Assembly (NCBI GenBank): GCA_030613025.1
Contig: JAUWMT010000016.1
Location: 1-53,657 of the forward strand
Reading direction: 5' to 3'
From: Candidatus Cloacimonadota bacterium
Lineage (GTDB): Bacteria > Cloacimonadota > Cloacimonadia > JGIOTU-2
Length of the DNA stretch: 53,657 nt
Shown: positions 1 to 53,657 of the stretch, piece after piece
Numbering within the stretch: position 1 is the first letter of the stretch
Layout: each line of letters starts with the position of its first letter
Made by a program: the position numbers and the translations under genes
Notes under the pieces: generated by a model
What the model was told of the DNA's origin: nothing
Databases searched by the model: none
What the model saw: only the letters and a program-made list of their open reading frames with translations

Positions 1-563
1 AATGCTTTTTTGGTTTCATTAACCACCAACTTAAGTTGGTAGTTAATGGGAAGATAGCTAATTGTAACCGATTCATCGGTTTCCAAATGTTTGAAAAATT
101 TCCAACATATTTCTAATAATAACCTTTTTAGAGTAAGCTCAATAGTAACTTTTGGATAAGATGAAAAATTTACTAATAAGCCCAATTTTAATCTGGTTGC
201 TTTAAGACAATTTAAAAGTTGAGCTCTATAAATATCAGAAATTTTAGTTACTGCTTTTATTTCAATAATGATTGAATCGAAGCATATAAAATTTGCCCTG
301 TAAGTTTGGTTTAATGGAATGTCCTTATAATGTAATCTTATCTCTACCTGACTTTTAAATGGTATTTTTCTTAATGCAAATTCTCTTTCTAAACATTCTT
401 GATAAACTGATTCCAAAAATCTTGAGCCCATTTTTTTGTATACTTCAAATGCTGCTCCCTGAATCGCAAAGCTTTCTTCTTTGAAAATAATTATTTTGTG
501 CTTTTCGCCTGTCACGGCGTATCCCGATTTATCGGGTGAAGATGGATGTCTTTCGTGGTTCAT
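1..563 (-). CDS. GxxExxY family protein, runs off the window edge
   Basis: Reading frame open from an ATG at 563 to the window edge without a stop (187 codons seen). The translation has the features of the GxxExxY family, small PD-(D/E)xK-like proteins of unknown role: IQGAAFEVYKKMG near residue 34, FLESVYQECL near 49, a D..ExK-type stretch (FDSIIIEIKAV) near 100, and LKLGLLVNFSSYPKV near 130. The family signature normally reads G-x-x-E-x-x-Y; here the Gly position is Arg (RFLESVY). The start overlaps the aldolase stop as TAATG and lies in a repeat-like AACCACGAAAG sequence, so the first ~22 residues are probably repeat-derived. After about residue 142 the family similarity fades and the frame runs through a palindrome, so the natural C-terminus may be lost by frameshift. 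Family call good; integrity uncertain. Confidence 0.75.
   Translation of the reverse strand, partial: MNHERHPSSPDKSGYAVTGEKHKIIIFKEESFAIQGAAFEVYKKMGSRFLESVYQECLEREFALRKIPFKSQVEIRLHYKDIPLNQTYRANFICFDSIIIEIKAVTKISDIYRAQLLNCLKATRLKLGLLVNFSSYPKVTIELTLKRLLLEICWKFFKHLETDESVTISYLPINYQLKLVVNETKKA
17..48. repeat. 32-nt imperfect palindrome
   Basis: Arms CATTAAC / GTTAATG enclose the perfect 16-nt palindrome ACCAACTTAAGTTGGT; one mismatched pair in the whole 32 nt. It lies inside the open tail of the GxxExxY frame and resembles the hairpin at 35967-35995, so it is probably a dispersed hairpin rather than coding sequence. Confidence 0.6.
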
Positions 564-1174
564 TATATCTCTATATTTTTAATTTCAGATAGATCCTGAA
601 TAATATTTTCTCCCGCCTGCTGGCAAGTTTTTCCAAAACTTAAAAATCCGTGATCTTTCATAATAAGAATTGTATCATCTTTCCCGAGTACTTCACATAC
701 TGATTCCATCAACTCAAGCGTACCATAAGGATACCATTTTTTTGTTGATTTCAATCCTAATTGAGAGCAGTGTGCGAGCAATTGCTGATTGTGTCCGTGA
801 AAAATAACCTGCACATCATTCCGCTTTTGATAAATACTGTAATGCAGCATGGTTTCTGATGACGGTTCCTCAGTTCCATTCACATCGATCTGTCTCGAAT
901 GAATATCAATATTGATGATCTCAATAAAATCTTTTTTCGTGAGCACTCCAAGATTTGATCCTGCTGCTGTGATAATGAATCGGTCTCCAATTCGAGCGCT
1001 GAGATTACCTGCGGAACTTATGATAACTGGATTTTCAGGATTAGGATAGGTGGGAATACAGCCCAATTTCGAGAGTTTCTCTCCCCACCCGATGAGCTCT
1101 TTCTGAATTGGGTAATCCAGTACCCTTTCATCCAAAAATCGAACGTTAAATTTTATTCCCTGATACTGTTCCAT
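563..1174 (-). CDS. class II aldolase/adducin family protein, possibly acting after MtnA
   Basis: 203 aa, full length for the zinc-dependent class II aldolase / methylthioribulose-1-phosphate dehydratase superfamily. Visible: GNLSAR at 56-61 and TAAGSNLG at 69-76 (phosphate binding), SSE at 105-107 (Glu107 in the catalytic-base position), HGH at 126-128 (two zinc His) and DHG at 174-176 (third zinc His). It starts on the last base of mtnA (TAATG), implying translational coupling. With MtnA upstream the substrate may be a methylthioribulose-1-phosphate or 5-deoxyribulose-1-phosphate type sugar, so MtnB dehydratase and shunt-type aldolase are both possible; sequence alone does not decide. No mtnK, mtnP or mtnC-D is nearby. 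Confidence 0.85.
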   Translation of the reverse strand: MEQYQGIKFNVRFLDERVLDYPIQKELIGWGEKLSKLGCIPTYPNPENPVIISSAGNLSARIGDRFIITAAGSNLGVLTKKDFIEIINIDIHSRQIDVNGTEEPSSETMLHYSIYQKRNDVQVIFHGHNQQLLAHCSQLGLKSTKKWYPYGTLELMESVCEVLGKDDTILIMKDHGFLSFGKTCQQAGENIIQDLSEIKNIEI

Positions 1175-2187
1175 TATTTCAAACTATGAATATCTTCCGG
1201 TTTATGAATACCTTTTTCAGTTATAATGCCTGTGATATATTTTGCAGGTGTGATATCAAATGCAGGATTGAGTGCATCACTTTCCGGATTTGCGATGAGC
1301 ACATTTCTGAATTTTTTAACTTCATCAGAAGAGCGTTCTTCAATAGGAATGTTCACACCGCAACTGCATGAAAAATCTATTGTAGAGCATGGAGCTACCA
1401 CATAAAAAGGAATATTGTTTTCCTTTGAAAGTACTGCCTTTTCATAGGTGCCGATCTTGTTCGCTACATCTCCGTTATAGGCGATCCTGTCTGCTCCAAC
1501 AAACACAATATCGATTTTCCTTTGCAGCATATAAAAACCTGCAGCATTATCCACAATGATCGCATGAGGTATGCCTGCCTGCTGCAATTCCCATGCAGTA
1601 ATCTGAGCACCTTGCAAACGCGGTCGAGTTTCGTCAGCATACACAAAGATATCTTTGCCTTGCTCATGAGCCATGTAAACAGGTGCAAGTGCACTTCCCC
1701 AACCCTGGATCGCCAGCTTTCCAGCATTGCAGTGTGTTAGGATATTAAAACCATCTTGGATAAGCTCAGCTCCGAATTCGCCCATTATGCGTGAATTTTT
1801 CTCATCTTCATGAAGGATCTGATCAGCAGTTTCAAAAGCCCTCTTCTCAGGATTTTCCGCATTTCGGGCTTCTTCATAAACTCTATTTGTAGCATAAAAA
1901 AGATTCTGTGCAGTTGGGCGTGATGATTCGATAAACAACTTTGCTTTTTGCAATTCTTGTTCATTTGAATACTCTGCAAATGCCTGTGCCATTGCATATC
2001 CGGCAGCCACGCCAATAGTTCCTGCCCCCCTTAGAAGCATATTTTTGATCGCATTAGCTGTCTCTATGCACGACTGAAGTTCCACTATTTCCACATTAAA
2101 GGGCAATTTTGTCTGGTCAATAATAAAAACCGTATGTCCTTTTCGCCAGATCGCAGTCCAATCCTGATTTAGCTTATTTTTTTTCAT
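1174..2187 (-). CDS. mtnA: S-methyl-5-thioribose-1-phosphate isomerase
   Basis: 337 aa from the ATG at 2187; a TTG at 2202 would add five residues but sits too close to the TTGACA box. MtnA isomerises methylthioribose-1-phosphate to methylthioribulose-1-phosphate in methionine salvage; the same fold handles 5-deoxyribose-1-phosphate. Motifs: RGAGTIGVAAGYAMA (~53), THCNAG with the catalytic Cys at ~153, the ADETRPRLQGA phosphate-sugar loop (~184) and GADRI with the catalytic Asp at ~233, followed by GDVANKIGTY. It belongs to the IF-2B fold, like the protein at 16277-16993. First gene of a three-gene chain on this strand, divergent from the nitroreductase. Confidence 0.95.
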   Translation of the reverse strand: MKKNKLNQDWTAIWRKGHTVFIIDQTKLPFNVEIVELQSCIETANAIKNMLLRGAGTIGVAAGYAMAQAFAEYSNEQELQKAKLFIESSRPTAQNLFYATNRVYEEARNAENPEKRAFETADQILHEDEKNSRIMGEFGAELIQDGFNILTHCNAGKLAIQGWGSALAPVYMAHEQGKDIFVYADETRPRLQGAQITAWELQQAGIPHAIIVDNAAGFYMLQRKIDIVFVGADRIAYNGDVANKIGTYEKAVLSKENNIPFYVVAPCSTIDFSCSCGVNIPIEERSSDEVKKFRNVLIANPESDALNPAFDITPAKYITGIITEKGIHKPEDIHSLK

Positions 2188-2218
2188 TGCATACCCACGC
2201 AAATAAAGCGAAAAAACT

Positions 2219-2224
2219 TGTCAA
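2219..2224 (-). promoter_or_regulatory. TTGACA box upstream of mtnA
   Basis: Perfect TTGACA on the minus strand, 31 nt before the chosen mtnA start. No convincing -10 hexamer at the usual 16-18 nt spacing. One of about thirteen such boxes in front of genes in this window. Confidence 0.4.
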
Positions 2225-2262
2225 AGATTGTGCATGTAAAAACTCTGAGATCAGGAGAAAAC

Positions 2263-2817
2263 ATGAATGTATATGAAGCAATACAGAGCAGAAAAAGCAT
2301 ACGAAGTTATGATACGAAAAAGATCGAGGACGAAAAGCTCGGGAAAATTCTTGAAGCAGGTCGCCTTGCACCTTCGTGGCAGAATAAACAGTGCTGGCAA
2401 TATGTGATCGTCAAAGATAAAGACACTATTGGAAAGCTCGCACTAAGATCCGGTTTGATCAGCAAATCCAATTTTTTTATAAAGGATGCGCCGGTTGTTA
2501 TTGTTGCCTGCGCCAATCCCAATGACAGCGGACACCTCAACGGGCAGGATTATTACCTTGTCGATGTGGCTATCTCCTTTCAGCAGATGATGCTCGCAGC
2601 ATGGGAAATGGGCATCGGTTCCTGCTGGCTCGGAGCATTCAACGAGGAGAAAGTTCGGGAAATACTTGGCATTCCATCTAAAATAAAAGTTGTTGCACTT
2701 AGTCCTTTTGGTTATCCGAAAGATAAACAAAGTTTGTATGCAAAAGCAATAAAAACCTTTGCAGGCAGCAAGAAAAGGAAAAATTTGGATAAGATCGTGC
2801 ATTGGGAAAAATGGTGA
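2263..2817 (+). CDS. nitroreductase family protein
   Basis: 184 aa from the ATG at 2263, chosen because CAGGAG sits just upstream; in-frame codons before it lack a ribosome-binding site and family similarity. FMN-dependent nitroreductase fold: the N-terminal YEAIQSRKSIRSYD segment binds FMN phosphate, LEAGRLAPSWQNKQCWQYV follows, and GIGSCWLGAF with ILGIPSKIKVVALSPFGYP is the conserved C-terminal half. These cytosolic flavoenzymes reduce nitro compounds or quinones with NAD(P)H; the real substrate cannot be read here. Transcribed away from mtnA. Nothing looks truncated. Confidence 0.9.
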   Translation: MNVYEAIQSRKSIRSYDTKKIEDEKLGKILEAGRLAPSWQNKQCWQYVIVKDKDTIGKLALRSGLISKSNFFIKDAPVVIVACANPNDSGHLNGQDYYLVDVAISFQQMMLAAWEMGIGSCWLGAFNEEKVREILGIPSKIKVVALSPFGYPKDKQSLYAKAIKTFAGSKKRKNLDKIVHWEKW

Positions 2818-3063
2818 GTGAAGAAGACAGCCAGCTTCATTCGATAAATCGTATTACGCCGTGCCAGGGAAGTCAGAATACAGAAATCAGAAGGTTCAAT
2901 ACCCCAATAGCATGCAGATAAACGCAGATCAAGCAGATTTTCGCTGAAAAATTCCAAAACTGACAACTATTAGTGTACTTTCGTGCTTTTCGTGGTTTAA
3001 ATCTTACAATGTTCAGGATAAACCTGAACCTACCCCATTTCGAAAACATCATCTCACTTGCTT
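2818..3063. other. intergenic region with dispersed repeats
   Basis: No gene. Holds fragments of widely dispersed repeats: an ATAAACGCAGAT-type stretch near 2919 (also near 35900), an inverted AACCACGAAAAGCACGAAAG stretch near 2980, and AACCTGAACCTACCCC near 3020, resembling 46737-46755. Confidence 0.5.
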
Positions 3064-3429
3064 TTATTCAGAATTTTTCTCTGATTTACGTCTCACACAT
3101 GCACAGAATCCATGATAGATCATGCAGATGCCGCCGAAGATCGAGATCAATCCCCAAAACAGAGGTCGAACAAAAACATACAGGATCGCTGCACCGGTAT
3201 AGGGCAGCAAATAGACACCCCACGTCACAAGCACACATCCTATCACAATAAGCATATGTCCCAGAATAATAGTAACTTTCCTGCCCTGATAAAATCCGGT
3301 GAATATGAGCGAGATTCCAACGATCAGTGGAAAAAGCCCAGCCCATTTCCCAAGAAAGATCAGCATATATAATGCTAAAAGAAAAATAAGAATGCCGATC
3401 GTAAAGCTGATAGGTTGTTTAATTTTCAT
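3064..3429 (-). CDS. small hydrophobic membrane protein of unknown function
   Basis: 121 aa from the second of two adjacent ATGs, which has better spacing (5 nt) from the AAGGAG. Three or four hydrophobic segments: ~8-28, ~31-46, ~52-76 and ~80-108, with a basic C-terminal tail (CVRRKSEKNSE). No catalytic motif; I do not recognise a named family. It lies 13 nt after the TSUP permease stop and is probably cotranscribed with it. Confidence 0.65.
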   Translation of the reverse strand: MKIKQPISFTIGILIFLLALYMLIFLGKWAGLFPLIVGISLIFTGFYQGRKVTIILGHMLIVIGCVLVTWGVYLLPYTGAAILYVFVRPLFWGLISIFGGICMIYHGFCACVRRKSEKNSE

Positions 3430-3442
3430 CATAGCTCCTTAT

Positions 3443-4195
3443 TTATTGTATTCCAAGTAACTTGAAAATTCCGAATAATTTCAAACAGGCAACGAGCACA
3501 GCAATGGTTATCACAATTTTAACGAACCCCACACCCTTTTTCACTGCGGCTTGAACTCCGATAAACGCTCCGATCATGTTTCCAGCAGCAAGCAGCAAAC
3601 CATAGTGCCACATGATCTTATCTGAAATTGCGAATACGATCACGGCAAAAAAAGTATAACACATTATAATAAATACTTTTACTGCATTTGCTCTAATAAA
3701 ATTAAAATCTTCCACAAGGTTAAGTGTGGCAAGAAAAATAAATCCTACTCCTGTCTGAATGAAACCACCGTATAACCCAACACAAAAAAACATGATCACC
3801 TCAAGCCATTTTGGAATGCTTTTCCTTTCTGCCAATGCTTTTTTCTTTGGTTTGAAGATGAGTACCAAAATAAGTATAAGCACTACTCCGAGCACTTTAT
3901 CATATATCCCCGAGCTGATCTCCACTGCGAACATCGATCCGATAATTGCCCCAACAATTGCAGCAATTGTGATATGAATAACCGGCTTGACTTCGAGCTC
4001 TTTATACTTGTGGAACCTTGCTGTTGCAATGGCATTCTGAAGCAGGATCGCAACACGATTAGTTGCATTGGCAACAGGAGAAGGGAGTCCCAGCAAAATG
4101 AGAACGGGAAGTGTTAATATCGAACCACCGCCTGCAAGGGTGTTCATAAAACCAGCTGCGACACCGGCAAGAAAAAGTATGATGTAAAGAAGCAT
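3443..4195 (-). CDS. TSUP (TauE/SafE) family membrane permease
   Basis: 250 aa from the ATG at 4195, 9 nt after AAGGA; a TTG three codons earlier is less likely. Polytopic protein with the TSUP N-terminal signature (GFMNTLAGGGSILTLPVLILLGL near residues 16-38, ANATNRVAILLQN near 43) and its repeat in the second half (GLYGGFIQTGVGFIFLATL). The family moves sulfite, sulfoacetate or other organosulfur anions across the inner membrane; no substrate can be assigned. Followed closely by a small membrane protein. Confidence 0.85.
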   Translation of the reverse strand: MLLYIILFLAGVAAGFMNTLAGGGSILTLPVLILLGLPSPVANATNRVAILLQNAIATARFHKYKELEVKPVIHITIAAIVGAIIGSMFAVEISSGIYDKVLGVVLILILVLIFKPKKKALAERKSIPKWLEVIMFFCVGLYGGFIQTGVGFIFLATLNLVEDFNFIRANAVKVFIIMCYTFFAVIVFAISDKIMWHYGLLLAAGNMIGAFIGVQAAVKKGVGFVKIVITIAVLVACLKLFGIFKLLGIQ

Positions 4196-4391
4196 ATTAT
4201 ACAATCCTTATAACCACAGAGAACACAGAGAGCACAGAGTGTAAAAGATAAATTACTAAATAGATTTTAACACGATTGAGTTTTTCGAATATCTTCTTTC
4301 TCTGGTCAAGAATTTCAATTCTTTCTACGTGTTCTCTCCCTTTGCGCTCTCAGCGGGTTTATTCTCTGCGGTCTCTGCGTGAACTCCCCCA
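4196..4391. other. intergenic region with ACCACAGAGAACACAGAG-type repeats
   Basis: No gene seen. Contains an ACCACAGAGAACACAGAG repeat at 4213-4230 and the opposite-strand form CTCTGCGGTCTCTGCGTGAA near 4364-4383, i.e. an inverted pair of a dispersed repeat that recurs near 13215, 35650 and 36075. Confidence 0.55.
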
Positions 4392-5723
4392 TCACATCTC
4401 TCTCACATACAAATTCGGCATGATCCTGCACCCGGTCACGCTGGCTATTACATTCGAGGTGCCTGCGCGAGTATAAAGCCCGTTGAAACGTCCATTATAA
4501 ACGAATAATCCGGTGATATATTTATAATCTTCCATGAAAGGTTTTTCGTTTTTGAAAGTAATACAGGGAATGGTCGGGGGCTCGATAAATTGCTGAACAA
4601 GATAGGAATCCTTTTCAGTTATTGAGTCGATCGTCCGCTCCCATTCTTCCTGAGAATGATCCACTCCGACAAACACACCCTTTGCAGCATATCTATCCAT
4701 TGGTTTGAGAATATAGCTATCTTTTGAAGTTCGTGCTTGTTGTTCGGCGCTAGGATCGGATAATTCTTTTGTGTAAGGAATGTGCTGTTCAATGAATTTT
4801 TGTTCCTCATCATTTAAAAAAGATGTCTTTGTTTTATCGCGCAGAATAGAAAAAATCCTCTTATTATGTATCACATGAGACCGAAATGGTCCAACCATGC
4901 AGACATTGCCATCTGCATAGGCATTCAGCAAGTCCCTAATATCATCCGCTCTCTCACACATCTCAAAAGTCAACGATCGACGATAAATGAGATCGATTGG
5001 AATGTCTTTGTGATACAGTTTTTTTTGCTTATAACCCAACTCACGGAGATCGCAAATAATTGTCCTGCACCCTTTTTGCATAAGCATTTGCTGAAAAACC
5101 TTGAACTCCTCGATCGTTGCAACACCTTCCCAATCCATGATCGCAATATTTGGCTTTGGATGCGGCGTGCCTGAAAATTCAGCATAACATCCTAGCAATT
5201 CTTCTATCCAGGTAAGGAATAATTCAAAATAACTGATGCGGTATTTCTTCAGGAGCACCTTCAATATCTGTGATGAAAGTACAGCTTTTTCAATGGGATT
5301 GGATTCGTTCATTCCGGATGTGCCATCAGAATTCAGCTCACAAAACACAAAGTCGTCATCATAGGAATAGAAAAGGTCAAAACGAGCAATAGGAAAGGGC
5401 ATTGCGTAGCCGGGGTCAATAAGAATAAGCTCCTCCATCAAAGATGGAAACTCAAAACATGAACGAAACACAGGATTTCTAACATATTCATCAATGACTT
5501 TTTTAAGAATGGATGAGAAGGTTGTGACAAGTTGTTTAAACCGATGAATATCTGCCTGATCAAAAAACATGGGCTGGTAATGAAAGTCAATCGGCTTGCC
5601 TTTATACAGGGCTGTGGAATTTGCAACTGCTTGCTCGACAAGTGTGAAATCCTCGAAATATTGATTCGGATGCTCCAGAACTTCTTTTGAAAATTCTTGA
5701 TAAATGAGTAAAATATGTTTCAT
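4392..5723 (-). CDS. ATP-grasp ligase of the glutathionylspermidine synthase-like type
   Basis: 443 aa. The C-terminal half carries an ATP-grasp nucleotide-binding region: SYILKPMDRYAAKGVFVG near 345, then YLVQQFIEPP near 385 and an RAGTSNVIA loop at the end; the N-terminal half has FCELNSDGTSGMNESNP, as in pre-ATP-grasp domains of circularly permuted ligases. Such enzymes form amide bonds through an acyl phosphate. Its ATG overlaps the gshA stop by four bases (ATGA), so it is translationally coupled to gamma-glutamylcysteine synthesis and plausibly adds the next residue in place of GshB. The final product (glutathione or another thiol) is inferred. No canonical gshB is in the window. Confidence 0.75.
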   Translation of the reverse strand: MKHILLIYQEFSKEVLEHPNQYFEDFTLVEQAVANSTALYKGKPIDFHYQPMFFDQADIHRFKQLVTTFSSILKKVIDEYVRNPVFRSCFEFPSLMEELILIDPGYAMPFPIARFDLFYSYDDDFVFCELNSDGTSGMNESNPIEKAVLSSQILKVLLKKYRISYFELFLTWIEELLGCYAEFSGTPHPKPNIAIMDWEGVATIEEFKVFQQMLMQKGCRTIICDLRELGYKQKKLYHKDIPIDLIYRRSLTFEMCERADDIRDLLNAYADGNVCMVGPFRSHVIHNKRIFSILRDKTKTSFLNDEEQKFIEQHIPYTKELSDPSAEQQARTSKDSYILKPMDRYAAKGVFVGVDHSQEEWERTIDSITEKDSYLVQQFIEPPTIPCITFKNEKPFMEDYKYITGLFVYNGRFNGLYTRAGTSNVIASVTGCRIMPNLYVREM

Positions 5724-7033
5724 TCGGGAAAAATATTATTGATAATGCAATCTTTAAGCGCTTCTTTGAGCGGTACCTTTGCTTTTAATTTTTCATCAAT
5801 AATTGTTACCGGGTTTTTTCCGCTCTCAACAAGTCGGTAAAGGGGTTCAAGATATTTTTGCTCTTCTTTGACCAAACCTTCCTTTGCAAGATTCACAAAT
5901 TTCAAGATCACTTCCATGATGTGATTATCACACGCTTTTGCTTTCAAGCCCTTTTTTATTATCTCCTGCTGAAATGTTAGAATTTTTTTGAATTCAAAAC
6001 ATTCAGTCACAGTTTCATGAATTGTTTTAATATTTTTACAATCGTAGAGCAAACCTTTGAGCAGTGCAAGATAAGCAAAGTTAAGAGGATATGGGATCGA
6101 ATCTGCAGGACGGATCTCAATGAACTGCTTGGTGCGCACATCCGGAAAAAACATTGTCAGCACCTGTTCCAGCTCCTTATCAGTGCACTCTTCAGGATCG
6201 AAGATCGCTTTGAAGGGCTGTTCTTCAGTATAGCACAGTTGTCCTTCACGTGTAATAATGACAGGAGGTCTCTCAAGAATGTATTGAGCATAAGTAGCAT
6301 AGCAGAAATCATCATCAAAGGCATGAGGAATGATGCCGCATCTGTCATCATCACAATGCAACCAGATATTTGTGCGTAGCGCATATTTTTTGTATCGCTG
6401 TCCTTCGAAGATCGGGCTATTGTCCGTCAGGATTGCCAGTAATGGAGAGAGGTAGCATGCAACCTGGAACTTCTTTGCATAATCCTCTTCATTCAGATAA
6501 TCAAGGGTAAGCTGAGTCGAGGCAGTGCCTTTCATCATATTAAGCGCATACTTGCCTTTTTGGCTGAGATAGTCCGACATAAATACATACCGCTGCTTGG
6601 GAATGAAAGGGATATCCTCGATTCTAGAATGAGGTTGATAGCCCAAAGCAATAAGAAGCTGTTGATGTTCATGCAGCCATGGTAGAAGATCATGAATAAA
6701 ATTCTTATAGGTCTGCTCCATCTCTGCGAGGGTGGAAGTGTGCTGTGTGCTGATCTCTATTTGTGCGCCTGGTTCCAGTGTAACTGTTGAACCATCCTTT
6801 TCCAGCCCAATGAGATTATCACCCTCAAAATTTCCTCGCCATCCTTTTTGTAAGAGGTAATTCAGCAGATCCCGAATACCATCTTTGCTATTTTCATCAT
6901 AACGAACTGCGGAAAGATCGTTTTCACGCACAACAAAATGTTCGAACTCACCTCCGATCTTCAGGTTATCGGGCGTCTTTTCCTGTCTGTGGAAATATTC
7001 TACTATTCTGTCGATCTGTTTATTATAATTCAT
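5720..7033 (-). CDS. gshA: glutamate-cysteine ligase (GCS2/plant-type)
   Basis: 437 aa. Matches the plant/alphaproteobacterial-type ligase that joins glutamate and cysteine through the gamma-carboxyl: IGGEFEHFVV near 27 (metal-binding Glu motif), TVTLEPGAQIEISTQ near 78, HSRIEDIPFIPKQRY near 135, KGTASTQLTLDYLNEEDY near 168 and FIEIRPADSIPYP near 308. Cytosolic, first step of glutathione-like thiol synthesis. Overlaps the oligopeptidase gene upstream and the ATP-grasp gene downstream by ATGA in both cases, so it sits in the middle of a coupled operon. Paralogues include EgtA of ergothioneine synthesis; the next-door ligase favours a glutathione-like route. Confidence 0.88.
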   Translation of the reverse strand: MNYNKQIDRIVEYFHRQEKTPDNLKIGGEFEHFVVRENDLSAVRYDENSKDGIRDLLNYLLQKGWRGNFEGDNLIGLEKDGSTVTLEPGAQIEISTQHTSTLAEMEQTYKNFIHDLLPWLHEHQQLLIALGYQPHSRIEDIPFIPKQRYVFMSDYLSQKGKYALNMMKGTASTQLTLDYLNEEDYAKKFQVACYLSPLLAILTDNSPIFEGQRYKKYALRTNIWLHCDDDRCGIIPHAFDDDFCYATYAQYILERPPVIITREGQLCYTEEQPFKAIFDPEECTDKELEQVLTMFFPDVRTKQFIEIRPADSIPYPLNFAYLALLKGLLYDCKNIKTIHETVTECFEFKKILTFQQEIIKKGLKAKACDNHIMEVILKFVNLAKEGLVKEEQKYLEPLYRLVESGKNPVTIIDEKLKAKVPLKEALKDCIINNIFPE

Positions 7034-9165
7034 TCTACACCCAGCATACGAATAATAAAGGCATATCGCTCTGCAATGTCCTCGTACTGTGTATATCTTC
7101 CCGAACCGCCGTAATGGCCAGCCATATTCGTTTTAAGTATGAGTACATTATCATCTGTTTTCATATCACGCACTTTTGCCACCCAGCGAAGTGGCTGCCA
7201 GTAGCGTACCCTGCTGTCATGATATCCTGCAGTGAGCATCATATTGGGATAGGATTGCTTCTTGATATTCTGATATGTATCCCACGAAAGCAGATAATCG
7301 AAGTATTCTTTTTTATGTGGATTTCCCAGCTCATCATAATGATATTTTGTACCCGAAGCAGTCGAGTCCATAAGAACGGTGAGTTTATCCATTGATGGAA
7401 CATCAGCGACAATCACTCCAAAAAGATCAGGACGCCAATTGGCGATAACTCCCATAATCATGCCACCGGCGCTTGCACCAAAAGCTGCCAGTTTTTCAGG
7501 GTTTGTGTATTTATTATCGATCAAGAACTCTGCACAGGCAATATAATCGAAAAAAGTATTTTTTTTATTGAGCAATTTCCCCTGTTCATACCACTGCTCG
7601 CCTTTTTCTTTTCCGCCACGCACATGAGCAATAGCATAGACGAATCCCCTATCCAGCAAACTTATACGGGCGCGGGAGAAACCGGGATTTCTGCTATTAC
7701 CATACGCTCCATACGCATGAAGATACAAGGGATTGCTTCCATTGTTTTTGAAAAGTTCTCTTTTATAAACAATCGAAATGGGAACTTTTTCACCATCATG
7801 GGATGTTGCATATACTCGCTCGGACTGATACTCATCAGGGTCAAATCCTCCAACTACCTCATAACGTTTGAGGAGTTTTCTCTCTTTTGATTTCATATTA
7901 TAAGCATATACAGAAGAGGGTGTGGTAAGCGAAGAATATGAGAAGTACAAGGTGTCGGTGATAAAATCCGGAGTCCATCTGTCATAGTATGCATACACTT
8001 TTTCAGGAAAAGTCATATAATAATCCGTGCCATCTTCAAGAAGAAAAATATGCGGTTTGATAACACCGCTATGTTGCTCGTACACGACGATATACTTCTC
8101 AAAAACATCGAATCCATCAATATAAATTGAATCATTATGAGGAATAAAAGTTTCCCATTTGAGCGGGTCGCTGGAATTAGCGGTCATAATTTTGTAATTC
8201 GGAGCAGACTCATTAGTTCGAATGTACCATGTATCACCATTGTTGGTTATATAATATTTCACACCTTGCTTGCGTGGCTTAAAAAGAGTGAATGATCCTA
8301 TAGCCGGCGGATCATCTGCATCGAGATACCGCACTTCCGAGGTTGTTTTGCTGTTCGTTCCCAAAACGATGTAATCATTTGAACGGGTCCTTCCAAACCA
8401 TACATAGAATGCGTTGTCATCTTCCTTGTAAATGAGCTCGTCATCAGCGGAATCTGATCCGAGAACATGTCTGTACGCTAGTTTGCTTTTCAGATTTTCC
8501 TCATTTGGAGTAACATAAAAGATGGTTTTATTATCATTTGCCCATTCCACATCATTGACAGGATATATTTTTTCAGCAAGCAATGTATCTGCCTGTATAT
8601 CTTTGACATATAGGGTGTAACGCTCAACGCCGGTTGTATCAACTGTATATGCAAGCAACCGTTGATCCGGGCTGTATTCACGTTTGCTGATCGAGAAAAA
8701 TTCATGACCTTCAGCGAGAGAGTTCACATCAAGGACTATTTCTTCGGGTGCAGAGAGCGAATTGAATTTCCTGCAATAGATCAGATAGGATTTTCCCTGT
8801 TCTCGTCTAGAGTAGTAATAATAATCACCCCAACGCGTCTGTGCATTGACTTCCTCTTCGCCGATCCTGCTGATGATCTCATTAAAGATCGTATCTTTGA
8901 GGGCTGACATTCCAGAAAGGATCGCTTCTGCATAAAGATTTTCTGCTTCGATATATTCTATTACAGTAGAATCGCTTCGAGTATCATCGATCATCCACTC
9001 GTAATCATCTTTCAGTTCGACGCCGTGCAAAGTTTTACTTGTTGGAATTTTCTGAGCATCCGAAGGTATTATTGATTCTGGCTGTTTACCTTCTTTATGA
9101 ACTTTCTGTGATGCACAAAAAGCAGCGACCAAAAGTATGATTATCAATAAAAAATATTTTTTCAC
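7030..9165 (-). CDS. S9 prolyl-oligopeptidase family (oligopeptidase B-like), divergent copy
   Basis: 711 aa from a GTG directly after the upstream copy's stop. N-terminal hydrophobic segment with Cys at ~17 (VAAFCASQ) suggests export, possibly as a lipoprotein, though Phe at -1 is unusual. A beta-propeller region is followed by the alpha/beta-hydrolase domain: GASAGG with Ser565, Asp650 in YHDSRVRYW, His684 in MAGHYGGSGR, so the catalytic triad is intact. The two glutamates that select basic P1 residues in oligopeptidase B (E-x-E before WGNP) are His609 and Asp611 here (HYDELGNP), so specificity has probably shifted. Its stop overlaps gshA as ATGA. Confidence 0.9.
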   Translation of the reverse strand: MKKYFLLIIILLVAAFCASQKVHKEGKQPESIIPSDAQKIPTSKTLHGVELKDDYEWMIDDTRSDSTVIEYIEAENLYAEAILSGMSALKDTIFNEIISRIGEEEVNAQTRWGDYYYYSRREQGKSYLIYCRKFNSLSAPEEIVLDVNSLAEGHEFFSISKREYSPDQRLLAYTVDTTGVERYTLYVKDIQADTLLAEKIYPVNDVEWANDNKTIFYVTPNEENLKSKLAYRHVLGSDSADDELIYKEDDNAFYVWFGRTRSNDYIVLGTNSKTTSEVRYLDADDPPAIGSFTLFKPRKQGVKYYITNNGDTWYIRTNESAPNYKIMTANSSDPLKWETFIPHNDSIYIDGFDVFEKYIVVYEQHSGVIKPHIFLLEDGTDYYMTFPEKVYAYYDRWTPDFITDTLYFSYSSLTTPSSVYAYNMKSKERKLLKRYEVVGGFDPDEYQSERVYATSHDGEKVPISIVYKRELFKNNGSNPLYLHAYGAYGNSRNPGFSRARISLLDRGFVYAIAHVRGGKEKGEQWYEQGKLLNKKNTFFDYIACAEFLIDNKYTNPEKLAAFGASAGGMIMGVIANWRPDLFGVIVADVPSMDKLTVLMDSTASGTKYHYDELGNPHKKEYFDYLLSWDTYQNIKKQSYPNMMLTAGYHDSRVRYWQPLRWVAKVRDMKTDDNVLILKTNMAGHYGGSGRYTQYEDIAERYAFIIRMLGVE

Positions 9166-11301
9166 TTAGAATTCAATTCCAAAAATATCGAACATAAAGG
9201 CATATTTCAATGCAACTTCTCTCAGATGACTAAATCTTCCGGACGCACCAGCATGACCCGAAAACCGGATCTTCAGAAGTGCGAGATTTTTATCCAATTT
9301 TTTATCACGGATCTTTGCGATCCACTTTGCCGGTTCCCAGTAATTAACACGGGGATCATAAAATCCGCCGAAAGCAAGTATATGAGGATAATGCTGCGCC
9401 TTCACGTTTTGATAGGGGCAATAGGAATAAATATAATCGAAATAAACTTTATCATGAGGATTTCCCCACTCCTCATACTCAGAAATTGTGGCAGAGAGAG
9501 AGGGATCAAGTATAGTATTGATGACATCCACAAACGGAACATCAGCAATAGCGATCTCGCACAGTTCGGGACGCATATTCAGCACTGCACCAATGAGAAG
9601 TCCTCCAGCGCTTCCGCCCTGAATTGCTAATTTTTCTTTGCTCGTATATTTTTCCCGAATAAGAAATTCTTCGCATGCAATGAAATCTGTGAAAGTGTTT
9701 TTCTTATTAAGCATCCGCCCCTGATCGTGCCATTGCTTCCCATATTCGCCACCACCGCGGATATGAGCTATCACATATACGAATCCTCTATCCAGCAAAC
9801 TTAAACGGGCTGAAGAGAAATATGGTTCATAGGTGTCTCCATAAGATCCGTAACCAGTAAGATACAAAGGATTGGATCCGTCTTTTGCAAACAATTCTTT
9901 TTTATATACAAGAGAAATCGGAATTTTGGTTCCATCTAAGGCAGTTGCATAAATTCTCTCCTGATTATATAATGAAGGATCATAGAATCCTTTTATTGTT
10001 TTCTGTTTACGTATTACTTTTTCCTGAGTTTGCATATTATAATCATACACAGAATAAGGTGTGACCATAGACTCGTAGGTAAATCTCAGATCCTTTGTAT
10101 CAAAATTCGGATTACTTCCGGAATATGTCGTATAAATCGGTTCAGTAAAATCTATATAATGTTCCTCTTCTGTATTCAAATCTATTATTCTAATTTTTTC
10201 TAAGGCATCCTCCTGTTCATAAATAACCATATAATCTTTGAATATATCGATGTTAATAGAAACAGAGTCCCTGTGAGGAATAAACTCCTTCCAATTTTCT
10301 TTCCCGGGATTTTGGATCGAAGTTACCATTACCTTATAATTTTTTGCATCATCATTAGATACAATAAAAAATTCATCAATATGAGGACAGATATAATATC
10401 TATGTCCTTGTTCACGTGGTTGGACAATCTTAAATTCTCCGCTAGCTGGCGGTTCATCAGCTTTTAAATATCGGATTTCATAAGTAGTCTTACTGCCACT
10501 TGTAAATATCAAATATTCTTTACTTCTCGATTTATAAATCCATAAATAAAAAGCTCCGTCATTCTCTTGATAAATCAACTTGTCGTTTTTTATGTCAGTT
10601 CCCAGAACATGACGATATAATTTATCACTTCTTCCCGACTCATTTTCTGTTATATAAAATAAAGTTTGATTGTCATTAGCCCACTCAACATCATCAACAG
10701 GATAGGCAGTATCAGATAGAAAATAATTTTCCTTAATATCCTTCACCGAAAGTGTATAACGTTCTGCACCGGTTGTATCAAAGGTAAAAGCAATGTACTG
10801 ATGATCGGGACTTACCACCAGATTCGACACATCGTAGAACTCATATCCTGAAGCCAGTTCATTTATATCAATAATAATTTCTTCTTCGGATTCGTGAATA
10901 CATTTTTTTCTACAATACAGGGAGTATTCTTCACCTTCAATATCCTTCCAGTAATAGTAAAAACTATCAATTCGGACAGGTACGGACATGTCAGTTTCCT
11001 GAATTTTGCCAACGATTTCCTGGAACAGTTGTTCCTGAAGTTCTTTGGTATGAAATAAAACACTATCTGTATAGGCATTTTCCTTTTCAATGTGTGCGAT
11101 CACTTCCGGATCAGTGCGGGTTTTGTCCTTCATCCAATAATAGTTATCGACCAATAATGTATCATGGATCGACAATTCATAAGGAATTTTCTTAGCTATT
11201 GGGGGTTGGGGATTTACTGCTCTTTTCTGCTCGTGAACAGTTCGAGTTGATGCGCACGCAATAATTGAGAGAGCTATCCCGATAAGGAATATTTTTTTCA
11301 T
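9166..11301 (-). CDS. oligopeptidase B-like S9 peptidase, lipoprotein
   Basis: 711 aa, the same length as its downstream tandem paralogue. SPII signal with a good lipobox (SIIAC, Cys16), so probably membrane-anchored outside the cytoplasm; classical oligopeptidase B is cytosolic. Propeller domain ~40-430, hydrolase domain after it. Triad Ser564 (GGSAGG), Asp649 (FYDPRVNYWEP) and His683 (FSGHAGASGR). The EYEEWGNP motif is intact with Glu608 and Glu610, implying cleavage after Arg/Lys as in oligopeptidase B. First gene of the four-gene run leading to gshA. The start has only a weak ribosome-binding site. Confidence 0.92.
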   Translation of the reverse strand: MKKIFLIGIALSIIACASTRTVHEQKRAVNPQPPIAKKIPYELSIHDTLLVDNYYWMKDKTRTDPEVIAHIEKENAYTDSVLFHTKELQEQLFQEIVGKIQETDMSVPVRIDSFYYYWKDIEGEEYSLYCRKKCIHESEEEIIIDINELASGYEFYDVSNLVVSPDHQYIAFTFDTTGAERYTLSVKDIKENYFLSDTAYPVDDVEWANDNQTLFYITENESGRSDKLYRHVLGTDIKNDKLIYQENDGAFYLWIYKSRSKEYLIFTSGSKTTYEIRYLKADEPPASGEFKIVQPREQGHRYYICPHIDEFFIVSNDDAKNYKVMVTSIQNPGKENWKEFIPHRDSVSINIDIFKDYMVIYEQEDALEKIRIIDLNTEEEHYIDFTEPIYTTYSGSNPNFDTKDLRFTYESMVTPYSVYDYNMQTQEKVIRKQKTIKGFYDPSLYNQERIYATALDGTKIPISLVYKKELFAKDGSNPLYLTGYGSYGDTYEPYFSSARLSLLDRGFVYVIAHIRGGGEYGKQWHDQGRMLNKKNTFTDFIACEEFLIREKYTSKEKLAIQGGSAGGLLIGAVLNMRPELCEIAIADVPFVDVINTILDPSLSATISEYEEWGNPHDKVYFDYIYSYCPYQNVKAQHYPHILAFGGFYDPRVNYWEPAKWIAKIRDKKLDKNLALLKIRFSGHAGASGRFSHLREVALKYAFMFDIFGIEF

Positions 11302-11341
11302 GTACGTAGTTCCAAGTATTTATTTTGGTTTTTTCTAATTT

Positions 11342-11800
11342 TAAGTGGATTGAAATATTGAAATAAAAGAATCTGAATATCCAATATCCAACACGGAATA
11401 ACCAATATCCATTTAACTACACTCTCTCTTAACTCTTTTAAAGTTGCTTTCAATTTATTTGTACTGCTAAATATTTCGCTTAACATATTGTTTTCCATTA
11501 TTGTATTAATTGTCTAACGGAGTAAATAAAATCAGACCTAAATTCAGTATTTTGAGCTTCTCCATAATTCGCTGCAGCTGATGATCCACTTTTAAATAAT
11601 TGAAATGTGATATGTTTATCTGCCTTTGTTTCAGGTAGTTGCGCATAAACATGAATAATCTTAACCGAATAATCAATCAGACGTTCCTGCAAATCGAACT
11701 TTTTATGAATCATTTTCTTTATTATTTTCCTTCATTAATTGGATATTCCGTGCCTGCCCCGTGTAATCTTCTTTTTTTATTACACTGGGGTTGAATATTG
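11342..11800 (-). mobile_element. four-helix-bundle (23S IVS-type) element, copy 1
   Basis: Flanks match the copy at 28364-28763: left end TTAAGTGG plus GAATATCCAATATCCAACAC, right end TGCCTGCCCCGTGTAATCTT, a TTACACTG stretch and TTGGATATTG. The left end (TAAGTGGATTG) resembles the 11-bp terminal repeat of copy 2; the right-end repeat is not recognisable. Boundaries are therefore approximate. Carries the truncated four-helix-bundle gene 11498-11713. Direct evidence is the long shared flanks; mobility is inferred. Confidence 0.55.
11498..11713 (-). pseudogene. four helix bundle (S23/IVS) protein, C-terminally truncated
   Basis: 71 aa with the N-terminal signature of small four-helix-bundle proteins first known from 23S rRNA intervening sequences: FDLQERLIDYSVKII (~6-20), LFKSGSSAAANYGEAQ (~39-54), then FRSDFIYSVRQLIQ and a stop. 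Full-length members run to about 115-120 aa with two more helices; the usual LKELRET helix is absent in frame. Another frame just downstream contains KLKATLKELRES, suggesting a decayed C-terminus. Best read as a broken copy in a repeated element; molecular role unknown even for intact members. Confidence 0.65.
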
Positions 11801-11869
11801 GATATTGTTTGCAACTTACAAACCAAATTCTCAAAAAAGCTATTTTTTATTAACAGCAGTATATATATT

Positions 11870-12937
11870 TTATGGGTGCCATTCATAGGCGCCGAGATCG
11901 ACCTCGCTGTTATGAATGCGAGTTTCACCATCAAGGTCTTCCAGCCAGGACACAACACCCGGATTTCCTATATCCAGGCAGGGACTTCCAGATTTAATAT
12001 GATAATCATTACTGCCGATGAATTGAGGATCATTATAGATATTTTCGAGACTGTCGGGATTCACATCAGGATATTCGATCGGAGAACAGGTGTATGATGC
12101 GACGAGACTGCTATCACTGAGCACATCAAGGTCGGTTTCATTATCCCAAACAATACAATTTATCATCTGTGAAAGGAGATCACTATTCACTCGCACGCCC
12201 CATTTTGTATTCGATGCAATGGTATTATTGACCATAAGAGATTTTGCATTATGGATATACACACCTCGTTCATTGTCTGCGATCAGATTATTGAAAAGTG
12301 ATGGATTGGAATCGTCCAATGCATAGACAGCATCGAGTTTACTGTTCTCAATAAAATTCAGCAAAAGTACCGGATCGGATTCCCCATCAATAATAAATCC
12401 GGCATAATTATCATAGAACCAGGAATTCTCAATTCGTGGATTGGCATGAGAGCAGTATACCGCACACCAATGGCAATCATATACATAGCAATATTGAATT
12501 GTTGGTTCGGCATTTTCGCAGTAAAATGCAGCATTATAGTATGCGGCTTCAGAGCCCATATTTCGGATCGTTATGCCGTATATAAGATCAGCATTGCTTT
12601 GAAAGGAATTACCAAAATAAAATCCAGCGCCCTTCCCGTTTCCTTCAATGATCGCATAATCCGGCTGATGTCCACGCAGATCGGTCATAATAGTGAGATG
12701 TTTTTCGTCGCCATCCCACATGAGATTCGTGTTATTGTTTCCCGCATAGATGCCTTCCGTGAGACGAAGCGTGTCTCCATCTATGGCTGCATCGATTGCA
12801 TCCTGGATCGTGTCATAAACATTGCTTCCAATAAGCACCCCTGAGTTGTTTGATTTGATGTCCGTTGTTGTTTTTTCACATGAGATCATGCCCATCGCCA
12901 GAGCACAGATCCCAATGAGTACTAAAATCTTTTTCAT
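11870..12937 (-). CDS. right-handed parallel beta-helix lipoprotein
   Basis: 355 aa. Lipoprotein signal ending MGMISC (Cys20) followed by a short Asn/Ser linker. DTIQDAIDAAIDGDTLRLTEGIY near 42-65 is the typical entry strand of pectate-lyase-like/NosD-type solenoids, followed by ~22-residue rungs rich in Asn (NPRIENSWFYDN, NPSLFNNLIADN, LMVNNTIASNT) to the end at GAYEWHP. Such proteins bind or cleave polysaccharide, or simply act as surface proteins; no clear catalytic residues seen. AGGAG ribosome-binding site upstream. Monocistronic by position, with repeat-rich DNA before it. Confidence 0.85.
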   Translation of the reverse strand: MKKILVLIGICALAMGMISCEKTTTDIKSNNSGVLIGSNVYDTIQDAIDAAIDGDTLRLTEGIYAGNNNTNLMWDGDEKHLTIMTDLRGHQPDYAIIEGNGKGAGFYFGNSFQSNADLIYGITIRNMGSEAAYYNAAFYCENAEPTIQYCYVYDCHWCAVYCSHANPRIENSWFYDNYAGFIIDGESDPVLLLNFIENSKLDAVYALDDSNPSLFNNLIADNERGVYIHNAKSLMVNNTIASNTKWGVRVNSDLLSQMINCIVWDNETDLDVLSDSSLVASYTCSPIEYPDVNPDSLENIYNDPQFIGSNDYHIKSGSPCLDIGNPGVVSWLEDLDGETRIHNSEVDLGAYEWHP

Positions 12938-12960
12938 GATAACTCCTGTTAAAAAAAAAT

Positions 12961-13066
12961 TGTCATTCTCGAAACCTGATTTATCAGGTTGAAGAATCTA
13001 TTAACTTATTTTAATGTTTCTCTAATTAGAGATTCTTCACTACACTTCGTTCCGTTCAGAATGACA
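12961..13066. repeat. TGTCATTC element, copy A (106 bp)
   Basis: Begins TGTCATTCTCGAAACCTGAT and ends TTCAGAATGACA, so it has short terminal inverted repeats. Nearly the same sequence occurs at 33299-33402, including internal AGAATCTATTAACTTATT and GAGATTCTTCACT. A more distant relative lies at 35096-35187. Confidence 0.8.
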
Positions 13067-13625
13067 ACTATTTTTATTTTTTATACCTCTTTTTTTATAT
13101 ACAATTTCTGAATGATCCACAAATAACTTCTCACATCTCTTCCATTTCTTACCTTTCATATTTCTTTTATAACATTTTTTACACTACCTGTCATAGGTAT
13201 ATACTTTTTTTAACCACAGAGAACGCCAGTCTTCTTCCGATCCCAGTTAAATAGAAAAAGAGATTTAACGGGACAGATAAATCGGAATACGTCTTGGCAG
13301 GCAGAGAGCACAGAGAATAATAAATAAAATACATCAATTCCATCTTACAATTTTTTCACTCCAAGAAATATTTGTCCATTAATCCGCTGGTTCATTATAT
13401 TTTTGGTTATTGTCCAAGGTAAGCATTAAAACACTCAACAAACCTGTATTTATATTTAAAAAATCTCATATTTAAGAAGCTGAGTCCAAAGAGTCCTTCT
13501 CTGTTTCCTCTGCTTGTCCCGGCGTAGCGTAGCGAAGACGGATGGTTTTATACATATTAAATTACTCTTTTATACTCATATTTTCTATATTCTATTTTAT
13601 TTCATGTTTAAGCAAAATGAGTAAT
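13067..13625. other. repeat-rich gap without a gene
   Basis: Holds a TTTCATATTTCTT stretch near 13157 that recurs before pyrB near 33260, a split ACCACAGAGAAC / GAGAGCACAGAGAA repeat at 13214-13318, a stretch resembling GTCTTCTTCCGATCCC inserted in it, and a GTCCCGGCGTAGCG fragment near 13516. No reading frame with coding character seen. Confidence 0.5.
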
Positions 13626-14225
13626 TTACATAACCGATTCGATAACGATTGAGTAACTTTCATAATATTGGATCACACCTGTATCTATCGTCCAGCCCAC
13701 ATCGATAGTATCGATTAGTATAAATCCTTTCACTTCATGGGCTTTGGGGAAATGTGATTCGATCGTGTTCTGCAGGATGTTTGTTCTGCTCTTTGAAATC
13801 TTTAGCAGATCATCGGAAAATTGGACTCTCATTTCATTATGCAGGACTCCATCGCCCATTGGTTCTTTTATTATTTTTTCCGACTTAAGCACAGAGATGA
13901 GCACGCCCGTCTTTTCCAATCTGATAGTTTTATCCGGCTTTACATTAGCAAGTTTGGCGTTCCGGATGCTGAGCTTCATTTCCTTCTCTCCATTTATGCT
14001 CGTATAGACAAACTGCATGCCTGCAAGCTGTTCTGCGATATTTTTCCGCGCAGTCGCTTCAGCCATGTTCTTTGCCATTCCTTCATTCATGGATCTTGAA
14101 AAACCGTAGCCGAGCACCTGTTTTTGAACTTCCTTATAGGTTACATTTTTGTAATCGAAATGATCAACAGAAACACATCCTGTAAGCAATATAACTGCAA
14201 TAAAACCTGTAATGAAAGCTTTCAT
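13626..14225 (-). CDS. LPP20-like lipoprotein
   Basis: 199 aa. Lipobox LTGC (Cys17) after a short signal; AGGAG upstream. The body has the pattern of LPP20/FlgP-like lipoproteins: RSMNEGMAKNMAEATARKNIAEQLAG near 43-68, an amphipathic helix of repeated Ala and charged residues, then beta-rich sequence to ESYSIVIESVM. Function is not known for most members; in flagellated bacteria some build outer-membrane rings. It follows a repeat-rich gap and is 11 nt after hutU on the same strand, so it may be cotranscribed. Moderately sure of the family. Compare the LPP20-type N-terminus at 43999-45333. Confidence 0.7.
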   Translation of the reverse strand: MKAFITGFIAVILLTGCVSVDHFDYKNVTYKEVQKQVLGYGFSRSMNEGMAKNMAEATARKNIAEQLAGMQFVYTSINGEKEMKLSIRNAKLANVKPDKTIRLEKTGVLISVLKSEKIIKEPMGDGVLHNEMRVQFSDDLLKISKSRTNILQNTIESHFPKAHEVKGFILIDTIDVGWTIDTGVIQYYESYSIVIESVM

Positions 14226-14236
14226 CGTTTCTCCTA

Positions 14237-16258
14237 TTAAAATTCTTTCTCTACCAATTCATCAATAAGTTCATCTTTTGGTATAAACGGCAGTGTTATT
14301 TGTCCATTATTTTTATTTCTTTCGTTCCATTCAATCGAGGTTTCTATGGCATGAGGATTTCGTGCCCAAGCTCTGCGAGCCACTCCTCCCATAACATCCC
14401 AATCCAAAGCCGATTTTATAACATTATCTACTTTTTTGCTTCCGTCGAGCACCAATCCGAATCCTCCGTTGAACGCCTTCCCGATGCCGACTCCGCCGCC
14501 GTTGCTTTCCACGACAAGTGTCATTCCTCGTGCTACATTTCCAGCAAAACAGTGAATCGACATGTCGGCACATACATTGCTTCCATCTTTGATATTTGCT
14601 GTTTCTCTGTATGGTGAATCTGTCCCGCCTGTGTCATGATGATCCCGTCCTATCATTATGGGTCCGACTTCTCTATTGCGAACCATTTCATTGAATTTGA
14701 GTGCTATTTTAACTCGACCTTGTGCATCAGCATAAAGAATTCGTGCTTGTGAGCCGACAACCAGCTTGTTTTCCTCAGCGCTCTTTATCCAATAATAATT
14801 ATCCCTATCCTGAGATCGTCTTGTTGGATCGATGCACTCCATTGCAGCAAGATCTGTTTTGCGCAGATCCTCTGGTTTTCCGTTCAAACACACCCAGCGG
14901 TATGGTCCGTAACCATAATCAAAACAGATGGGTCCCATAATATTTTCCACATAGGATGGGAAGATAAATCCTTCTTTTGTGTTCACGCCATTTTTGGCAA
15001 TATCATGTGCTCCTGCATCAAAGACCGCTTTCATGAAGCTGTTGCCATAATCCCAGAAAAAAGTACCACGCTTGGTCATTTGTTTTATCAGTTTGTAATG
15101 AGTAATAAGTGATTCATCGACCTTCTTTTTGAAACCATCTATATCATTTTTGAGGAGTGTACGCCCTTCTTCAAAGCTCAAACCTTGAGGAGTATAACCG
15201 CCTTCATATACTGCATGACATGAAGTTTGGTCGGACAAAAGCTCGACTTCAATATTATTATCAACGAAGTACTGCAAGAGATCAACCACATTTCCATAAT
15301 ATCCAATCGAGACCGCTTCTCCTTTTGCTTTGCTTTCCAGCATCCAATTAACGACTTCTTCTAAATTGTCAGAATATTTAGAAAGCCATCCTTGTTCGTG
15401 GCGTGTTTTAATGCGCGAAAGATCCACTTCTGCGATCACGCCGACTCCACCTGAAATCTCAACTGCTTTTGCCTGTGCTCCGCTCATACCTCCAAGCCCG
15501 GAAGTGACGAAAACCTTTCCTTTTAAATCCTCATCCTCAGGAATATTAAGATACATTCTTCCTGCATTAAGTAGTGTAATATAAGTGCCGTGCACAATTC
15601 CCTGAGGACCTATATACATCCATCCGCCAGCAGTCATCTGTCCGTAGTTTGTGACCCCCATTGCTGCTGCTGCTTTGAAGTCATCGGAATTATCGAACAT
15701 ACCGACCATTAAGCCATTTGTGCTTATCACACGTGGACTTTCAGGACGTGATGGGAACAATCCGAGCGGGTGACCCGAAGCAACAACGAGCGTCTGATGA
15801 TCTGTCATGAACTCGAGATATTTCTTGATAAGCCGGTACTGCATCCAATTCTGGCATACCTGACCGCTCTCTCCGTATGTAACCAGCTCATAAGGATAAA
15901 GTGCTACATCAAGATCAAGATTATTGTCGATCATGACCTGTAGCGCTTTTCCTTCAAGTGTGTTGCCATTATACTCCTGAACTGGCTTTGCTTTGATATC
16001 TCCCTGCGGACGATAGCGGTATCCATAAATGCGTCCGCGGGTTTTAAGTTCTTCCAGAAATTCCGGTGCAAGCTTTTCATGTAATTCTGTAGGAATATAT
16101 CGCAATGCATTTTTCAGAGCAGTCTTTATCTCGGTTTTTGAAAGATTTAATCCCCTATCCGGTGCTCTTCGAATCCCTTCATCGAATACCGGATCGGGTG
16201 GCAATTCCTTAGAAAGACTAATGTGCATTGCCTTGGAAACATTAAAATTATTATTCAC
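14237..16258 (-). CDS. hutU: urocanate hydratase, long form
   Basis: 673 aa with a GTG start after AAGGAG. Urocanase converts urocanate to imidazolonepropionate with NAD+ as electrophile. Longer than the ~555-aa enterobacterial form, as in the long subfamily. Motifs: YGQMTAGGWMYIGPQGIVHG near 200-220, VFVTSGLGGMSGAQAKAVEI near 250 (nucleotide binding), MECIDPTRRSQDRDNY near 465, GRDHHDTGGTDSPYRET near 540 and GGGVGIGKAFNGGFGLV near 608. No hutH, hutI or hutG is in the window, so histidine degradation is completed elsewhere or urocanate is imported. Lies 18 nt after the IF-2B-like gene. Confidence 0.95.
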   Translation of the reverse strand: MNNNFNVSKAMHISLSKELPPDPVFDEGIRRAPDRGLNLSKTEIKTALKNALRYIPTELHEKLAPEFLEELKTRGRIYGYRYRPQGDIKAKPVQEYNGNTLEGKALQVMIDNNLDLDVALYPYELVTYGESGQVCQNWMQYRLIKKYLEFMTDHQTLVVASGHPLGLFPSRPESPRVISTNGLMVGMFDNSDDFKAAAAMGVTNYGQMTAGGWMYIGPQGIVHGTYITLLNAGRMYLNIPEDEDLKGKVFVTSGLGGMSGAQAKAVEISGGVGVIAEVDLSRIKTRHEQGWLSKYSDNLEEVVNWMLESKAKGEAVSIGYYGNVVDLLQYFVDNNIEVELLSDQTSCHAVYEGGYTPQGLSFEEGRTLLKNDIDGFKKKVDESLITHYKLIKQMTKRGTFFWDYGNSFMKAVFDAGAHDIAKNGVNTKEGFIFPSYVENIMGPICFDYGYGPYRWVCLNGKPEDLRKTDLAAMECIDPTRRSQDRDNYYWIKSAEENKLVVGSQARILYADAQGRVKIALKFNEMVRNREVGPIMIGRDHHDTGGTDSPYRETANIKDGSNVCADMSIHCFAGNVARGMTLVVESNGGGVGIGKAFNGGFGLVLDGSKKVDNVIKSALDWDVMGGVARRAWARNPHAIETSIEWNERNKNNGQITLPFIPKDELIDELVEKEF

Positions 16259-16276
16259 GAGAGTCTCCTTGATCTT

Positions 16277-16993
16277 TCAACTAATAATTTCGGTAATGAG
16301 GGAAGTATCAATTCTCTCGAAATATTGTTCAAGTTTTTCTACTAAATAGTGTTTTCTTTCTATCATTTTCAGCTTTGACACGACCACATAAACAGATTTC
16401 TTAAGATAATTTGCTGTCAAAACAATCTGCAATGTTCCGATCTTATTCACGATGAAATCCTCTGTAACTGCATCGGCTCCGAGGAGTATAAAATCGCAAC
16501 TTGAAAGATAACGAGCAGCTTCCGAATCTTCGATGAGCGTTGCATTTATACCTGATCCCGAGAGCAGTTCTGATAAATTTTCTCCTTCACCAAGTGGCAG
16601 GGAGCGGCAGCAAATCACTTCAGATATTTTGTCTTTGTGATATATAAGCATCTTTTTTACCGATGAACTATTGCTGAATGTGAGCACTCTCTTTTTGGAA
16701 TCAAAGAGAGCAGATGCATTTTTCTTATATGAGTCATCAGAAAGTAACTTCCGGAATGCATTTATTGAAATCTCATTCACTCCATTTTTCTTAAAATACT
16801 CATCGAGTTTGATGATCGGGACCATTTGATAGAATTGCAGGGCACATTTATTTAAAAATTCAAGTATCTCAGAAGAAGTGGTATTTGAATTGTAAAGCCC
16901 GATTATTATTTCTAACGCTTCCTCTGCAAGCTGCTGCGCTCCGGAATGGCGGTTTTGAAGAAATTCCTTTATACGTTCATGAACATTTTTCAT
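16277..16993 (-). CDS. IF-2B alpha/beta/delta-like (ribose-phosphate isomerase fold) protein
   Basis: 238 aa. Contains the conserved second half of the eIF-2B/MtnA-like fold: LTFSNSSSVKKML near 104, SRSLPLGEGENLS-type loop near 128, then LLGADAVTEDFIVNKIGT near 172-189 and a VYVVVSK strand. Archaeal and bacterial relatives isomerise or bind sugar phosphates; eukaryotic ones are exchange factors. Shorter than true eIF-2B or MtnA (~300-340 aa), with a divergent helical N-terminus. Nine bases separate it from murI, and hutU follows, so it sits in an operon with amino-acid and cell-wall metabolism, which does not reveal a substrate. No MtnA-like THCNAG Cys, so not a second MtnA. Confidence 0.75.
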   Translation of the reverse strand: MKNVHERIKEFLQNRHSGAQQLAEEALEIIIGLYNSNTTSSEILEFLNKCALQFYQMVPIIKLDEYFKKNGVNEISINAFRKLLSDDSYKKNASALFDSKKRVLTFSNSSSVKKMLIYHKDKISEVICCRSLPLGEGENLSELLSGSGINATLIEDSEAARYLSSCDFILLGADAVTEDFIVNKIGTLQIVLTANYLKKSVYVVVSKLKMIERKHYLVEKLEQYFERIDTSLITEIIS

Positions 16994-17001
16994 AAGTGAA
17001 G

Positions 17002-17820
17002 TTACACATCAAAGTTGTCCATAACCCACGCATCGGTGAAGAAGACATTTTTCACCTTTTTAGGATCTTCACCCAATATTTGTGTGCCCAATATTTTGAA
17101 CTTTTCGGGATTATCACTCACAAAAAAAGTATAGTTCCCGATTGCTTTTTGAACTGGCTCTGAGGAATACATTTTTTTAAGTTCGAGGGCAATTGATTCC
17201 GCGGAATCTACAAGAGTGATGTTGTCTCCCACCACTTCTTGAATAACATTCTTCAATACAGGATAATGCGTACATCCCATAATGATCGTATCTATATCAT
17301 TCTCCAGAAATTCATGCAGATATTCTTCGATGATCTCTTTTGTCACTTTGTGATGAATCCAATTCTCTTCTACGAGAGGAACAAGCAGCGGAGTAGGTTT
17401 GCTGAAGACTACACACTGCTCATCCAGTGATTTCAATGCCTTTTCATAAGAACCACTTTTGATCGTGCCTTCTGTGCCGATTATACCGATACGCTTATTT
17501 ATGGAAACACTCAAAGCTTTCTTTGCACCGGGCAAGATCACTCCAATAATGGGAATATTGCTGTGTTTTTTTAATTCCTCGATCGCAAAAGCAGATGATG
17601 TATTACATGCAACAATGAGCAATTCTATGTTCTGCTGAAGAAGGAAAATCATATTTTGAAGGGAGTACTGAATAATTGTTCTCCGGGATTTCGAGCCGTA
17701 AGGTACACGTGCTGTATCACCAAAATAGACAATATCCTTGTAGGGTAATGCCTTTTTTATTTCGTGGAAAACAGTGAGTCCGCCGACCCCTGAATCAAAT
17801 ATACCAATAGGATTTTTCAT
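17002..17820 (-). CDS. murI: glutamate racemase
   Basis: 272 aa, usual length. Converts L- to D-glutamate for peptidoglycan. Motifs: IGIFDSGVGGLTV (~5-17) with catalytic-site Asp/Ser, YFGDTARVPYGSKS (~32-45), VACNTSSA with the first catalytic Cys (~70) and MGCTHYPVL with the second (~180). First gene of the murI / IF-2B-like / hutU run on this strand; a TTGACA box lies 29 nt before the ATG. Confidence 0.95.
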   Translation of the reverse strand: MKNPIGIFDSGVGGLTVFHEIKKALPYKDIVYFGDTARVPYGSKSRRTIIQYSLQNMIFLLQQNIELLIVACNTSSAFAIEELKKHSNIPIIGVILPGAKKALSVSINKRIGIIGTEGTIKSGSYEKALKSLDEQCVVFSKPTPLLVPLVEENWIHHKVTKEIIEEYLHEFLENDIDTIIMGCTHYPVLKNVIQEVVGDNITLVDSAESIALELKKMYSSEPVQKAIGNYTFFVSDNPEKFKILGTQILGEDPKKVKNVFFTDAWVMDNFDV

Positions 17821-17849
17821 ATATTTGAAACGCTTTCACGGGGATTGTA

Positions 17850-17855
17850 TGTCAA
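17850..17855 (-). promoter_or_regulatory. TTGACA box upstream of murI
   Basis: Perfect TTGACA 29 nt before the murI ATG; no clear -10 element at standard spacing, and a short leader if used. Confidence 0.4.
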
Positions 17856-17998
17856 GTTTTTGGATATTTGATTGTTATCACTTAACCGGATTATACTCTA
17901 TACAATAGATATTAGAAAGCAGATTATCGCTGATGATGCTGCAAACGCTGAAGCAAAAGTAACTCATCATACTATCTCTGTATTTTGAAATTTTGCCA

Positions 17999-18018
17999 AT
18001 ATCCTGAATTTCTTGACA
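17999..18018 (+). promoter_or_regulatory. 20-nt repeat with TTGACA, copy 1
   Basis: ATATCCTGAATTTCTTGACA, identical to 18932-18951. Ends in a perfect TTGACA; a TATACT lies 20 nt further on. Each copy is followed 57-66 nt later by an ATG with a ribosome-binding site. Probable promoter region of the accessory patch, function inferred. Confidence 0.5.
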
Positions 18019-18084
18019 GCGAAAATATGATTAACCGTTATACTATTTGTTATTAAAATCGAAGCTCTTCAAGTAGGAAAAAAC

Positions 18085-18156
18085 ATGAGTAATATTAAGC
18101 AAAGATATAAAGATACTAGACTGCGAGCTAGCAGGTTAGTGCGATGTTGGGTATGA
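18085..18156 (+). CDS. possible 23-aa leader peptide or gene remnant
   Basis: Short frame MSNIKQRYKDTRLRASRLVR plus three residues and TGA, starting 66 nt after the 20-nt repeat and preceded by GTAGGAAAAAAC. Basic and probably helical. Placed 29 nt before the membrane-anchored protein gene, in another frame. Could be a leader or a chance frame; coding status unproven. Confidence 0.3.
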   Translation: MSNIKQRYKDTRLRASRLVRCWV

Positions 18157-18185
18157 ACAGCGGAAGCTGAGGAGGTAAGCATCAA

Positions 18186-18776
18186 ATGAGTAATGTGCTG
18201 GTAGCTATAATATCATCTTTGGGCACTCTGATTATTGCCTTATTGAGTGGTTATTTATCCTATCTTTGGAGTGTTTCGTCGCAGAAAAAAATCTACAACC
18301 ACCAAATGAGATTAAAAGCATATAGTGAACTTAATGGATACAGGCAATTATTATCACAGCTATTTGTTTCAAGGTATGAAGCATTCATTTTTTCTGATTA
18401 TCATGAATATCGATGGAAGATTCAAGGCAGTCCCAAAGAATCAATTGACCTGAAGGAAGCTATCCGGTGGATGAATAAAAGTGAGGATTTGGTACTCGAA
18501 ATTTCTAGAACGGTTCAAAAACTATTTGAAACAGTTGGCTTTATACGAATCCTTTTTAAACAGACCTCGGAATTGCAAGAATTATCTGATAACATATACT
18601 ACTTTAAAACCCTCAAAATTGAAAAAAAACCACAACAAAACTGGAAATTGGAAGAATTGGAAGAATGGAAGCTCAAAGCCATTCCCAATGTGCAACGCTT
18701 AGTTGAAGGGACTATTAAAGATTCAATTAATAAACTTACTTTTTATTTAGACAAGGAATTACGGGACGAACAATAG
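18186..18776 (+). CDS. N-terminally membrane-anchored protein of unknown function
   Basis: 196 aa. AGGAGG lies 10 nt before the ATG, a strong start. One transmembrane helix at ~4-29 (VLVAIISSLGTLIIALLSGY) followed by a cytoplasmic, highly charged helical domain (KKIYNHQMRLKAYSEL, LEELEEWKLKAIPNVQRLVE). I do not recognise the family; the layout resembles small membrane-tethered accessory or defence proteins but there is no diagnostic motif. Located in an AT-rich patch between the murI operon and the nuclease-like gene. Confidence 0.7.
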   Translation: MSNVLVAIISSLGTLIIALLSGYLSYLWSVSSQKKIYNHQMRLKAYSELNGYRQLLSQLFVSRYEAFIFSDYHEYRWKIQGSPKESIDLKEAIRWMNKSEDLVLEISRTVQKLFETVGFIRILFKQTSELQELSDNIYYFKTLKIEKKPQQNWKLEELEEWKLKAIPNVQRLVEGTIKDSINKLTFYLDKELRDEQ

Positions 18777-18931
18777 TAACTGCACCCAACATTTGTATTC
18801 AGCGAATCGCAAATACCATGCACCCGCTGACATAAGGTGTTAAAATCATTTATGAATGATTAGAAACATAATCAAATGTGCTTTATTGATATTTACTAAC
18901 AAAATAATCCCAGATTTCAATGAAATCATAT

Positions 18932-18951
18932 ATATCCTGAATTTCTTGACA
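18932..18951 (+). promoter_or_regulatory. 20-nt repeat with TTGACA, copy 2
   Basis: Exact second copy of ATATCCTGAATTTCTTGACA, 57 nt before the ATG at 19009. Same arrangement as copy 1: repeat, ~60 nt, ribosome-binding site, short frame ending in TGA. Confidence 0.5.
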
Positions 18952-19008
18952 TAGTATTTACAAGATAGATTTATCTCAAGCAAGATTATTTATTTTTAAA
19001 GGATTATT

Positions 19009-20199
19009 ATGAATGGAAATTTAAAACCGAGGAACATAACATTTAGGAATGTAAATTTTTATGACGGGTATGTCATATGCTGTCAAAACAGCAGTATATG
19101 AAATTTTAAGCGGTATAATGTATGTTATATCGTCTCTTGGACGGACCATAATGTATTGCAAATGAAAACAGATAAACAAATAGGAAATGAACTACATGGT
19201 ATTGTAGAATCGCAACGCGATACTTGTACATGGTATATTAGAGTTGTTTTAGACGACGATAAAATTGCTATTTTGAGAACAAGAGAAAGTAAGGTCATAA
19301 ATATAGGTGATGAAATTGATTCTTGGGTTATAGGTTGGAATAACAATGAAAATCTGCCGATAGTAACCGAGGATGAGTTTGGTAGATTGCCTATATCTGA
19401 TAGGATGAGACCAAGATATATAAATGCATTAAAATTGGTAACAAAACCAAATAATATTAACGAAGAAACTCTATTAGATAGCTTATCAGACCTAAAAGGC
19501 ATGTTTAATCGTTGTATAAAAAAAGATCAATGGGATTGGTACTCGGTATACTTAGTATTAGAAAAGCCTTTATTCAGGAAACTGCTAAATTTGGTTGATT
19601 TATGCATTAAAGCAAGAAAAGAATTAAAAAAAGATAAGAATAATTTCAATAAACTGAAGGAAATACAAGAAATTGGCATTGATTTTAACGAGGTGCAGCG
19701 TAATATTACCAGTCAAGCTCTGACAATTGGGAAAAATCTTGATTTAAAGAGATTTACTGATTTTGCAGATTCCAACGAAAAACCCGAGCAAACGGATGAG
19801 TATATCTTATCACGATTCACGAAAGCAAAATTGGAAAAAGCAAATAAAACACATCAGGAAACACTTGAACTTGTTTCGATTGAATTAGAAAAACGTGGAT
19901 ATATAACTCAATATAATAATCTGATTGATCTTTTTTGTATGTTGAAATCTGGACCTGCAATATTTGAAATAAAAAGTATACATCACAAAAACGAACGAAG
20001 CCAGATTCGACATGCTATAAGCCAATTATATGAATATAGATACCTACATAACATTAATACTGCACAGCTTTTTATAGTCCTTTCATCAAAACCTATTGAA
20101 GAGTGGATAGTCAATTATCTACAAGAGGATCGGGAAATTTATGTGCTATGGATTGAAAAAAAAGAAATAAAAGGACCAGGTTTTGATTATATGTTGTAG
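19009..20199 (+). pseudogene. PD-(D/E)xK nuclease-like gene with an in-frame TGA at codon 31
   Basis: The best start is the ATG at 19009 (AAAGGA 5 nt upstream). That frame reads 30 codons, meets TGA at 19099-19101, then stays open in the same frame to 20199. An ATG at 19162 would give an uninterrupted 345-aa product but lacks an obvious ribosome-binding site. Numbered from 19162: a beta-rich N-terminus to ~90, a helical middle, and a C-terminal nuclease-like core with Glu233, Asp256 (NLIDLF), Glu269-x-Lys271 (AIFEIKS) and QLYEY at ~288, the order of PD-(D/E)xK enzymes. Likely a restriction-like or defence nuclease. Either a TGG-to-TGA nonsense mutation, or a short upstream peptide plus the shorter protein. 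Family not recognised by name. Confidence 0.6.
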
Positions 20200-20441
20200 A
20201 ATATCTTCGGTAAATATAATAAATAGACGATTAAAAACGGTTGGAGCATACAAACCTACAGTCGCGGGGCTTGCTTACACAACAACCGCACCAGCATAAG
20301 GGTATGCAGCTAATGTCGATACCAAGAGCATTAATTAAAGGATATGAAACAAAATCTAATGTGCTAGATTTTTCCAACCTATCCCAAAATTGTTTAAACT
20401 TTTTTTGGTTATAATCAAATATTGTTAAGGAAAACACATAT
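20200..20441. other. gap with possible gene remnant
   Basis: Contains GCGGGGCTTGC and ACCGCACCAGC stretches and a short plus-strand frame from an ATG at 20313 (MSIPRALIKGYETKSNVLDF and 14 more residues to TAA), which might be a remnant. No ribosome-binding site or recognisable domain, so not called as a gene. Confidence 0.3.
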
Positions 20442-20474
20442 AAAAAGCCCGGATCAACTCCGAGCTTTTATTTT
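20442..20474. terminator. bidirectional rho-independent terminator
   Basis: AAAAGCCCGGA / TCCGAGCTTTT stem (one mismatch) with a 5-nt loop, flanked by A and T runs on both sides. It ends the surface-protein gene at 20493 on the minus strand and could also stop transcripts from the nuclease-like gene. Confidence 0.8.
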
Positions 20475-20492
20475 ATAGTTTAGTGAGATTTA

Positions 20493-22751
20493 TTATCTTA
20501 TCACAACAAATTTATACGTTTCTCCGAAAGATGTATCCTGCAGTCTATAGAAATACACACCTGTGGCAAACCTGGAAAGATCAATTTCCGCTTCTCCGTT
20601 TTGCCCGAATACTGTATCAATAAATTCACCTTTCATGTTATAAATATGAATGATTGCATTCTGTTCCAGTACACTCCCTTTGAGCTGATACTCAATTTTC
20701 AGATTGTTCTCATTCTCTACAGGATTTGGATATTGAGTGATCACCTTAGTTTCTGCATAAGTATCATTATTCGGATCCACATTATCATCCGGAATATACA
20801 CCGCAGGTCCGAACAATTCACTCAAACCGCTATAATCAATCTGTTCAAGCCAGTAATAATTTCTACAGCCCGGATCGGTATCAAGGTCATCATAGGAATA
20901 GGAATGAGAGACTGTTGTGGTTCCGTGCCCATGTATTAAAGAGGTATTTTTTCTTTCTACATCCTCAAACTCATCAGTGACAGATTGGTATATATTGAAA
21001 CCAAGCACATCGGTTTCGGTCGCAGTTGTCCAATTAACCTGCACGAATTCCAAGCCGTTATCCATTGAATACACAGCATTAAATGCAGAAAGCTCAACAG
21101 GTAGGGTGTGATCACCATCTCCGAGCGCAAAGCCCGATACTATAGCCATGCCACCAAAATCTACCCGGTATGGATCACTTATTGTACCGGTACCAGTAGC
21201 AGAAGTTGGAGTGCTGACAACCTGCCAGCTTGGAGGTGTATGACAGCAATTCCCCTGAATTCTATTATTCACTCTTGCGTCAGTGAAGTTCGCATTTTCC
21301 TGATCCGCAGTCCACATAAAAGTAAAATCTGCATCTAAAACGCCTTCTTTTTGTATCTCCCAAGTACGCGATAAGCAGTAAATATCATTAGGATGAGCTG
21401 GTGTAACTCCTGTTACGACACGTGCAGATAAATAACTTAAAGTTGTCCCGTTATTATCGAACGCAAAACCATTATAACTGGTCAAGTAAGGTCCTATCGG
21501 ATAACTGCCGGAAGAAACATTTTCCATCTTCAGAGAACCTGTGCTTGTTGTTGCAACGTGGTATGTACCACCATTCACAATAGTAGCCCCAGGTCCAAGA
21601 ATAAGATCATTGCCACGTAAATCAATAACCTGACTTAAGAGAAGCTGATTCTGGACAGTTACATCACCATTCTCGATGTATTTTGTGGTACCGGAAACTT
21701 CCAATGTTGGATACGTTAAATTCTTGATCTCCTGTGTGCTCGTTGTGCTATTATAATCAACCGTACTGGTCGGATTCATAGTATAAGTTCCAAATACAGG
21801 CATAGTATTATCGCCACCTATGCCTAATGTCGTCCCGCCATCAAGTAAAAGGGTTCCCTGCCCTGAATTGATCTCACCAAGATGTCCCGGTCCAACATCC
21901 AGAGTACCATTTTGTACTGTGACATTATCAGCATAGAAAGAAACTTTCTCTCCAAAATATACTGAAGAATTATTATTCACAACAACGCTTGGAACCATAT
22001 TTGTATTTGAATTCACAGATGGATTTAGAACATTTTGTGTAGTACCGCCATTGAAAACCACTTGTCCTGTTGATCCGGTATTGACTAAGGAACCATTAAA
22101 GGTCGCACCCCCTCTCAGGTTAAGTGTCCCATTACTTTGCTGATAAAAACCGGTAGGTTCTATTTCAAATTGATTTGAAACATCTACTGTACCCCAAGTT
22201 TGATTTACAGATCCAGCAACCAAAAAACTATGAGCTAAAAGTGATCCGTCTGAAATATTAACTATACCATCACCATCAAAATCTCCATCGAGAGATAAAT
22301 ATCCACCGCCCTGATTAACAGTGCTTCCAGGTCCAGCCCTGAAATTATTGCCGGAAATGACAGCAATATCGTTAATGTTAACTGTTCCATCACAATCAAA
22401 ATCTCCACTAGTGTTTCCAAATTGTAACGCACCAGAACCACTTAAAGAAGTAGTCGAGCCAGCCGCACCCGTAAAGCCATATTCTGTATTAAGGGTTCCA
22501 CCCGAAATACCAAGGGTTCCATTATTAGCAATGTCATTACATGTTCTGGATCCAGGCCCTACAACAGGCCACCAGTTGCTTTTAACAGATGATGGGATTA
22601 TCACCGAAGTAGAAGCAACGGGCACACCGTTTGTCCAATTTGATGCATTATCCCAATCACTACTGACAACACCTGTCCACGTGGTTGTATCAGCATTGAG
22701 ATAAGAGACAAAACACATTACAAAAATAGAAAAAAGAACAATTTTTTTCAT
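20493..22751 (-). CDS. large secreted beta-rich protein with sorting-type C-terminal domain
   Basis: 752 aa; GGAGG ribosome-binding site. Signal peptide 1-20 (cleavage after LNA). The mature N-terminus has the WTGVVSSDWDNASNW pattern common in FCB surface proteins, then Gly/Asn/Thr-rich beta-solenoid sequence to ~430. Two DxDxDGxVNxxD loops at ~117-128 and ~157-168 look like dockerin/EF-hand calcium loops in the solenoid. A fibronectin-like segment (ELSAFNAVYSMDNGLEFVQV, ~560) precedes the C-terminal domain, which starts ITQYPNPVENENNLKIEY and ends YKFVVIR, the type IX/FlgD-like layout. Probably exported to the surface. Function unknown; adhesion or polymer binding is plausible. Confidence 0.85.
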   Translation of the reverse strand: MKKIVLFSIFVMCFVSYLNADTTTWTGVVSSDWDNASNWTNGVPVASTSVIIPSSVKSNWWPVVGPGSRTCNDIANNGTLGISGGTLNTEYGFTGAAGSTTSLSGSGALQFGNTSGDFDCDGTVNINDIAVISGNNFRAGPGSTVNQGGGYLSLDGDFDGDGIVNISDGSLLAHSFLVAGSVNQTWGTVDVSNQFEIEPTGFYQQSNGTLNLRGGATFNGSLVNTGSTGQVVFNGGTTQNVLNPSVNSNTNMVPSVVVNNNSSVYFGEKVSFYADNVTVQNGTLDVGPGHLGEINSGQGTLLLDGGTTLGIGGDNTMPVFGTYTMNPTSTVDYNSTTSTQEIKNLTYPTLEVSGTTKYIENGDVTVQNQLLLSQVIDLRGNDLILGPGATIVNGGTYHVATTSTGSLKMENVSSGSYPIGPYLTSYNGFAFDNNGTTLSYLSARVVTGVTPAHPNDIYCLSRTWEIQKEGVLDADFTFMWTADQENANFTDARVNNRIQGNCCHTPPSWQVVSTPTSATGTGTISDPYRVDFGGMAIVSGFALGDGDHTLPVELSAFNAVYSMDNGLEFVQVNWTTATETDVLGFNIYQSVTDEFEDVERKNTSLIHGHGTTTVSHSYSYDDLDTDPGCRNYYWLEQIDYSGLSELFGPAVYIPDDNVDPNNDTYAETKVITQYPNPVENENNLKIEYQLKGSVLEQNAIIHIYNMKGEFIDTVFGQNGEAEIDLSRFATGVYFYRLQDTSFGETYKFVVIR

Positions 22752-22806
22752 TTTTCCTCCATCATGTTATTTTTAAATGACCGAACGTTCTTTAAAAAAG
22801 ATAGTT

Positions 22807-22812
22807 TGTCAA
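22807..22812 (-). promoter_or_regulatory. TTGACA box upstream of the 752-aa surface protein
   Basis: Perfect TTGACA 55 nt before the ATG at 22751, in the short gap after the SBP-Cache gene. Suggests its own promoter; no clear -10. Confidence 0.4.
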
Positions 22813-22824
22813 ATTATGCAATAA

Positions 22825-24297
22825 TTATCCTACAACATTCGCAATCACCACATGCCATCCTGTTTTCGGAGCTGTGACCCAAACTGTGTGCCAATCCTTT
22901 CCTTCATAAGTAAAGTTACATTCACCAGAATTCTCTTGCAAGATTGATTTTAGATTTCCGCTAAAACTGCTTATCTGCTGCCCGATCCACGCATCATCGG
23001 AATGTAATGCGATTGTACCATCACCAGAGACTGCAAAGAACATTCGATCGGATTGTAAAGGGAAAACATTCTGTACTTCATCATTGATCTTTTGCATATA
23101 GATCGAAGTTCCAAGTGCACCTTTTACTGTGTCCTTCTTAATAATTGGAGCAGCAGCAATAGCTACAGTTTTGCCTGTCGATTTACTCACTACAATGGTT
23201 CCCAGTACTGAATTCCCAGCAATCAGACCAGGGAAATAAGAGCGGGTTTTCAGGTTCTTGCTTGTGAGATCATCTACAGTGGTATAATAAGAGCCATCCG
23301 GCAACAGGTACCAGATTCGACCATTTGGATCTGCTTTTTCCCGCTCGACAAGAAGTGGTTTGAGTTTCTTCCACTTTCCCGAACGTGCTTCATCAGTAAA
23401 GGACAGCGCTTGTAATACCGATAGAAACTCACCAACACGAACATCAATAAATCCGGCAAGGAGTTTTGTAGCTGCAATTGCGGTTATGCCAACGGTTGAA
23501 TCTAATTTTGAAAAACCCTGTGAAGTTGTTCCACCCCAGCGTGCATTGATCTCATCAAATGTACCGTCACGCTTCATTTCATCGAGAGTATCTTGCCATT
23601 GCTTCACAATATCTGTTGAGGTATTTTTATTAAAGGTAATATAGAGCGGAGTTTTTCTTAATGAATACACAGGTTTCAGGTCTGAAGGATCGATACCTGC
23701 CTGCCGAGCCATCTGAACCATAGTTTCACTGCTTCCGACCACAAGATCGACATCTCCGCTTGCCAAAGCTCTATAACATTCTGCATCGCTAGGATAAAGT
23801 TTCAAATTCGTTACATTGTTCTTCTCCAAAAATTGATGACGGGCATCATCCTGAACTACTCCAATTGCAGAGATTTTTTTTGCATCCTCAAGACTGTTGA
23901 TAGACAAATTAGAATTATTTAGGGCATAAAATACATACTCATCCGATCCAATTGGACCTACCCAAAGAAAAAGTTCCTCACGTTCTGCAGTTCGGAAAGT
24001 AGAGTAAAGTGCTAAATCGGTTTTAGTAAGAGCAAGCTCATAACTATCCGACCAGGGCATGAATTGGATATTCACTTTCATGTCGAGACGGGAAAGAATT
24101 TCCTGCACAATTTCTGTTGACTGCCCCGTGATCTTCCCCTCTTTTGTTTTGAAATTGAAGGGTGCGAAATCTTCTGTAATGATCTGTAATTTTACTTGTT
24201 CGCTCTCGTAACCATAACATGGAGATATCTCTAAACCAGTAATTGCGAACAGCATTGTTAATACAACGATTACAAAAACGTTCATTGTTTTTTTCAT
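22825..24297 (-). CDS. free-standing periplasmic SBP_bac_3-Cache fusion protein
   Basis: 490 aa. Signal-like hydrophobic segment 1-29. Residues ~36-255 form an amino-acid-type solute-binding domain (LQIITEDFAPFNFKTKEGKI, then GVVQDDARHQFLEKNNV and GDVDLVVGSSETMVQMAR). Residues ~265-488 look like a Cache/PDC sensor domain (GRIWYLLPDGSYYTTVDDL, SYFPGLIAGNSVLGTIVVSK, HSDDAWIGQQIS, GWHVVIANVVG). The protein stops exactly where receptor proteins normally enter the second membrane helix, HAMP and signalling output; no such region follows. It may be a soluble binding partner for a receptor elsewhere, or a truncated receptor that kept function. No ABC permease is adjacent. GGAG start site. Confidence 0.8.
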   Translation of the reverse strand: MKKTMNVFVIVVLTMLFAITGLEISPCYGYESEQVKLQIITEDFAPFNFKTKEGKITGQSTEIVQEILSRLDMKVNIQFMPWSDSYELALTKTDLALYSTFRTAEREELFLWVGPIGSDEYVFYALNNSNLSINSLEDAKKISAIGVVQDDARHQFLEKNNVTNLKLYPSDAECYRALASGDVDLVVGSSETMVQMARQAGIDPSDLKPVYSLRKTPLYITFNKNTSTDIVKQWQDTLDEMKRDGTFDEINARWGGTTSQGFSKLDSTVGITAIAATKLLAGFIDVRVGEFLSVLQALSFTDEARSGKWKKLKPLLVEREKADPNGRIWYLLPDGSYYTTVDDLTSKNLKTRSYFPGLIAGNSVLGTIVVSKSTGKTVAIAAAPIIKKDTVKGALGTSIYMQKINDEVQNVFPLQSDRMFFAVSGDGTIALHSDDAWIGQQISSFSGNLKSILQENSGECNFTYEGKDWHTVWVTAPKTGWHVVIANVVG

Positions 24298-24319
24298 GTA
24301 TAATCTCCGATTTTTATAT

Positions 24320-26605
24320 TTATTGGATCATTATGCACTTCTTCGTTGCAGAGTAATCTCCTGCGGAAAGATGGTAGAAGTAAATACCGGGGCTCACCTT
24401 TTTTCCATTTTGGTCTTTACCATCCCAGGTAACTGAGACGGGGAGACTGGGTGAGGGGGCGAATGGGAGAAGTTCTCGAACCAGTTGCCCTTTCACATTA
24501 TAAATTTCAATATGAGATAATTCGTGTGAATTGACTGTTCCATAATAAGAAATAACGGTTGAACCCGTGAAAGGATTAGGTGAATTCATCAGCAACATAT
24601 CAGAACTCCCGCCGACACTGGGATCATCGACTGAGGTGGGAACATAAGAATACAATCTTGCAATACCATCCACATACTGGAGATTATTGAGATGCAACAA
24701 ATTGGAATAGTTACAATACCAATCAGATCCTACTGGAACATCAAAATCAACATTTCCTTGATCAGTATTAAGAAACATATTAAAACATTCAAATTGTATA
24801 TTGATCAAAAACCAGATAAAATTAAGCTCATCCGTCATCACATAATCGATGCCGCCTGTTTCCTCTTTCTTGTACAGGGTTGAGCTGTTCAAATCATCCA
24901 TCAATGAAAGACCGCTTACGATCTGGAAAGGAACTGTAAATTCAACAGACATAAGATAATCATCCACATCATCTTCAGGAACATCAATACTTGTCCAACC
25001 TAATGATGGCATAGTTCCGGATACTGAAAATGAATAGGTATAGTTCTGTCCGTTTACAGTATTGCTAACTACTGATTCGACTGTATTAGCAGCTGTCGGA
25101 TAACTACCTATATCCGTATCTATCCGCGCATAATAATGTTTCCCTTCTCCCACAATGAAAGTGTATTTCCCTTCGTTGTCGGTCAATCCGTAATTATCAA
25201 CATAAATGCTAGAACCTACTCCTACCGCAAGCAGCACTTCGGCACCATCTATCGGGTTACCCTGGCTGTCCAGCGCATAAATTGTAATGGTAGCACTGCC
25301 ATCAGAATATGTTCCGGTTACAGATGAAAGCCAGCCATCGCTTCTTATTTCAAATACAGAACCAAAGCTCCAGCCCCAGCCGTTCTCATATACTAAAGGA
25401 TTATCAAGGGAGTTGTTTACCGGCTCCCAATGAACCCAGCTTTCATCCCAGAATTCATTCCACGTATGATCGCCGGATATTGCCAATATACTTGTACAAG
25501 GAATGAGCGCAGAACGTGATGTCGCTGCACTTATATCCGCATGTTCTCCACATCTTCCAATATGTTTTTTATAAATGCGTACCGGTTGGTGAGGTCTTTC
25601 ATTGCCTGAAGTAAATTCCATTGTTTCGTTGATCCATCTCGTGATGATCGCCATTGCATGTGTCATCGTTGCGTTCACATTCTGTGTTCCGTCCCACACA
25701 ACCTTACATCCTGCCAGAGAATCCTTTAATATCGGATAACCTGCATCTGCCTGGTTGAAAAGATAATTCCTCCAGAAAACACCAACCGGCGGATCGGCAA
25801 AATTATTATTATGTGTGGTGTTGTTTTCTATAATATTTGGGTCAATGTATGCGGGGATCTCATCTGTAATTTTAGGATCGACAATATACCAGTAATAAAT
25901 CTCCCTGGGAACTTCTACTTGCACTGTATCACCTGCGGCATCCACTTTCCAATATCGTGTGGTCGAATAATAATTTTCATCTGTCTTAGAAGTTCCATAA
26001 TCGACCACTTCCACATAATCCAGAAATTGGGCATTATTGTAGATCATCTCTGCGTTTTCTTGCAATAGTTCTGCAGAACCGTAAAGGTCTCCTCCTGAAT
26101 TTGCGGAAAGATATTCCGGTGATAAATGTGCAATAGAAAAAGCGATCTCATCTATATACGGATCCTCGGCATCATTTATTGCGGATGCCCATTCCGGCTG
26201 ATAAAGTTCATTGATACGGGACAGAACATTATAAAGATCGTTTCTCAACCACTTTGGCGCCTTGGCTATCGCTTGTTTTGATTCGTTCAATAAAGGGTAT
26301 TCAGGATAAAGTGGATACTGTTCAAGGGAATCATTATCATTGTTAAAATAGATGCTATAAATCCCCCCTGCATCAACATAATGAGAAAGTTCCAATGAGT
26401 CAGTTAGCTCCCAATTATCTCTTCTGCCGGTTTCTATGATCTGGCTTTCGGGCTTTACGGGAGGTTCGTATGTTGTCGCCTCGCCCACACTGATAAAACC
26501 TCCATCTGGTTGCAATTCCTTATGTGTGCATCCCCTCTCTTCCCCATAGGCAAGGGAACACATCCCAATTATTAATAAACTTAACACTAACACTTTTACT
26601 TTCAT
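24320..26605 (-). CDS. secreted transglutaminase-like protein with CarboxypepD_reg-like and sorting-type domains
   Basis: 761 aa from the ATG at 26605, 7 nt after AGGAG; an ATG ten codons earlier lacks one. Signal peptide 1-20 (SLAYG). Residues ~260-410 contain a transglutaminase-like core: Cys352 in HIGRCGEHAD, His380 in SGDHTWNEFWDE and Glu394 in HWEPVNN, a plausible triad. Residues ~430-540 resemble a carboxypeptidase-regulatory beta domain (YALDSQGNPIDGAEVLL, LTDNEGKYTFIV). The C-terminus (SPNPFTGSTVISYYG to KKCIMIQ) is FlgD/type IX-like. Probably a surface protease or crosslinking enzyme. Last of three secreted-protein genes on this strand, and the first transcribed. Confidence 0.85.
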   Translation of the reverse strand: MKVKVLVLSLLIIGMCSLAYGEERGCTHKELQPDGGFISVGEATTYEPPVKPESQIIETGRRDNWELTDSLELSHYVDAGGIYSIYFNNDNDSLEQYPLYPEYPLLNESKQAIAKAPKWLRNDLYNVLSRINELYQPEWASAINDAEDPYIDEIAFSIAHLSPEYLSANSGGDLYGSAELLQENAEMIYNNAQFLDYVEVVDYGTSKTDENYYSTTRYWKVDAAGDTVQVEVPREIYYWYIVDPKITDEIPAYIDPNIIENNTTHNNNFADPPVGVFWRNYLFNQADAGYPILKDSLAGCKVVWDGTQNVNATMTHAMAIITRWINETMEFTSGNERPHQPVRIYKKHIGRCGEHADISAATSRSALIPCTSILAISGDHTWNEFWDESWVHWEPVNNSLDNPLVYENGWGWSFGSVFEIRSDGWLSSVTGTYSDGSATITIYALDSQGNPIDGAEVLLAVGVGSSIYVDNYGLTDNEGKYTFIVGEGKHYYARIDTDIGSYPTAANTVESVVSNTVNGQNYTYSFSVSGTMPSLGWTSIDVPEDDVDDYLMSVEFTVPFQIVSGLSLMDDLNSSTLYKKEETGGIDYVMTDELNFIWFLINIQFECFNMFLNTDQGNVDFDVPVGSDWYCNYSNLLHLNNLQYVDGIARLYSYVPTSVDDPSVGGSSDMLLMNSPNPFTGSTVISYYGTVNSHELSHIEIYNVKGQLVRELLPFAPSPSLPVSVTWDGKDQNGKKVSPGIYFYHLSAGDYSATKKCIMIQ

Positions 26606-26695
26606 GAACATACTCCTATTAATTTTTAATATCATATATTTTATTCTGAAATTTGAATAAACACTTAAATAAATACAATTGGTATTGTCAAGAAT

Positions 26696-26701
26696 TTGTG
26701 T
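26696..26701 (-). promoter_or_regulatory. TTGACA box upstream of the transglutaminase-like gene
   Basis: Perfect TTGACA 90 nt before the ATG at 26605. Candidate promoter for the 26605-22825 gene pair; no matching -10 at 17 nt. Confidence 0.35.
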
Positions 26702-27197
26702 GAATCGCTAACTATAAAGCACATATCAAGTTACAAATAATATTTATAATATTTCACACCCCAATTCCTATTAATCATTATACGTCCAAGCAAGCTCGCT
26801 CAGTGTGACAATATTTATTATTTAGTGAACATTTTGAGGTGCTCGATTCTTTCTATGCTAAACATTCCCAATTTGAGCTGACAGAGTCGGCTACTCCAAA
26901 AAACAAAACATGTTGTCATTCCCGAGCGTGCTCCGCCAGCTTGCGGATTGGTGATCGGGAATCCGGTTTTTTCGCATTCTCTGAAATCCATTGCCTGTTA
27001 GCGAATCTGTGTCCTATTTTTTTAGGACGGAGACCCACGCAGATTGGACAGCAGGCGAACAAGTTTGAATTGATTTTCGCAGATAAAGAAAAAGCAAGGG
27101 CTTCTGAAGTTATTACTTCACCAATTTAGGAATTGTTTAAGAGGGAAACACGACTCAGCTTGCAAAGATGAGTCGGGGTGAACTAATGCAAGTTTTA

Positions 27198-27230
27198 TCC
27201 CGAGTCGTTCTCTTCACGACCGACTCGGGA
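27198..27230. repeat. CGACTCGG hairpin, copy 1
   Basis: Arms TCCCGAGTCG / CGACTCGGGA (10 bp, perfect) around TTCTCTTCACGAC. The opposite-oriented copy at 46771-46797 keeps nearly the whole loop (TTCTCTTTACGAC), so this is a dispersed element rather than a local terminator. Confidence 0.7.
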
Positions 27231-27438
27231 TTTACACCACCGGAAAAAATGTCATGCGAACGGTTTCTTTACGCCAGTTGGCGGACGGGGTGAGGTTTAT
27301 CTTATCTCATTTTACTCGTTCCCATCCGCCAGCCGGCGGATTGGGAACGCATTTCCCTGCGAAAGCCATCTTTCACAATTAATAATTATGGTTCATATAC
27401 TTTATTCAAGTTACGAAGCAGGGCTTCATGTCAACCAC

Positions 27439-27464
27439 CGTTCCCAAGCAGGGGCTTGGGAACG
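27439..27464. repeat. CGTTCCCAAGC hairpin
   Basis: Arms CGTTCCCAAGC / GCTTGGGAACG (11 bp, perfect) with a 4-nt loop. A partial repeat follows at ~27480, and a variant with GGTTACCAAGC arms interrupts the four-helix-bundle remnant at 28543-28568. Confidence 0.7.
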
Positions 27465-27518
27465 AGGAGGAACGGGGAGGGGCTTGGGAACGAGAGGGTG
27501 AGTCGGGCAGCCGGCGGA

Positions 27519-28337
27519 TCAAGATGACAATGTTGGATAGCTATTTATTTTATCCTGCAACTCCTTGCACATATCTCGTGTTGCAACATCAAAATACATT
27601 TCATTGTCTTCAGAATAAGAAAAAATGATACCTCTCGATGAATTGATAAGAATATTTGGATGTTTCTTCCCGATCGTATATTTCATCACTTTTTCTAGAT
27701 CACCGCCTTGAGCGCCAATGCCGGGAACGAGGAAAAGTGCATCAGGCAGCATTCCCCTGATCGTTCTCATTTCTTCGTCATTGGTCGCTCCGACAACTGC
27801 ACCAAGATTATCCTGATCCCATTCTTGAATTTTCTCGCAAATGGCTTCATACAGCGTATATTCTGAGTTTAGAAAATCAGTATTTGAAGGATTGGAAGTG
27901 AGCGCAAGAAGGAAAAGATATTTATCGGGATATGCTTCAAATGGATCGATGACATCATAACCCATTAGCGGATTTACTGTAAGCGCATCAACTTCGAAGG
28001 TATCAAAATATGCCTTTGCATAGTGCTTCATCGTGTTCCCGATATCCCCGATCTTCACATCGAGAATAATTGGAATATCATCAGGAATATAGGAGATTGT
28101 TTTCTGTAAACTCTCGATCCCCGGCACTCCCTGTGAGATATAAAAGGCAAAATTCGGCTTGTACGCAACGACAGAATCCTTTGTTGCATCGATGATCCTT
28201 CGATTGAATTCCCATTGAGGTAGCTTAAATTCATTTTTTAAAAACGCAGGAATTTTCTCAATATCAGTGTCTAAACCTACACATACAAGTGAGTTATTCT
28301 TCTCAACAATGTGATAATATTTTTCTTTAAAATTCAT
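27519..28337 (-). CDS. pyrF: orotidine-5'-phosphate decarboxylase (long, type 2)
   Basis: 272 aa from the ATG at 28337; upstream in-frame codons belong to the repeated element and are not counted. Decarboxylates OMP to UMP. Motifs: SLVCVGLDTDIEKIP near 16, VAYKPNFAFY near 53, the catalytic IILDVKIGDIGNT near 84-96 (D-x-K-x-x-D), LTVNPLMGYDVIDPF near 116, LFLVPGIGAQGGDL near 212 and INSSRGIIFSY near 240. It ends the pyr gene run but is separated from pyrR by a 400-bp element, so it may depend on read-through. No terminator seen after it. Confidence 0.94.
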   Translation of the reverse strand: MNFKEKYYHIVEKNNSLVCVGLDTDIEKIPAFLKNEFKLPQWEFNRRIIDATKDSVVAYKPNFAFYISQGVPGIESLQKTISYIPDDIPIILDVKIGDIGNTMKHYAKAYFDTFEVDALTVNPLMGYDVIDPFEAYPDKYLFLLALTSNPSNTDFLNSEYTLYEAICEKIQEWDQDNLGAVVGATNDEEMRTIRGMLPDALFLVPGIGAQGGDLEKVMKYTIGKKHPNILINSSRGIIFSYSEDNEMYFDVATRDMCKELQDKINSYPTLSS

Positions 28338-28515
28338 ACAATTTTTTCGGTTCCTTTTATTTTTAAGTGGGTTAATATACTTAAAATCTGAATATCCAAT
28401 ATCCAACACGGAATATCCAATATCCATTTATCACGACATAATGGAATGAAGACGGATTTACCGCAGTGTATCCGCCAGCTATCTGAGAAGACGAAAGTAT
28501 TTTTGTCGCTATTGC

Positions 28516-28653
28516 TCATTTTTCTTTTTCGCCGTATCTGTTGGTTACCAAGCTGGGGCTTGGTAACCAGAATCTAACCGCATAATCAATAAGACGTTCC
28601 TGTAAATCGTACTTCTTTTGATTATTTTCTCTATTCTTTTCTTTCTCACTCAT
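28516..28653 (-). pseudogene. four helix bundle protein, N-terminal remnant
   Basis: 45 codons from the ATG at 28653. Residues ~14-28 (KYDLQERLIDYAVRF) match the first helix of the protein at 11498-11713 (KFDLQERLIDYSVKI). Immediately after, the frame enters the GGTTACCAAGC hairpin and ends in TGA. Clearly a remnant. Confidence 0.65.
28543..28568. repeat. GGTTACCAAGC hairpin nested in the four-helix-bundle remnant
   Basis: Arms GGTTACCAAGC / GCTTGGTAACC (11 bp, perfect), loop TGGG. Related to the CGTTCCCAAGC hairpin at 27439-27464. It sits exactly where similarity to the intact four-helix-bundle sequence stops. Confidence 0.65.
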
Positions 28654-28793
28654 CTATCGTTTTCCTTCATACTTGGATATTCAGTGCCTGCCCCGTGTAA
28701 TCTTCTTTTTCTTTTATTACACTGTGGTTGGATATTGGATATTATTTTCAACTAACCCACTTATCTCTTCAAAGACAAAGAGCAATTTTTCCT

Positions 28794-29330
28794 TTAGTCT
28801 TTAATGATGAGAACTTCATCCTCTCCATCTACTTCCTTCAGATGAACCTGCACTGATTCGATCTTTGCGGTTGGCAGGTGTTTGCCTACAAAATCTGCTT
28901 GAATGGGAAGCTCTCTATTTCCCCTATCAACGATGACAAGAAACTGGATCGATGCCGGTCTGCCGTAATCCAAGATTGCATTCAACGCAGCACGGGCTGT
29001 TCTGCCTGTATTGAGAACGTCATCAATTAGTAAAATATGCTTGCCTTGAATGTCAAAATTGAGAATTGAATCCTGAATGACCGGCTGATGCTCGATATGT
29101 GCAAGGTCATCACGATACAGGGTGATGTCAAGTGAACCAACATGTATTTTTTCATTTTCAAATTTCTCAATATAATGAGTAATACGCTTTGCGAGAGGAA
29201 CTCCTCGTGTGTGTATACCCACAACATACAAGTCTTCACATCCCTTATTTTTCTCGATAACCTCATTAGCAAGACGCTTGAGAATGCGCTCCATCTCTTT
29301 TTCATCCAAAATTCTTTTTTTTGTGTTCAT
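28794..29330 (-). CDS. pyrR: bifunctional pyr operon regulator / uracil phosphoribosyltransferase
   Basis: 178 aa, family length. Matches PyrR: KRILDEKEMERILKRLANEV at the N-terminus, LYVVGIHTRGVPLAKRI near 34-50, and the PRPP loop HILLIDDVLNTGRTARAAL near 98-116. In Firmicutes PyrR binds RNA anti-antiterminators in pyr leaders and can make UMP from uracil and PRPP. I find no PyrR-binding-loop-like sequence upstream of pyrB here, so regulation may differ or the enzyme role may dominate. Downstream of pyrD by 8 nt with AGGA. Confidence 0.9.
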   Translation of the reverse strand: MNTKKRILDEKEMERILKRLANEVIEKNKGCEDLYVVGIHTRGVPLAKRITHYIEKFENEKIHVGSLDITLYRDDLAHIEHQPVIQDSILNFDIQGKHILLIDDVLNTGRTARAALNAILDYGRPASIQFLVIVDRGNRELPIQADFVGKHLPTAKIESVQVHLKEVDGEDEVLIIKD

Positions 29331-29338
29331 TTTGCTTC

Positions 29339-30241
29339 CTATATTTGTATTGAACCAATTAATTTTTTGTATGAAATATTATGACTTATACAATATTCCT
29401 GAATACCTTCAATGATCTCGATAGTTCCGAGAGGATTTATGAAATTATAAGTGCCGACCGCAATGGCTGTTGCTCCTGCAATGATGAACTCAAGAGCGTC
29501 ATTAACTGAAGAGATCCCGCCCATTGCGAGAATTGGAATTTTTATAGCATTTGCAACTTTATATACATTCTGCAATGCAACTGGCTTAATTGCAGGTCCG
29601 GAATAGCCACCTACAATATTATGCAGTTTTGGTCTTTTTGTTTCCACATCAATTGCCATACCATATAGAGTATTAATGAGTGCAAGACCGTCTGCGCCTG
29701 CATTTTCTGCATGTTTTGCAATGTCTGTAATTGAAGTAACATTGGGTGATAGTTTGATGATAAGTGTTCTATCAGTTGTCTCTCTTAATTTCTTAGTAAG
29801 ATCAAATACAATTTCAGGGGCAGTGCCGAAAGCGATGCCTTCATTCTCCACATTAGGACACGAGATATTGATCTCATAAGCGTCTATTCCGAGTTGAGTA
29901 TCAAGTTTTTTTACCAAACTTGCAAACTCATTTATTGATGAGGCAGATATACTCACAATAAGATTTGTATCGATTTTGCTGTATTCAGGTAGGTCCGTTT
30001 TTATAAATTCTTGCACACCGGGATTCTGCAGTCCGATCGAGTTCAGCAAGCCGGCTTCAGTCTCGATTATTCTTTGTGGTTCGTTACCAGCTTTTGGTTC
30101 AGGCGTAATAGTTTTCGTGGTCAGTGCCCCAAGTTGCGAAAGATCGAAAAGTTCAGCGTATTCAAGCCCAAAAGTGCCGGATGCAACTGTAACCGGATTT
30201 TTCCACCTCATTTTGCCGAATTTGATCTCACATTTATTCAT
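29339..30241 (-). CDS. pyrD: dihydroorotate dehydrogenase B, catalytic subunit
   Basis: 300 aa. FMN enzyme oxidising dihydroorotate to orotate. Motifs: NPVTVASGTFGLEYAELFD near 15-33, NSIGLQNPGVQEFI near 67-80, YEINISCPNVENEG near 127-140 with the catalytic Cys (class 1B), ADGLALINTLYGMAID near 184, GGYSGPAIKPVALQNVY near 211 and GGISSVNDALEFIIAGATAI near 241. Overlaps pyrK by 8 bases, as expected for the two-subunit NAD+-dependent PyrD-PyrK enzyme. Confidence 0.95.
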   Translation of the reverse strand: MNKCEIKFGKMRWKNPVTVASGTFGLEYAELFDLSQLGALTTKTITPEPKAGNEPQRIIETEAGLLNSIGLQNPGVQEFIKTDLPEYSKIDTNLIVSISASSINEFASLVKKLDTQLGIDAYEINISCPNVENEGIAFGTAPEIVFDLTKKLRETTDRTLIIKLSPNVTSITDIAKHAENAGADGLALINTLYGMAIDVETKRPKLHNIVGGYSGPAIKPVALQNVYKVANAIKIPILAMGGISSVNDALEFIIAGATAIAVGTYNFINPLGTIEIIEGIQEYCISHNISYKKLIGSIQI

Positions 30242-30989
30242 CCCAGATCACCTTTGCACCACCAAAGACAGGTCCGTCTTTGCATACTTTTTTATAAACT
30301 ACTTTTCCATTCTCTTTGATTTTTATCACACACCCGCAGCATGCACCAACTCCGCATGCCATTATCCTTTCCAATGAGACATATATCGGAATATTTCTTT
30401 CATTACACAAAACGGACAGCGCTTGTAACATGAGCTCCGGACCGCATGCATACACAACATCAACATCCATCGAATCAAAGCAATTCTCAATATGCTCTGT
30501 TACTAAACCAGCATGACCACAAGAGCCATCTTCTGTACAATTTTGGACATCATCACAAAAAACATCGTTGCTGCTTTGTCCGCCATGATAAAACCACACT
30601 TCATTCCCTGCTTCTTTCAATTTTTGTTCAAGATATGGCATGGGCGCATAGCCGATTCCACCACTTGCAATAAGCACTTTTTTATTTTGAGCCACAGGAA
30701 ATCCATTTCCGAGTGGACCAAGCAATTGGATGATATGACCTTCTTCTAAAATGGATAAGTTTTTTGTTGATTCCCCAACTTTTTTTATAAGAAATGAAAG
30801 CACATCTTCTTTAATATCATACACGCCGAAAGGTCGTGGAAGAAGAGGAATAGCAACATCGGGATCTTTAATCTGAAAAAACTGTCCCGGCTTGATATTT
30901 TGAGTAAGCTCCTTATCACGAATTCTTAGCACAAAATATTCATCATTTACAGATTCAACTTTCAGTACTGGTATCTTCTTAAAATACAT
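30234..30989 (-). CDS. pyrK: dihydroorotate dehydrogenase electron transfer subunit
   Basis: 251 aa, 2Fe-2S and FAD protein passing electrons from PyrD to NAD+. FAD-binding domain with LLPRPFGVYDI near 49, NAD domain with VLIASGGIGYAPMPYL near 104, and Cys-rich 2Fe-2S site near 213-231 (MACGVGACCGCVIK, later CKDGPVF). Stop overlaps pyrD start; two-base gap to pyrC upstream. Confidence 0.94.
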   Translation of the reverse strand: MYFKKIPVLKVESVNDEYFVLRIRDKELTQNIKPGQFFQIKDPDVAIPLLPRPFGVYDIKEDVLSFLIKKVGESTKNLSILEEGHIIQLLGPLGNGFPVAQNKKVLIASGGIGYAPMPYLEQKLKEAGNEVWFYHGGQSSNDVFCDDVQNCTEDGSCGHAGLVTEHIENCFDSMDVDVVYACGPELMLQALSVLCNERNIPIYVSLERIMACGVGACCGCVIKIKENGKVVYKKVCKDGPVFGGAKVIWDE

Positions 30990-30991
30990 TT

Positions 30992-32263
30992 CTACAATTT
31001 CCAGGTGAATTTCCCGTCACATATTGTATAATGTATCTTGCCCCACATTTTCATTCCAAGGAAAGGACTGTTCTTTGATTTTGATAGAATTTCACTCTCA
31101 TCAAAAGTGAAAGAATCTTTAAGATCGAATATATTGAGATCAGCCGGAGCTCCTTCTTTCAGTACACCCACATCCTTTTTAATAATGTCCGCAGGTTTTG
31201 AGGTCATTCTCACAACCAGTTCTTCGAGTTTCATCTTATCGTCTCGAACTAAGGTAGAATAGAGCACAGGAAATGCGCTTTCAAACCCGATCACACCAAA
31301 AGGTGCTTTCATGAATTCCAGCTCCTTTTCATAATCGGAATGAGGTGCATGATCTGTTGCGATCACATCGATCGTACCATCCATCAGTCCTTCAAAGAGC
31401 GCTTCCCTATCCTGCTCCGAGCGAAGAGGTGGCTTCATTTTTGTGTTTGTGTCAAAGCCGTCACATGCTTTCTCGGTAAGGACAAGGTGATGAGGAGTAA
31501 CTTCTGCAGTTACCTTTATGCAGTCTTTCTTTGCCTGGCGGATAAGCTCGACAGTTCTTTTTGTGGATGCATGAGCAATATGTACATGTGAGCCAGTCAC
31601 GTCTGCCAGCATAATATCTCTGCTCACCATGATCTCCTCTGCCAGAGTGGGAATACCGGATAATCCAAGTTTGGTGGACATTGGTCCGTAGTTCACCTGC
31701 CCTTTGCCTGAGAGCGAATATTCTTCGGAATGACAGATCATTGGAATATCATATATGGAGGCATATCTCATGACATTAAGTTGTAATTTTGCAACCTGAA
31801 TACAGTTGCCGTCATCGCTAACGCCCACGACACCACCTTTTACAAGGGATGCAATATTTGCGATCTCCTTGCCTTCGAGTCCTTTTGACATCGCACCAAT
31901 AACGAATATTTTGGTCTTGCCCACATCACGAGCTTTTCTCATTATGTAGTTGAGCGTCGAGATATTATCTATTGCAGGATTGGTGTTCGGCATACAGCAC
32001 ACGCTGGTAAAACCGCCTTTTGCAGCGGATTCTGCGCCCGAAGCAATATCTTCCTTGTAAGTATATCCCGGGTCGCGAAGGTGGCAGTGCAGATCTACAA
32101 ATCCGGGGAAAATATGCATGCCGGAGCAGTCAATTACTTCAGCATTTTTCTCTTCGATAGCAGGAGCAATTTTTTTAATGACCTTTTTATCGATAAGCAC
32201 ATCGGCTTTTTCTATTTTGTTCTTATCAGAAAGATAGACCATACCGTTTTTCAGAAGTATCAT
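30992..32263 (-). CDS. pyrC: dihydroorotase
   Basis: 423 aa, class I amidohydrolase that cyclises carbamoyl-aspartate. Zinc ligands: FVDLHCHLRDPGYTYKEDI near 55-73 (HxH), HSEEYSL near 177, HVHIAHAST near 230 and ATDHAPHSDYEKE near 302 with catalytic Asp. GKFTWKL ends the protein. Starts four bases inside the end of pyrB, so it is translationally coupled. Confidence 0.95.
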   Translation of the reverse strand: MILLKNGMVYLSDKNKIEKADVLIDKKVIKKIAPAIEEKNAEVIDCSGMHIFPGFVDLHCHLRDPGYTYKEDIASGAESAAKGGFTSVCCMPNTNPAIDNISTLNYIMRKARDVGKTKIFVIGAMSKGLEGKEIANIASLVKGGVVGVSDDGNCIQVAKLQLNVMRYASIYDIPMICHSEEYSLSGKGQVNYGPMSTKLGLSGIPTLAEEIMVSRDIMLADVTGSHVHIAHASTKRTVELIRQAKKDCIKVTAEVTPHHLVLTEKACDGFDTNTKMKPPLRSEQDREALFEGLMDGTIDVIATDHAPHSDYEKELEFMKAPFGVIGFESAFPVLYSTLVRDDKMKLEELVVRMTSKPADIIKKDVGVLKEGAPADLNIFDLKDSFTFDESEILSKSKNSPFLGMKMWGKIHYTICDGKFTWKL

Positions 32264-33213
32264 GCGACCTCCCTTCCGGGTTTTCCACCAAGAATCAGGA
32301 ACAACAGCGCCATGCGTACTGCAACGCCGTTTGTGACCTGTTCAATGATTATACTGTGTTCGCTGTCCGCCACTTCAGGAAGTATCTCGACTCCCCTGTT
32401 CATCGGACCGGGATGCATGATAAGTACATCATCTTTTGCGAATTCCAGCATCTTGTTACTCAGTCCGTATCTGCTCGTATACTCGCCGAGTCCCGGGAAA
32501 AGCCCTTCGTTTTGACGCTCGAGCTGCATGCGCAGTCCCATGACCACATCGGCATCCTTTATTGCAACTTTGAGATCATATTCACATTGAACTCCGTACA
32601 CTTCTTCTATCTTGGGAGGCATAAGTGTTCGGGGTCCGCACACCACAACATCAGCACCCATTTTCTTCATGCCGATAAGGTTTGAGCGCACAACGCGGGA
32701 ATGAAGAATATCGCCGACTATTGCGATTTTCAGTCCTTTTAACGAACCAGTTTTTTCCCAGATACTGAACATATCCAGAAGCGCTTGAGTGGGATGAGCA
32801 TGCCTGCCGTCGCCTGCATTGATCACAGGTTTATTGGAATACTTATTTACCAGTTGCGGAACACCCGGGCAGCTATGACGGACTACATACAGGTCGATGC
32901 CCATTGCATTGAGAGTGTAAACCGTGTCCTGAATACCTTCACCCTTTTTCATGGCAGATCCAGCAGAGGTAAAACTTACCACATCGGCGCTGAGCCGTTT
33001 TACAGCAAGTTCAAAGGAAATTCTGGTGCGTGTGCTGTCCTCAAAAAAAAGCGTGGCAACCGTTTTTCCGCGAAGTGTCGGTATCTTCTTATATTCCCGA
33101 CTATTGATCTCCTTCATCACCTTGGCAGTTTCAAAGATCTTTTCGATCTCTTCGACCGAGTAATCATCGAGGTCAAAAACATTTCTGCCTGTGAGATTTA
33201 GCGTATGCTTCAT
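32260..33213 (-). CDS. pyrB: aspartate carbamoyltransferase catalytic subunit
   Basis: 317 aa. Condenses aspartate and carbamoyl phosphate. Motifs: FFEDSTRTRISFELAVKRL near 56-74 (STRTR carbamoyl-phosphate site), NAGDGRHAHPTQALLDMFSI near 131 (HPTQ), GDILHSRVVRSN near 167, GLRMQLERQ near 225 and HPGPMNRGVEI near 266. No pyrI follows. First gene of the pyr operon; a TGTCATTC repeat, not a recognisable attenuator, occupies the upstream region. Confidence 0.95.
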   Translation of the reverse strand: MKHTLNLTGRNVFDLDDYSVEEIEKIFETAKVMKEINSREYKKIPTLRGKTVATLFFEDSTRTRISFELAVKRLSADVVSFTSAGSAMKKGEGIQDTVYTLNAMGIDLYVVRHSCPGVPQLVNKYSNKPVINAGDGRHAHPTQALLDMFSIWEKTGSLKGLKIAIVGDILHSRVVRSNLIGMKKMGADVVVCGPRTLMPPKIEEVYGVQCEYDLKVAIKDADVVMGLRMQLERQNEGLFPGLGEYTSRYGLSNKMLEFAKDDVLIMHPGPMNRGVEILPEVADSEHSIIIEQVTNGVAVRMALLFLILGGKPGREVA

Positions 33214-33298
33214 GCACTTCTCCTAATTGATTAATAACTATTCTTGCGTTTCTTACATTTCATATTTCTTTCATAACATTTTTTCACTACCCAAAATT

Positions 33299-33402
33299 TG
33301 TCATTCTCGAAACCTGATTTATCAGGTTGAAGAATCTATTAACTTATTTGAATGTCTATAATTTGAGATTCTTCACTCCACTTCGTTCCATTCAGAATGA
33401 CA
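33299..33402. repeat. TGTCATTC element, copy B (104 bp)
   Basis: Near-identical to 12961-13066: starts TGTCATTCTCGAAACCTGAT, ends TTCAGAATGACA. Lies 86 nt before pyrB, so it could affect the pyr leader. Confidence 0.8.
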
Positions 33403-33604
33403 ACTATTTTTTTCATTTACTTTTTTCATAATTTATATTTTCTTTTGTGCTTCTCGCCTGCCACGGCGGAGCGCAGAGTAGTCGGGTGGTTAAAAGTTCC
33501 TTTTTCCTTTTCGTCTTTGCGTGAATCTTCAGAAAAAACAGCGCCCTCTTTGTAAAATTGACTTTTACAATGCACTTTTTGGCTTTGCTGTTTTCCTGTT
33601 AAGT
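33403..33604. other. gap with repeat fragments
   Basis: Contains a GTGCTTCTCGCCTGCCACGGCG stretch (cut here as GTGCTTCTCGCC plus TGCCACGGCG) related to sequence near 505, and a CGTCTTTGCGTGAATC stretch. A 60-codon frame here is repeat-derived and not called. Confidence 0.45.
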
Positions 33605-34843
33605 TCAAATTAAATGCGTAATAAGACCGCTTCGTAATTTGGGTTCAAACCATGTTGATTTCGGTGGCATGACATTATCGGAATCTGCAACCTTCATCAA
33701 GTCGTCAATCGAGGTTGGATAAAAAGCAAATGCAACTTTGAAATTACCGCTGTTCACAAGTTTTTCCAATTCTCCCAAACCACGAATACCGCCTACGAAA
33801 TCTATTCTTTTATCCTTTCTTGGATTGAGAATACCAAGAAGGGGTTCCATAATATTTTTATGCAAAATGCTCACATCGAGTGAATCGATCGGGTCATCTT
33901 TATCGAAAATTCCGGGCTTTGCTGTGAGCTTGTACCATACGCCGTCGATGTACATGCCGAAGGTGTGTTTCATTTCGGGTTTATACTGCGATGACTGTTT
34001 TTCAATTTCAAACTTCTCAGATATTTTTTTCAGAAATTCATCATCTGAAAGCCCATTCAAGTCTTTGACCACCCGGTTGTAATCCATTATATACATCTGA
34101 TCATCGGGAAAGATGACTGTCAAAAAGTAATTATATTCTTCATTTCCTGTATGATTTGGATTCTGTTCTTTTCTGATTTTCTGAACTCGCGCGGCTGCTG
34201 CGGATCTGTGATGTCCATCAGAAATATAGAGCTTATTTAGTTTGGCAAATTCATTCACGATCGTCTGTATGATCTCTTTATCATCGACTTTCCAAACGGT
34301 GTGTCGAATGCCATCGCTGCTCTCGAAATCATAAAGAGGAACATTTTTCTGGCATTTTTCCACCAGCTCATTAATACTGTTCTGTGCATGATAGGTCAAG
34401 AAAACCGGACCTGCATTTGCACTCAGCATATCCACATGTTTTGCTCTGTCCTGCTCTTTATCTTCGCGTGTATGTTCATGTATTTTTATGATGCTGTTGT
34501 TGTAATCCTCAACCGATGCTGCTGCAACGATCCCACTCTGCACATGATCTCCCATGATCTGGCGATAGATGTAAAAACAGGGTTCTTCATCTTGAATGAG
34601 CACTTTTTCAGCAATTAATTTCCTGAGATTTTCCACACCTTTTTCATACACTCGCTCATCATACCCGTCAATATCAACAGGTAGGTCGATTTCGGGTTTG
34701 GACACATGAAGAAAGCTGTAGGGGTCATCTTTTGCAAGCTCACGAGCTTCCTCGGAATTTAATACGTCATAAGGTGGAGCTGCGACTTTCTCAGCATATT
34801 TTTGGTCTGGTCTAAGCCCTTTAAAGGGTCTGATATCTGGCAT
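33605..34843 (-). CDS. DUF1015 family protein
   Basis: 412 aa, the usual length of DUF1015. Conserved start DIRPFKGLRP followed by AAPPYDVLNSEEARELA near 22-38 and SFLHVSKPEIDLP near 43; middle YISDGHHRSAAAARVQK near 210 (a conserved H-H-R segment); end MPPKSTWFEPKLRSGLITH. The domain contains a ParB/Srx-like fold in some structures, but the biological role is not established. Stands alone between the pyr operon and a repeat-only gap. Confidence 0.9.
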   Translation of the reverse strand: MPDIRPFKGLRPDQKYAEKVAAPPYDVLNSEEARELAKDDPYSFLHVSKPEIDLPVDIDGYDERVYEKGVENLRKLIAEKVLIQDEEPCFYIYRQIMGDHVQSGIVAAASVEDYNNSIIKIHEHTREDKEQDRAKHVDMLSANAGPVFLTYHAQNSINELVEKCQKNVPLYDFESSDGIRHTVWKVDDKEIIQTIVNEFAKLNKLYISDGHHRSAAAARVQKIRKEQNPNHTGNEEYNYFLTVIFPDDQMYIMDYNRVVKDLNGLSDDEFLKKISEKFEIEKQSSQYKPEMKHTFGMYIDGVWYKLTAKPGIFDKDDPIDSLDVSILHKNIMEPLLGILNPRKDKRIDFVGGIRGLGELEKLVNSGNFKVAFAFYPTSIDDLMKVADSDNVMPPKSTWFEPKLRSGLITHLI

Positions 34844-34903
34844 AAATTATCCTCATTACCATTGATTATTTGTATAACATTAAGAGCGGATGAGTGAATA
34901 TCC

Positions 34904-34909
34904 TGTCAA
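34904..34909 (-). promoter_or_regulatory. TTGACA box upstream of the DUF1015 gene
   Basis: Perfect TTGACA 60 nt before the ATG at 34843; a TTATAC lies 26 nt after it, too far for a standard -10. Confidence 0.35.
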
Positions 34910-35095
34910 ATATTTTAGCAGTACTCAGGTAAATTTTTCGTTTTATTTTTGGAGTGATTTTTTCTCATGTGAACAAGAACGTTAAGCGTGGAGAGAAGAG
35001 CGATCCGGTTTCATCCACCAACCGGCGGATACGCCGTGACAAGATAGAGAAGAGAGACAGGGCAAAATCATAAAGCAATACAAATTATAAAAGTT

Positions 35096-35187
35096 TGTCA
35101 TTCTTGAGCGGAACGGAGTGGAGCGAAGAATCTATTTATGAAAAACACGCTTCTAAAGAATAGACTCTTCGCAAGCTCAGAGTGACA
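35096..35187. repeat. TGTCATTC element, copy C (diverged)
   Basis: Starts TGTCATTCTTGAGCGGAACG and ends CTCAGAGTGACA; contains AGAATCTATTTATG and AGACTCTTCGC as in copies A and B, but is shorter and less similar. Confidence 0.65.
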
Positions 35188-35568
35188 ATATATTTTTATT
35201 TGGAGTTGCTGACTCCGTCGGCTTCATACATGAGTTGTATGGTAAATAGCTACAAATTAACCATAGTTTAAGACCAATGACCACTTCTGAAATCTCAAAT
35301 CGATGTTCGTCAATCTTCATTCAAAAAATCCCGTCACGGAATGGTCCATGACACCTCAGTAATGGCTCTTTTAACTTTGCGAAAGGTGAGCTTGTTCGCC
35401 CATTGTCGAAAACTTGCGCAAAGCCACTTGCTATTTTTGGGAAATGAACCTACAAAATAAAAAACTGCTGTCATTCCCAACCATGCCCAACTTGATTGGG
35501 TATTGGGAATCCAGTATTTTTCTTTGAAAACTTGCAGCTTTGGTTATTGTTACTTTAATCTTAATGCC

Positions 35569-35671
35569 TTCTGGATTCCCACTTTCGCGAGAATGACATG
35601 CTATTTTAATTTTACATTTTATAACTTTGCGCCCTTTGCGTGTTTTTTCTCTGCGTCTCTGCGTGAAATAT
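35569..35671. repeat. ~103-bp direct repeat, unit 1
   Basis: From TTCTGGATTCCCACTTTCGC to CTGCGTCTCTGCGTGAAATAT; the same sequence recurs at 35996-36099 with one C/T change and one extra T. Confidence 0.85.
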
Positions 35672-35966
35672 TTTCTGATCGTTCTTAAGTCCGAAAAGTG
35701 AACTGAACCTTGCGAATGCTTGAAATATCTTTAATAAATCAATAGACTCTTCTCTCCATTTCATTCCGCTCAGAGTGACAAGGTTCATCGTGTGTTTTCT
35801 AATTAAAACTGTTGTGCAATGAAGACTTAAGTGAAACTGGAAATGATAGATAAAGTAATATTCAATATTTGTATCTGCGATGATCAGTTCAATCTGCGTT
35901 TATCTGCGTGCTATTAAGATTTATATTCCGGCACGGAATGGTCCATGACGTCTTGAGTAAATATAT

Positions 35967-35995
35967 CTCGTCACCAAGTTTAACTTAGTGACGAG
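35967..35995. repeat. CTCGTCAC hairpin
   Basis: 14-nt arms CTCGTCACCAAGTT / AACTTAGTGACGAG around a single T, one mismatch. Similar centre to the palindrome at 17-48. Confidence 0.65.
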
Positions 35996-36099
35996 TTCTG
36001 GATTCCCACTTTCGCGAGAATGACATGCTATTTTAATTTTATATTTTATAACTTTGCGCCCTTTGCGTGTTTTTTTCTCTGCGTCTCTGCGTGAAATAT
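35996..36099. repeat. ~104-bp direct repeat, unit 2
   Basis: Second unit of the repeat at 35569-35671, ending about 118 nt before the LUD gene. It carries the GCGTCTCTGCGTGAAATAT end found in several gaps of the window. Confidence 0.85.
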
Positions 36100-36216
36100 A
36101 TCATGAAATTTCTCTTCCCATTTTCCCTTAACCCTCTTCCGTTTTCCATCCTCCATTCTTTTCTCTTGACGTCTCGAAACATAAAATCAGAATTTTTCCA
36201 AACAAACGGAGGTAAC

Positions 36217-36858
36217 ATGTCAGAATTCGTAGATTGGCATAATAAAGAAATGCTGAAAAAAGCAAAGAAAGCACTTGAAGCTCATAAATTTCTGGTCGAG
36301 CTCTGCGAGAACAGTGAAGAAGCTCGTGAAAAGACACTTGCACTATTGGATAAAGGATCTTCAATCGGTATAGGCGGATCAATGACAGTTCGGGAGATCG
36401 GTCTGTTTGATCATCTAAAAGATAATGGATATAATATGATAAATCCCTACGTACCCGACCTTTCCCGCGAGCAGGTATTTGATTTGCGCAGAAAAACTCT
36501 CATGTCGGATTTCTTTCTCGCAGGATGCAATGCGATCACTTTAGAAGGAGAGATCGTGAATGTTGACGGGTATGGAAACAGAGTGGCAGCTATCATATTT
36601 GGTCCGAAAAAAGTATTTCTTTTTGCTGGAATGAATAAGATCGTGCTCGACAGACAACAGGCATTGGACAGAATCTTTGATATTGCAGCACCTACCAATG
36701 CGAAACGGCTCAGCAAAAAAACTCCCTGCGCTGTAACTGGTCTTTGCAGCGATTGTGACTCTCCGGAACGGATATGCAAACACCTGACAGTCAATATGCG
36801 GCAAAATATTCCGAACAGGATAAAAATATTTCTCATTAAGGAAAATTTAGGATTTTAG
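36217..36858 (+). CDS. LUD domain (LutC/YkgG-like) protein
   Basis: 213 aa from the ATG at 36217, directly after GGAGGT; an in-frame ATG 50 codons upstream lies in repeat DNA. The LUD fold is clear: EEAREKTLALLDKGSSIGIGGSMTVREIGL near 40-68, then SDFFLAGCNAITLEGEIVNVDGYGNRVAAI near 97-127 (the core of the family) and PKKVFLFAGMNKIV. The C-terminus has five cysteines (TPCAVTGLCSDCDSPERICKH), a likely iron-sulfur or zinc site. Family members take part in lactate oxidation; the other Lut subunits are not here, and stand-alone members like this are common with unknown substrate. Confidence 0.9.
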   Translation: MSEFVDWHNKEMLKKAKKALEAHKFLVELCENSEEAREKTLALLDKGSSIGIGGSMTVREIGLFDHLKDNGYNMINPYVPDLSREQVFDLRRKTLMSDFFLAGCNAITLEGEIVNVDGYGNRVAAIIFGPKKVFLFAGMNKIVLDRQQALDRIFDIAAPTNAKRLSKKTPCAVTGLCSDCDSPERICKHLTVNMRQNIPNRIKIFLIKENLGF

Positions 36859-37026
36859 AGATAATGTGATAATAATTTTGACACGAGGAAGATAATTCTG
36901 CAAATTTGAGTCAAAGGAACTATATGCAGATTAAGATGAAGAAATATAGGTTTGATGGAATGAAACGAATTGCAATATCCACGTCATGTGGAGTATATAC
37001 AAACTTTTGGAGAAATTTAATCGTGA

Positions 37027-37050
37027 TATCCGCGACCTTGTCCGCGGATA
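37027..37050. repeat. TATCCGCG hairpin
   Basis: Arms TATCCGCG / CGCGGATA with loop ACCTTGTC, 28 nt before the frameshifted DUF6602-like gene. Likely a dispersed repeat; no T-run follows, so not a terminator. Confidence 0.5.
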
Positions 37051-37077
37051 CAAACATTTGCTGCAATCTGAAAAAAT

Positions 37078-38399
37078 ATGATTGAAACTATATCAGAATT
37101 ACTTGAAGAATTTAAACGTCTCTCTTTGGAAATGATTAAAAAAGAAGACGATGACATCAAGCATAGAGTAGCGATTGGCGAGAATTATGAAGGTATGACT
37201 TCAGAACTCCTTTCTCGAGGAATATTCAAAGGGCTAAATCTTCGAATCGTAGAACGTAGCTTTATCTACAATGATAGCGGAAGTATAAGCGATGAATTAG
37301 ATTGTCTTTTGGTAGTTGGTGAAGGCATAAAAATGACCTATGCAGATAGATATAAGTATCATATAAAAGATGTCATCGCCGTAATTCAAGTCAAAAAAAA
37401 TATCTTTGCCAAAGACATAGATGACGCACACAAAAATCTAAGGTCAGTATTCAATGTTTCCAAACCACGAGATGTAGACGATGCAATGGGCAGAATGTTT
37501 CGAAATGCTTACAAGCTAATTGTATCTAAGGACTTGCCAAATGAGGAAAGACGAAAGCGTTTTACCAAAAGAGAGGATATCATTTACAGTTATATTATGA
37601 TGGAAGCTTTCCATCCACTAAGAATTGTGATTGGCTACTACGGATTTAAATCAGAACACTCTTTGCGTGAGGGATTCATTTCCAAGATGGAAAAGCTAAC
37701 TAAAAAAGGTCCAGTTAGAGGATACAGTCCATTTAGTTTCCCGAGTCTTTACTTATGTGGTGACTTTTCTATACTCAAGAACAATGCTATGCCAATAGGT
37801 TATCCAATTCAAAGGGATAGAGACTTTTACTTCCCAATTCTGTTCACATCAAGCGGCAAGACGATGTATCATCTTTTAGAATTGATTTGGACAAGGCTTG
37901 CTTATAAATTCGAACTTGGCTCTGGAATTTTTGGTGAAAATTTTGATCTTGAAAGTGTGCATCCGTTTCTATGGTGTAAGGAACGTCAAATTGATGAAGA
38001 TAACTGGGGCTGGGAATTTTACTATCATTCTATTTCTAAAAAAGAACTAGAACAACCACTAACACCTCTCCCGTATAAACCCATTGAAATTACAGATGAA
38101 CAGTTTATAGTACTTCAATATGTATCTAATAGTGGCTCAATTGTTGTTGAATCTGATGCGAAGTTCAACAAATTCATTTTAAAAAAAAATTAAACAAGAA
38201 AGGGTTTGTTGAAAGCTTAATCGAGACAAGGCTTGTTTATCTTGATGAAGGTATGCTTCGAGTGATGGTTGACAAAATTAACTATGTCTTCAGTCCGGAT
38301 GGTAAAGTCTATGCAAGCGAAAACAAAAGCGGAGAAATGTCAAATTTTCTCTTCAGACAACTATCTGAAACTAAGAAAAACAAAAAAGACAGCAGCTAA
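37078..38399 (+). pseudogene. DUF6602-like protein split by a frameshift in an A9 run
   Basis: The first frame gives 371 aa ending at 38193 just after a run of nine A (38181-38189). Adding one A keeps an open frame for ~68 further codons to TAA at 38397, with coding character (GFVESLIETRLVYLDEG, then INYVFSPDGKVYASE). The N-terminal part resembles DUF6602: IGENYEG near 33, DELDCLLV near 72-79 and IAVIQVKK near 100-107, arranged like the D and ExK motifs of PD-(D/E)xK enzymes but with Gln104 in place of Glu. Either a frameshift mutation, a sequencing error, or slippage on the A-run. Function unknown; related proteins occur in defence-like accessory regions. Confidence 0.7.
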
Positions 38400-38479
38400 A
38401 AATGTATAAAGGGTGTTAAAAGCCTTTGTATTCACCGTTTTTGAAAAAAAGAGTTTATTTCTAGATATTCCTAAAAAGA

Positions 38480-38485
38480 TTGACA
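38480..38485 (+). promoter_or_regulatory. TTGACA box upstream of a membrane-protein remnant
   Basis: Perfect TTGACA 54 nt before the ATG at 38540. Now only the remnant and then dnaX lie downstream. Confidence 0.35.
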
Positions 38486-38539
38486 GCTACTTCGCATCCT
38501 CAATTCCCCATTCAAAATTCTCGAATTGAAAAGTGAACT

Positions 38540-38800
38540 ATGCAAGAAGTTATTGTCATCGCAGGAACTGCTGCCCTCATCGGATTTACGCATACTCTAC
38601 TCGGTCCAGATCATTACCTTCCCTTTATCGTACTTTCCAAAGCCAGGAAATGGTCCTATGTAAAAACCGCACTTATAACCTTTATCAGCGGACTGGGACA
38701 TGTACTCAGTTCTGTGGTACTGTGATTTGTGATCTTCCTCATATTCATACGCACGCGCATCAGCAGCACGAACAATTTTTCTCAACGGCAGTGCGATAAA
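38540..38800 (+). pseudogene. polytopic membrane protein remnant (UreH/TauE-like N-terminus)
   Basis: 61 codons from the ATG at 38540 read GFTHTLLGPDHYLPFIVLSK (~15-34) and FISGLGHVLSSVVL, a motif series of multi-pass metal-transport-like membrane proteins, then stop at TGA where the family would continue for five more helices. In another frame just after, PHIHTHAHQQHEQ looks like the His-rich loop such proteins carry. Truncated and frameshifted; not functional as seen. The exact family name is uncertain. Confidence 0.6.
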
Positions 38801-38857
38801 TTTTCTCGGATTATAATAATTAGTTTGACAGTATTTTTCATTTTATAAAATGCGCTT

Positions 38858-40480
38858 ATGGCATATATAATTTTAGCACGAAAATACAGACCCCAGACCT
38901 TTGATGAGGTCATTGCTCAAGAGCATATAACCAACACATTGAAGAATGCGATCAAAACAGATCACATTGCACAGGCATTTCTATTTACCGGACCGCGTGG
39001 TGTAGGTAAAACCTCGATGGCACGAATTCTTGCAAAGGCATTGAATTGCAAGAAAGGTCCCACTGATACTCCCTGCAACGAATGCAAAAATTGTGTGGAG
39101 ATCACACGTTGCAATTCTGTTGATGTGATCGAGATCGACGGTGCATCAAACACAAGTGTGGAAGATGTCCGCAGTTTACAGAACGAGCTGATGTACCCTC
39201 CGCAGAGTTCAAAGTACAAAATTTACATCATAGATGAAGTGCACATGCTTTCCAAAAATGCCTTTAATGCGCTCCTGAAAACCCTAGAGGAACCGCCCAA
39301 AAATGTGAAATTCATCTTTGCGACCACAGAACCGCACAAAGTTCTGGCAACTATCACCTCTCGCTGCCAACGCTACGATTTCCACCGTATTCCGATCAAG
39401 CAGATCATCGAGCAGATCAATAATATTACTCCTAAAGAGCATATCACTTTTGATGACACTGCCATCTTTCTTATCGCAAAAAAAGCAGATGGAAGCCTGC
39501 GCGATGCATTGAGCTTGATGGACCAGATCGTTTCTATTGGTAAGGATAAAATTACAAAGGAAGATGTGCTGCAGGTATTCGGTATTGTAAATATCGATGT
39601 GTATCATTCGCTGATTCAGAAGATCATTGGGGATGATGAGAAAGGGCTGATCGAGGATTTTCATCATGTTGTGGCGGAAGGCAATGACATGAATGAACTC
39701 ACACTCGGCATGATCGAGTATTTCAGAAATATTCTTATGATAAAGATAGGCATCATACCAGAGGAAGTGCATAGCGATGATCTCGATGCTCTCTCCCCTA
39801 TCAGTGAAAACTTTTCTGAAGAAGACCTTCTCTATGCGATCACCTTACTTGTGGATACAAAAGACAAACTGCGCATCTCATCTCATCCGGTTCTTCTTCT
39901 TGAAACCAGCTTACTTAAACTGGCTAATATCAGTCGGTTAATACAGGTTGAAGATTTTAGTCAACATCAACAAATGCCCTCTTTTACACCACCTGCCGGG
40001 AAGAAAAAAAGCTCATCTGAAAAAGTTTTATTTAAGAAGAAACATGCAGAAGAGAAACCGAAAGAGGTAAAAAAAGATGAGGTAAAGCAGGAGAAAGCTG
40101 AGCCCGAAATCGTACTTACTAAAGACATTATCAATAGAGAATGGTCTGTTCTGAAAAAGAAATTGCAGGATGAAATGCCAATTATTTCAAATCATTTTTC
40201 CAAAACGACAATAAAGAATATCGCCAATAATTTTATCCATTATTCTACAAATTCCAGAATTACCTACCAGATGCTTAATGAGGATATTGATAAGATCACT
40301 ACTATTTTTTCCGAACATTTCAATACGCCGGTGAAAGTTGTGTTTGAGTTCGAAGAACCCAAAACCGGCAAAAAATATCTGCACGGCGCATCCTACGAGG
40401 AAATTAAGAAAAAATCTCCAAAACTCGCTGATATGATCAAAGCGATCGACGGCTATATTATCGAACAGAAACCAGATTAA
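38858..40480 (+). CDS. dnaX: DNA polymerase III subunits gamma/tau
   Basis: 540 aa. AAA+ clamp-loader ATPase. Motifs: LARKYRPQTFDEVIAQEH at 6-23, Walker A GPRGVGKTSMAR near 45, zinc module with four Cys (NCKKGPTDTPCNECKNC, ~64-80), Walker B IIDEVHML near 126, SRC motif ITSRCQRYDF near 168. Residues ~365-420 are a Lys/Glu-rich linker and the C-terminus is a tau-like domain. No strong ribosome-binding site. Ends 8 nt before nth. Confidence 0.95.
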   Translation: MAYIILARKYRPQTFDEVIAQEHITNTLKNAIKTDHIAQAFLFTGPRGVGKTSMARILAKALNCKKGPTDTPCNECKNCVEITRCNSVDVIEIDGASNTSVEDVRSLQNELMYPPQSSKYKIYIIDEVHMLSKNAFNALLKTLEEPPKNVKFIFATTEPHKVLATITSRCQRYDFHRIPIKQIIEQINNITPKEHITFDDTAIFLIAKKADGSLRDALSLMDQIVSIGKDKITKEDVLQVFGIVNIDVYHSLIQKIIGDDEKGLIEDFHHVVAEGNDMNELTLGMIEYFRNILMIKIGIIPEEVHSDDLDALSPISENFSEEDLLYAITLLVDTKDKLRISSHPVLLLETSLLKLANISRLIQVEDFSQHQQMPSFTPPAGKKKSSSEKVLFKKKHAEEKPKEVKKDEVKQEKAEPEIVLTKDIINREWSVLKKKLQDEMPIISNHFSKTTIKNIANNFIHYSTNSRITYQMLNEDIDKITTIFSEHFNTPVKVVFEFEEPKTGKKYLHGASYEEIKKKSPKLADMIKAIDGYIIEQKPD

Positions 40481-40487
40481 TTTCTGC

Positions 40488-41147
40488 ATGATAGGCAACT
40501 CAAATATCGGCAAAGTCCTTGTCATTCTGGAAAAGGAATACAAACAAAAACGCATTCCGATCATTTCACAAATTTCTGTATATAAACGAGATCCCTTTCT
40601 CATATTGATCGGCACAATTCTCAGCTTACGAACCAAAGATGAAGTCACTGCAGAAGCATCCTACAGGTTATTTGAAGTTGCTTCCACTCCTGACGAAATG
40701 CTGAAACTCAGCAATATACAGATCGAGAAACTCATATTTCCAGTTGGATTTTATCACAGGAAAACAGAGCATATTCTGCAAGTGTGCAAAATCTTGTTGG
40801 ATAAATATGATGGCAAAGTCCCGGATAAGCTTGATGAATTGTTGGAATTACCCGGAGTTGGACGAAAAACCGCAAACCTGGTAATCGTGCTTGGATTTGA
40901 TAAATTAGGCGTTTGTGTAGATACGCACGTGCACCGCATTTCGAACAGGTGGGATTATGTGCAGACAAAAACACCTGAACAAACTGAGTTCGCTCTTCGG
41001 GAAAAGCTGCCAAAAGAATATTGGAAGATCTATAATGATTATTTGGTATCCTTTGGACAGCATCTTTGCAAGCCCATTTCACCCCATTGTTCGATCTGCC
41101 CGATTGAGAATTTTTGCCCTAAAAAAGGAGTGGGAAAGCATAGGTAG
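40488..41147 (+). CDS. nth: endonuclease III (base-excision repair glycosylase/AP lyase)
   Basis: 219 aa. Helix-hairpin-helix ELPGVGRKTANLVI near 123-136 with the catalytic Lys, the catalytic Asp in CVDTHVHRISNRW near 145, and a 4Fe-4S loop C-x6-C-x2-C-x5-C (CKPISPHCSICPIENFC, ~194-210). Removes oxidised pyrimidines and cleaves AP sites. Downstream of dnaX by 8 nt, so probably cotranscribed. Confidence 0.95.
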   Translation: MIGNSNIGKVLVILEKEYKQKRIPIISQISVYKRDPFLILIGTILSLRTKDEVTAEASYRLFEVASTPDEMLKLSNIQIEKLIFPVGFYHRKTEHILQVCKILLDKYDGKVPDKLDELLELPGVGRKTANLVIVLGFDKLGVCVDTHVHRISNRWDYVQTKTPEQTEFALREKLPKEYWKIYNDYLVSFGQHLCKPISPHCSICPIENFCPKKGVGKHR

Positions 41148-41159
41148 AATTAACTTAGA

Positions 41160-41198
41160 CCTTGCGAATGGTTAACGAAGGAGACCTTCGCAATGGTT
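41160..41198. repeat. CCTTGCGAATGGTT repeat, copy 1 (39 nt)
   Basis: CCTTGCGAATGGTT, 11 nt, then CCTTCGCAATGGTT. A second copy at 46672-46710 has the same length and four substitutions. A short relative lies near 35708. Confidence 0.7.
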
Positions 41199-41444
41199 GG
41201 AAAAGAATAGTACACAGATTAACACAGATTTGGCTGATTAACACTGATAAAATAGAAAATAAATTCCTACTCTGTGATCTCTGTATATTCTGCCAGTTGG
41301 CTGATGACAATTCTTTTTTTTGTTTCTAATCTCAATAATGATGGACTTCACAAGCCGGTGCATCAGTTCAGAGCGATACCTCCACAACACCTTCATTCTG
41401 AACTCCATCTAGACTTCGTCTTTATGAAGTCCAGCCTGAATAGT
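41199..41444. other. gap with dispersed repeat fragments
   Basis: Contains ACACAGATTAACACAGATTT-type sequence near 41213 and a CTGAACTCCATCTAGACTTC / GAAGTCCAGCCTGAATAG inverted stretch (~41397-41442). No gene seen. Confidence 0.45.
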
Positions 41445-41478
41445 AAAATAAAAAAGGGCTTCCGTAATCAGAAGCCCT
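41445..41478 (-). terminator. rho-independent terminator of the envelope operon
   Basis: On the minus strand: AGGGCTTC, 8-nt loop, GAAGCCCT, then TTTTTATTTT. Eight perfect base pairs and a T-run, 22 nt after the stop of the porin gene. Confidence 0.88.
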
Positions 41479-41499
41479 GAAATTGATAATGATATGTGT

Positions 41500-42666
41500 T
41501 TAATTAAAGTAGAAAATTCCTGAAAGTGTGAAAATAGTTGAGGAAACCTGCCTATAGTCTCCTCCGGAAGTTAATTCCTGTTTATACGAATCAAAAGTAA
41601 CTGTAGCATCAAGCGCAAATTTTTCAAAAATCAAACCTGAACCAACTGCAAATCCGGAACCAACAACCTGATCACGTGGGACAGGGTCATCGACCCAATA
41701 ATCATCATAGTTGGAAAAAATAGTCGGCACTGTATGGAATCCAGCGCGCAGCGGTATTACTGCAAAATCTGTAATGAAGAGATATTCTGCACCTGCACGG
41801 ATTTGATCAAGATTATAATCACTAATAATATCTGGCTCAGAACCATCATCATAAGTAATTTGCTTATCTTTATATGCACGTGTTTCATAATCTGCGGAAA
41901 TTGTGAAATTATCTCCCAATTGAACTGAGGCACCGACACCAATCATTGCTGGCATCTGAATTGTCTCTGTGACTTCACCTAAATCACCTTCAAGGTCAAA
42001 GGGTGATTTGAAATCGACACCGATCTTAAGTGGAATGGGATTGCTTAAATTTGAGAGATTTATCATAGCTCCTGCATTGAAATTGAAACCACTGAAATCC
42101 TCCGAATAATCGAATGGAATCCAACCATAACCATCCCAATAATCGGCATTAACCGACATAGAACCTGTCCACACATTAGAAGCTAAACCTATAGAAAAAA
42201 TTGGAAGAATCTCTGCGGCCAAACCCAGACTTATATTGGACGCACCACCGGTTGCCTCACCTCTCGTAAATTCTTCCAAATTCCATTTCGTATATAAATC
42301 AAGCTGTTGCTGATACGCCACAGCAGCTACGACTTTCAATCCGGGGAAATTAAAAGGATACACTCCACTTGCAAAATTGGGAACAAAATGACCTAAAGAT
42401 TCTGATTCACTTCTTCCTGAAAAATCAGTCTTGTATGTATCTGTAATATAACGCATCACAGCTGAAGCTTCAGGATCAATAAGCTGTGTAAGACCTGCCG
42501 GATTCCAGCTGATCGCTGTAGCATCATCTGCCACACCGATAAATGCCCCGCCAAAACCTGCAGCTCGTGCGCCGGCTCCGGTGAGATTCCAGTTGATATT
42601 CTGTGCATAGCTTAAGGAAGTTACACAGAAGAGAATCGAAATAAGAATAATGATAAATTTTTTCAT
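41500..42666 (-). CDS. outer-membrane beta-barrel protein (FadL/OmpP1-like)
   Basis: 388 aa. Signal peptide 1-21 (SLSYA). Mature N-terminus NWNLTGAGARAAGFGGAFIGVADDATAISWNPAGL (quoted in parts: GAGARAAGFGGAFIGVADDA, ISWNPAGLTQL) is the FadL/PorV-type start where Asn-Pro-Ala-Gly is diagnostic; alternating beta-strand sequence follows to a C-terminal aromatic strand (FTLSGIFYFN) as for barrel assembly. Could transport hydrophobic compounds or act in type IX-like secretion. Third gene of the LPP20 / CsgG-FlgT_C / porin operon, 13 nt after the previous stop, followed by a strong terminator. Confidence 0.85.
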   Translation of the reverse strand: MKKFIIILISILFCVTSLSYAQNINWNLTGAGARAAGFGGAFIGVADDATAISWNPAGLTQLIDPEASAVMRYITDTYKTDFSGRSESESLGHFVPNFASGVYPFNFPGLKVVAAVAYQQQLDLYTKWNLEEFTRGEATGGASNISLGLAAEILPIFSIGLASNVWTGSMSVNADYWDGYGWIPFDYSEDFSGFNFNAGAMINLSNLSNPIPLKIGVDFKSPFDLEGDLGEVTETIQMPAMIGVGASVQLGDNFTISADYETRAYKDKQITYDDGSEPDIISDYNLDQIRAGAEYLFITDFAVIPLRAGFHTVPTIFSNYDDYWVDDPVPRDQVVGSGFAVGSGLIFEKFALDATVTFDSYKQELTSGGDYRQVSSTIFTLSGIFYFN

Positions 42667-42679
42667 TAATACTCCTAAT

Positions 42680-43984
42680 TTATTTTATTACTACTTTATC
42701 TCCAATTTTGATAGAACCCTCTTTTGCCAAAATTTTCGCAACAGACATCTTTTCATGAACCTGAGTAACTATCAACTCACCGAGCAAAGTGACTTTTGTG
42801 CCCAGAACTTCTTTTGTGATAGGATGAATGATCTCATCGCCTTCACGGAAAGCAACACATTTTGTACCTTTTCGGATACCCACATTACTGCCAATATCAA
42901 GATAAATAACATTTTCGTCAGTGTTCACGATATAACCTTCCACAAGAGGAAGGGCATTATAGATCATAATTGCTATATTTTCAACCAGGAATTCGAGATT
43001 TGACATGCTCGGCTCGCCTGTTTGAGATTCCTTTGCAACGATCGTTTCTGCGGTTTCAGTATCAATTCCTCGTGCACTTACTTTTCCAAAGCCCTCGGCA
43101 ATATTTATTGTCCCAACAACGATCACATCTGCTCCTGCAAGTTTACCAACTTCAACAGCAGTTTCTTCATCGACCATGCCGGACATTCCTAATGCCTGCT
43201 CATTCATGACCTGATCCATTGCCCCACGCTCGATCACTCTGAATCTTCTCAGGTTGACAAGCTGGGTGATCAATTTTTCCATGAGTGTGAATTCAATTTC
43301 TTGTGCCTGACCCTTAGTTTCAAAAGGCAAAACTGCGATAGAAAGACGGGAGCCAACCTGGGTTACTTTGGACGGATCATAGGTGAGCGCACCGACTGGA
43401 ACCTTATCTTTTGGGGGTTCGAGCTTCACTCTTTCCTCATCTCTTTTTAAGGTTGGAATGATAGGTTTTTGTTCTATCTTTTTCTCGATCTGCTCCTTAT
43501 CAATATTAGCAATTTCTATGGGTTCTTTCTCCACTATTTCTTTCTCAACAGGTTTCTCTTCAACCTCAACAGGTTTTTCTTCGATCACTTCTTCAATGAT
43601 AACTTCTTGAACCACAATATCTTGATCTGGAGGAACTCCAAGCAGAACTTTTTCTAGATATCCCTCAGCTTCTTTTGATTTCTTGTATGCAATTGATAGT
43701 TCCAATTCGTCCTTTGCTTTATCCAATTCTCCAAGATGATAATAGGCAATACCCATTTCGCGGTGAGGAAAATATTTTATGAATCTCGTGCCATAAGTGC
43801 GCATCTTTTTGGAATCCTCAAATTCAAGTGAAGCAGCACTTTTGAATTCCTCGATAGCACGCATCCAATCACCTCTTAACATATACTCCTCTCCCTTATC
43901 ATAGTATTGATAGAACTTCTCCAGTCCATGAAGGAATGATGTCGTAAGTGTGAGCATAAGTAAAAAGATTATTATTTTTTTCAT
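42680..43984 (-). CDS. TPR-CsgG-like-FlgT_C outer-membrane-associated protein
   Basis: 434 aa. Signal peptide 1-20. Residues ~25-115 contain TPR-like helices (YYDKGEEYMLRGDWMRAIEE, AYYHLGELDKAKDELELSIA). A Glu/Val/Pro-rich linker (~128-190, e.g. EKPVEVEEKPVEKEIVEKEP) leads to a CsgG-type domain (~205-330: RLSIAVLPFETKGQ, LMEKLITQLVNLRRFRVIER, VGKLAGADVIVVGTI) and a FlgT C-terminal-like domain (~345-434: VEGYIVNTDENVIYLDIGSN, GIRKGTKCVAFREG, KIGDKVVIK). This combination suggests a periplasmic or outer-membrane ring or channel component. 15 nt separate it from the LPP20-domain gene. Confidence 0.85.
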   Translation of the reverse strand: MKKIIIFLLMLTLTTSFLHGLEKFYQYYDKGEEYMLRGDWMRAIEEFKSAASLEFEDSKKMRTYGTRFIKYFPHREMGIAYYHLGELDKAKDELELSIAYKKSKEAEGYLEKVLLGVPPDQDIVVQEVIIEEVIEEKPVEVEEKPVEKEIVEKEPIEIANIDKEQIEKKIEQKPIIPTLKRDEERVKLEPPKDKVPVGALTYDPSKVTQVGSRLSIAVLPFETKGQAQEIEFTLMEKLITQLVNLRRFRVIERGAMDQVMNEQALGMSGMVDEETAVEVGKLAGADVIVVGTINIAEGFGKVSARGIDTETAETIVAKESQTGEPSMSNLEFLVENIAIMIYNALPLVEGYIVNTDENVIYLDIGSNVGIRKGTKCVAFREGDEIIHPITKEVLGTKVTLLGELIVTQVHEKMSVAKILAKEGSIKIGDKVVIK

Positions 43985-43998
43985 GAAAGCTCCAAAAA

Positions 43999-45333
43999 TT
44001 ATTGCATTATTTCAATGATCTCTGCCGAGATCTGCTTCGCTGCATTATCAAAAGCTGCCAAACCTGCTTTGTCCATATCTGTGTTTATGCCTTTCACATT
44101 AGAAAATGTATTCTTATATATTTCTTCGAAAGTGGACATATCCATCACAGAAATTGTTACATCCACATACGCAGAGCACATGTTGTAAATCGTTGATCCT
44201 TTTCGGGACTGAGCTTCAATGATCATGACATAATCAGCATCGGATTTCATGTCCACAAAACTGTAGCCGTTTTCGGACAGCTTCTCTTTCAGCTTGGGCT
44301 CAATATAGTTTACATCCAACGGTTTACCAAAATTGAGCTCGACAGATTCGACGAAAACCTGCGGTCCAGAAACATTCAGCAGCACATTTGCAGAAGGAAT
44401 TATGAGACTCTTTATAATATCCTGAATTATTGGATTCAATTCATCTTGGGCTACCAGCTTATCCATTGGCAGTTCTGCTTTAATGACCTGCATCTTATCT
44501 GCAGAAAGTATATTCGAGATTCTGCATGATGCCAAGCCACTCACCGCAGTTTTATCATATTCAATAAGCTCGCCCTCACCTTTGAGAAAGCTGAAATGAA
44601 TAGGAAGATTTGCAATAGGAGTTTGCAAATACAATGCTTTGAAAAGAATAGGATCATCCAGTCCTCTTCCTATAGTTGCAGTGATCTCCGGTTGAAGAGG
44701 TTTGATCGAAATTGTACCGAGAACTTGCTGCAAAGTCGAATGAATGGTATTAAGCAGATAGATATTCTGTCCGTTGTAGATTGTTTCAAGAGATTCGGAC
44801 AGAAAGGGTTCGATCGGGTTGAATGCCTGCAGGTATAACTGTAATGCTTCAGCGATCTGACCATTCGTTCTGTTCTGCTCAGCTTTATTAAAAAAATCCA
44901 GTGAGAGTGCAAGCGCCTTGTCTATTTTTTCTTTGCGCAGTTGGGCATATTTATCTTTTGAAAGCATGTAATAAACCCAGTACTGATTTTTGTCCTCCCA
45001 GGTGTCGACAAGTTCGTATCCTTCCAATTGTGCCTGAGTTGAGGATTGTATTTGTGATTCAAATTCCTCTTTCACCACACCGGCTTTTTCAAGAATTTGA
45101 TTTAGTGTCGCACCGCTTATCGTGACGGTGATCTCAGAAGCGATCTCCCGTAATGCCCGGTCCTTTGCTTTCTGAATATATTCGCTGGTCTCTGTATCTT
45201 TTTCTGCAACTCCGATACCAATATAAGAATTATTGTCAATTGGTCTCTTGTTGACCCAGTCCGGTTTTTTTGCAGCATAAACCGAAAAACACACAAACAA
45301 AAAAATAAAGAGAAAAACAATAATTTTTCTCAT
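43999..45333 (-). CDS. LPP20-domain exported protein
   Basis: 444 aa from the ATG at 45333 (GAGGTGAGCG upstream; seven extra in-frame codons rejected). Signal peptide 1-19 (VYAA). Residues ~20-115 are an LPP20-type domain: KKPDWVNKRPIDNNSYIGIG, KAKDRALREIASEITVTISG and YWVYYMLSKDKYAQLRKEK. Then a helical TPR-like segment (~130-190) and a long beta-rich C-terminus (~330-444) with repeated ISVMDMSTFEEIYKNTFS. Distantly like FlgP-type proteins but much longer. First gene of the envelope operon. Confidence 0.8.
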   Translation of the reverse strand: MRKIIVFLFIFLFVCFSVYAAKKPDWVNKRPIDNNSYIGIGVAEKDTETSEYIQKAKDRALREIASEITVTISGATLNQILEKAGVVKEEFESQIQSSTQAQLEGYELVDTWEDKNQYWVYYMLSKDKYAQLRKEKIDKALALSLDFFNKAEQNRTNGQIAEALQLYLQAFNPIEPFLSESLETIYNGQNIYLLNTIHSTLQQVLGTISIKPLQPEITATIGRGLDDPILFKALYLQTPIANLPIHFSFLKGEGELIEYDKTAVSGLASCRISNILSADKMQVIKAELPMDKLVAQDELNPIIQDIIKSLIIPSANVLLNVSGPQVFVESVELNFGKPLDVNYIEPKLKEKLSENGYSFVDMKSDADYVMIIEAQSRKGSTIYNMCSAYVDVTISVMDMSTFEEIYKNTFSNVKGINTDMDKAGLAAFDNAAKQISAEIIEIMQ

Positions 45334-45387
45334 ACGCTCACCTCTAACATACAATTAATTATTACAGAAATTTTTCCATAAAAGATG

Positions 45388-45393
45388 TGTCAA
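45388..45393 (-). promoter_or_regulatory. TTGACA box upstream of the envelope operon
   Basis: Perfect TTGACA 54 nt before the first gene's ATG; a TAATAAT lies 23 nt further on, longer than the standard spacer. Confidence 0.4.
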
Positions 45394-45452
45394 GAATTTT
45401 GGAAACGTGATCGTTGAATATGATTTACACCTATGTTTAGGAATGATCATCT

Positions 45453-45851
45453 TCAAGACTTATGAATATGTATTCGCATTGCTCTTTCATTGTATTCAAA
45501 GCCACACTTTTCATAAAACTTTTTTCTGCCTTCAGTATAGGTAAGAAAGAAATAGGTTCCGCTGAATTTCTCCTTCAGCATGAGCATCATCTTTTTGCCT
45601 ATTCCCCTGCCCTGATATTCAGGACGAACAATTACATCAAAAATATTCGTATAATAGCAATTATCTGATATAGCTCGCGCAAATCCGATAAGCTTTTCAC
45701 CATCATAAGCAGTAATATAATAGGAATTTTTAAATGCCTGGACGATGTTCTTTTCGCTCTTTCGCCATTCGACACTCTCAAACACCTCGATCAGTTCTTT
45801 GGCATACACCTGATTATTTATTTCGAATCTAATTTGATCATTTTCAGCCAT
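45453..45851 (-). CDS. GNAT family N-acetyltransferase
   Basis: 132 aa, a minimal GNAT. Acetyl-CoA loop VRPEYQGRGIGKKMM near 76-90 (QGRGIG in the Q/RxxGxG/A position); DGEKLIGFARAISDN near 50 supplies the beta-bulge strand and KFYEKCGFEYNERAM near 110 the conserved C-terminal turn. Acetylates an amine; target unknown. Free-standing. Confidence 0.9.
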   Translation of the reverse strand: MAENDQIRFEINNQVYAKELIEVFESVEWRKSEKNIVQAFKNSYYITAYDGEKLIGFARAISDNCYYTNIFDVIVRPEYQGRGIGKKMMLMLKEKFSGTYFFLTYTEGRKKFYEKCGFEYNERAMRIHIHKS

Positions 45852-45949
45852 TTATCAGCCACTCCACTGTATTATTTCTATCATTAAAAACTACACCATC
45901 CTTTTCTTTCACATTAATTATTTCCATATCCTTTTCCTTTAGTTTTCGA

Positions 45950-46539
45950 TCATGGAATTTTATAGGAAAGTGCTCCTGTCAACTGAGAAGCAAATTCATT
46001 ATTACCAAAAATAGTATATATTGAATACTCAAGAAGAAGTGCAAAATCACCTCCTAACCGCATACCTGATGTGATCCCGGCATAAGATAGATGGTCACCT
46101 TCTCCCAAAAAAGAATAGAGTCTCGGACTTATATAAAGAGCAAACTCCTTTGCAGGATGGAACGATGCATAAAGCGGCAATAATATACCTGTACTCTGAA
46201 ATATATGTTCGATAGAGTAAATGCTTAGTCCGAAGCCTACACTACATGCGATAAGAGAGCTGTCATTACCAACGAACTGATATTTTATATCTAAAGTGGT
46301 CGGCAAAGGAAATGCTAATTCAATTCCGACATCACACTTCTCGGCGAGCCCGCATCTTACATTAAGTTCCCAGAAATGATATCTTGAGAACAACTCCTCT
46401 CCTTTATTATTCAAAATATTACTATAACCTATAGCAAATCCCACATTCCCTTTTTTGTCACTCGTGCAGTTTGAAGTGATGACATTGACGAGCAACTACA
46501 ACAAAGAAAAAGAATTTGTATTAATCGTACATTCTTCAT
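45950..46539 (-). pseudogene. lipoprotein with beta-rich body, split by a frameshift in an A6 run
   Basis: A good start at 46539 (AAAGGA upstream) reads MKNVRLIQILFLCCSCSSMS and SLQTARVTKKG, a lipoprotein signal. After TGACAAAAAAGGG that frame soon ends, while the body continues in the next frame (GNVGFAIGYSNILNNKGEEL to GALSYKIP). Adding one A to the run of six fuses both into one ~196-aa protein. Without it, the body could only start at a TTG with no signal. Mature part has outer-membrane beta-barrel character (CDVGIELAFPLPTTLDIKY, YISPRLYSFLGEGDHLSYAG). Mutation, slippage or sequencing error; family not recognised. Confidence 0.7.
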
Positions 46540-46588
46540 AATGATTGTTCCTTTGAAATAATGTGTGAGCTTATTGGGCTGTTTCGAG

Positions 46589-46594
46589 TGTCAA
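46589..46594 (-). promoter_or_regulatory. TTGACA box upstream of the frameshifted lipoprotein gene
   Basis: Perfect TTGACA 49 nt before the ATG at 46539, supporting that ATG as the real gene start. Confidence 0.4.
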
Positions 46595-46671
46595 GTTATT
46601 ATTTTTCACAGGGTTATCCTTCGACTACTGATGAATGCAGTGCCGAGGAGTCGAGGTAATGATAAGGTAAA

Positions 46672-46710
46672 CCTTGCGAATGGTTGACGCAGGAATCCTT
46701 CGCAATGGTT
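46672..46710. repeat. CCTTGCGAATGGTT repeat, copy 2 (39 nt)
   Basis: Matches 41160-41198 in length and ends (CCTTGCGAATGGTT and CCTTCGCAATGGTT), four substitutions in the middle. Confidence 0.7.
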
Positions 46711-46770
46711 AAAATGGTAAATAACTATGATGCTGGATGAACCTGCACCTACCCGTATTTTTGTTTATCA

Positions 46771-46797
46771 CGAGTCGGTCGTAAAGAGAACGACTCG
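46771..46797. repeat. CGACTCGG hairpin, copy 2
   Basis: CGAGTCG / CGACTCG arms; reverse complement of 27200-27226 with one loop substitution. Lies 56 nt before the TTGACA box of rfbB. Confidence 0.65.
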
Positions 46798-46826
46798 GAA
46801 AGAATATTTCAGAATTCACCAAAGTC

Positions 46827-46832
46827 TTGACA
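46827..46832 (+). promoter_or_regulatory. TTGACA box upstream of rfbB
   Basis: Perfect TTGACA 51 nt before the ATG; a CCCTTAAAGGG palindrome overlaps the -10 region, possibly an operator. Confidence 0.4.
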
Positions 46833-46883
46833 AATAATTCTCCCTTAAAGGGAAATCCCTGAAAGAAATTCAGTGGAGTATGC

Positions 46884-47945
46884 ATGAAAACCTATTTGAT
46901 AACCGGCGGATGCGGTTTTATCGGTTCGCATTTTATTCGTTATGTGCTTGAAAACAACAAGTCCTCTTCAATATTGAATCTTGACGCACTCACTTATGCC
47001 GGAAATCCTTTGAATGTAAAAAATATCGAGAAGAACTATCCTGGCCGCTACACTTTCATAAAGGGTGATATCACAGACGAAACATTGTTGAAAAATATCT
47101 TCAGTGAAAATGAAATTGATCATGTAATTCACTTCGCAGCAGAATCACACGTTGACCGCTCCTTTGACGATCCGATGCAATTCGTGAAAACAAATATAGT
47201 CGGTACAACTGTTCTTCTCAATACAGCAAAAGAATTCTGGCAAAAAGATGAATGGAATTCCAAAAGGTTTCTCCACATTTCCACCGATGAAGTTTATGGT
47301 TCATTATCGCTTGAAGAAGATGCTAAATTCACAGAAAATTCTCCCTTAAAGCCACGCTCTCCTTATGCAGCATCAAAGGCAGCGGCTGACCTTCTTGCCC
47401 AATCATATTTTGAGTCATTCGAATTTCCTGTTCTAATAACTCGATGCTCCAATAATTTCGGGCCCTATCAATATCCTGAAAAACTCATACCCCTGATGGT
47501 CCTCAACATGAAAAATGAGAAAGCGCTGCCGATCTACGGAAACGGATTGAACATTCGTGACTGGATATATGTGGAGGATCATTGCAAAGCATTGCTCGAA
47601 GTGTTGGAAAAAGGACAGGTTGGAGAAATATATAATATCAGCGGAGAGCAAGAGTACAGTAATATTACACTTGTGAATATGATCTGCGAAATTGCTGCTT
47701 CACTTACAAATAAAAAGAAGGATCATTTCAAAAAATACATCACATTCATAAAAGATAGACCCGGGCACGATCTGCGATACACGATGGATTGCTCAAAAGT
47801 GCAAAGCGAAACAGGATGGAAACCCTCACACAATTTCATTGAAAATCTTACCTCTACAGTACAATGGTATCTGACTCATAATGAATGGGTCCGATCATGC
47901 GAACTCAGCTTGCAAAAATGGATGAAATCTCATTATGCTATTTAG
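46884..47945 (+). CDS. rfbB: dTDP-glucose 4,6-dehydratase
   Basis: 353 aa, short-chain dehydrogenase fold. Makes dTDP-4-keto-6-deoxyglucose for surface sugars. NAD site TGGCGFIGSHFIRYVL near 7-22; HFAAESHVDRSFDDP near 84; catalytic region HISTDEVYGSL near 131 and SPYAASKAAADLL near 158 (YxxxK); RCSNNFGPYQYPEKLIPLM near 188; RDWIYVEDHCKAL near 226. GGAG upstream. Other rfb genes are absent here. Confidence 0.94.
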   Translation: MKTYLITGGCGFIGSHFIRYVLENNKSSSILNLDALTYAGNPLNVKNIEKNYPGRYTFIKGDITDETLLKNIFSENEIDHVIHFAAESHVDRSFDDPMQFVKTNIVGTTVLLNTAKEFWQKDEWNSKRFLHISTDEVYGSLSLEEDAKFTENSPLKPRSPYAASKAAADLLAQSYFESFEFPVLITRCSNNFGPYQYPEKLIPLMVLNMKNEKALPIYGNGLNIRDWIYVEDHCKALLEVLEKGQVGEIYNISGEQEYSNITLVNMICEIAASLTNKKKDHFKKYITFIKDRPGHDLRYTMDCSKVQSETGWKPSHNFIENLTSTVQWYLTHNEWVRSCELSLQKWMKSHYAI

Positions 47946-48115
47946 TCACTTAATTCTATGATTCTGTTATATTTTGGCAAAATCATTTCATCAGTCTCTG
48001 TGAAGTCTTTAGTAAGGGGGGATTCACATGGTCAATATTTATAATCAAATTTTTCATTCGTGTTATTTCGTGTTAATTCGTGGTTACATCTTTTCCGGTT
48101 TATCCGAGTTAGGAT
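47946..48115. other. gap with an ATTCGTG-type repeat
   Basis: Holds a TTCGTGTTATTTCGTGTTAA stretch followed by TTCGTGGTTACATC near 48056-48090, a dispersed repeat related to the AACCACGAAAG sequences near 560 and 2985. No gene seen. Confidence 0.45.
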
Positions 48116-48121
48116 TTGACA
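48116..48121 (+). promoter_or_regulatory. TTGACA box upstream of the ABC-F gene
   Basis: Perfect TTGACA 33 nt before the ATG; TATATAC follows 13 nt later, closer than the standard spacer. Confidence 0.4.
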
Positions 48122-48154
48122 GACACTCTCAATTATATACATTAATTTACTGAT

Positions 48155-50074
48155 ATGAAAGATATTACTCTTAGTGCGATAAAAAAATCCTTTGGAGGAT
48201 TCGAAGTTCTCCAAAACGTTTCCCTTGAACTCATTCGAGGTGAAAAGGTCGGGCTTATTGGCAGGAATGGAAGTGGTAAGACCACGATATTCCGCTTGAT
48301 AACCGGCACTGAAGAATCGGATGCAGGAGCGATAAGTGTTGCAAAAGGCGCTACTATTGGCTATATTGAGCAAATTCCGGATTATGCTGATGGCACTGAA
48401 GTTATCGAAGTCCTCAAACAATCCTGCCAGCATATTTATGACCTGCGTGATGATCTTCGAGTTCTTGAACACCGCATCTCCGGCACGGAGGATAAGAATG
48501 CTCAGGCAAAACTGATCTCCAAATATGAAAAACTCCTGATGCAATTTGAGCATCTCGAAGGTTACGATATTGATTTCAAATTAGAAAAAGTATGCACCGG
48601 TCTAAAGATCACAAACCAAATGCTGCTTCGGGATTATAATTCACTCAGCGGAGGTGAAAAAACAAGGGTAATGCTCGGTCAAATATTTCTTAATCATCCC
48701 GATATTCTACTGCTGGACGAACCCACAAACCACCTGGATATCGAGTCGATCGAATGGCTTGAAGAATTTATTTCTCAGTATAAAGGAAGCGCCATCATCG
48801 TTGCCCACGACCGCTATTTTATGGATGCCACTGTTGCAAAGGTTATAGAATTGGAAAACGGTAAGACAAAGACTTATAAAGGCAATTATTCAAAGTATAT
48901 CGAGCTGCGTGAAGAAGAGATACAACGACAATTCTCTGCGTTCAAGAACCAGCAAAAGAAAGTCGAGGCAATGGAAGAAGCGATCAAACGGTTTCGTGAT
49001 TGGGGAACCAGAACAGACAATCCGGATATGTTCAAAAAAGCAGTTAACATGGAACGAAGATTGGAGCGGCTTGAACTGGTGGAAAGACCAACAGAAGCAA
49101 AAAAAATGGGGCTCGATCTCTCGTCTGTACAACGTTCCGGCAAGGATGTGATAAAACTCAATGAAATATCAAAATCCTATGATGAACATTTATTATTAAA
49201 CTCAATTGACCTATTTGTCTATTATCAGGAACACATTTGTATTTTGGGGAAAAACGGCACTGGCAAGACAACCATTTTCAAGATAATTCGTGGTGAGATA
49301 CAACCGGATACAGGGGATGTTAAGCTGGGCTCCAGATTGAATATCGGCTATCTTGAGCAGGAAGTTCATTTTGAGAATGAGAACGAATCTGTACTCGATG
49401 TATACCGCAGAATGTTTCCCATGCAGGAAGTCAGGGCTCGAACTTCTTTGGCTCGTTTTCTCTTTTTTGGAAATGATGTGTTTAAGAGATTGGGAGACCT
49501 ATCCGGCGGTGAGAAAGTGCGGTTCCAGCTTTGTGTGCTGATGAAGAAAAATCCCAACTTGCTGCTACTCGACGAGCCAACAAACCACCTTGATATTGAT
49601 TCTATGGAAATGCTCGAAGAAGCACTCCTCGATTATAAAGGTACAATTCTCTTCATCTCTCATGACAGGTATTTCATCAACAAGATCGCCCATAAAGTAA
49701 TCGAGCTTGAGCATCATAAATTGTATGAATATCTTGGCAATTATGATTTCTACAGAAAAAAGAAACTTCATAAAATTGAAGTGGATAAAGAGATCACATC
49801 TAATACAGAAAAAACAGTTTCACAACTGGATCATGCTACGAATAGGAAAGTAGCCAATAAGGAAAAGACGAGATTAAGACGGCTACAGGAAATTGAAAAG
49901 GAAGTTGATAACATTGAATTTCTTGCCTCTCAAACGGAAAAGGACATCGATGAGTATGGCAGAGATTATCAAAAATTGCTCGAACTTTATGAGCAGAGAA
50001 AATCACTGCAAAATAAAATGGATGATCTGTTGAAGGAATGGGCTGAGCTCGATGCCATTCGACAGGTAGATTGA
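48155..50074 (+). CDS. ABC-F family ATPase (Uup/EttA-like)
   Basis: 639 aa with two ATPase domains and no membrane segment, so a ribosome-associated ABC-F protein. Domain 1: Walker A GRNGSGKTT at 36-44, signature LSGGEKTRVMLGQ (~166), Walker B LLLDEPTNHLDIES (~186). Linker ~240-325 rich in charged helices. Domain 2: GKNGTGKTT (~367), LSGGEKVRFQLCVLM (~450), LLLDEPTNHLDIDSMEM (~473). C-terminal coiled coil ~545-639. Such proteins rescue or tune translating ribosomes; some confer antibiotic resistance, which cannot be judged here. The N-terminus lacks a clear ribosome-binding site. Confidence 0.93.
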   Translation: MKDITLSAIKKSFGGFEVLQNVSLELIRGEKVGLIGRNGSGKTTIFRLITGTEESDAGAISVAKGATIGYIEQIPDYADGTEVIEVLKQSCQHIYDLRDDLRVLEHRISGTEDKNAQAKLISKYEKLLMQFEHLEGYDIDFKLEKVCTGLKITNQMLLRDYNSLSGGEKTRVMLGQIFLNHPDILLLDEPTNHLDIESIEWLEEFISQYKGSAIIVAHDRYFMDATVAKVIELENGKTKTYKGNYSKYIELREEEIQRQFSAFKNQQKKVEAMEEAIKRFRDWGTRTDNPDMFKKAVNMERRLERLELVERPTEAKKMGLDLSSVQRSGKDVIKLNEISKSYDEHLLLNSIDLFVYYQEHICILGKNGTGKTTIFKIIRGEIQPDTGDVKLGSRLNIGYLEQEVHFENENESVLDVYRRMFPMQEVRARTSLARFLFFGNDVFKRLGDLSGGEKVRFQLCVLMKKNPNLLLLDEPTNHLDIDSMEMLEEALLDYKGTILFISHDRYFINKIAHKVIELEHHKLYEYLGNYDFYRKKKLHKIEVDKEITSNTEKTVSQLDHATNRKVANKEKTRLRRLQEIEKEVDNIEFLASQTEKDIDEYGRDYQKLLELYEQRKSLQNKMDDLLKEWAELDAIRQVD

Positions 50075-50193
50075 GGAGCCAATTTTTTTTTACAAGCAAA
50101 AAAAATGGCAATCATAGAATGTTCATAGAACAATTATTATCAAAAAAATATTCTTCATTGTTTCTTTGCGTCTCTGTCTTTGCGAGAAATTTT

Positions 50194-50328
50194 TCTCGAC
50201 AACTTTTGATTAAAAGATTGACAGAGGTTGTTGCTGAAATTACTGGCAAACCTGAAACATATATCTATGTTCGAATCGATGAAGTTCCCCATGAGAACTT
50301 TGGCATCGGTGGAAAGAGTTTATCATAA
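50194..50328 (+). pseudogene. 4-oxalocrotonate tautomerase C-terminal remnant
   Basis: The last ~45 codons read RQLLIKRLTEVVAEITGKPE (~first half) and YVRIDEVPHENFGIGGKSLS, matching the C-terminal two-thirds of small tautomerases. The N-terminus with catalytic Pro1 is gone; repeat DNA (TTTCTTTGCGTCTCTGTC) fuses in at about 50160-50185. Not functional as seen. Confidence 0.7.
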
Positions 50329-50374
50329 ATGAAATTATCTAATCCACAAAACGATAGAGAGGATTAATATTCTG

Positions 50375-50977
50375 ATGTTTTCAGACTCAGGACTTTTTTC
50401 TTGCGCCTTGCTCCCCTTCTTGATATTCATATCACGTGTATTTGATGTGTCTCTTGGCACACTTCGCATTATTTTCGTCAATCGGGGCATGAAGTTCCTT
50501 GCACCCATCATCGGATTTTTTGAAATTTTCATTTGGCTTATCGTAATTGGGCAGATCATGCAGAATCTGAACAATATCACTAACTATATTGCTTATGCCG
50601 GTGGGTTTGCAATGGGGAATTTCGTAGGTATTTTTCTCGAACAGAAGCTTGCAATGGGCATAGTGCTGCTCAGAATAATCACCATGAAGAATGCCAGGGA
50701 ACTCATTGCTCATTTCCGTGGGCTGGGCTATCGTGTCACAAACGTACCTGCTGAAGCTAATGCCGGCAAAGTGGAGGTCATCTTTCTTCCTGTGAAAAGG
50801 AAAGACATTCGAAGCGTCATTGCTGCGATTAAAAAATACAATGAGAATGCCCTATACACATTTGAGGATGTACGCGCACTGAGTGAATGGGCTATCCCCA
50901 GAAAAGAAAAACATCCATTCCTGCCAAAATTCAAAGCATATTCCCGTTTGTTCAGATTCAAAAGGAAAAGTAAGTAA
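50375..50977 (+). CDS. UPF0316 (DUF2179) membrane protein
   Basis: 200 aa. Three transmembrane helices at ~8-26, ~40-62 and ~67-88 with conserved RVFDVSLGTLRIIFVNRGMK near 21-40 and FFEIFIWLIVIGQIM near 48. Then a soluble DUF2179 domain (~95-175, GYRVTNVPAEANAGKVEVIF), ending basic. Role unknown; some relatives are thought to bind small ligands. TAATG overlap with the HAD gene makes these coupled. Confidence 0.88.
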   Translation: MFSDSGLFSCALLPFLIFISRVFDVSLGTLRIIFVNRGMKFLAPIIGFFEIFIWLIVIGQIMQNLNNITNYIAYAGGFAMGNFVGIFLEQKLAMGIVLLRIITMKNARELIAHFRGLGYRVTNVPAEANAGKVEVIFLPVKRKDIRSVIAAIKKYNENALYTFEDVRALSEWAIPRKEKHPFLPKFKAYSRLFRFKRKSK

Positions 50978-51594
50978 TGACCATGCAGAGATATAAAGCC
51001 ATCATCTTCGATCTTGGAAATGTGATCATCGACATTTCACCTAAAAATGCATGCGACTATTGGGCAGAAATTCGTCAAAAAAAGCCAGAAGAATTATATG
51101 TCGCCTTCCCCTTTGATGAAACCTATGCAAAATTTGAAAGAGGAGAGATCACCCCCGAAACCTTTAGAAAATATGTAGCAAAATGCCTGAGTATAACACT
51201 TTCCCAGAAAGAGTTCGATGAAGGATGGAGCATGATCTTGATCCAGTTGCGCGGGAATATTGCAGAGTTTTTACAGAGTCTCAAGAAGTCGTACAGAATT
51301 GTCGCCTTATCAAATACTAATGAAATTCACGTGCCAATGTGGCAGGAAATGTGCACTCCAATTCTTCCCTATTTTGAAAAAATCTTTTCATCAAATGAAA
51401 TCGGTTTCCGCAAACCCGAGCAGAATTCTTTCCAATGCGTTCTGGATTATTTACAGATACATCCAAAGGAAACAGTGTTTTTGGATGATAATTACGAAAA
51501 TACTATTGCTGCAGAAAGGATTGGGATGAAAGTAATTCACGTTGAAAGCTATGATCAAATGATGAAGGAGCTTGAGAAAATCGGGATATTGTAA
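50977..51594 (+). CDS. HAD family phosphatase (YihX-like)
   Basis: 205 aa. Motif I IIFDLGNVIIDI with nucleophile Asp12, motif II LSNTNEIH near 112, motif III FRKPEQNSFQ Lys near 147, motif IV VFLDDNYENTIAA near 171. Small helical cap (~17-85). Substrate not readable; relatives remove phosphate from sugar or nucleotide phosphates. Starts on the last base of the UPF0316 gene (TAATG) with AAAGGA just before. Confidence 0.92.
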   Translation: MTMQRYKAIIFDLGNVIIDISPKNACDYWAEIRQKKPEELYVAFPFDETYAKFERGEITPETFRKYVAKCLSITLSQKEFDEGWSMILIQLRGNIAEFLQSLKKSYRIVALSNTNEIHVPMWQEMCTPILPYFEKIFSSNEIGFRKPEQNSFQCVLDYLQIHPKETVFLDDNYENTIAAERIGMKVIHVESYDQMMKELEKIGIL

Positions 51595-51744
51595 TTTAAT
51601 TCTCATACATTTTCAATCCAAATAACATTTTTTTTCTTAAATTGAGTTGTAGCGAAATTGGGAAACAGATAATTTATGAGAATTTATGGAAATATCTTAA
51701 TTTTCCAAAAAATGCAAATTAATTGTAATATCTAATATAAATTA

Positions 51745-51750
51745 ATTGAC
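51745..51750 (+). promoter_or_regulatory. TTGACA box upstream of the AAA ATPase
   Basis: Perfect TTGACA 64 nt before the ATG at 51815 in a very AT-rich gap; likely drives the ATPase-RloB pair. No standard -10. Confidence 0.4.
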
Positions 51751-51814
51751 ATAAACATATTTTAAATGGAAATTTGCATATTATGTGTAATAATCACAAT
51801 TTATGGAGATAAAT

Positions 51815-53125
51815 ATGATACTGAAATTTAAAATAAAAAACCATCTATCCATAAAAGATGAAGTAGTTTTGGACTTTGTAGCAACGAAAAAAGACAAAAA
51901 CTTTAACTTTTTTTGCGAAGAAATTGGAAAATATAAGGTCTTGAAGATTGCGATGCTTTTGGGTCCTAATGCTTCAGGTAAATCCAACATATTGCATGCA
52001 TTAGACAGATTACGTAGTGTAGTATTAAATGATAATTTAAGTAAAAATGATGAAATAGATTATATTCCTTTTGAATTTGATTCTTCTACAAGAAAATCAC
52101 CAACAGTTTTTGAAATTGAATTTTTAATAAACTCAAATAAATTTTCATATAGGATTGAGTTCAATGACAAATTTATATTAAGTGAAAATTTACATGTATT
52201 TGCCCCAAATAAAGCTAATTATTTCAATAGAACTACAGACAAGAAAACCGGAAAGGTGCTATTAGTTCAAGGCAATAAATTTGATATTGATGAAGTAGAT
52301 AAAAGGACTATTGAAGGTAATACACTTCCTAATATGACAATTTTATCTGGATACAATAAGACAAGTTTGCAGATTAAAATTCTAAAGAAAACTCGAGAAT
52401 GGTTTGAGAACTATCTAAATCCTATAATTGAGCCGGGAACTAAATTAACTGATTACGTTAAGTCAAAATTGCATAAAGATAAGATTAATAAAAAACTACT
52501 TATCAGTTTACTTGAAAAAGCTGATCTCAACATATGTGATACAACTATCAATGAATTTAAGATCACAAAAGAAATGGTTGAAAGCTTAAAAGACGAAGAT
52601 ATTGTTTTATATGAAATCATGAAAAGAAGAATGGGCGATAAAAATGAACTGGTTAATTTAAACCTGTATTTTCAACATCTAATAATTAAAGAGAACAAAG
52701 AAAAACTCTATAAATTACAAAGTGGTTTAGAATCCCTGGGGACACTAAGATATTTTGGACTATCAGGTGTTCTAACGGAATTAATAGATAAACCCGGCAT
52801 ATTAAACATTGATGAATTGGAATCATCACTTCATCCTGATTTGTTGTATCATTTCATTAATACTTTTATGTTAAATACAAAAAAATCTCAACTGATTTTT
52901 ACATCACATTATTATCCTTTACTTGAGGACACAGATGAGCTAAGAAAAGATATAGTATGGTTTACAGAAAAACGTGAAGACGGATCTACTGAGTTGTATT
53001 CATTGAAAGACATTAATATCCGTTCTTCATTGAATTATTATAAAGCATACAAAACCGGTAAATTTGGTGCTAAACCATTTATTGGATCTGCATATCTTCC
53101 TAATCCTGAGGTGAAGGATGAGTAA
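51815..53125 (+). CDS. AAA family ATPase, partner of an RloB-like protein (AbiL-like)
   Basis: 436 aa from the ATG at 51815 (GGAG 6 nt upstream; ATG four codons earlier lies in the ribosome-binding site itself). AAA_15/21-type, SMC/OLD-like ATPase: ILKFKIKNHLSIKDEVVLDF at the start, Walker A LLGPNASGKSNILHAL (~46-61), signature-like SLGTLRYFGLSGVL (~305), Walker B ILNIDELESSLHPDL (~325) and a switch His in FTSHYYPLL (~360). Insert between ~95 and 290 is helical. Overlaps the RloB-like gene by 8 bases. The pair resembles AbiLi-AbiLii abortive infection systems. Codon use is more AT-rich than neighbours, which suggests transfer. Confidence 0.88.
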   Translation: MILKFKIKNHLSIKDEVVLDFVATKKDKNFNFFCEEIGKYKVLKIAMLLGPNASGKSNILHALDRLRSVVLNDNLSKNDEIDYIPFEFDSSTRKSPTVFEIEFLINSNKFSYRIEFNDKFILSENLHVFAPNKANYFNRTTDKKTGKVLLVQGNKFDIDEVDKRTIEGNTLPNMTILSGYNKTSLQIKILKKTREWFENYLNPIIEPGTKLTDYVKSKLHKDKINKKLLISLLEKADLNICDTTINEFKITKEMVESLKDEDIVLYEIMKRRMGDKNELVNLNLYFQHLIIKENKEKLYKLQSGLESLGTLRYFGLSGVLTELIDKPGILNIDELESSLHPDLLYHFINTFMLNTKKSQLIFTSHYYPLLEDTDELRKDIVWFTEKREDGSTELYSLKDINIRSSLNYYKAYKTGKFGAKPFIGSAYLPNPEVKDE

Positions 53126-53591
53126 ACGAGAAGAAGGAATTTCCATTGCTATAATTTCTGAAGGTGAAACAGAATCATGGTATTTTAAACAACTATCTAC
53201 TGCCGAAAGAGTACATGTAACTCCTTATCCCAGAGAAGATAAAAGTCTTGACTCACTATATGATAAAGCTGTAGATTTAATCTATGATAGAAGTTTTGAT
53301 TTTATATTCGGATTAGTCGATTTGGATATAAGCAAAAACAATAAAACAAAATTACAGAAACTTAATAGTTTATCAAAGAAATCAAATAACTTTTATGTTG
53401 TCCGATCTCAACCATGTTTTGAATATTGGTTTTATCTTCATAGCGGAAAATATTCATCTCGCTATTTTTCAACTTGGAAAAATGAAGATCCATTAAAACC
53501 TGAAATTAAGAAAATCATTGATGAGTTCACTCTAAAAACCTTTCAATATAGTTCACAAAATACTTTACACAAAGTAATGATCAAATATTAG
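53118..53591 (+). CDS. RloB-like protein (TOPRIM-type), possibly short
   Basis: 157 aa. RloB signature: IAIISEGETESWYFKQL (~9-25, the E-G-E-T-E motif), FIFGLVDLDISKN (~62-74, acidic pair), and VVRSQPCFEYWFYLH (~94-108). Together these resemble a TOPRIM-like nuclease core. The C-terminus ends at VMIKY, shorter than RloB proteins of ~200 aa that carry a further helical segment, so it may be a short form or truncated. Coupled to the ATPase by an 8-base overlap. Function inferred from family: effector of an ATPase-nuclease defence pair. Confidence 0.82.
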   Translation: MSKREEGISIAIISEGETESWYFKQLSTAERVHVTPYPREDKSLDSLYDKAVDLIYDRSFDFIFGLVDLDISKNNKTKLQKLNSLSKKSNNFYVVRSQPCFEYWFYLHSGKYSSRYFSTWKNEDPLKPEIKKIIDEFTLKTFQYSSQNTLHKVMIKY

Positions 53592-53628
53592 TATGGTTAA
53601 ATAAGTAATATTTTTTAAGGAAATCACT

Positions 53629-53657
53629 ATGTTTCATACGAACGAAAATCATATACA
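53629..53657 (+). CDS. start of a further gene, cut by the window edge
   Basis: ATG after AAGGA (7 nt spacing), reading MFHTNENHI to the edge. Too little to identify; placed just after the defence pair and could belong to the same unit. Confidence 0.4.

Follow-up and report, generated by a model that had tools for sequence, protein, structure and literature searches.

The window analysed here, a 53,657-nucleotide stretch of Cloacimonadota DNA, raises the question of what three adjacent genes, encoding two exported proteins with domains reminiscent of flagellar rings and curli export and an outer-membrane barrel, do in a genome in which flagellar and curli markers were not found. The preliminary description saw in them a closed three-gene unit, and possibly a periplasm-spanning channel. 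The relevant features are:

43999-45333, minus strand: gene 1, a 444-aa exported LPP20-domain protein
42680-43984, minus strand: gene 2, a 434-aa exported FlgT-like TPR-CsgG-FlgT_C protein
41500-42666, minus strand: gene 3, a 388-aa FadL-superfamily outer-membrane beta-barrel
45388-45393, minus strand: TTGACA hexamer, upstream of gene 1
41455-41478, minus strand: intrinsic terminator AGGGCTTCTGATTACGGAAGCCCT with T tract, lying 21 bp beyond the end of gene 3

The genes run in the same direction, with 14 and 13 bp between them, and all three are under purifying selection (dN/dS 0.11-0.14 for gene 1, 0.12 for gene 2 and 0.22 for gene 3). An alternative TTG start of gene 1 would give a protein of 451 aa and is less likely than the 444-aa form. 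The reading of the trio as LPP20, TPR-CsgG-FlgT_C and FadL-like proteins was borne out, the open reading frames being real, LPP20 and CsgG recognised by Pfam and the barrel placed in the FadL superfamily. The claim of a closed unit, with a TTGACA box at one end and a terminator at the other, stood in part: the terminator at 41478-41455 (stem of 10 bp with six GC pairs, followed by the T tract) was judged real and strong, but the TTGACA at 45393-45388 lacks a -10 partner with a spacing of 16-18 nt. Promoter-like sites were no commoner than chance (14 found against 14.2 expected) and did not include this hexamer, which was rejected as the cassette promoter.

The gene 1 protein comprises a signal peptide without a lipobox (most relatives in family f3 do have one) and an LPP20/FlgP-type domain (about 24-124; Pfam LPP20, E=4.2e-13), followed by a helical segment, a beta (Ig-like) region and a C-terminal CsgG/TolB_N-like alpha/beta domain (314-443). 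FlgP belongs to the LPP20 family. Searching the PDB by sequence with the LPP20 profile gave no useful match; Foldseek comparison of the AlphaFold model (pLDDT 86.9) returned HpaA, CsgG, FlgT, LptE and PelC-type domains as fold neighbours. An SHS2-like fold is common to LPP20, FlgP and FlgT and is tied to outer-membrane-associated rings (PMC12222027). A smaller protein at 13626-14225, previously suggested to be LPP20-like, has no Pfam match and shows marginal resemblance to LPP20 only (hhalign 0.2% as a single sequence and 28% with a family profile); a relationship is at best tentative.

The gene 2 protein contains a signal peptide without a lipobox (there is no Cys at its end to be lipidated), a TPR region with a weak match and a disordered Glu/Lys-rich linker (122-211), followed by a CsgG/TolB_N-like domain and a C-terminal FlgT_C/TsaP-type domain. 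The CsgG match (Pfam, E=3.7e-10) covers profile positions 40-98, or 59 of 210. FlgT_C stays below threshold when this protein is searched by itself (Pfam, E=0.065) and is matched by 10 of 20 homologues, and the family profile matches the corresponding region of TsaP in the PDB (3jc8 and 6ve2; E=1.4e-6 and 5.7e-6). The predicted fold is FlgT-like: FlgT structures are the best PDB matches (Foldseek; 8z5n, E=2e-13 and 3w1e, E=8e-13), in alignments of about 280 columns that include the FlgT M and C domains, the model being of low confidence (pLDDT 67) and the match holding at the domain level only, as the rmsd across the full alignment is 15 A.

Gene 3 bears an N-terminal NPA-type FadL signature, GARAAGFGGAFIGVADDATAISWNPAGLTQL, and its sequence places it in the FadL superfamily, at superfamily level only and below curated cut-offs. 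Its matches to Pfam Toluene_X (E=6.6e-5, sub-threshold) and to the NCBIfam models for BamG (2.5e-12) and the PorV family (2.5e-11), both below their cut-offs, are accompanied by a match of its family profile to PDB 9hiv_F (E=8e-11) and by resemblance to FadL/TbuX structures. A structural subunit role is possible for FadL-type barrels, as in the case of BamG (PMC12611786).

The proposed independence of the unit from flagella and curli was upheld. The genome to which the window belongs (G000, 98% complete) has neither Flg_bb_rod nor FliF (YscJ_FliF), both of which were detected in four flagellated control genomes, and CsgF was not found in it, the E. coli control being positive. Flagellar H-ring membership was rejected on the absence of Flg_bb_rod and YscJ_FliF, and a curli/CsgG pore on the partial CsgG match, the FlgT-like fold and the lack of CsgF.

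The conserved core of the cassette is the pair formed by the CsgG/FlgT-like and LPP20 genes, while the barrel is lineage-dependent. In 42 of 57 loci the long LPP20 gene has a CsgG/FlgT-like neighbour, often with a -4 overlap, and the pair is found in at least five phyla (Cloacimonadota, Marinimicrobia, Calditrichota, Zixibacteria and Bacteroidota), its order in most relatives being the reverse of that in the window. Conservation of gene order therefore held for the association of the pair across phyla but not for the exact LPP20-CsgG-FadL order, which is complete in only two genomes, those of the window and G001; the G002 and G006 loci are broken off by a contig end. Many Cloacimonadota cassettes have one or two FadL barrels, the barrel often being duplicated. 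The outer-membrane-type barrel that separates the two genes of the pair comes in two unrelated forms, the FadL one in Cloacimonadota and, in Calditrichota and Zixibacteria, a small one of about 210 aa with weak Pfam support; the loci of Bacteroidota and family f3 have neither a FadL barrel nor an adjacent cyclase. G003 and G009 retain gene 1, have no detected gene 2 and next carry a gene for a beta-helix protein.

The cassette of relatives also extends further, which, with the lineage dependence of the barrel, contradicts a closed three-gene system. In many Cloacimonadota, genes for a CHASE2-adenylate cyclase and an SH3-M48 protease follow on from it. The cyclase is linked to the cassette in 13 of 57 loci and, where Cloacimonadota loci include it, mostly lies directly 3' of the LPP20 gene (-4, -1 or 0 bp); in Marinimicrobia it occurs in the same cluster as the pair, with SH3-M48. 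In the genus to which the window belongs, cyclase and cassette are not linked, and in G000 the cyclase-protease pair is intact on a separate contig (G000:C98), the cyclase with a Lys/Thr class IIIb signature and the catalytic Asp, Asn and Arg, and the protease with its HEIGH motif. The long LPP20 gene and the CHASE2-cyclase subfamily co-occur across genomes (p=0.0014 in a Fisher test made without phylogenetic correction). G005 and G007 keep the cyclase and have no LPP20 protein detected. The LPP20 profile search of genome contigs used a close set of LPP20 sequences.

A periplasm-spanning export channel for some cargo, with the CsgG-like protein as outer-membrane pore, is improbable. This idea draws on the Pfam match of gene 2 to CsgG, itself an outer-membrane pore, and on the exported beta-helix protein encoded directly after gene 1 in G003 and G009. 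A full CsgG pore domain includes two added membrane hairpins; the gene 2 alignment has no such insertion and the model shows short strands only. A CsgG-type channel is therefore unsupported, because the match is confined to 59 of 210 positions and both lipobox and pore-type hairpins are missing, and the periplasm-spanning channel of the preliminary description gives way to a short FlgT/TolB_N/LpoB-type domain and two periplasmic proteins without a lipobox. The better structural matches are soluble proteins (FlgT, TolB and LpoB), CsgF was not found in G000, and the sorting domain of the G009 beta-helix protein is of the T9SS kind, which implies export by a different system. The sole candidate for a membrane pore in the cassette is the FadL-type barrel. 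Far more doubtful still is the idea that the genes are left over, as a remnant or as spare parts, from a flagellum since lost, an H-ring relic to which the FlgT/FlgP-like domains and the flagellated relatives within the class might point: the long LPP20 gene occurs in 25 genomes without flagellar rod genes and in only 1 of 7 flagellated genomes, the cassette genes are under purifying selection, the TPR, Ig-like and CsgG-like parts are not known from FlgP, and the gene association extends to Bacteroidota and Marinimicrobia.

The barrel itself could instead be central, importing hydrophobic solutes or, like BamG, aiding outer-membrane protein biogenesis or lipid upkeep, with the periplasmic pair as adaptor and the cyclase link secondary. 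The FadL-superfamily signature, the likeness to BamG and FadL/TbuX structures, and the often duplicated Cloacimonadota barrel adjoining the pair lend this account some weight, although it is unlikely overall; most phyla have the pair without a FadL barrel, so hydrophobic uptake is unlikely as the core function, and Calditrichota and Zixibacteria use the different small barrel. Rather less credible is a generic LpoB/TolB-like regulator, in which gene 2 would activate a peptidoglycan synthase or peptidoglycan-outer membrane tethering with gene 1 as partner and no signalling. The LpoB Pfam match in 20 of 20 gene 2 family members, the FlgT_C-type domain of the LysM protein TsaP and the SH3 domain of the linked protease are consistent with it, but no peptidoglycan synthase was recognised among the cassette genes scanned, and the cyclase linkage is left unexplained.

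The reading tentatively preferred, as a quite plausible one, is that the cassette encodes a FlgT/FlgP-like scaffold outside any flagellar context, seated in the periplasm on an outer-membrane barrel and coupled in function to a cyclase that senses the envelope. An undescribed envelope complex is favoured over a secretion channel because relatives keep the set, often joined to a cyclase-type membrane sensor. The gene 2 and gene 1 products would act together as an outer-membrane/periplasmic scaffold docking on the dedicated gene 3 barrel, complemented in the full form of relatives by the inner-membrane CHASE2 class III adenylate cyclase and the periplasmic SH3-M48 protease. Since the full form includes these two, the scaffold's most likely job would be to hold or monitor the barrel or the outer membrane-peptidoglycan interface, with envelope state reported as cAMP by the cyclase and faulty outer-membrane proteins cleared by the protease; the window's genome keeps the latter two as a separate locus. 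We infer complex formation, ring shape, choice of barrel and cAMP output. The suggestion of an undescribed system survives to the extent that no description of the cassette was found in the open-licence papers searched, but not as a closed three-gene system.

FlgO, FlgP and FlgT are usually treated as flagellar add-ons, and the cassette offers a specific candidate case in which such proteins would serve outside the flagellum, as well as a candidate outer membrane-to-cytoplasm signalling route in the FCB group. A bolder and rather unlikely generalisation is that a widespread non-flagellar periplasmic FlgT/LPP20 ring on a cognate barrel might be the sensor arm of M48-tuned CHASE2-cyclase signalling from the outer membrane to the cytoplasm, with flagellar H-rings as one specialised application of an envelope module that predates them. 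The cassette lets phylogeny test the origin of flagellar outer-membrane rings.

Among known systems, the Magnetospirillum mtxA cluster (PMC4439547) likewise places a CHASE2 cyclase gene after one for an exported protein, but the portion of that account considered here names no LPP20, CsgG/FlgT-like or barrel gene. The barrel resembles BamG, FadL and PorV in its superfamily and N-terminal signature, but falls below equivalog cut-offs for BamG and PorV and is linked to FlgT/LPP20-like genes rather than BAM or T9SS genes. TsaP, the type IV pilus secretin-associated protein, shares the C-terminal FlgT_C-type domain of gene 2 but lacks the TPR-CsgG-like arrangement, and no secretin was recognised beside the window's cassette genes. 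Curli secretion (CsgG/CsgF/CsgE) shares the CsgG-type alpha/beta domain, from which the cassette departs in its partial match and in having no lipobox, added hairpins or recognised CsgF. The Vibrio H-ring (FlgT-FlgO-FlgP) similarly encodes together an LPP20-type protein and a CsgG/TolB_N-like FlgT_C protein, FlgT being nearest in fold to gene 2. Unlike that ring, the cassette occurs in a genome without a flagellum, replaces the FlgT N-domain with a TPR region and long linker, adds Ig-like and CsgG-like domains to gene 1, and is linked to an outer-membrane barrel and, in relatives, to a CHASE2 cyclase and an M48 protease.

The long LPP20 gene and its two neighbours form a compact unit on the minus strand:

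45333-41500, minus strand: head-to-tail run of three genes separated by 14 and 13 bp (gene 1, LPP20/FlgP-type, 43999-45333; gene 2, FlgT-like, 42680-43984; gene 3, barrel, 41500-42666)
41478-41455, minus strand: intrinsic terminator of good quality, closing the unit

The preliminary description had placed a TTGACA box and a strong terminator at its ends; the terminator and the TTGACA sequence are present, but promoter-like sites around the unit are no commoner than chance and a promoter is not upheld. Against the nearest relatives, dN/dS is low for gene 1 (about 0.11-0.14), gene 2 (0.12) and gene 3 (0.22), indicating purifying selection on all three.

The genome holding the window (2.83 Mb, 98% complete) lacks Flg_bb_rod, YscJ_FliF and CsgF, for which positive controls worked. 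A survey of 60 genomes, 59 relatives plus that of the window, gave 26 that encode the long LPP20 protein and seven that are flagellated, with an overlap of one; the 25 unflagellated carriers show independence from flagella, though not an exclusion (Fisher p=0.13).

In the gene 1 protein, an LPP20 domain (E=4.2e-13) is followed by a helical stretch, then a beta region, and at the C-terminus by an alpha/beta domain. Its predicted model is good (pLDDT 86.9), and partial fold matches include outer-membrane-associated domains of the HpaA, CsgG, FlgT, LptE and PelC types. pLDDT falls to 60-70 over residues 71-100, which link the LPP20 helix to the strand after it; the correspondence of this stretch to the similarly placed insert that makes the FlgP ring (PMC12222027) is only suggestive. 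Gene 3 encodes a barrel of the FadL superfamily; its nearest profile matches are PDB 9hiv_F (E=8e-11) and the NCBIfam BamG and PorV models, all falling under equivalog cut-offs. On matching NCBIfam and paper evidence, 9hiv_F, a code absent from the paper text, is taken to be the BamG subunit of the BAM complex in F. johnsoniae, an example of a FadL-family barrel serving as a structural subunit (PMC12611786).

The gene 2 model, reliable at domain level only (pLDDT 67, linker 122-211 disordered), has Vibrio motor FlgT as its best PDB matches (E=2.2e-13 and 8.4e-13), with TolB, GNA1162, LpoB, PelC and CsgG ranking behind; we infer that 8z5n_0, titled only 'LPHT ring', is FlgT from its length and its score beside 3w1e. 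Pfam FlgT_C is matched by half of 20 family members, and the C-terminal part matches TsaP in PDB (20-member alignment). A periplasm-spanning channel of unknown cargo, as proposed previously, is disfavoured: the CsgG match is limited to 59 of 210 positions, and the protein has neither a lipobox nor any trace of the extra hairpins from which the CsgG pore is built.

Conservation was assessed in 57 loosely de-duplicated loci, several of which are broken by contig ends where an adjacent CsgG/FlgT-like gene is missing. This gene adjoins the long LPP20 gene, or is separated from it by barrel genes only, in 42 (with an Ig/BACON-type gene as well in L075 and L147), and other evidence places it in two more (G006, where the contig stops; G054, overlooked by the ORF picker). 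The association spans Cloacimonadota, Marinimicrobia (Fidelibacterota), Calditrichota, Zixibacteria and Bacteroidota, most commonly as CsgG/FlgT-like then LPP20, frequently with a 4-bp overlap. In the window's genus the order is inverted, LPP20-CsgG(-FadL): it is whole in the window and G001, and contig ends interrupt it in G002 and G006. FadL barrels occur within the cassette in 16 loci, exclusively of Cloacimonadota, and a small-barrel-like protein of ~210 aa occupies their place in Calditrichota and Zixibacteria (OMP_b-brl match in one of two tested, E=0.037). In most relatives of family f3, both LPP20 and CsgG-like proteins carry a lipobox and the latter has no FlgT_C part. A 439-aa Ig/BACON-domain protein lies between two FadL barrels at L075 6288-7607 (checked against Pfam), L125 5277-6596 and L147 5241-6560.

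Two genomes, G003 and G009, retain gene 1 with no gene 2 relative found anywhere in them. In place of the FlgT-like and FadL genes, 11-15 bp after gene 1, stands a gene for a large surface protein of beta-helix type (L070 13-3162 in G009, where it has a T9SS sorting domain; L073 2-1504 in G003). Both contigs end there, so either the assembly missed gene 2 or gene 1 can survive in its absence. In the LPP20 tree, the window's genus falls in a single fully supported clade together with G009, of another genus, apart from G012 and G015 of the same family, whose partner is a lipoprotein CsgG; a second supported clade holds FadL-bearing Cloacimonadota outside the genus. Since deep joins are weakly supported, transfer is possible but not shown.

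A small lipoprotein gene lies elsewhere in the window:

13626-14225, minus strand: small lipoprotein, genus-wide (51-93% identity)

It has distant relatives in G008, G026 and G044 and a paralogue on contig C29 of the window's genome. Its supposed LPP20 likeness lies in the GYGFSR...AEATARKNIAEQL stretch and is marginal at family level (hhalign 28%). Two more CsgG-domain lipoproteins are encoded in this genome (C66:5850-6125 and C74:91372-91650), and no LPP20-family gene was recognised in the stretches read around them.

In 13 loci a CHASE2-adenylate cyclase gene follows LPP20 within the same cluster, directly so in most Cloacimonadota (spacing -4, -1 or 0 bp), and seven also hold an SH3-M48 protease gene, sometimes beyond one or two opposite-strand genes. 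In the Marinimicrobia loci L130 and L134 the cyclase-protease pair is also present, with additional LPP20-like proteins in between; at L130 6764-9171, what separates LPP20 from the cyclase is one protein of 188 aa plus two short exported ones, of which one matches LPP20 weakly. The overlapping pair is kept throughout the window's genus, away from the cassette, and in the window's genome lies on C98 (L149 5842-9314). Read from sequence, this cyclase, which we take to be of class IIIb, retains the metal-binding Asp residues, the class IIIb Lys and Thr and the catalytic Asn and Arg, and the protease retains HEIGH. The long LPP20 gene co-occurs with this cyclase subfamily (p=0.0014 over 60 genomes, kinship ignored).

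The most economical reading is a flagellum-free FlgT/FlgP-like scaffold with an outer-membrane barrel. The proteins would form a complex, perhaps ring-shaped, with the barrel as putative partner, and the recurrent cyclase-protease linkage adds signalling to this reading, presumably with cAMP as output. The domain families are already known; their arrangement and context are new. Because the window's genome has no flagellum, the cassette is not a member of the H-ring, although by analogy it may act like one.
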